Shown one piece after another: positions 1-26,729 of a stretch of DNA of 26,729 bases. The stretch is taken from positions 1 to 26,729 of IMG/VR virus record IMGVR_UViG_3300005607_000052. One strand, given 5' to 3'. A program made the translations under genes and the position numbers. Each line of letters opens with the position of its first letter. Position 1 is the stretch's first letter. Source of the stretch: a virus. Below the pieces are notes generated by a model that saw only the letters and a list, made by a program, of their open reading frames with translations, was not told where the DNA came from and searched no databases.

Positions 1-913
1 TGTACTCGTGCTCGACGATCCCCTTGCCGAAGATGATGTCGAACTCGTACTTCCTGAACGGCGGGGCGACCTTGTTCTTCTTCACCGTCATGATGACGTG
101 GATGCCGACGATATTGCCCTGCTTGTCCTTGACCTGGGTGCCGCTCGTCAGCCGGACACGGATGCTGGCGTGGTACGGGATCGCCTTGCCACCCGGCGTC
201 GTCTGCGGGTCACCGTGGGTCACCCCGATGGCGTCACGCAGCTGGTTGATGCACAGGAACGTGGCGTGCGTCTGGCCGATGACGCCAGTGATCTTTCGCA
301 TGCCCCTGCTGATGATGCGGGCCTGGAGACCGACGGTGTTGTCGTCGTACTCGCCCTCGAGCTCGGCCTTGGGCGAAGACGCCGCGACCGAGTCCCAGAT
401 GACGAGGATGGGCCTGTCCTTCGTTGCCGCGATGGACTTGGCCTTCATGACGACGTCTTCGACGATCTTGAAGACCTCTTCGGTGCAGTGCGTGTCGCAG
501 TAGATGAACCGCCGTGACACGTCGACGCCCATCTGCGCCAGCTTGTCGACCGGAGTCGCGTTCTCGGTGTCGATGTAGACAACCAGACCGCCCATCTTCT
601 GGACGATGGCTGCACATGCGTACGCCAAGTGCGACTTGCCGATCGAGGGCACGCCAGCGAGCTCGATGATGCGCCCCTCCGGGTAGCCGCCGCCTGCCGC
701 GTTGCGGAAAGCGTAGTCCATCTGGACGCTGCTCGTCGGGATCCACCGCTTCACAACCGTGGGCGCTTCGGTCTCGCCCAGGTTGTACGCCACCCTCATG
801 CCGAACTCTTTGTTGAGGTCCTTGATGAGAGACGACGTAAGCTCATCGAGCTCGTGGTCGTCCCTCTTCTTGGACTTCGCCTCGGAGTCGGCAGCCTTCG
901 CCGCCTTCGCCAT
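1..913 (-). CDS. uvsX: UvsX/RecA-like recombinase (3' end outside window)
   Basis: This is the ATP-dependent strand-exchange recombinase of phage recombination and recombination-dependent replication; it would polymerise on ssDNA in the infected cell. The frame opens at ATG 913 after a strong Shine-Dalgarno (AAAGGAG) and stays open to the window edge, about 304 residues, so the C-terminus is missing. Visible landmarks are Walker A GVPSIGKS (residues 87-94), the catalytic-glutamate region IDTEN (E117), Walker B ILVIWDS (169-175) and a RecA loop-2 region containing CINQLRD followed by TTPGGKA. Walker A departs from the bacterial form GPESSGKT, as is common in phage recombinases. The N-terminus is Ala/Lys-rich. 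It starts 11 nt after the gp32-like gene, so the two are probably co-expressed. The RecA/UvsX family is secure; the subgroup is inferred. Confidence 0.93.
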   Translation of the reverse strand, partial: MAKAAKAADSEAKSKKRDDHELDELTSSLIKDLNKEFGMRVAYNLGETEAPTVVKRWIPTSSVQMDYAFRNAAGGGYPEGRIIELAGVPSIGKSHLAYACAAIVQKMGGLVVYIDTENATPVDKLAQMGVDVSRRFIYCDTHCTEEVFKIVEDVVMKAKSIAATKDRPILVIWDSVAASSPKAELEGEYDDNTVGLQARIISRGMRKITGVIGQTHATFLCINQLRDAIGVTHGDPQTTPGGKAIPYHASIRVRLTSGTQVKDKQGNIVGIHVIMTVKKNKVAPPFRKYEFDIIFGKGIVEHEY

Positions 914-924
914 GGTGCTCCTTT

Positions 925-1881
925 TCAGTCGTCCTTCGTCAGCTCATCGAAGGCCTCGTCGAGCGAGGTCTTCTTGCCCGTGGGCGCTTCCGAATCGACG
1001 TCCGCGTCGGCCTTCTTGCCGCGCTTGCCCTTGCCGTTCGCTGCCTCAGCCTTGGGAGCCTCAGCCTTCGCTGCCGGCTTCACCTCGGCTTTGACCTCGT
1101 TCACCAGCTTGTCGAGCTCGTCCTGCGGCTTGTCACCGCGGCTCTCGCCCTCGCTGGAGGTGTCGGCTGCGCCGCCGCCCTGGAGCCAGTCGTTGAGGAC
1201 CTTCTCGATCTCAGCGGCCGTCTTCTGCGGGTACATGTCATCGATGTTGGGCACCGAGTCCATCCACTTCTTGGCCTGCTCCGGGTCCTTCGACAGAGGG
1301 CTCGGGTTGCGAGCGGCGTCAATGACGGTGTCCATGACCTCCTTGCCGTTGAACTTCTTGCCCGACGGCTTGATGGTCACCTTGAGGTCGAACCCGCCCT
1401 GCGGGTCGAGGATGTCACCCACCTCGGCATCGGTGAAGAAGCCGAGCATGCGCTGGTAGATGAACTTGTTGAAGCTCCACACCAGGACGCCCTTCGACTC
1501 CTGGTTGTCGATGAGCTCCCACTGGTCGTTGCACTTGCCGCGGACGATGATCGCGGCGTACGCGGTCATCTTCGGCATCAGCTTCTTCGCCAGGGCACGG
1601 TCCTCAGCCTTGCCCGTGCTGAACAGCTTGCGGAGCAGGTCGTTGATCGGGTCCGGCTTCTTGAACTGGCTCGGTGCCAGGATGCGCGGGTTGTCCCCGA
1701 TGTAGTAGAAGCGACGCTCGATGAACGGCGTGCCATCATCGCTCAGTACCGCAGCGGGCCAGGGAACGCAGCGGACCTTGTAAAGGCCCTGCTCCGGCTT
1801 CCACAGCTGCACATTCGAGTTCCTGCGCTGTCCGTTGAGCTCCGCGACGCGCTTGCGAATTGCCTCGAGATTCGTTGCCAT
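925..1881 (-). CDS. 32: T4 gp32-like single-stranded DNA-binding protein
   Basis: The 318-aa product should coat ssDNA at replication forks and recombination intermediates and work with the UvsX-like protein encoded next to it. The start is ATG 1881 with a purine-rich ribosome-binding site (AAAGAGGA, 7 nt spacing). The core (about residues 25-215) reads like the gp32 family: an LWKPEQGLYKVR segment, a WSFNKFIY segment, and a helical PQKTAAEIEKVLNDWL segment. An Ala/Lys-rich low-complexity linker follows, then an acidic tail (SLDEAFDELTKDD) typical of SSBs that recruit partner proteins. The four-ligand zinc site of T4 gp32 is not evident; only isolated cysteines are seen (VRCVPW, GKCND). The leader upstream contains a strong hairpin, which matters because T4 gene 32 is autoregulated in its leader. 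Confidence 0.85.
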   Translation of the reverse strand: MATNLEAIRKRVAELNGQRRNSNVQLWKPEQGLYKVRCVPWPAAVLSDDGTPFIERRFYYIGDNPRILAPSQFKKPDPINDLLRKLFSTGKAEDRALAKKLMPKMTAYAAIIVRGKCNDQWELIDNQESKGVLVWSFNKFIYQRMLGFFTDAEVGDILDPQGGFDLKVTIKPSGKKFNGKEVMDTVIDAARNPSPLSKDPEQAKKWMDSVPNIDDMYPQKTAAEIEKVLNDWLQGGGAADTSSEGESRGDKPQDELDKLVNEVKAEVKPAAKAEAPKAEAANGKGKRGKKADADVDSEAPTGKKTSLDEAFDELTKDD

Positions 1882-1948
1882 GATTCTGTCCTCTTTCCTT
1901 CTTTCCTACGTCAGATCGACGTTTCCGGGCATCAGTGCCGGTGACGTT

Positions 1949-1980
1949 GATCTTACATCCTTTGATCCGCTTAAGTTCAA
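1949..1980 (-). promoter_or_regulatory. Possible vegetative promoter upstream of the gp32-like gene
   Basis: In gene sense, TTGAAC (1980-1975) is followed after 19 nt by TAAGAT (1955-1950), a weak sigma70-like pair about 70 nt before the SSB start codon. The string GATGTAAGATC also occurs just before the gene at 11176. The long spacer and the poor -10 match make this tentative. Confidence 0.25.
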
Positions 1981-1981
1981 G

Positions 1982-2009
1982 CGGCTGCGCAGATTTCTCT
2001 GCGCAGCCG
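1982..2009 (-). terminator. Perfect 12-bp GAAA-tetraloop hairpin between the tagged 77-aa gene and gp32
   Basis: The arms CGGCTGCGCAGA (1982-1993) and its exact complement (1998-2009) enclose a 4-nt loop that reads GAAA on the transcribed strand. It begins 3 nt after the stop of the 77-aa gene. No U-run follows (CTTGAACTT), so it is either a factor-dependent or processing terminator, a 3'-stabilising hairpin, or part of the gp32 leader. The stem is certain; its role is inferred. Confidence 0.6.
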
Positions 2010-2012
2010 AGG

Positions 2013-2246
2013 TCACTTCCGATGAGGCTTGTTCTTCTTTCTACCGAGACGATCGGGATCCATGCCGAGAGGTGCCGTGTATCCTGCGATACCACCGCCG
2101 CCAACCGCTGAAAACTCGTCCATCTCCTCAGTCGCCTCTTCCGTCGAGCCTTCTTGACTTCCGTCCGACACGAGCTGGTTTGGAACCCTTGCCAGGTGAC
2201 CTTCGACCACTTCCCTAATGTAACGCATGAGCAGTTTCGTGCCCAT
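2013..2246 (-). CDS. Small protein with IRE-type N-terminal tag (77 aa)
   Basis: The function is unknown. The N-terminus contains L-M-R-Y-I-R-E (residues 6-12), the same tag seen on the 56-, 158- and 185-aa proteins of this window. A Glu-rich middle and a VGGGG stretch follow, ending in a basic tail (GRKKNKPHRK). The ATG at 2246 has no Shine-Dalgarno; instead CTATTTAG ends 3 nt before it, so the message may be leaderless. The gene sits between the Cys-rich gene and the gp32-like gene and is followed at once by a strong hairpin. If the tag is cleaved after Ile-Arg-Glu as in T4 internal proteins, the mature product would be about 65 aa. A start at Met7 is also possible. Confidence 0.65.
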   Translation of the reverse strand: MGTKLLMRYIREVVEGHLARVPNQLVSDGSQEGSTEEATEEMDEFSAVGGGGIAGYTAPLGMDPDRLGRKKNKPHRK

Positions 2247-2249
2247 GAT

Positions 2250-2257
2250 CTAAATAG
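2250..2257 (-). promoter_or_regulatory. Promoter-like motif CTATTTAG, 3 nt before an ATG
   Basis: In gene sense the sequence is CCTATTTAG-ATC-ATG. The same octamer stands 4 nt before the ATG at 15729, and close variants (TACTTAG, TACTTAT) precede other genes in the window. It resembles a one-box late promoter in style, but not in exact sequence (T4: TATAAATA). Transcription from it would begin at or beside the start codon. Confidence 0.45.
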
Positions 2258-2277
2258 GCGGTCGGGACGGTCTTGCC

Positions 2278-2484
2278 TCAGGTTTTTGCCTTCGCACAGC
2301 TGCTGTGATGGGCCAGCATGCCGCCCAGTCCGTGGGGCAACTTCTTCAGTTGTTCGCGGCGGTCGCTAGGGAACCACCAGTCAGGACACGTACACTCGAC
2401 GCTGGCCTGAGCCTTGCACGCCGTGCAGTTGTTCCGCGAGGCAAGACCCTCGATCGTGTTCCAGGGCGTGCAGGTGTGGCTCAT
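2278..2484 (-). CDS. Cys-rich mini-protein, probable zinc binder (68 aa)
   Basis: The start ATG overlaps the stop of the HD-domain gene as ATGA (2484-2481), a classic sign of translational coupling, which argues that this small frame is real. It contains CTAC (C20, C23) and CTC (C31, C33), giving C-x2-C-x7-C-x-C, a plausible zinc-knuckle ligand set. Two tryptophans (PDWWFP) and a His-rich tail follow (H-G-L-G-G-M-L-A-H-H). No family was recognised. Its position between a polymerase/HD pair and gp32/UvsX suggests a role in DNA or nucleotide metabolism, but that is guilt by association only. Confidence 0.65.
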   Translation of the reverse strand: MSHTCTPWNTIEGLASRNNCTACKAQASVECTCPDWWFPSDRREQLKKLPHGLGGMLAHHSSCAKAKT

Positions 2485-3098
2485 TCGATCGGCCAGATGT
2501 TGCCCGGCTTCTCTTCCATCGTCGAGATGTAGTCGGCGGTCTGGACGCCGTAGACGAGGGGCTTGATCTTCAAGCAGTAGCGCCCGTTCTCTTCGGGCTT
2601 GAAGCCGTCGTTGAGTTTGATCGCCAGGAACTCGTCGACCGACAGCTGGATGCCGTAGTGCTGCATCACGAACAGTGAGCGGTCAGGCGTCGACAAGTAG
2701 GGAAGATCGTCGTTGTACCTGTACTCCTCGCCCATCTTGTCTGCGCGCCAAGCGTCGGTCTGGGCCAGGTAGAAGTCGTTCTCCGCGCCCTTGCCGGGCA
2801 GGCCCACCTTGCCGATGTCATGGAACAGAGCCGAGATGATCATCGACTCCTTGTTCAGCTTCCAGCCGTAAGCGTTGTTGAGGATGACGAGGTTGTTGAG
2901 CACCCGAAGGCTGTGGTCGACCAACCCACCGGGGAATGCCCCGTGGTAGTCGCGCTTCGCTGATGCCGGACACAAGACCAAGCGATCCTCGAGTTCATCG
3001 AGCATCTCGCTCAGCGACTTTCCACGTGTCGGGCACTTGTCGCAAAGCCCACGGAACTTCTTCCAGTTCTGCTCGATCTCTTCCGGTGTCAACGACAT
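2481..3098 (-). CDS. HD-domain phosphohydrolase
   Basis: This is an HD-superfamily metal-dependent phosphohydrolase of about 205 aa, counted from ATG 3098. Metal-site residues are visible: H62 in GGLVDHS, the H93-D94 doublet in ALFHDIGK, and a later Asp in QTADYI. The block FPGGLVDHS...ALFHDIGK resembles the HD domain of YhaM-type 3'-5' exoribonucleases, but the OB-fold part of YhaM is absent. Substrates could be nucleotides or oligonucleotides. The start is uncertain: the frame is open to TTG 3146, which would overlap the polymerase end, and ATG 3098 lacks a good ribosome-binding site. A Cys pair near the N-terminus (LCDKCP) is notable. The downstream Cys-rich gene is coupled through an ATGA overlap. 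There are no Cas3-like helicase parts. Confidence 0.8.
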   Translation of the reverse strand: MSLTPEEIEQNWKKFRGLCDKCPTRGKSLSEMLDELEDRLVLCPASAKRDYHGAFPGGLVDHSLRVLNNLVILNNAYGWKLNKESMIISALFHDIGKVGLPGKGAENDFYLAQTDAWRADKMGEEYRYNDDLPYLSTPDRSLFVMQHYGIQLSVDEFLAIKLNDGFKPEENGRYCLKIKPLVYGVQTADYISTMEEKPGNIWPIE

Positions 3099-3129
3099 GG
3101 CCCGATCGTACGGCGACGCCCGACCTTGT

Positions 3130-4359
3130 TCAACACACTGGCTCAAGCCGCAACGGGAAGTGCTGGACGTAGCCCTTGACCCTGACGTCGGTCACCTTCT
3201 GCACTTCTTCCAGTTCATCGAGGTGGACGTCAAGGAAGAGGGCATCATGGAGTGTTCCGACGGGAACTGTCTGGGGTGCTGTCTGTTCCAGCCGTTCAAT
3301 CACCTGGGCAAAACCCATCATGGTGACGTCGACGCCCGTCGATTGAGCATAGTAGTTGATGAGGATGTGGTCCAGCGGTTCGTCCACCAGCACCCGCCGC
3401 CCATAACGGTTCTCCAGGTAGCCGGTCGCCACGAACTGTGCCTTCACGCGCTTCAACAGCTCGTCGGTCCTGAAGTACAGCCTCACCTGTTTGAGGAAGG
3501 ACTTCAGCTCCTTGCCTTGCATACCCAGGTGCTTCCCCAGGATGTAGTCGCTCATCCCGTACAGCATCGCGATGACCGCGCCCTTGACGACCTTCCGATC
3601 GCGGCCCAGCTCTCGGGCCATCATGCCGTACAGATCTGTCTCCTCACACTTGCGACCGAACTCGTACAACAGGACCCTGACTTCAAGAGCAGCAAAGTCC
3701 AGAGCGAAGACCCGGCCCTTGTCACCGTGCCTCGACCGGATCAGATCGCGGTGCTCTTTCTTCAACGTCAGGATCTGCGGCCCGCTGGCGACCGTCAGCC
3801 GACCCGTGCAGGTAGCGAATCGATCGTACACGATCGGCTGCGCAAAGCCGTCTTCTCCGGGCTGGAACGACTTGATCGCGGGCACGTTCCCCTCTCCTGC
3901 CACGACTAGGTCACGCCACCGCGCTCCGTCCACCGCCATGGGCTTCAGGCTGCGGAAGACACGGTTTCCCGGCACCCAGACCGCCCTGTAATAATCGAGC
4001 GGCGCCTCGGCCATGGCAACCACCGTCCCCTCGACCAGCGCTTTGGTGAAGGCACGGTGTTCCGCAGCTGGCATCACCTTCTGCCAGGGCACCGGAGCGT
4101 TGCCCAGCGACCCCGACAACTGCGACATCGCGGTGACGAATCGCTTCGGAGGCGAAGTCACCAGCTTGGTGTTCCCAAGCCGCAACGCAGTGTCCAAGCA
4201 CCAGTCGCTGCCGTCCTTGAAACGACCGTCGAGCCACCAGGTCTCGCCGGGGACCGTGTCCGTCCATTCGAACGTCCCCTCGTCGACGACCAGGTGCTTG
4301 TCAGTACCGAGAAGTCGGCTGTCGATGCACAGGCGTGGCACCGCCTCATCGTACAGCAC
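3130..4359 (-). CDS. Family A DNA polymerase, polymerase domain only
   Basis: The roughly 409-aa product has the signatures of the Pol I/T7 polymerase fold: TGRL (about 186), motif A FALDFAALEVR (D221), motif B RKVVKGAVIAMLYG (R255, K259, Y267), the INYYAQSTGVDV helix, and motif C TLHDAL (H371, D372). Both catalytic aspartates are present. No 3'-5' exonuclease domain precedes it: the open frame ends inside the upstream hub gene. The likely start is GTG 4359 or 4362, just after AGAAGG; an ATG at 4376 is followed directly by TAG and is unusable. Two conserved positions differ: the motif B residue equivalent to E. coli F762 is Ile, and motif C has HDA instead of HDE. It may need a separate exonuclease subunit, or serve repair or recombination synthesis. 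Confidence 0.85.
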   Translation of the reverse strand: MLYDEAVPRLCIDSRLLGTDKHLVVDEGTFEWTDTVPGETWWLDGRFKDGSDWCLDTALRLGNTKLVTSPPKRFVTAMSQLSGSLGNAPVPWQKVMPAAEHRAFTKALVEGTVVAMAEAPLDYYRAVWVPGNRVFRSLKPMAVDGARWRDLVVAGEGNVPAIKSFQPGEDGFAQPIVYDRFATCTGRLTVASGPQILTLKKEHRDLIRSRHGDKGRVFALDFAALEVRVLLYEFGRKCEETDLYGMMARELGRDRKVVKGAVIAMLYGMSDYILGKHLGMQGKELKSFLKQVRLYFRTDELLKRVKAQFVATGYLENRYGRRVLVDEPLDHILINYYAQSTGVDVTMMGFAQVIERLEQTAPQTVPVGTLHDALFLDVHLDELEEVQKVTDVRVKGYVQHFPLRLEPVC

Positions 4360-4375
4360 CACGTCGCCTTCTACA

Positions 4376-7363
4376 TTAGCCCTTTTGGCCGGGAACCTTC
4401 TCCGACAAGCTGGCGACCCAGGTGTTGAGCTGCTGTGCGCCCTCCCAGACTCCGTAAGCATCAGCGTAACCGAACTGCCACTGGGTCTCGTACTTGCCCG
4501 GGCTGATGGTGTGGGTCAGGCCGGTGACGATGTAGAGGTTGTCCAGCGTTGTGCCCGTCTGGAAGTCGATGAAGTACATCTGGGCCATCGTCGCCAGCGG
4601 GTTCCCCAACGTTGTCATGTTGAGCATCGCTGGGATGACGCGGATCGGAAAGCCGCGCTCGCCGCCTCCCGCAGGGTGAGCGTCGTTTCTGATGTTCATC
4701 GTCCGTTGCATCTGGACCGATGACACTCGCGGGTCTGCCTTGGAGGCCAGGTTCGCCGCAACGATGGTCGTCCCGTTGGCACCGTAGCGGATGGTCGGCA
4801 CCTGCTTCGACACGATGTCCTTGGCTTGCTGGTACGAAGCGGGCTGCTGCAGGACGGCAACGCCGATCTTGTTGTCGACCGACGTTGTTGCGCTCGGAGC
4901 AACCTGCGAGTTCGCTTGTGCAAAATTCTGGATCTGCTGGCCTTGGTCGGGAGTCAGCTGTGGGTTGGCCGCCGATGACTGGACGGCAACGAAGTCATTC
5001 GCGTTGCGGAGCAACGTCGCTGCACCCTTGTACGGGTTCAACGTCTTGTCGAAGATGTGGACCCGCATGATGCGCTTGCACGCTGCACCCAGGGCTGCCT
5101 TGGGAGGCATCGTCGTCGCGTCTTTCGCTGAGTAGTTGATCAGCTGCAGGATGTCGCTTTGGGTGCCGACGTCGCTGCTGGGGCGCTGGTGCGACACTTC
5201 GATGTACATGTCGATCTGTGGTTGTTTGAAGGTCCCGTAGGTCTTCATCCAGTTGTCCATGTACGACGGAGTGTTCCCCTGCTTGTCCTTCATCTTGGCT
5301 TCAGGGTTCTCGCTGTTGTAAGGCTCGTAGGCGTTCTTCAGGCCGTAGGCCAGGTTGCGGCCGTCGAGGAACTGCGAGTTGACCACAAGTCCCATGAAGT
5401 CTTCCAGCGTGATGTTCTCGCCGCCCGTCCGGATGACGAACTCACGGTACGCATCCGCGAACATCATCATGTCGATTGGGAACGATGCGATCGAGATGCT
5501 GGACGCTGGGCCGCACTGCTCGTTCAGCTGGTAGAAGAAGATCTGGAGCTCGTCGTGAGTGCCCAGTTCGCCGGCGCTGATCAGGTTCCGCCCGGCGAAG
5601 ACCATGAACAGCTTCCCGAACGACACCACCCGCTTGTAGAGCTTGGAGTCCTTGCTGGCGGGTGCCTTGATGTAGCTAGCCAGTGCAGCCTTCAGGGCGT
5701 CGGACCCGTCGACCTTGGACTTGAGAGACACGGGCAAGAACGGATCTGCACCCGTGTAGATCTCATCGAACATCTTCTTGACGGTATCGCTGACGGTCTG
5801 CGGGTTGTACGCGAACTTCGATGTCTTGTCGACCTTGGTGTAGTTGTCACGGTAGTTCTTCATCGCCGTGATCAACTGCGTCGCCTTAGCTTGGTCGACT
5901 CCCTTCGTCTTCCTCAAGATGCCCAAGAGCTGGGCGATGGCCTGGTCAAGGTTGCTCGGCGACAGGTCGGGCAACTGGCCTTGCTCCATCGCATCCAGCA
6001 CCATGAAGGCTCGAGTGTCACGGTTCAAGCTGGGTCCGCTGCCACCCTGGCCCGTCATGTCCAGGCCACAGGCGACGAAGAGGTCGGCGATCTCCTCGCC
6101 GGCCTGGCGCGCAGACTTGACCTTGAATTGGGCATCGTTCCGGTTGTCGCTGATCTTCGACTGGCGCATCTCCTGGACACCCTTGGTGAACAGCTCCAAC
6201 GTCAGGAGGACCTCACCGACCGCATTGAAGGTGAAGTTGCTGTTGATGATGCCGTATGCTTCTCGCATCATCATGTTGTTGTTGACGTAGTCGAAGTACG
6301 GGTTCGCACCTGATTGTGTGCGGATGGGAGCGCGCCAACCGTACGTCATCCAGACAGTGACGCCAGTGTAGACACGTGGCCGGATCAGGTCGCTGATCTC
6401 ACTCAACCTTGAGCGATCGTGGATCTTGATCTGCAACGACGCCTTCTTGTAGGTGTAGAAACCCGCCCCGGCAGGAACGATAGAGATCGTTGCGTGCTCC
6501 AGCGATGCAAACGGGCGAGTCGGGTCGATGACGTCGGCGTACCGCGCTCCGCCCGTCGTTGCGCTGACGACGTTCGGCTGCGGGTTGTACAACGTCTGCG
6601 GAGACGTGAACATCTCCATGCCGGCGTAGTCAACCTCCGGCGAGACCACGCTGCCGTCAGCCCCTGTCGTGGAACCAATTTGGTGGGCCCCGATCATCGC
6701 GTCGGTTGCGTTCTGCGGGTTGTCAGCGCCGGCCGTCGAGATAGCTCCCTGGAGAAACTTCAATAGGCCTGCTGCTTGCAGCTGTCCCAACGCGCTGGTC
6801 GGTCGAGTGATCATGAACTCGACTTGCAGGTACGGCACCATCTGTGACAGCACCGTCGATGGCATGTTGTTGAGGAACGGTTCGACTTTGTGACAGTTGC
6901 GGGTCTGCGGGCTGAAGAAGGGCGACCGGCTGCAGATGATCGACACGTCGACCTTGACAGGCTGAGCGCCGATGTCCAGCGTGAAGTCAGCACCCAACAT
7001 CTGTTGGATAGCATCCCCAAGCTTCTGGGGTGTGCCGTCAGGACCGATGTACGAGTCCTGGTCGGCAGAGTCGGCCTTCTTGAGAGCCGGGATGGGTCCC
7101 TGGGTCGAGTAGAACGACAGGTACTGCGACAGGTCTTGGGGTGCTGACCCATCGGGCGCAGTCCCCAATGCTCCGATCTTCTCGATGATGTCGGCGGTCG
7201 TGTAGACACCCTTGCCGCTGTTCTCAAGGATCTCCAGGAGCAGCTTGAAAGCGTTGGTGTCCGGGAAGTTCGGGTCCTGGCCCAGGTTGGGCGTTACCGT
7301 CCCCAGCATGTCGCTGGGCGAGAACGAAGTGAAGACACCTTCGATGGTGGTGAAGTCGGGCAT
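4376..7363 (-). CDS. Large baseplate hub-type structural protein (995 aa)
   Basis: The start is ATG 7363, which overlaps the stop of the LysM-like gene as TGATG, with GGTGG just upstream; a longer frame to 7438 exists but would overlap the previous gene. Around residues 303-343 the protein has a segment with KKASLQIKIHD and YTGVTVWMTYGW, followed by NSNFTFNAVGEV. Near the C-terminus is LYIVTGLTHTISPGKYETQW. These resemble hub and late-control/gp27-type proteins of contractile tails, where similar beta-rich blocks form the ring around the tube tip. The protein is much longer than T4 gp27 (about 390 aa), so it probably carries extra domains. The position, last in the baseplate cluster, supports a hub or baseplate role; exact orthology is inferred. 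Confidence 0.6.
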   Translation of the reverse strand: MPDFTTIEGVFTSFSPSDMLGTVTPNLGQDPNFPDTNAFKLLLEILENSGKGVYTTADIIEKIGALGTAPDGSAPQDLSQYLSFYSTQGPIPALKKADSADQDSYIGPDGTPQKLGDAIQQMLGADFTLDIGAQPVKVDVSIICSRSPFFSPQTRNCHKVEPFLNNMPSTVLSQMVPYLQVEFMITRPTSALGQLQAAGLLKFLQGAISTAGADNPQNATDAMIGAHQIGSTTGADGSVVSPEVDYAGMEMFTSPQTLYNPQPNVVSATTGGARYADVIDPTRPFASLEHATISIVPAGAGFYTYKKASLQIKIHDRSRLSEISDLIRPRVYTGVTVWMTYGWRAPIRTQSGANPYFDYVNNNMMMREAYGIINSNFTFNAVGEVLLTLELFTKGVQEMRQSKISDNRNDAQFKVKSARQAGEEIADLFVACGLDMTGQGGSGPSLNRDTRAFMVLDAMEQGQLPDLSPSNLDQAIAQLLGILRKTKGVDQAKATQLITAMKNYRDNYTKVDKTSKFAYNPQTVSDTVKKMFDEIYTGADPFLPVSLKSKVDGSDALKAALASYIKAPASKDSKLYKRVVSFGKLFMVFAGRNLISAGELGTHDELQIFFYQLNEQCGPASSISIASFPIDMMMFADAYREFVIRTGGENITLEDFMGLVVNSQFLDGRNLAYGLKNAYEPYNSENPEAKMKDKQGNTPSYMDNWMKTYGTFKQPQIDMYIEVSHQRPSSDVGTQSDILQLINYSAKDATTMPPKAALGAACKRIMRVHIFDKTLNPYKGAATLLRNANDFVAVQSSAANPQLTPDQGQQIQNFAQANSQVAPSATTSVDNKIGVAVLQQPASYQQAKDIVSKQVPTIRYGANGTTIVAANLASKADPRVSSVQMQRTMNIRNDAHPAGGGERGFPIRVIPAMLNMTTLGNPLATMAQMYFIDFQTGTTLDNLYIVTGLTHTISPGKYETQWQFGYADAYGVWEGAQQLNTWVASLSEKVPGQKG

Positions 7364-7656
7364 CAGGCCACCAACGCGGTGACCTGCACCAGGTTGGGCA
7401 CCGTGAGAATTGTTCCAGGAGGCACCTGAAGCCCCCAACCGATGTTGCTAGCCGCTGCCAAGACCCACCAGTACCTGGCATCACCGTACAACACGCCCGC
7501 CATGGTGTCAAGTCGTTCACGGCCCCGGAGGACGATCGTGTTCGCCTGGATCACGCCAGCCTTGATCGCTGAACGAATCGCCGCCTGAGCGCGGCCGGTG
7601 CCGTACTGCTGGCCGAAGGCTAGGATCGGAGTTCGTGTGTACCTGCTAGCGGGCAT
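7363..7656 (-). CDS. LysM-type small baseplate protein (gp53/gpX-like)
   Basis: This 97-aa protein has a C-terminal half that reads as a short LysM-like fold: DTMAGVLYGDARYWWVLAAA, then an asparagine, then VPPGTILTVPN. Similar short proteins sit in the baseplates of contractile phages (T4 gp53 wedge component, P2 gpX). The N-terminus (RYTRTPIL) is typical of such proteins. The start ATG 7656 has a strong Shine-Dalgarno (GAGGTG), and the end overlaps the hub gene start. It probably bridges baseplate parts around the tube. The family call is by eye. Confidence 0.7.
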   Translation of the reverse strand: MPASRYTRTPILAFGQQYGTGRAQAAIRSAIKAGVIQANTIVLRGRERLDTMAGVLYGDARYWWVLAAASNIGWGLQVPPGTILTVPNLVQVTALVA

Positions 7657-7664
7657 CGATCACC

Positions 7665-10600
7665 TCATGAAGAAGACGGCGGAACGTAGCCCTGAGCCAT
7701 CGGACCCACCGGGTAGAGCGGTGCACGATTGTAGCCCATGTGGTCGATGCCCGGAGAGATGTCGTGGATCGGAGCGAAGGTCAGCGTGACCTTGCACAGC
7801 TTGGGGGCGACGCGGTCCTGGTGCAGTTCCCACGTCACCTTGTCATACCAGTCAAAGCTCATCGTCTCGATGAAGCCCGCCAGGCCCTTGCCGCCCGTGT
7901 CAGCGAACGACTTGGCAACTGCGTTGTTCTTCGGAGACAGGAAGTCAGTCAGGTCGGTCGCTCCCGAGGTCGATGGCGAGTGAGCCTGTTGGACCAGGTT
8001 CGCCTTCGTCTTGTCAGTCGGCGTTAGCGCATAGACGGGGATGATGTACTGGCCGCCGATCACGTTGCGGATGATCTTGTCGGTGTTGCCGAACTCTGCG
8101 GCTGCTGCGGCGATCGCCGATGGGTTGGCCGCTGTGAACTTGGGATCGTCGTTGACCTGGACCTCACAGACCAGCGGTCCCGGATCAGTGTCAGTCGACG
8201 GTGTCGCCGAGTCAGACGCCAGCGTCTTCACCGCCTTCACTGTCAGCAGGTTCGGAATGTGGGCCTGCTGGGGCATGAACAGCGGCGCGTTCTGTGCTGG
8301 CGTCGAGCTGCCACCCAACGGGTTGGGGATGGGAAGACTGGTGCTGGGCGCAACGTACAGAGGGTACGAACCCGGCGCAACGTAGTATGTCTCCCCGTTG
8401 GGGCTGCCCAGGGCGTTGACCAACTTCTGTGCATAGCCGTCGGTCTCGTCTTGGGAGACCGCGTCAGTGCTCTGGTAGCTGTTGATCTTGAAGTTGGCGT
8501 TGCCCAAGCCGAACAATCGCGCCAGAGCAAACTGGCTGTAGTTGCTCTTGAACAGGTCGCCAAGCCTGATACGGATCAACGGAGATGCTCCGATGAGCTG
8601 GCTGAAGGGCTGGCTGAAGGTGTACTGCCCGTTCGAGAGTTGCACGCCCTGCGTGTACTGCGGGTAGACCATCGTCACCAGCTTGTTGATCTTGACCCAC
8701 ATCTCATCGAAGTCGGGTTCGCTGGTCGCGGCGATGTAGAAGGACATCCCGATGCGGCGTTCGGTCGACTTGTAGATCCTGACAGGATCGACACGGCCGT
8801 AGCCCTCCGACTTCTCGTATGCTGCCGCGAAATCATCGTTCAGGGACGCCAGGAAGGCATGGAAGCCAACCATCTCGTTCGTCCTGAGGTCGTGGAAGTA
8901 GAAGGGCACGTACTCAGCGTCCAGCGTCGCTTCGAACTGCGCCGCCGTTGCTGAGTCAATGCGGCCACCCGCCGTCGGATCAACGACGGTCGTCTGGACG
9001 CGAGAGAGTGGATCCTGCTTGACACCCACCCACATGTCGTGCTGGCCCAAGCCCGTCACGTTGACGCCTGCTGCAGCGATGGTGCTGGGCATCAGCAGGT
9101 TGGCACGGGCCCGGTTGGATGCCCACGACAGCTTCAGAGAGTTCGAGATCCTGCTCTTGCCGATCCCCGACGTCAGCGAGTCATCAAGCTGGTCCAGCTC
9201 TGAGATCTTGGTGCCGCCCTTGGCTGCCTTGTCGGTGTAGGCACCCGGTAGCGTCAGGATCTGGTCGCCCAGCTGGGCCCAGACGTTGATCGCAGCGATC
9301 ACCTTCGATGATCGGATGGTGTCGATCATCGACAGGATGGCGTTGATGACATTCATCGGGTTGCCGCCGATCTTTGACAACGATTGCCCGATGACGACGA
9401 AGCCCCTGATGATCGAACGTGAGACGTTGACCAAGAAGCCGGGTGAGTCCGTCGCGGTGCTGAGGCTGAGGCTGAAGCTCAAGCCACCGCCCGAGGGCTG
9501 GGGCAGGCCGTAGAACGCGGCGAGGCCCGAGTTCATTGCTTGTGACAGCGGGAACACCGTCGGGTTGATGCCCAGCAACGCTCCGAAGTTCAACGATGCG
9601 ATCGCGCTGATCGCGCCGAGAGGACCGCCCCCAGACACCGCGTTCGGCGGCTTGCTGGTCGGGAAGTACTGGCCCACTGCGTAACGACCGATGCTGTCAC
9701 GTTGGGCGACCTTCGTCTGCGGGGTCACCAGACCCAACAACACGCCGAGAGCGCCGAGGATGACCTGGACAGCCGCCACGAGTGCCAGCGTCAGCGTCAC
9801 CATGCCCAGAGCGTTGGTTCCGCTGTACGGATCGTTGACGTCGTTGAGCTGGCCCCATGAGTCGCCGCCTGGGCTGATGATGTTGGAGCTCGGGACCTCG
9901 TCGGTCGTCAGGGTCTTCAAGATGTCAGATGCCAGCAACGAGCGCGGGTCAACCCGCGACGTACCGATCTGCGTCAGGCTGGGCAGCAACGCTGCAGCTT
10001 CCATCCCTCCCGAGTTCGGGTCAGCGCCCGCATTGCCAGCGCCCAGGGTGTTGGTCGCACGGAGTCCCAGCAACGGACCGATCGTCGCCAAACGACCCAT
10101 CGAGTACGAAGTGCTGTTGGTCCCCTCGGCATCCCACTCACCGAGCTTGTTCTGCACCGTCAGCGACGGGTCATACCCGTTTCCTGGGTCAGTGACGTCT
10201 GAGACCTGAGCGAACGCGGCGTTCGAGTTGGTGAAGCGGTTCTGGGACAGGACTGCCGACGTGTACGGACCGATGATCTTGGCGCTGGTGTCTGCGTGGC
10301 CGGAGACAGACGTCACCTTGGTCGTCGGTGCATCACCGACGAGCTTCGTCACATCTGAAGCGACAGACGTCGAGTTGCCAGTGACGCCGGCGAGCAGATC
10401 GTGCCCGTCGGGTTGGTTGCTGCTGCCGAGGCCCTTCTTGAACTGCACGGGGTAGACGGTCTTGCCGGCATCGCTCAAGTAGTCGAATGAAGACTCATCG
10501 CCGTTTGTGAACGTCTGCGGGTTCCTCGGTGTCGTCGGCGGCACCGGGTAGCCGCTCGAATCCGTCGTCGTAGCGGTGTTCAGCGTTGCAGAACCGTCGC

Positions 10601-10901
10601 CGACTGGGTAGCGATTGGGCACCGGCGGAGCGTTCCCGGGTGCAGCACCCTCCTTGCCCATCGTCAGCTTGCTGAGGTACTGGGCCAGCGTCGTCTTGGT
10701 GGGCGTCGACAGGTCCTTCGGCTTGCCCGATGAGTCCTGGTAGCCATCGCTGACATCGACACCGGGAACGTAGGTCCCATAGCCTGGGATCCCGTTGACC
10801 TGCGCCTCGTTGTCAGGGACGCCGACGTCGTACGTCTGCTTCTGCCCGTTGAGGGGAAAGCCGTTGTCGCCGGTGTTCAGGTTCTTTCCAGGGTCTGCCA
10901 T
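7665..10901 (-). CDS. Giant baseplate/tail structural protein (1078 aa)
   Basis: The start is ATG 10901, 5 nt after the 89-aa gene. The first roughly 330 residues are rich in Gly, Ser, Thr, Pro and Asn and look flexible. A strongly hydrophobic run (about residues 364-392, including TLALVAAVQVILGALGVLLG) follows, which is unusual for a baseplate component. The region about 660-750 (YVPFYFHDLRTNEMVGFHAF, then RIYKSTERRIGMSFYIAATS and INKLVTMVYPQY) looks like a conserved tail-protein module. The C-terminus has WELHQDRVAPKLCKVTLTFA. Its place between tape measure and LysM/hub genes points to a baseplate or tube-initiator role. No confident T4 counterpart was identified. Confidence 0.55.
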   Translation of the reverse strand: MADPGKNLNTGDNGFPLNGQKQTYDVGVPDNEAQVNGIPGYGTYVPGVDVSDGYQDSSGKPKDLSTPTKTTLAQYLSKLTMGKEGAAPGNAPPVPNRYPVGDGSATLNTATTTDSSGYPVPPTTPRNPQTFTNGDESSFDYLSDAGKTVYPVQFKKGLGSSNQPDGHDLLAGVTGNSTSVASDVTKLVGDAPTTKVTSVSGHADTSAKIIGPYTSAVLSQNRFTNSNAAFAQVSDVTDPGNGYDPSLTVQNKLGEWDAEGTNSTSYSMGRLATIGPLLGLRATNTLGAGNAGADPNSGGMEAAALLPSLTQIGTSRVDPRSLLASDILKTLTTDEVPSSNIISPGGDSWGQLNDVNDPYSGTNALGMVTLTLALVAAVQVILGALGVLLGLVTPQTKVAQRDSIGRYAVGQYFPTSKPPNAVSGGGPLGAISAIASLNFGALLGINPTVFPLSQAMNSGLAAFYGLPQPSGGGLSFSLSLSTATDSPGFLVNVSRSIIRGFVVIGQSLSKIGGNPMNVINAILSMIDTIRSSKVIAAINVWAQLGDQILTLPGAYTDKAAKGGTKISELDQLDDSLTSGIGKSRISNSLKLSWASNRARANLLMPSTIAAAGVNVTGLGQHDMWVGVKQDPLSRVQTTVVDPTAGGRIDSATAAQFEATLDAEYVPFYFHDLRTNEMVGFHAFLASLNDDFAAAYEKSEGYGRVDPVRIYKSTERRIGMSFYIAATSEPDFDEMWVKINKLVTMVYPQYTQGVQLSNGQYTFSQPFSQLIGASPLIRIRLGDLFKSNYSQFALARLFGLGNANFKINSYQSTDAVSQDETDGYAQKLVNALGSPNGETYYVAPGSYPLYVAPSTSLPIPNPLGGSSTPAQNAPLFMPQQAHIPNLLTVKAVKTLASDSATPSTDTDPGPLVCEVQVNDDPKFTAANPSAIAAAAAEFGNTDKIIRNVIGGQYIIPVYALTPTDKTKANLVQQAHSPSTSGATDLTDFLSPKNNAVAKSFADTGGKGLAGFIETMSFDWYDKVTWELHQDRVAPKLCKVTLTFAPIHDISPGIDHMGYNRAPLYPVGPMAQGYVPPSSS

Positions 10902-10906
10902 GGGTC

Positions 10907-11176
10907 TCAGGCGATGGAACCAGAGGTCGGTGTCTGGCTCTGCTGGCTAAGTACGCTCTGCTTCTCAACCAGTGCCTGGCCAAGTTTGGCCGCGAACTCA
11001 GGATCTTTCTCAACCTGCTCGATGGCAGGTCCCAGGATGTCAGCAAACGGCCCGACGAAGTCCTCCACGACTTTCTGGATGAACTTCCTCTCCGCTGCGT
11101 TCTTTGCGCGTCCCAGGGCCTCACGGTAGGCGGGATCCTCCCGAAGACGCTTGAGAAAGTCTTCACGGTTCTTCAT
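10907..11176 (-). CDS. Small helical protein after the tape measure (89 aa)
   Basis: The function is unknown. It is charged and mostly helical by composition, with MKNREDFLKRLRED at the N-terminus and a repetitive EDF/EQVEKDPEF pattern, ending in a polar Gln/Ser/Thr tail. The start ATG 11176 comes 15 nt after the tape-measure stop and the stop lies 5 nt before the 1078-aa gene, so it is embedded in the tail operon. The Shine-Dalgarno is weak (CAGG). The N-terminus faintly resembles the tag on other proteins here (L-K-R-L-R-E), but not closely enough to include it. It may be a tape-measure or baseplate assembly partner. Confidence 0.65.
   Translation of the reverse strand: MKNREDFLKRLREDPAYREALGRAKNAAERKFIQKVVEDFVGPFADILGPAIEQVEKDPEFAAKLGQALVEKQSVLSQQSQTPTSGSIA
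10947..10954 (-). promoter_or_regulatory. Promoter-like motif GTACTTAG inside the 89-aa gene
   Basis: In gene sense GTACTTAG lies 45 nt before the start of the 1078-aa gene. It matches the TACTTAG motif before the genes at 18033 and 22404 but is inside coding sequence, so it could be chance. Confidence 0.2.
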
Positions 11177-11191
11177 GCCTGAGATCTTACA

Positions 11192-14100
11192 TCAACCAGC
11201 ACCGGCCGTGTGCGGAGCCGGGACAGTGTCCTCGCGGCTGTAGCCGCTGAGTGGGTTGTCGATCTTCTTGTCGGGGTTCAGCCCCGCGAAGTCGAGGCGG
11301 TCACGGATGATGCTGCCCTGGCGCAGGATCATGACCTTCTCGACCTTGTCAACGTCCATCGTCACTTCCATGTTGACCGTGATCTGGATCGCCTTGCTGG
11401 GGTTGACGGTGTATGTCGCCTTGCCGCCCAAGCCGACGGCCTTGGCGACGTTCTCCAGCTTGGCCTTGACGTCGATCTTGTTGAGCTTGCCGTCAGCCAG
11501 TGCATCGTTGAGGTCGTTGGCAACCTTCACCATCTTCTGCACTGCCTCAAGCGCAGGAGCGATGCCGCCAGCTTTGATGTTGCCCGTCGCTTTGACGACA
11601 GCGTCAGACATGTCTTTGAACGCTAGGCCCACCTGTTGCACGCCTTCGAACGCTTTGCCAACGCTGGCGATGTTGGCGATCGCCTCAGCGGGCACTACCA
11701 TGTCTTTGTCGGTGACCATCCGCTTGACGGCACCGGTCGCCTGCTGCAGGAACATCAATGACATGGGCAAGTTCTTGATCTTGTCTCCTGTCACCACCGA
11801 CGAAATGTTGACAGCTGACGTTGCGATGTTGCTGAGCGCGCCGAAGGCCTTGCTGATAGAGTCAGACTTGGAGACGTTCTCTTGGAGTTCCTTCTCATCA
11901 CCAAACATGGTGAAGACCTTCTGGAACGCAGTCTTCACTGCTGCTAGATCTTTTTCAGTGACCTTCGTCAGGCTTGTCTTGACCTTTGACAGGTCATCCA
12001 TCGTTTCCGTTGCCTTGTGGAGGAAGCCACCGACATCGGTCTTCTCAGCACCAGGACCTCCAGGCGCCTTGCTAGCGTCAGCGATCTGCTGTTGGGCGTT
12101 CTTGTTGTCATCGACCACAGCCTTCGTCGTTGTCTTCAACGCAGCCTTGTACTTGTCGTACTCCTGACCGATGTCAGGGAACACCTGGATCTTGCTGGTG
12201 TCCTCACCCTTCACCTTTGCCTTGAGGAAGTCGATGCCTGAGCTCAGGGCATTGCCCAAGTACTTGAAGAAGAACGGGATGGCATTGCCGACCTCGTAGA
12301 GGGCGTCGGCGACGGGATCGAAGATGTACTTGCTGGCCCAGTTGTCGCTGCCGAACAGGTACTTGAACCCGTCAGAGATGAGCTCGAAGATCTTGGCTGG
12401 GATGCGTTCGAGGAGGCCCAACAGGGTGCCAGTGATCCGCAGCAGCGCCGGGACGAGCTTGTTGCCGAGCAACGTCAGCAGTCGCTCAGGGATGTCACTG
12501 ACCAGCGGCAACACGTACTCGCCGATCTTCTTGATGCCGTCGAGCAGGCTGTCAATGACGCTGCCGTCGGTGTCGGGCTGGAACAAGCCGTCCAACCAGT
12601 CCGTCAGCGCAGTGATGCCATCGCTCAGCCACGTCAGGATCTTCTCAGGCAGCGTCAAGAAGACGAACTTGAGTTGCATGATGGCACCGGTGCCGATGTC
12701 CCACAGGAGCTTGCCCAAGGACTTGACGGCGCCGCCGATGTCTCCGCTGAACAAGTTGCGGAAGAAGTCTCCAATGTCGATGAGCTTGTCGAACGTGTTG
12801 CTCATCAGCGCCTTGAGGTCCTTGGCAAAGTCCTTGCCGAAGACTTTCTCAATGACCTTGTTGAACTGGTCGCTGTACTTGGCGAAGCTCTCGGCCATGC
12901 CCTGGGCTGCCTCGTCGCTGAGGCTGCCGAAGGACAGCAGCTGGATGAGGCCCGCGGTCGCTGCACCGATCTTCTTGTCGCTGTCATCGCCGATGTCTTT
13001 AGCGATCTTATCTTTGAACTTCTCGACGCCCTTGCTGAAGCCGGTGCCGACGACGCCCAACGCAGCGACAGCGGCGGCGGCGGCCACGTAGGGGTTGCCC
13101 ATGATGGGGCCGATGATCTTGCTGAGGAGGCCACCCCCACCGCCCGCGACTTTTTCTGCGATGCCCTCCATGCCCTCGGTGCCCTTCTTGACTGCACCGA
13201 ACAGCATGTCTTTGATGCCCTTGCCGAGGATGTTGACACCGACGCCGAGCAATGAACGGGTGACCGCGGGCCCGAAGGCAGTCAGAACCAGCGCGCCGAT
13301 GCCCTTGATGACGATCCCCTTGTGTTCCCACAAGAAGTCCTTGATCATCTCCCAGACCTTCTTGGCCAGGGCCCTCAACGGCTCCTTCATCTCTTCCCAG
13401 GCTGTCTTCAACCCGTCAATGATCGGGTCGAGGACCTCTTTCAGGAAGCCGAGGCCACCGGAGACCGCGCCGCCGACACCCTCGATCTTCTTGTCTCCTG
13501 TCAGGTAGGCAAGGATGCCCTTCGCACCCTCGGCAATGACGTGGCCCATCAGCTTGATGCCCTGGCCCGCCAGGTCAGCCATGAACTTGAAGAACTTCTT
13601 GAAGCCCGACATCATCTCCTTCGCACCGTCGCCCTCACGGTCAAAGAAGTGGAAGAACACCTCTTGGAGGTGCTTCACCAGCGCGGGCAGCGAGCCCTTC
13701 TCGGGGTTCTCGGGGTCGTCATTCTTGCCGAAGAACTTCTCGACAGCTTCGCGGATGCCCTTGAACAGGTCGGTGATCGCCCTCGGGTTGAAGACCTTGA
13801 CGAGGCCTCCGAACAGCTCTTTGAAGCCGGGGACGAGGTTGACGAGCTCCTTGCCGAGCTTGACGCCCTCCATGTACACCTGACGCAGGGCGATCTGGAT
13901 CTCCCGCATCATGGTGTAGAACTCTTTGCTCGACATCAGGCCGTTCTTGATGCCCTTGACGAACATCGCCCAGAAGCCGCCCTCCATGGCGCCGCCGGTC
14001 TGGACCATGCGTTCGATGGCGTCGGCAAGCTTGCCCATCGCTTCGGCCTGCGTCAGGGTCTTCTTCTCGGCCATGGCGCTCTTCTTCTGGATCTGCTCCA

Positions 14101-15409
14101 TCGAGAGGCCCTGGTTCTTCATCGACAACGCCGACTGGACGGTTGCCTCGTCGAGGCCCGTCGTCGAAGCGACCAGCTTCAGCTGGGCACGGTTGAACTG
14201 GCTTGCGTCGACGCCCGCCTTGGCGAAGCTCTTACGCAGCATGTCCAGCTGCTCCGCGGGCGACTGTGCCTTCATCATCTCAAAGGCATCGATCTGGACA
14301 CCCATCGACTGTGACAGTTTGGCAGCGTTCTCAGCCGCTGTGTCAAAGGTGTCAAACGCGTCAAGGGTGCCGGTGATGTCCTTCAGTTCGAGACCCAACT
14401 TGCGCGCGTACGTCGATGCCTCACCGATCTGCTTGACAGTCGCACCGCCGAAGTGGGCCACGTCACCGAGCGCTTTGCCCATGTCTCGAGAGATCAGCTT
14501 AGCGTCCAGTTGGAACGCTTCGCCGAGCTCGTACGAGTACTTGGTCATGTCCTTGAGGTTGTCGCTGGTCTTCTTGCCCATCGACACCGACCTCATGGTG
14601 ACCGCCTTCATATCCTCGCCCGCAAGGCCGAGGCCCTTCTGGTAGGCTAGGATCGCGCCACCGTTCGTCTCCATCTCCTCACGGAGCTTTGAAAAAGCGC
14701 CGCCCATCTCCTTGGCCATCTCGCCGATGTACTTCAGGCGATCAGCCATGTTGCCGAAGACGCGCCAGGCGCTGAGGCCTGTGTCCTTGAACCCAGTCAA
14801 GCTCTTCGTCGTGTCGATGATGGCTTTGTTGGTGGGGGCATAGAAGGCGCCGAACTCCTTGCGGAGATTCTCCAGCGCTTGCATCAGCTCGTTGCTGCCG
14901 CCCGCTGACTGTGCCGCCATGTCGATGAGACCGCTGAAGATCTTGATCGGGATAGCAAGGATCGATGCGGTGATGTTGGCCAACCCGTCGACAAAGCTAG
15001 TGGCAAAACCAGCGATGCCCTTCGACATCGCAACAACGTTCTTGATGCCCTGGTAGAAGCCCGTCAGCGCACCGGTCGCAACCGCAGCAGCCTTCGGAAA
15101 CTTGTCCGCAAAGTTCTTGCTGGCGTCGAGGACGCCCTTGCCCAACTTCTTGAAGTTCTGTTCGCCCGACTTGCCCGCCTTGTCCATGTTGGTCTGCATG
15201 GTCTTCAGCGAGTCGTTGAGGCCGTTGATGCCCTGGGTCAGGTTCTGGACGTTGATGGCACCGATCGCCTGTGCGAGCTGCGTCAGGGTCTGCGTCTGTG
15301 CGCTGTACGACGCCTCCAGCTTCTCAGCGGCGACCGCCATCCGCTCGACCTGAGCGGCCAGCTTCGTCGTCAGCCCAAGCTGTTCCGAGAGTTCGTCTTT
15401 GGACGGCAC
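11192..15409 (-). CDS. Tail tape measure protein (1405 aa)
   Basis: This is the protein that sets tail length and occupies the tube lumen. It is the longest gene in the window. The N-terminus is helical and coiled-coil-like (AQVERMAVAAEKLEAS, then LNDSLKTMQTNMDKAG). Hydrophobic stretches occur near 120-165, about 700-743 (IGALVLTAFGPAVTRSLLGV) and about 770-790 (YVAAAAAVAALGVVG), a pattern typical of tape measures that insert into the membrane. The start is GTG 15409 with AGGTGG in front. It follows the chaperone-type overlapping genes, the expected order. At roughly 0.15 nm per residue the tail would be about 210 nm (a rule of thumb, not a measurement). T4 gp29 is far shorter (about 590 aa). 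Confidence 0.88.
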   Translation of the reverse strand: MPSKDELSEQLGLTTKLAAQVERMAVAAEKLEASYSAQTQTLTQLAQAIGAINVQNLTQGINGLNDSLKTMQTNMDKAGKSGEQNFKKLGKGVLDASKNFADKFPKAAAVATGALTGFYQGIKNVVAMSKGIAGFATSFVDGLANITASILAIPIKIFSGLIDMAAQSAGGSNELMQALENLRKEFGAFYAPTNKAIIDTTKSLTGFKDTGLSAWRVFGNMADRLKYIGEMAKEMGGAFSKLREEMETNGGAILAYQKGLGLAGEDMKAVTMRSVSMGKKTSDNLKDMTKYSYELGEAFQLDAKLISRDMGKALGDVAHFGGATVKQIGEASTYARKLGLELKDITGTLDAFDTFDTAAENAAKLSQSMGVQIDAFEMMKAQSPAEQLDMLRKSFAKAGVDASQFNRAQLKLVASTTGLDEATVQSALSMKNQGLSMEQIQKKSAMAEKKTLTQAEAMGKLADAIERMVQTGGAMEGGFWAMFVKGIKNGLMSSKEFYTMMREIQIALRQVYMEGVKLGKELVNLVPGFKELFGGLVKVFNPRAITDLFKGIREAVEKFFGKNDDPENPEKGSLPALVKHLQEVFFHFFDREGDGAKEMMSGFKKFFKFMADLAGQGIKLMGHVIAEGAKGILAYLTGDKKIEGVGGAVSGGLGFLKEVLDPIIDGLKTAWEEMKEPLRALAKKVWEMIKDFLWEHKGIVIKGIGALVLTAFGPAVTRSLLGVGVNILGKGIKDMLFGAVKKGTEGMEGIAEKVAGGGGGLLSKIIGPIMGNPYVAAAAAVAALGVVGTGFSKGVEKFKDKIAKDIGDDSDKKIGAATAGLIQLLSFGSLSDEAAQGMAESFAKYSDQFNKVIEKVFGKDFAKDLKALMSNTFDKLIDIGDFFRNLFSGDIGGAVKSLGKLLWDIGTGAIMQLKFVFLTLPEKILTWLSDGITALTDWLDGLFQPDTDGSVIDSLLDGIKKIGEYVLPLVSDIPERLLTLLGNKLVPALLRITGTLLGLLERIPAKIFELISDGFKYLFGSDNWASKYIFDPVADALYEVGNAIPFFFKYLGNALSSGIDFLKAKVKGEDTSKIQVFPDIGQEYDKYKAALKTTTKAVVDDNKNAQQQIADASKAPGGPGAEKTDVGGFLHKATETMDDLSKVKTSLTKVTEKDLAAVKTAFQKVFTMFGDEKELQENVSKSDSISKAFGALSNIATSAVNISSVVTGDKIKNLPMSLMFLQQATGAVKRMVTDKDMVVPAEAIANIASVGKAFEGVQQVGLAFKDMSDAVVKATGNIKAGGIAPALEAVQKMVKVANDLNDALADGKLNKIDVKAKLENVAKAVGLGGKATYTVNPSKAIQITVNMEVTMDVDKVEKVMILRQGSIIRDRLDFAGLNPDKKIDNPLSGYSREDTVPAPHTAGAG

Positions 15410-15435
15410 GCGTCACCCACCTGCTGAAAAGTAGG

Positions 15436-15729
15436 TCACAGGGGCCAGGGGACGCCCAAGATCCGCTCAAACTCCCTGGCACTTGCGTGCTTCAGGTTCA
15501 GCTTCGTCATGACGCTCTCGACAGTGGCTCCGGGACGGTTGAGTTCCTCCTGGAACCGCCTCGAAGCCATCATCGCATTGGCAACGGCCTGGACCTCCTC
15601 AGGAGTGCCCCGGATTTTCATGTTGATGGCCCTGCCGACCAGCCAGGCTGCTGCCGCCGTGAAGAAGATCTTCCCGAGCAGGTTCAGCTTCAGCTCAGTG
15701 ATGGGTCCCTTGGTGTCGACGCCGTCCAT
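15436..15729 (-). CDS. Conserved-looking small tail-region protein (97 aa)
   Basis: No family was recognised. A hydrophobic helix (residues about 20-35, KIFFTAAAAWLVGRAI) follows a short polar N-terminus. The remainder is charged and helical (TPEEVQAVANAMMASRRFQE), ending LGVPWPL. The only ATG near the frame start is 15729; it has no well-placed Shine-Dalgarno and instead follows CTATTTAG by 4 nt, so the message may be leaderless. The gene lies between the chaperone-type pair and the tape measure. A membrane-associated or tape-measure-binding role is possible but not shown. Confidence 0.7.
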   Translation of the reverse strand: MDGVDTKGPITELKLNLLGKIFFTAAAAWLVGRAINMKIRGTPEEVQAVANAMMASRRFQEELNRPGATVESVMTKLNLKHASAREFERILGVPWPL

Positions 15730-15733
15730 GACC

Positions 15734-15741
15734 CTAAATAG
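15734..15741 (-). promoter_or_regulatory. Promoter-like motif CTATTTAG, 4 nt before an ATG
   Basis: Gene sense reads CCTATTTAG-GGTC-ATG, nearly identical to the arrangement at 2250-2257 and similar to GATACTTAG-AGCC-ATG at 18033. It would give a leaderless or near-leaderless transcript of the 97-aa gene. Confidence 0.45.
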
Positions 15742-15744
15742 GCC

Positions 15745-16017
15745 TCACTGAAACCGCCTGAGGCGGCTTGGGGACTGCGTGCGTGTCCTGCCTTGCATTG
15801 CACGCACCTCGGGAGAGTTCGTGTGCAGCGCGCGGCTCGCAGACGACTCGTTTTCCTTGCCCTTGTTCAACTCAGTGACGATCCTCTCGATCCACCACCG
15901 TTTGATGGGCACGGGCAGGTTGTACGCCTCGCTTCCCGTCAGCCCGCCGTAGTAGGTGAGCAGGAAGCAGGGCTCCCAGATGAGTTGCTCCTTATCGCCC
16001 GGCTGAAGGCCAAAGAA
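15745..16017 (-). CDS. Downstream frame of the gp26-like gene, probably made by programmed frameshift
   Basis: This frame overlaps the 3' end of the gp26-like gene and continues about 80 codons past its stop. It has no ATG. The only candidate start is GTG 16059, without a Shine-Dalgarno and deep inside the zinc-ribbon codons. The sequence shared with the upstream gene contains TTT-CTT-TGG (16018-16010), where Phe- or Leu-tRNA could slip +1, with GGGG 5 nt upstream. The translated segment (GLQPGDKEQ, LLTYYGGLTGSEAYNLPVPI, KRWWIERIVTEL) looks like the small proteins downstream of gp26 in T4-type phages (gp51 position). A fusion would be about 377 aa. The short form plus frameshifted long form placed just before the tape measure is the classical tail-assembly-chaperone design. 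Confidence 0.65.
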   Translation of the reverse strand, partial: FFGLQPGDKEQLIWEPCFLLTYYGGLTGSEAYNLPVPIKRWWIERIVTELNKGKENESSASRALHTNSPEVRAMQGRTRTQSPSRLRRFQ

Positions 16018-16879
16018 AGTTGACCCCGATGGGCATCGAGACCTCTTCTTCGTGGCCACACGAGGGGCACTTCACCTCTTGGCGCATGATGATCCCGGGT
16101 TCGTTGTCCCGGATGTAGTTGCGCAGGGCGAGAGAGTCACGTGCGGGCATCATGCGGACGAAAGCCGCGATCTTTGCCCTATCGTCGATGCCGTCGATCG
16201 ACTGGAGGCTGTACTGGAGGTTCGTTGTGACGGTTGTGTCGGTCGCCGACAGAGCCATCTTCTTCTGCTTCTCCTGCATCGCCACGATCGTCTCTTCGTC
16301 GCGGCCGGTCAGGAACTTGAAGCGAGCCACCTTGTTGCTGTACGGCAGCTTGAACTCGAACAGGTTCAACCCATCAGCGACGGGAGCGATCGTCAGGCGC
16401 CGGATCGGCAGCGCGCCGAGGTTGAAGGTACGTGAGCCCTTGTTGCCGCACTCACCGCACTCCATCTCAGCATCGTAGTCGGGCCCATAGCCGGTGATGC
16501 GGATGGCGACCATCAGAGCATTGCGGTCGCCCATCAGGAGCTCACCCGGGTCGATGGCCTTGTCCACCAGGCACGACTTGATCAGCTCAGTGATGACCGT
16601 CCCCTTCTTCAGGAGGGCGCGGCTGGTCAGGATGTCCTCCTCGCGGGCCGTCATCGCTCGGATCTCGACGAGCTCCTTGAGGTGTAGCGGCGACTGCTGC
16701 GGGTAGACGCGGCCGGCTGACGGCAACGGGACCGACTCAAGCGGGATCTCCAGGCCGAAGTCGGCCTTGAACTTCTCTGCTTGCGACATCGCTGCGATGC
16801 CGGCTTGGACTGCGCCGGGCGGGGGCTGTGGTGCGCCGGCTTGGAAGACTTGGTTACGCTGCTCGCGTTCCTCAGACAT
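15992..16879 (-). CDS. 26: T4 gp26-like baseplate/tail assembly protein with zinc ribbon
   Basis: The 295-aa product resembles the T4 gp26 baseplate family: a short disordered N-terminus, VPLPSAGRVYP (50-60), then EIRAMTAREEDILTSRALLK (72-91), the most family-like part. Two CxxC pairs (C141/C144 and C271/C274) can form a zinc ribbon. The start ATG 16879 follows TAGGAGCATCC. The stop TAA is at 15994-15992, just after a probable slippery site at F288-L289. By position (upstream of the tape measure) it probably acts as a tail-assembly chaperone or hub-assembly factor rather than, or as well as, a structural part. The family call is good; the exact role is inferred. Confidence 0.78.
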   Translation of the reverse strand: MSEEREQRNQVFQAGAPQPPPGAVQAGIAAMSQAEKFKADFGLEIPLESVPLPSAGRVYPQQSPLHLKELVEIRAMTAREEDILTSRALLKKGTVITELIKSCLVDKAIDPGELLMGDRNALMVAIRITGYGPDYDAEMECGECGNKGSRTFNLGALPIRRLTIAPVADGLNLFEFKLPYSNKVARFKFLTGRDEETIVAMQEKQKKMALSATDTTVTTNLQYSLQSIDGIDDRAKIAAFVRMMPARDSLALRNYIRDNEPGIIMRQEVKCPSCGHEEEVSMPIGVNFLWPSAGR

Positions 16880-16920
16880 GGATGCTCCTAGTGTTCAGAA
16901 TGTACTCCTGCCACCTCAGA

Positions 16921-16932
16921 GCGTAAATGTAA
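16921..16932 (-). promoter_or_regulatory. AT-rich promoter-like segment upstream of the gp26-like gene
   Basis: In gene sense CTTACATTTACG lies in the 79-nt gap between the amber-interrupted frame and ATG 16879. CATTTAC is one or two changes from the TATTTAG motif. No other feature is seen in this gap except the 15-nt palindrome-containing string at 16946-16960. Confidence 0.2.
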
Positions 16933-16958
16933 GGGCTGCCACGATTCCCGGGCCGTTT

Positions 16959-17165
16959 TCAGCACCTAGCGAGTTCTACGATGCGGTCCCGACCAGTCGT
17001 CCACCTTCGTTCGACCTCATCAGCGAACTCTTCGTCTGTCCAACCAGCGAACTCCAGCTGGCCCTCCCACTGGGCGAGGTACGTGGTGAGGTCCATCTTC
17101 CCAGCTTGGTATGCTTCGTCAACGACTCTGAGAAGAGACTAAAGTTGTTCCCAGGACAGCTTCAT
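16959..17165 (-). pseudogene. Tiny open frame interrupted by one amber codon
   Basis: From ATG 17165 the frame reads MKLSWEQL, then TAG (17141-17139), then continues in the same frame as SLLRVVDEAYQAGKM..., ending ELARC and TGA at 16961-16959. The continuous protein would be 68 residues including the amber position, and reads as a natural helical protein with four Trp. Codons after the amber keep the GC-rich third positions of neighbouring genes. A shorter version could start at ATG 17096 (45 aa), after GGGAAG placed very close. It begins 16 nt after the 92-aa gene stop. TAG is not used as a stop by any other gene here. It could be a recent nonsense mutation, readthrough, or simply the 45-aa gene. 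Confidence 0.45.
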
Positions 17166-17181
17166 GCGATCACAGTATCAC

Positions 17182-17460
17182 TCACCAGCGTGCTTTTGCA
17201 GGGGATGGATCGTCGATGAGTCGCCAGATGTTGGCGTCCTCACGAATCCCCTGCTTCTTCTTCTCTTCAACGGTGAGCGGGTGAACGATGCCCCTGTCCT
17301 GCATCGTCTCGAGCATCTGCTGCGTCCGCTCAAGAGACCACCCCACGAACAGTGAGATGGTCCCGACATAGACGGGGCAGGCAACCCTATGCATGTAGCC
17401 CTCGATTATTCCGAGAACAACCTGTGGGGGCAAGCGACTGTCTCGAAGCAATGAGCCCAT
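17182..17460 (-). CDS. Small winged-helix-like protein (92 aa)
   Basis: No named family was recognised. Residues about 28-65 (YVGTISLFVGWSLERTQQML, then ETMQDRGIVHPLT) have the spacing of a helix-turn-helix plus wing, with a turn at VGWS and a long recognition-type helix. The tail is basic and polar. The start is ATG 17460, preceded by GGGGG 7 nt upstream and lying 15 nt after the stop of the 185-aa gene, so the two are co-transcribed. Its pairing with a second winged-helix-like gene suggests DNA binding or a structural use of the same fold in virion assembly. The fold call is by pattern only. Confidence 0.6.
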   Translation of the reverse strand: MGSLLRDSRLPPQVVLGIIEGYMHRVACPVYVGTISLFVGWSLERTQQMLETMQDRGIVHPLTVEEKKKQGIREDANIWRLIDDPSPAKARW

Positions 17461-17475
17461 GGTTGAACCCCCGCA

Positions 17476-18033
17476 TCAATCGCTGTCTTCGAAACGACGC
17501 TCGTCAGGAACGCGGTTGCGCTTCCACTTCTCCCACGTGGTCTCGGGCGCGATGTTACCCACCGCGTCAGGGTTCTCTTCCAACCAGGCCGCCGTCTCTT
17601 TGGCGAACTGCTCACCCTTCTCAGTCAATGCGTAGAGCAGCGTATTTCCCTTCTTCCCGACGGTCTTGACCAATCCCCTGATCAAGACGCCGCTGCGGCG
17701 CGCACCACCTGCATCGTTTGGGACGTCTCTCACGCCCAAGCTGACTGCGCGACCAGTGTCGGGCTCGAAGACGATCTGACCGTTCTCGTCACGTTGCCAC
17801 TCGTTCCGCTTCACCGTCGCGGGTGCCCAGTACGAGTTGTTGGTACGGGTCTGGAACTTCTCGGGCGCCTTGCCCTCGATCGCGTGCACTTGACGCATGA
17901 TCTCATAGCGGCTGGTGGGCTTGCCTGCCTGCGCCAGCACATAGCAGATCAGGTGTGCCTTGTCACCCGGCCAACCACGGTCGCCGATCGCTTCGTGAAT
18001 CAACTGCCGCAGCTCTCGGACCGTCAGTTCCAT
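17476..18033 (-). CDS. Tagged winged-helix-like protein (185 aa)
   Basis: The N-terminus MELTVRELRQLIHEA carries the tag shared with three other proteins here. The body looks like a split winged helix: AHLICYVLAQAGKPTSRYEI (helices), then a long insert, then SGVLIRGLVKTVGKKGNTLL with YALTEKGEQFA as the wing. The frame is open to 18066, but ATG 18033 is preferred: it puts the tag at residue 1 and follows GATACTTAG by 4 nt. No Shine-Dalgarno is present. If the tag is a capsid-targeting signal, this would be a DNA-binding protein packaged with the genome; alternatively it could regulate late genes. Function unknown. Confidence 0.7.
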   Translation of the reverse strand: MELTVRELRQLIHEAIGDRGWPGDKAHLICYVLAQAGKPTSRYEIMRQVHAIEGKAPEKFQTRTNNSYWAPATVKRNEWQRDENGQIVFEPDTGRAVSLGVRDVPNDAGGARRSGVLIRGLVKTVGKKGNTLLYALTEKGEQFAKETAAWLEENPDAVGNIAPETTWEKWKRNRVPDERRFEDSD

Positions 18034-18037
18034 GGCT

Positions 18038-18045
18038 CTAAGTAT
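18038..18045 (-). promoter_or_regulatory. Promoter-like motif ATACTTAG, 4 nt before an ATG
   Basis: Gene sense is GGGATACTTAG-AGCC-ATG. The 9-mer GATACTTAG recurs exactly 20 nt before the second sheath gene. The motif supports ATG 18033 as the start and implies a leaderless transcript. Confidence 0.5.
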
Positions 18046-18063
18046 CCCGTAAGGTTGAGACGA

Positions 18064-18100
18064 CAATCCCCGGACATCGTATTACACGAGCCGGGGATTG
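18064..18100 (-). terminator. Stem-loop between tube gene and tagged winged-helix gene
   Basis: CAATCCCCGG (18064-18073) pairs perfectly with CCGGGGATTG (18091-18100) around a 17-nt loop. It lies just upstream of the promoter-like motif at 18038-18045. There is no U-tract in the transcription direction, so it may be a weak or factor-dependent terminator or an RNA-processing site. Confidence 0.4.
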
Positions 18101-18151
18101 AAGGCGAGAACACCAACGTCGCCGGTGACAGGAGAAGCGTTGGCGCCCGCA

Positions 18152-18169
18152 CCTGGCCGGAGTGCCAGG
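18152..18169 (-). terminator. Short hairpin directly after the tube gene stop
   Basis: CCTGGC (18152-18157) pairs with GCCAGG (18164-18169) around 6 nt, starting 1 nt after the tail-tube stop codon. With the larger stem at 18064-18100 it makes the 137-nt gap 18034-18170 a two-hairpin region. No U-run follows. It may protect the 3' end of the abundant tube mRNA. Confidence 0.35.
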
Positions 18170-18170
18170 A

Positions 18171-18659
18171 TCAGAACTGTAGGACTGCGTTGTCGAAGCG
18201 CAGGGTCAAGCTGATCTCGGCCAGCGTGCCGTCCTCGTAGGTGAGCTCACCGAAGTTCGCTTCCGTGATGAAAGCGCCCTTGATGTCCCAGAGCTCGACG
18301 ACGGTGCCGACGGGGTCCAGCAGCTTGAGCTGGATGTCGCGCTTGTAGAAGTCAGCGTAGCCGGCACGACCGGACACCGTCTCCAAGCACAGGCGGATCC
18401 ACTCCATGACCTGCTGAGCGCCCGAAGGGGCGATCGGGTCGTAGAGGGTCACTGCGAGCGTGTTGAACTTCGTCAGACCAGCAAGGTACCGACGGAAGTT
18501 GATGAACGGCACCTCGACCTCCTCCGTGGTCACGGTCGGGCGCGCCGTTGTCTTCATGATGTAGGCGTCGATGCCCTCGATCATGAGCACCCAGCGGTTC
18601 TTCCGCTTGGGCTCGAACTTGTTGGGCAGCATCGACGTTACGTCGAGAGTCTCAGCCAT
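18171..18659 (-). CDS. 19: Tail tube protein (T4 gp19-like)
   Basis: This is the inner tube subunit around which the sheath contracts, 162 aa and so about the same length as T4 gp19 (163 aa). The N-terminus (LPNKFEPKRKNRWVLMIEGI) and middle (LAVTLYDPIAPSGAQQVMEW) match the tube fold: a ligand-like beta structure with a central helix. The C-terminus (GELTYEDGTLAEISLTLRFD) ends in the strand expected to pair with neighbours in the ring. The start ATG 18659 has a good Shine-Dalgarno (CAGGAGACTACA). It follows the sheath genes with only two small tagged genes between, the T4-type order 18-19. Confidence 0.9.
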   Translation of the reverse strand: MAETLDVTSMLPNKFEPKRKNRWVLMIEGIDAYIMKTTARPTVTTEEVEVPFINFRRYLAGLTKFNTLAVTLYDPIAPSGAQQVMEWIRLCLETVSGRAGYADFYKRDIQLKLLDPVGTVVELWDIKGAFITEANFGELTYEDGTLAEISLTLRFDNAVLQF

Positions 18660-18671
18660 TGTAGTCTCCTG

Positions 18672-18842
18672 TCACCGGGTTCGATCGTAACTATCAGCCC
18701 CACGCGCTTGCTGCCCTTTTGTGGGGGCGGCCTGAGGGCCCTCGAGAACGTTCTGTGTGCGGTTGAACAGCACCTTGAGAGCCTGAGCGTACTCGCGCTC
18801 CTCCCGGATCACACGCTTGAGGTCACCGAGGCGGATCTTCAC
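18672..18842 (-). CDS. Tagged 56-aa protein, GTG start overlapping the previous stop
   Basis: The GTG at 18842 overlaps the stop of the 158-aa gene as GTGA, and the frame runs to TGA 18674-18672, just before the tube Shine-Dalgarno. The protein starts MKIRLGDLKRVIREE, a textbook example of the N-terminal tag of this window, then EYAQALKVLFNRTQNVLEG and a polar tail (PTKGQQARGADSYDRTR). Coupling, codon use and the tag make the gene convincing despite its size. Cleavage after Ile-Arg-Glu would leave 42 residues. A promoter-like GATAGTTAC falls inside its 3' codons and is probably chance. Function unknown; it sits between sheath and tube genes. Confidence 0.75.
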   Translation of the reverse strand: MKIRLGDLKRVIREEREYAQALKVLFNRTQNVLEGPQAAPTKGQQARGADSYDRTR

Positions 18843-19315
18843 CGCTTCACCGCTTCCTTGGCTTTGGTCGCGAACTCGATGACCTTGTCGAGCCAGGGCA
18901 GGGCTTCTTTGACGCCCACGTCGTTGATCCGGTCAGCAGCATCACGCATCATGTTGATGTTGGCCTTGAACCGACGCAGCTGCTCGTGGGGAGGCAGCTT
19001 GTTCCCGGCGCTCTTGGGCAGCGGCGGCGGGCCCTTCTTCGGCTCGTCCCAGGGAGACGGTCCGGCGCCCTTCCGCTTGCTCATCGTCATGCCGGGGCTG
19101 TAGTCGCCCAGCTCTTCGTTCAGGCCCTGCCGCTCTGCCAGCGCATCCTCGTACTCTTCGTCGATGACACGTTGGAGCGCTTCCATCGTCACGATCGGGC
19201 CGCTGATGTTCAGCGGCTCGTCAGACGCAGTCGATTCATCGAGGGGGCCGAGGTCCAGCTTGCGGCGGACAGCCTCGCGGATGATGCTGCGAAGTTGGTT
19301 CTTCGTCACCTTCAT
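18839..19315 (-). CDS. Tagged protein after the sheath genes (158 aa)
   Basis: The N-terminus MKVTKNQLRSIIREA is the clearest example of the shared tag, followed by a basic VRRKLD. The body has an acidic helical part (LQRVIDEEYEDALAERQG), a Pro/Lys-rich linker (PWDEPKKGPPPLPKSAG) and a C-terminal helical part (FKANINMMRDAADRIN). No family was recognised. ATG 19315 lies 20 nt after the second sheath stop, with AGGG upstream, so it is in the sheath operon, and its stop is coupled to the 56-aa gene. The tag suggests packaging, proteolytic maturation or docking to a common partner; a neck or tail-assembly accessory role is equally possible. Confidence 0.75.
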   Translation of the reverse strand: MKVTKNQLRSIIREAVRRKLDLGPLDESTASDEPLNISGPIVTMEALQRVIDEEYEDALAERQGLNEELGDYSPGMTMSKRKGAGPSPWDEPKKGPPPLPKSAGNKLPPHEQLRRFKANINMMRDAADRINDVGVKEALPWLDKVIEFATKAKEAVKR

Positions 19316-19335
19316 GAGGCTACCCTACCCCACCC

Positions 19336-22300
19336 TCACTGCTGCGAGATGTTGTTCGTCACGACGAAGTCGAGGGAGACGTACTCGATCGACTTGGTCG
19401 GCTGGACGAAGATCTTGCCGCGGATGGTGTTGTTCTCGATGTCGAGCTGCGTCGTCGTCGAAGAGTCGATGACGACCTTGAAGCGCTGGAGACCAGCCTG
19501 TGCCTGGATCTTCTGGAGGACGGGGGTGACCGCCGCCGAGAAGCGAGCCAACGTGGCATCGCGGTTCTGCTCGAACAGGATGGTGTTGGCGATGTCGCGG
19601 ACCTGGCGGCGGATCTCGATCAGGAGGCGCCGCACGTTGACGCGGTCCAGGGCCGATGCAGCCTGTTGCAGCGTCTTCTGTCCCCAGACCACCACGCCGC
19701 CCTTCGGGTTGGTGCCGCCCGAGGCATTGCCCGGGAAGGCGACCAACGGGTTGATGTTGGCGTCGTAGAGGGCGTCCATGTTCGGCTTGGACAGCTTGAC
19801 ACGGGCCTCGAGAGCCGTCTGCAGGGAACCACGAGTGAAACCCGCGGGGGCAAACCAGGGGTGACCCACTGCGTCGTTCAGAGCGAGCGCTCCGAGGACG
19901 ACAACCGACGGCGGAGCGTACACGTTGCTCTTCGTGTTCGGGTCCGGCATCACGACGTCCGGGAAGTAGGCTGCGCCGAAGCTGCTGTTCACCGACCGCT
20001 CGAGGAAGTTCTCGATGGTGTAGGTGACGCTCGGCAGCTGCGAGTCTTCCTTGACCAGCTCGTCGTTGTTGTCGAACTGCTCGATGTCCATCAGGTACAT
20101 GCAGTCGAAGCGCTGCTCGCAGGCCGCGAGAGCTGCGTCAGTGACGACCGGGTGCCGGATGCCGGGGACCGCCAACAGCATGATGTCGACGTTGGTCGTG
20201 TCCGACATGATCTTGAGGGCCGCGTTGTAGGACGACACCGTCGAGCCGGCGTTGAAGCCACGGTTCGATGCGTTCATGTCGTCTTCGACCGCGTTCGACG
20301 TCAGCTGGCGCTGGTCAGGATCGAACAGGTTGGTGCCGTCGAAGCCGCCCTGGAGCAGGAAGTTCCACTTCAGGAAGCGACGGTTGGCCTGCACGAAGTC
20401 GCTCGGCAGCAGCGACCGGGTCTTGGTCGTGTCGTTGGTTGGGATGTTGCCGTTGCGGACGTACTGCGCCTGCACCCACTGCGACGGGTCAGCGATGCCC
20501 GCCGAGTTGGTGACGACTTGGATGTTCATCAGGCTGAACAGGTTGAAGTTGAACCTGTCAGCGTCAATGATCGCACCCGCAACTGGCGCAGCACCCGGCT
20601 GGCCACCGTTGTCGTAGCCCACGCGGACGTTCTGCACGTCTGTGCGGAACTCGGGCAGGTACTTGGCGAAGGCCGTCAGCGTCTTGTTGGGCAGGGTGCT
20701 GAGGTTGGGCGTCGTCAAGCTGGTTGCATGCTCGAACTGCACGCCCCAGTAGAGGAGCGGGTTGACCTGCGTCTTGGCACCCGTCCCCTGCGTGATGTTG
20801 GTGCGGAGCGGGACCGGCGGCTCGGTGACGCCAGCGAAGATCTGGGCTTGCGAACCGGTGACCGCGAAGATGCCCTGCGAACCCGAAACCAGGCCCACCG
20901 GCGGCGTGGCGAGGGTGCCGGTGCCCGCCGTCACCAGGTGGTGGACGCCGCGGAGACCGACCGGAAGTGCCGTCGGATCGAGTTCGGCCGCGTCGACGGA
21001 TTCATCAACTTCGACGCGGATGTAGTTCGATGCGTTGGGGAAGTTGCCGTCGACGACCAGCTTCTGTGCCGTCGGGCCGCGGTCGAAGTCGAAGAATGCG
21101 TGTGCATCTCCGATGACCTTGGCGATGTACTGCGAGTCGCTCGGGTTCAGGCTCAGGCCGCGGAACTGCTCGAGGTAGACGGGCGCGGTGTCGTTGTCGC
21201 CCCACTGGCGAACGACGAGGTCGAAGGTTCCGTACTGGTTCGACGGGTCAGTCGACAGCGCCAGGTTCTCGATGCTGACCTTGTACAGCGTGCTGACGCC
21301 CGAGCCGTCGTCCAACGCGTGGAGGCGGAACAGGTTGTGAGGCTTGCCACCGAAGGGCTGCGACACGACCCACGGAGACACCGCGTGACCGAAGCGGTCG
21401 CGGAAGTCCTCATAGTCGGGGACCTGATCGCTGCCGGTGTCACGTGCCAGCGAGCTGGGGACGAGGAATGCCGAAGCTTCGACACCAGGGGTGTACGCCG
21501 TGGAAGCACCTGCACCGTAACGCGAGTTGACGATGCCGGAGCCAGTCGCTGCAGCGAGGGCCGGGTGAACGTCGTAGTTCAGGTAGAGGTAGTGGCCCGA
21601 CTCGTTGAGCAGGTCGGGGTCCGTGTTCAAGACGTTGGCGATGTAGTTCGGCGAGGTGACGTCGAACGAAGCCGTGATGACGTTCGGGAACAGCGGGTCG
21701 GTACCCTTGAGACCGTTCAGCAACAGGACGAAGTCCTGCTTGGCGATGGACCCGGCGAACAGAGTGAGGTCACCCAACTGCGCACCAGAGTCGCTGACAC
21801 CAGCAACGTGAGCCGACGTCGGAGCCAGGCTGGACGTTCCGGGTGCAGAGGCCGACAGCGTCGGGACGACACCAGACGCCGCCATGATCATGCCACGGAC
21901 GATCGGGACTGCCGGGCCACCCGAGTACTGGAGGCCTGCTGAGGAGAAGACGGTCGAACCCGCCGACTCTGACATGAAGCAGCCGAGGAAGTAGGCACGA
22001 CCCGGCACGCCGTTTGAGTTCGCGTACGGATTGGGGCTCAGTTCGCCGTCATTGTTCGGATCGGGCTCATCCTCACCCACAGTGAAGCCTGCACCCGCCA
22101 CGTCACCCGTGCCAGACACGCGCTTGGCGCCCTGGCCGACACCGAGGACCCTGACGTAGGTCAGAGCCTGTGCGTTGCGGAGCCACTCAGTCGCCGCCAG
22201 GGGACCGAACTTCTTGCCGTCGGTGTAACCGAACTTGCTGTAGAAATCGTTGACGAGGCCGACGGTGAGGGGCACGAAAGCCGGACCCTTCACAGAAGTG

Positions 22301-22404
22301 CCAACGACGCCTGCAGGCGTGCCGGTCGGCGTGACCGCCAACGGCTGCGAGAGATCGATCTCTGTCGCCGATACACCAGGTGCGCCGAACTTGAGCTGTG
22401 CCAT
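19336..22404 (-). CDS. 18: Tail sheath protein, second paralogue (1022 aa)
   Basis: This is a contractile sheath subunit of the T4 gp18 family, paralogous to the gene just upstream. The N-terminal block GTPAGVVGTSVKGPAFVPLT matches the equivalent block in the 1033-aa sheath. The C-terminal sheath core has WFAPAGF (about 848), WGQKTLQQAASALDRVNVRR (about 905-925) and the strand-rich end YVSLDFVVTNNISQQ that links neighbouring subunits. It is about 360 residues longer than T4 gp18 (659 aa), with the extra length in the middle, where surface domains are expected. The start ATG 22404 has AGAGG 9 nt upstream and a GATACTTAG promoter-like box further up. Confidence 0.9.
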   Translation of the reverse strand: MAQLKFGAPGVSATEIDLSQPLAVTPTGTPAGVVGTSVKGPAFVPLTVGLVNDFYSKFGYTDGKKFGPLAATEWLRNAQALTYVRVLGVGQGAKRVSGTGDVAGAGFTVGEDEPDPNNDGELSPNPYANSNGVPGRAYFLGCFMSESAGSTVFSSAGLQYSGGPAVPIVRGMIMAASGVVPTLSASAPGTSSLAPTSAHVAGVSDSGAQLGDLTLFAGSIAKQDFVLLLNGLKGTDPLFPNVITASFDVTSPNYIANVLNTDPDLLNESGHYLYLNYDVHPALAAATGSGIVNSRYGAGASTAYTPGVEASAFLVPSSLARDTGSDQVPDYEDFRDRFGHAVSPWVVSQPFGGKPHNLFRLHALDDGSGVSTLYKVSIENLALSTDPSNQYGTFDLVVRQWGDNDTAPVYLEQFRGLSLNPSDSQYIAKVIGDAHAFFDFDRGPTAQKLVVDGNFPNASNYIRVEVDESVDAAELDPTALPVGLRGVHHLVTAGTGTLATPPVGLVSGSQGIFAVTGSQAQIFAGVTEPPVPLRTNITQGTGAKTQVNPLLYWGVQFEHATSLTTPNLSTLPNKTLTAFAKYLPEFRTDVQNVRVGYDNGGQPGAAPVAGAIIDADRFNFNLFSLMNIQVVTNSAGIADPSQWVQAQYVRNGNIPTNDTTKTRSLLPSDFVQANRRFLKWNFLLQGGFDGTNLFDPDQRQLTSNAVEDDMNASNRGFNAGSTVSSYNAALKIMSDTTNVDIMLLAVPGIRHPVVTDAALAACEQRFDCMYLMDIEQFDNNDELVKEDSQLPSVTYTIENFLERSVNSSFGAAYFPDVVMPDPNTKSNVYAPPSVVVLGALALNDAVGHPWFAPAGFTRGSLQTALEARVKLSKPNMDALYDANINPLVAFPGNASGGTNPKGGVVVWGQKTLQQAASALDRVNVRRLLIEIRRQVRDIANTILFEQNRDATLARFSAAVTPVLQKIQAQAGLQRFKVVIDSSTTTQLDIENNTIRGKIFVQPTKSIEYVSLDFVVTNNISQQ

Positions 22405-22423
22405 TGACTATTGCCTCTGCGCT

Positions 22424-22431
22424 CTAAGTAT
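22424..22431 (-). promoter_or_regulatory. Promoter-like motif ATACTTAG before the second sheath gene
   Basis: Gene sense GATACTTAG ends 19 nt before ATG 22404, leaving room for a short leader with its Shine-Dalgarno. It directly follows a rho-independent terminator for the preceding sheath gene, exactly where a new promoter is needed. This is the best-placed member of the motif set. Confidence 0.6.
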
Positions 22432-22522
22432 CAGATCGTCGCGTTTGTGGGGCTACGAAAGAAAACGGCCCGGGATCTCAAGCGACTGCATATGTAGGAC
22501 GCTCATTCGTGAAGCACATGCG

Positions 22523-22552
22523 AAAAAGGTCGGGATGCAGAACACCCCGACC
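22523..22552 (-). terminator. Rho-independent terminator after the first sheath gene
   Basis: On the transcribed strand GGTCGGG (22552-22546) pairs with CCCGACC (22534-22528) around an 11-nt loop and is followed by TTTTT (22527-22523). It lies 23 nt past the stop of the 1033-aa sheath. The rest of the gap (22432-22522) holds no gene that I can support. Confidence 0.85.
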
Positions 22553-22575
22553 CTTCTTCACTGCCGAGCGTCGGG

Positions 22576-25500
22576 TCAGACGAACTGGACGCCGCTGTTG
22601 GTGATGATGAAGTCGATGGCGATGAACTCGACCACGCGGGTCGGGACCACCACGATGCGACCGTTCATCCGGTACTGGTCGACGTCAGCCTGGCTGTTGT
22701 TCGTCGAGTTGCAGATGACCTGGAAGGCCTCGATGCCCGCCGCGGTCTGGATGAGGCCCAGTTGCAGCACCGCCTGCGCGGTGAACTTGTTCTGGGTGTC
22801 GGGCGTGTTCTGCTCGAACTCCAGCTGCAGAGCGATGTTGCTGATGATGCGCTTGACCTCCAGCAACAGGCGGCGGACGTTGACCCGGTCGAGAGCCGAC
22901 GACTTCTGTTGCAGGGTCTTCTGTCCGAAGATGACGAAGCCCAGCCGCGGGAAGGTCGCGATCGGGTTGATGCGGCTGGTGTACAGCGTGTCGCGGTCGC
23001 TCGAGTTGAGGCGGACCGCCACGTTGGTGACGAAGTCCAGCGCTGCCCGGTTGAAGCCTGCCGGCGCGAACCAGGGGTAGCCGATCTTGTCGTTGAAGCC
23101 GAGAGCACCCATTGCTGCGATCGATGCCGGCACCTTGACGCGCCGATTGTTGACCGTGTCCTGGACGAAGACGTCCGGGAAGTAGGTGCCCATGTAGTTG
23201 TTGTCGATGGCGCGGGTGTTGAGGCCCACCGCCGTCTGCTCCACGTCGGGGCGTGCCGTCGAGTCGTCGAAGAGACGAAGGCCGTCCTCATCGTAGTTCT
23301 CGAGGTCCATGACGTAGTAGGCCAGGCCGTAGGACTTGACCTGCTGGCCGGCGTAGTCCGTCAGGAACGGCTCGCGGATGCCCGGCATGCAGAGGATGTT
23401 GTGGTTGACCTGCATCGGGTCCGTCATCACGTTGATGGCGGTGACGTAGGACGCCACGTTCGAGTTGCTCTGGCCGGTGCCGTTCTGGTTGGCTGCGAAG
23501 CCGGAGGGGATGAAGCCTGGGAAGGCTCCACCGGTTCCGTAGCTGCTCTCGTCGAAAGAGGTCGACTTGTCGTTCAACCGGCGAGCGTCCGGGTCCAGGA
23601 TGTTGACGCCGTCCCAGCCGCCGGCCAGGAACGTCGAGAACTTCAGGTACGAAGCGAAGCGGTTGAACTGCTGCGCGGTGCCCTTGGCCAGCAACGTGGC
23701 GAAGGTGATGCGGTTGGTGTTCAGCGCCGGATCGTAGTAGGTGTACGTGGCACCGTCCACCTTGCCGTTGCGGACGTAGGCCGCCTCACGCATCGTGCTG
23801 TCGACAGATGCGGTCAAGCCCTGCGCCAAGAAGGTGTTCAGGTCGGTGAGGAAGGCCACCTTGGCCAGTGTGAACTTGTTGTCGTTGAACTGGTCAGCAC
23901 CCGCACCCGTGACGTAGGTGTCGAGGTCGCAGCCCAGGAACTTGGTGTACGAGGCCAGCAGCTCGTTGGGCAGCGTCTCGACGTTCGGGTTGAGCGGGAT
24001 GTCGAGGCGCTCGAACTGCACGCCCCAGTACAGCGGCGGGTAAGCGATCTCGGTCGCACCCGGCTCGCCGAACCAGACGCCCGGCGACGGGCGGTTGCCC
24101 TTGGTTACCTTGGTCCGGAGGGGCACCGGCGGCAGGATCGAACCCGTCAGAGAAACGAAGCTGCCGGTGACGTTGCCCGTCAGGCGGGGCAGATTCGCGG
24201 CCTGGACCGCGCTGTCGGTGAGGCTGTCATTCGTCTTCAGCAGCTTAGCGCCGCGGAAGCCGAAGGGCAGCGCCGTTGCCGGCACCGTCTGGTTGTTGAC
24301 CTGGTCGCTCGGGATGACCCGGATGTACGCCGACTGGTTCGCGTACTTGCCGGTCGCCACGACGCGGCGCTCGGTGTCGATCGTCGCATCGAAGTTGTAG
24401 TAGACCTTGCGATCACCGATGACGGCGCCGATGAAGTTCTCAGCCGTCGGGTCGAGGCTCAGGTTGTTGAACTGCTCGAGGATGTTCGGGTTGATGTCGG
24501 TGTCGTCCCAGCTGCGGACCTGCAGCGAGAAGGTGCCGTACTTGTAGTTGTCAGTCGTCGACGCTTGGAGGTTGACGATGCTGATCTTGTAGAGGTTGTT
24601 GGCGTAAGCGCCGTCATCCAGTGCCTCGACGTGGAAGAGGTCGTACTCGACCTTGCCGAAGGGCTGGCTGATGAAGCTCGTCGTCCGGGGCGTCTGGTAT
24701 CGGGCGTCGTAGGCGCCGAAGCTGGCCCGGTACGACGTGTTGTCGTTGTACGGAGCGCTGGTGTAGACGTCCGGGTTGTTGCCGCTGGTGTTGGCCGAGC
24801 CCGACAGGACTGCTGCAGCTGTCGCCGTCGCCATCTGATCGTCGACCGCGAAGTCAGCGTAGAGAACGTGCTGCGCCGAGACGAAGTTGTCCGGGTTGCC
24901 GTTCAACAGCTTGGCGAAGTAGTTCTTGTCGTCCGGGTCGAAGGACGCCGTGAGGATGTGCAGGCCCGCGTGGCCATCGTCGTTGTAGAAGTTGGCACCC
25001 AGCGAGCTGGAGATGACCAGCTTGAAGTAGCCGCTCGGGCTGGTGCTCGTGCCGCCGACCATCTGGCCCATGTCGGCCATTGTGTCGATCTGCGGGCCGG
25101 TGACCTGGGTGAAGTCGAAGTTGCCATCGGCCACCATCAGGCGGGCCGTCGAGGGCATCATCACCATGCCGCGGACCAGGTGGGCAACGCCGCCCGAGAA
25201 GCTGTCGTTGTCGGTGAAAACTGCGGTACCGAATGCCTCATCCGGTTGCACCGTGTGCTGGGCGACCAGGAACTGCACCGTGCCGTTGACGATGCCGGGC
25301 TTGTTCGGCTGGCCCACTGCGTTGCCGTCGAGGTGGAAGCCTGCGTTGACGGTCCTGTTGGTGTCCAGGGTGCGGTTGATGTCGGTCCCAGTCGAGTTGG
25401 CACCCGCACCGAGGACACGCATGAACGTCAGAGCCTGACGGTTCGCGAGGAAGTAGAAGGCCGCGTACGGGCCGAACCGGTTTGGGTCCAGGGTTCCGAA

Positions 25501-25677
25501 GACAGCGTTGAATTGGTCGAAGTTGCCGACAGTGACGGGCACGAAGGCCGGGCCACGGTTGGACGTCCCGATCACACCGGCGGGGACACCGACCGGCCCT
25601 TGCTGGGCGGGGGCGGAGAGATCGATCTCCCGCTGGTAGAAGTTGGGGGACAGAAAGGTCTGCAGCTGCTGCGGCAT
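22576..25677 (-). CDS. 18: Tail sheath protein, first paralogue (1033 aa)
   Basis: This is a contractile sheath subunit of the gp18 family. The N-terminus (LSPNFYQREIDLS) resembles the start of other sheaths. The conserved block GVPAGVIGTSNRGPAFVPVT and the C-terminal core (WFAPAGF about 866; FGQKTLQQKSSALDRVNVRR about 912-935; FIAIDFIITNSG at the end) are shared with the downstream paralogue. The middle, around residues 100-600, is more divergent and probably forms the outer domains. The start ATG 25677 has AGAGGAG 8-9 nt upstream. It has its own promoter-like motif, leader hairpin and rho-independent terminator, so it is likely a separate, highly expressed late transcript. Confidence 0.92.
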   Translation of the reverse strand: MPQQLQTFLSPNFYQREIDLSAPAQQGPVGVPAGVIGTSNRGPAFVPVTVGNFDQFNAVFGTLDPNRFGPYAAFYFLANRQALTFMRVLGAGANSTGTDINRTLDTNRTVNAGFHLDGNAVGQPNKPGIVNGTVQFLVAQHTVQPDEAFGTAVFTDNDSFSGGVAHLVRGMVMMPSTARLMVADGNFDFTQVTGPQIDTMADMGQMVGGTSTSPSGYFKLVISSSLGANFYNDDGHAGLHILTASFDPDDKNYFAKLLNGNPDNFVSAQHVLYADFAVDDQMATATAAAVLSGSANTSGNNPDVYTSAPYNDNTSYRASFGAYDARYQTPRTTSFISQPFGKVEYDLFHVEALDDGAYANNLYKISIVNLQASTTDNYKYGTFSLQVRSWDDTDINPNILEQFNNLSLDPTAENFIGAVIGDRKVYYNFDATIDTERRVVATGKYANQSAYIRVIPSDQVNNQTVPATALPFGFRGAKLLKTNDSLTDSAVQAANLPRLTGNVTGSFVSLTGSILPPVPLRTKVTKGNRPSPGVWFGEPGATEIAYPPLYWGVQFERLDIPLNPNVETLPNELLASYTKFLGCDLDTYVTGAGADQFNDNKFTLAKVAFLTDLNTFLAQGLTASVDSTMREAAYVRNGKVDGATYTYYDPALNTNRITFATLLAKGTAQQFNRFASYLKFSTFLAGGWDGVNILDPDARRLNDKSTSFDESSYGTGGAFPGFIPSGFAANQNGTGQSNSNVASYVTAINVMTDPMQVNHNILCMPGIREPFLTDYAGQQVKSYGLAYYVMDLENYDEDGLRLFDDSTARPDVEQTAVGLNTRAIDNNYMGTYFPDVFVQDTVNNRRVKVPASIAAMGALGFNDKIGYPWFAPAGFNRAALDFVTNVAVRLNSSDRDTLYTSRINPIATFPRLGFVIFGQKTLQQKSSALDRVNVRRLLLEVKRIISNIALQLEFEQNTPDTQNKFTAQAVLQLGLIQTAAGIEAFQVICNSTNNSQADVDQYRMNGRIVVVPTRVVEFIAIDFIITNSGVQFV

Positions 25678-25689
25678 TACCGTGCTCCT

Positions 25690-25710
25690 CTAGCGTCGTT
25701 GAATCGCTAG
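25690..25710 (-). promoter_or_regulatory. 5'-leader hairpin of the first sheath gene
   Basis: CTAGCG (25690-25695) pairs with CGCTAG (25705-25710) around 9 nt. It sits between the TACTTAT motif and the Shine-Dalgarno AGAGGAG. A transcript starting a few nt after the motif would open with this stem-loop, a layout that protects mRNA 5' ends. The pairing is visible; the role is inferred. Confidence 0.4.
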
Positions 25711-25718
25711 GATAAGTA
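25711..25718 (-). promoter_or_regulatory. Promoter-like motif TACTTATC before the first sheath gene
   Basis: Gene sense GGTACTTATCC lies 34 nt before ATG 25677 and just after a small hairpin (25720-25733) that follows the upstream gene. It is a variant of the TACTTAG box found before the second sheath gene. Confidence 0.5.
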
Positions 25719-25719
25719 C

Positions 25720-25733
25720 CACCCGCACGGGTG
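25720..25733 (-). terminator. Small hairpin in the gap before the first sheath gene
   Basis: CACCC-GCAC-GGGTG forms a 5-bp stem 15 nt past the stop of the partial upstream gene. There is no U-tract. It is a weak terminator or 3'-end hairpin at best. Confidence 0.25.
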
Positions 25734-25748
25734 AAAGACCAGTTACGG

Positions 25749-26729
25749 TCAGTCTTCGACCGTGACGATGGTCAACCCGCCGAGGGCGGCGTCAGCCGGC
25801 GAGAGCACGGTTTCACCCGTGAACTTGTTGACATTGGTGACCCTGAACAGCCGCGTCACCAGCTTGCCGTTCCTGTCGTAGCCCGTCACCCTCTTGTACT
25901 GCCCTGGCCGCGTGCCGCGAGGCAGCTGTTCCACTGCGGGATCGTCAGGGTTGGTCAGCACGTCTTCGTTGGGGTACAACCGGGTCCCGCGCGTGTTCCT
26001 TTGATCCCGGCGCCGGTTCTCCCAGTTGGACGGCTGGTCCGAGTCTGAACCCGTCGGCAACGTTGGGTCGTCTGCACCCAAGAACGGATCGTCGACAGTC
26101 GCGCCGTCGTCGCTCTCACCGGTGCTGGTGCCCACCGAGAACTCGATGGTGGGCGAGGACACGTAACGCTTCAGTGGAACGGGCGCGCCCGGGACGCCGG
26201 TCGCCAGGATGTAGCCCGGGACCTTGACGACGAACTTGTACTTGATCAGCCGCTCGACCTGGGAATAGTCGTCGGCGTTTGTGTCAGACGTGTAGACGCC
26301 ACCGTCGACAGTCGCCAAGAACCAGTAGCCCTTCGGCGTGTCCAAGCGCCACTGGTTGCCCTGCGGCAGGAACGAAGCGATCGTCATCTCGATCAGCTGG
26401 TTCATGTGCTTGGTGTACTGCGTCCAGAACGTGATGTCGTACTGCGCGGTGAAGAACTGCGGCGCGGGCACCGTGATGGTCTCCCACACGTTGTTGGTCC
26501 GGTTGGGTGCCAGCAGCCCACCCTGGCCCACCGCCGGGTCACCAGCAAGCTCGCCCGTCTCGCGAAGGGTTGTCAGTTGCATCGGGTCGCCGTGCTCTGG
26601 ATTGACGGCCAGGTTCTGCTGGTGTGGGACCAGCAACCTGTTGATGAGGCTCTGGTAGTCACGGTCGGTGCGGTCGAGCTTGCGACGGATGACGATCTCG
26701 CCCGTCTGCTGGTTGATGCCGCGACCCGT
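25749..26729 (-). CDS. Partial neck/tail structural protein upstream of the sheath (gp15-like candidate)
   Basis: The frame is open to the right window edge, so the N-terminus is missing; 326 residues are visible. Recognisable parts are IVIRRKLDRTDRDYQSLINR near the visible start, FTAQYDITFWTQYTKHMNQL in the middle, a beta-rich KYKFVVKVPGYILA, then an acidic low-complexity stretch and a beta-rich end (TVVTVED-like, LGGLTIVTVED). Its position directly upstream of the sheath matches T4 genes 13-15, and the aromatic middle block suggests a tail-terminator or sheath-stabiliser (gp15) type protein. Sequence identity with T4 gp15 is not obvious, so the assignment is positional and tentative; a structural virion role is likely. 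Confidence 0.5.
   Translation of the reverse strand, partial: TGRGINQQTGEIVIRRKLDRTDRDYQSLINRLLVPHQQNLAVNPEHGDPMQLTTLRETGELAGDPAVGQGGLLAPNRTNNVWETITVPAPQFFTAQYDITFWTQYTKHMNQLIEMTIASFLPQGNQWRLDTPKGYWFLATVDGGVYTSDTNADDYSQVERLIKYKFVVKVPGYILATGVPGAPVPLKRYVSSPTIEFSVGTSTGESDDGATVDDPFLGADDPTLPTGSDSDQPSNWENRRRDQRNTRGTRLYPNEDVLTNPDDPAVEQLPRGTRPGQYKRVTGYDRNGKLVTRLFRVTNVNKFTGETVLSPADAALGGLTIVTVED

Follow-up and report, generated by a model that had tools for sequence, protein, structure and literature searches.

As a rule, virion proteomics of cultured phages is the only way to learn which proteins a phage delivers into its host together with its DNA. In T4, the internal proteins and Alt carry a capsid-targeting sequence (CTS) at their N-terminus; the gp21 protease cuts after [L/I]-x-E, and the packaged Alt is an ADP-ribosyltransferase (PMC9026906). 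Several cleavage sites inside one propeptide are known for T4 as well as for giant phages (PMC5694885). Then, could a comparable signal be recognised in uncultured phages? N-terminal sequences are not mentioned in a study of an aquatic lineage that may be related (PMC12619734), and six tag strings looked for in a literature library did not occur there.

The window, that is, the whole 26.7-kb stretch of DNA analysed here, is a virus fragment whose minus strand bears a myovirus tail module, comprising genes for the tail tube, the sheath and a T4-type baseplate protein. The first-pass annotation proposed that four minus-strand proteins with unrelated bodies begin with one common tag ending in I-[RH]-E, which would direct them into proheads and then be clipped. 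Relatives of the window were collected by means of the tail tube protein, which served as a syntenic marker, together with a degenerate DNA pattern, and a scoring matrix (PSSM) for the tag was trained only on proteins of other phages. This PSSM picked out three of the four proteins (starts at 19315, 18842 and 18033; scores in Table 1), and all other genes of the window scored -10.7 or lower. The window's proteins contain 8,181 internal windows, none of which reached 12; the best, 6.4, was the sole positive one and lies within the 158-aa protein. The codon-position GC of the three tagged genes agrees with coding. The fourth protein (77 aa, start 2246) has an N-terminus like LLREYIRELLxE, and its relative in L281 starts with MIMDSNFRDYVRLIIQEILSE. 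Consequently, the claim of a single tag stands for three proteins and fails for the fourth, which resembles another class, while an [IV]-x-E ending of the shared stretch is present in all four.

Table 1. Features of the window discussed in the text (all coordinates refer to the 26.7-kb stretch).
Feature	Coordinates	Strand	Basis or remark
77-aa protein, class C-like N-terminus MGTKLLMRYIREVVE, not class A	2013..2246	-	class A score -11.4; L281 relative; class C consensus
185-aa tagged protein, MELTVRELRQLIHE followed by A	17476..18033	-	PSSM 18.9; adjoins tail tube gene
Tag-coding segment of 185-aa protein	17992..18033	-	sequence
Tail tube protein (T4 gp19-like), no tag	18171..18659	-	PHROG 4542, E 5e-28
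56-aa tagged protein, MKIRLGDLKRVIRE followed by E, GTG start	18672..18842	-	PSSM 21.9
Tag-coding segment of 56-aa protein	18801..18842	-	sequence
158-aa class A tagged protein, MKVTKNQLRSIIRE followed by A	18839..19315	-	PSSM 35.4, out of sample; flanked by tail sheath and tail tube genes
Tag-like internal copy IVTMEALQRVIDEE in 158-aa protein	19154..19195	-	score 6.4, weaker than N-terminal tag
Tag-coding segment of 158-aa protein, residues 1-14, ends I-R-E	19274..19315	-	sequence; tag consensus
Tail sheath protein, no tag, context	19336..22404	-	tblastn against annotated tail sheaths

Relatives of the 158-aa protein in L001, L006 and L488 retain a tag, and in the 158-aa protein a further L-D-E, followed by S, occurs at residues 25-27. 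The protein looks mosaic, with a faint internal second tag: its halves match two tagged proteins that are neighbours in the close relative L001, where LTKDQLQQVIDEE is found at the place matching the internal copy, and this internal segment may have been left behind when two tagged genes fused. The start of the 56-aa gene overlaps the stop of the preceding gene by 4 nt, and its product matches an L224 protein, MKIRLGDLKRIIRE, in the tag only, the body in L224 being different. For the 185-aa protein, orthologs in L004, L006 and L488 retain the tag, and an in-frame TTG is present upstream of the start given in Table 1, at 18066. Its predicted structure (mean pLDDT 48) is too poor for a fold search, and its earlier reading as a winged-helix, packaged DNA-binding protein is not established.

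As for the neighbouring genes, two diverged tail-sheath-like genes lie side by side on the minus strand, namely the one listed in Table 1 and another at 22576-25677; with about 1,020-1,030 aa each, both far exceed T4 gp18 in length. In addition, a 92-aa protein without tag is encoded at 17182-17460 (minus strand). Many related proteins are encoded close to the tail tube gene in other phages, and it has no confident family.

Among the relatives, the tag consensus is M-[KR]-[IL]-T-K-[RS]-Q-L-R-[RQK]-I-I-[KR]-E-[EA], and in 320 of the 376 distinct tagged N-termini the stretch from M to E is exactly 13 residues long. In nine larger records, the N-terminal tag (score of at least 12) is present on 127 of 2,225 genes, versus 11 of 370,699 internal windows, where a score of at least 18 occurs seven times. 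Starts of the LRxIIREE kind are indeed frequent in environmental myoviruses, as the first-pass annotation supposed. The number of tagged genes per genome ranges from 3 to 41 among the relatives. The 202-kb G041 has 41 among its 294 genes (score of at least 8), many of which form a single tandem array; in G027 there are 25. The window's nearest large relative, G002, has only three, which places the window's clade at the low end of the tag counts. The bodies behind the tags are as dissimilar as first described: 433 tagged bodies were grouped into 288 families, and each of the 31 bodies compared in G041 forms a family of its own.

Since the motif is short, chance or the helix-rich composition of small proteins might be thought to produce it. 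However, the tag was found on none of 1,501 genes in 1.09 Mb of random viral DNA, the internal background is almost zero, and the spacing from M to E is exact in most of the N-termini. This reading, whose probability we take to be virtually nil, is therefore ruled out by the random-viral-DNA and internal-window controls. The pattern is also nearly absent from prokaryote sequence: in 257 Gb of prokaryote contigs, the tag DNA pattern was found in four contigs, all from metagenome-assembled genomes (MAGs), one of them with an S77 protease. Two MAG contigs look like phage contigs in bacterial bins. NHDW01000006.1 (G044:C5, L468-L483), of 306 kb and binned as Methylococcaceae, encodes an S77 protease and has 36 tagged genes, two of them of class C (see below), and PBIO01000025.1 (L460, L462), of 101 kb, belongs to a Halobacteriovorax MAG. 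When the tag together with the class B and C tags was searched by blast against 50,697 named phages, one weak match was obtained, in the uncultured 484-kb LR756508. The closest cultured relatives, Mel-JY01, immuto and RM378, showed no tags in the parts of their genomes scanned; Mel-JY01 and immuto are annotated with a prohead protease despite this. In Microcystis phage Mel-JY01 (L485), a protein annotated as ribosomal protein S21 is encoded in the head module at 22183-22410 of the record, flanked by the genes for the prohead protease and the capsid protein.

If the tag is a prohead signal, the phages that carry it would be expected to encode a gp21-type (S77) protease. Such a protease is present in all 15 tag-bearing records of at least 120 kb and in 17 of 23 over all sizes, the six without it being 64-83 kb pieces; it is also present in the three large records (at least 120 kb) newly recruited by the class C tag. 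Only one of 32 random viral records of at least 30 kb has it. The window itself gave no match to PF03420 (S77 protease), as expected for a fragment without head genes, and because these genes are missing, the case for packaging and cleavage of the window's own three proteins rests on the relatives. The nearest of the large ones, G002, contains both the S77 protease and a gp23 capsid protein with an L-K-E site. It should be noted that all tagged phages are of one T4-like ancestry, and the co-occurrence of tag and protease is therefore partly inherited and alone no proof. The analysis of the cleavage sites themselves does not depend on it.

A gp23-type capsid protein is present in all 30 records tested, and in each of the 27 aligned the gp23 propeptide ends in L-[RK]-E; the conserved capsid domain follows immediately, and the T4 site (LTE, followed by A) occupies the corresponding position. 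Moreover, the genes that come first after the protease, where those of the prohead core proteins are expected, encode proteins with an N-terminus of the tag kind in about 20 records, for example MAKISKSxLKxIVKECLVEILxE before G, and MAKISKSMLKGIVKECLVEILAE before G. Capsid and core-position proteins of the relatives thus share the cleavage motif with the tags. The N-terminus of gp23, MKxFTxxQLxxGI[RK], was also considered as a relative of the tag and was dropped, being weak when scored.

What kinds of proteins are tagged? Their median length is about 116 aa, and most of 150 representatives have no Pfam match. The matches obtained include AAA_33/polynucleotide-kinase-like proteins, the Zeta toxin fold, ART-PolyVal, RNase_T exonuclease, L,D-transpeptidase, HAD and metallopeptidase, and a second set of tagged proteins gave HD and weak GNAT-like matches. 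The ADP-ribosyltransferase-like proteins belong to the same enzyme class as the packaged Alt of T4. PADLOC yielded three matches on the 150 proteins, weak or generic, and the PHROG families shown for the tagged bodies include no tail, head or packaging family.

These data also bear on the question of whether the tag addresses a partner in the infected cell rather than the virion, for example the replication complex or the host membrane. The location of the window's tagged genes within the tail module would be compatible with that, and we infer the packaging. Nevertheless, genes adjoining that of the protease, at the prohead core position, encode proteins with the same N-terminus, and the tagged bodies are accessory and effector-like and, among the PHROG families shown, not structural; hence we regard a non-virion partner as quite improbable.

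The strongest claim of the original proposal concerns cleavage, and here the position of the candidate sites is informative. When proteins were selected on residues 2-11 alone, with the ending left free, 418 of 436 had [ILV]-x-E at residues 12-14. Of the 18 without this first site, 14 have a second [LIVM]-x-E just downstream. Such a second tripeptide is found 7 residues past the first E in 13% and 8 residues past it in 31% of the proteins, compared with a background of about 2%. The positional information over 288 unrelated families is high up to the first E, amounts to 0.2-0.4 bits up to position +8 and is about zero at +9; that is, the shared segment comprises 22 residues and ends at the second [LIVM]-x-E. 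The second site also has residue preferences of its own. Its P2 residue is Asn in 24%, against 4% in [LIVM]-x-E tripeptides deeper in the proteins (p = 2e-10). At P1', Ala, Gly or Ser accounts for 42%, against 24% (p = 4e-5). In contrast to the capsid sites, after which S, A or T mostly follows, the residue after the first site is mostly E. The first site may therefore be a helix feature that is not cut, and the second [LIVM]-x-E, 7-8 residues past residue 14, may be the final cut site. The clip point may thus be either the I-[RH]-E at residue 14 favoured in the first place or the second site.

The helix argument can be carried further, in that the tag might recruit its protein to the prohead or to another part of the virion and stay uncut, with the [LI]-x-E ending as a structural part of the binding helix. 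The tag residues are predicted to be helical (in a low-confidence model), and the E at residue 15, unlike the S, A or T usual after a capsid cut site, would fit such a role. Against this speak the end of the shared information at the second [LIVM]-x-E and P2 and P1' preferences that are absent from deeper tripeptides. Most proteins lacking the first site carry the second, and the three unrelated classes of tag described below keep [LIV]-x-E alone in common. We therefore consider an uncut tag unlikely.

Three classes of tag can be distinguished, namely class A (MKITKRQLRRIIKE), class B (MKKLLTEWRKFLKE) and class C (MNLLREYIRELLxE), and the terminal [LIV]-x-E is the only obvious feature common to them. 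For class C, selected on LLRxYIR alone, the site is present in 39 of 41 proteins. For class B, selected by a loose core pattern, it is present in 23 of 42, a noisy set, so that this class rests on fewer clear examples. Arrays of class B and C tags occur in L115, L134, L198, L288, L323, L501, L511, L513 and L514, and class C is often found beside class A in a genome. Seven body families were found under more than one tag class, and a homologous body often starts right after the E of the tag, as in ISE directly followed by ALELDIEEGDVILTGRFKNK (class A) and LNE directly followed by MKLDIKVGDVLLGGRFKNK (class B). Such swaps of tags on the same body are consistent with modularity.

Could the common N-terminus instead be an element of the DNA or RNA, such as a recombination handle or a translation enhancer, with the peptide incidental? 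In G041, identical tag residues use the same codon at a frequency of 0.54, versus 0.36 predicted from codon usage, and this moderate excess makes some exchange between copies at the DNA level likely. However, eleven identical class A tags of that genome, MKITKRQLRRIIKEE, are encoded by ten different DNA sequences, which means that the peptide is what is conserved, and the peptide pattern is kept both in the high-GC window and in phages of other codon usage. A nucleic acid element is thus a very improbable explanation.

Taken together, the tag is most probably a head-targeting propeptide like the CTS of T4, removed by the S77 protease and serving unusually large repertoires of cargo. The original reading as a capsid-targeting and protease signal held up in each test that was run. 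The sequence comparisons establish a common tag on unrelated bodies, its restriction to T4-like phages with an S77 protease, matching sites in capsid and core-position proteins, redundant [LI]-x-E sites and the exchange of tags on given bodies; from these we infer core binding, cleavage, packaging and ejection alike. The N-terminal segment of 14 to 22 residues would bind a component of the prohead core and thereby bring an otherwise unrelated protein into the prohead, where the S77 protease would cut after [IL]-[KR]-E (residue 14), after the second [LIVM]-x-E 7-8 residues on, or after both. The cargo would be freed within the head, be retained there, and then be ejected into the host along with the DNA. 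More tentatively, and with somewhat less than even confidence, it may be supposed that the loading has several channels: dozens of small effectors per virion would be taken up under the interchangeable tags A, B and C, which may each have a docking partner of their own in the prohead core, with bodies swapped under the tags and the tag marking an injected arsenal.

If the tag does signal packaging, sequence would suffice to list what proteins many large uncultured phages deliver; one 202-kb genome yields 41 candidates and the 306-kb contig 36. Such lists would provide a large, testable set of probable anti-host and anti-defence proteins of the first minutes of infection, most of them without a known family, as well as new packaging tags with which T4-type capsids could be loaded.

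Compared with known systems, the cargo has effector domains similar to those of the polyvalent proteins injected by phages, which carry ART, GNAT and other domains (PMC7824862), namely ART-PolyVal and a weak GNAT-like match. There, however, many domains are joined in one large protein, whereas here small separate proteins each have a tag of their own. The propeptides of SPN3US and phiKZ, processed by diverged gp21 homologues (PMC5694885), likewise target proteins to the head, are removed from ejected proteins and have multiple processing sites. Many of them exceed 100 residues, no single short tag is shared among them, and their proteases and motifs have diverged, while the segment shared here has 22 residues. 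The CTS of T4, on IPI, IPII, IPIII and Alt (PMC9026906, PMC3012670), is likewise a short N-terminal segment that ends in [L/I]-x-E and precedes divergent proteins; the phages concerned (here, the relatives of the window) encode a gp21-type S77 protease together with a gp23-type capsid protein, and the internal proteins of T4 too are diverse and variable between phages. In sequence, the present tag does not resemble the T4 segment MKTYQEFIAE, and ipI, ipII and ipIII of T4 score from -29 to -34 on the tag profile, with no homology to the T4 CTS detected. Thus, the tag would work like the T4 CTS, and its status as a homologue is not supported. Unlike the T4 segment, it is longer (14-22 residues), often has two candidate sites, exists in at least three parallel classes with tandem arrays of tagged genes, and marks up to 41 genes in one genome compared with a handful in T4.
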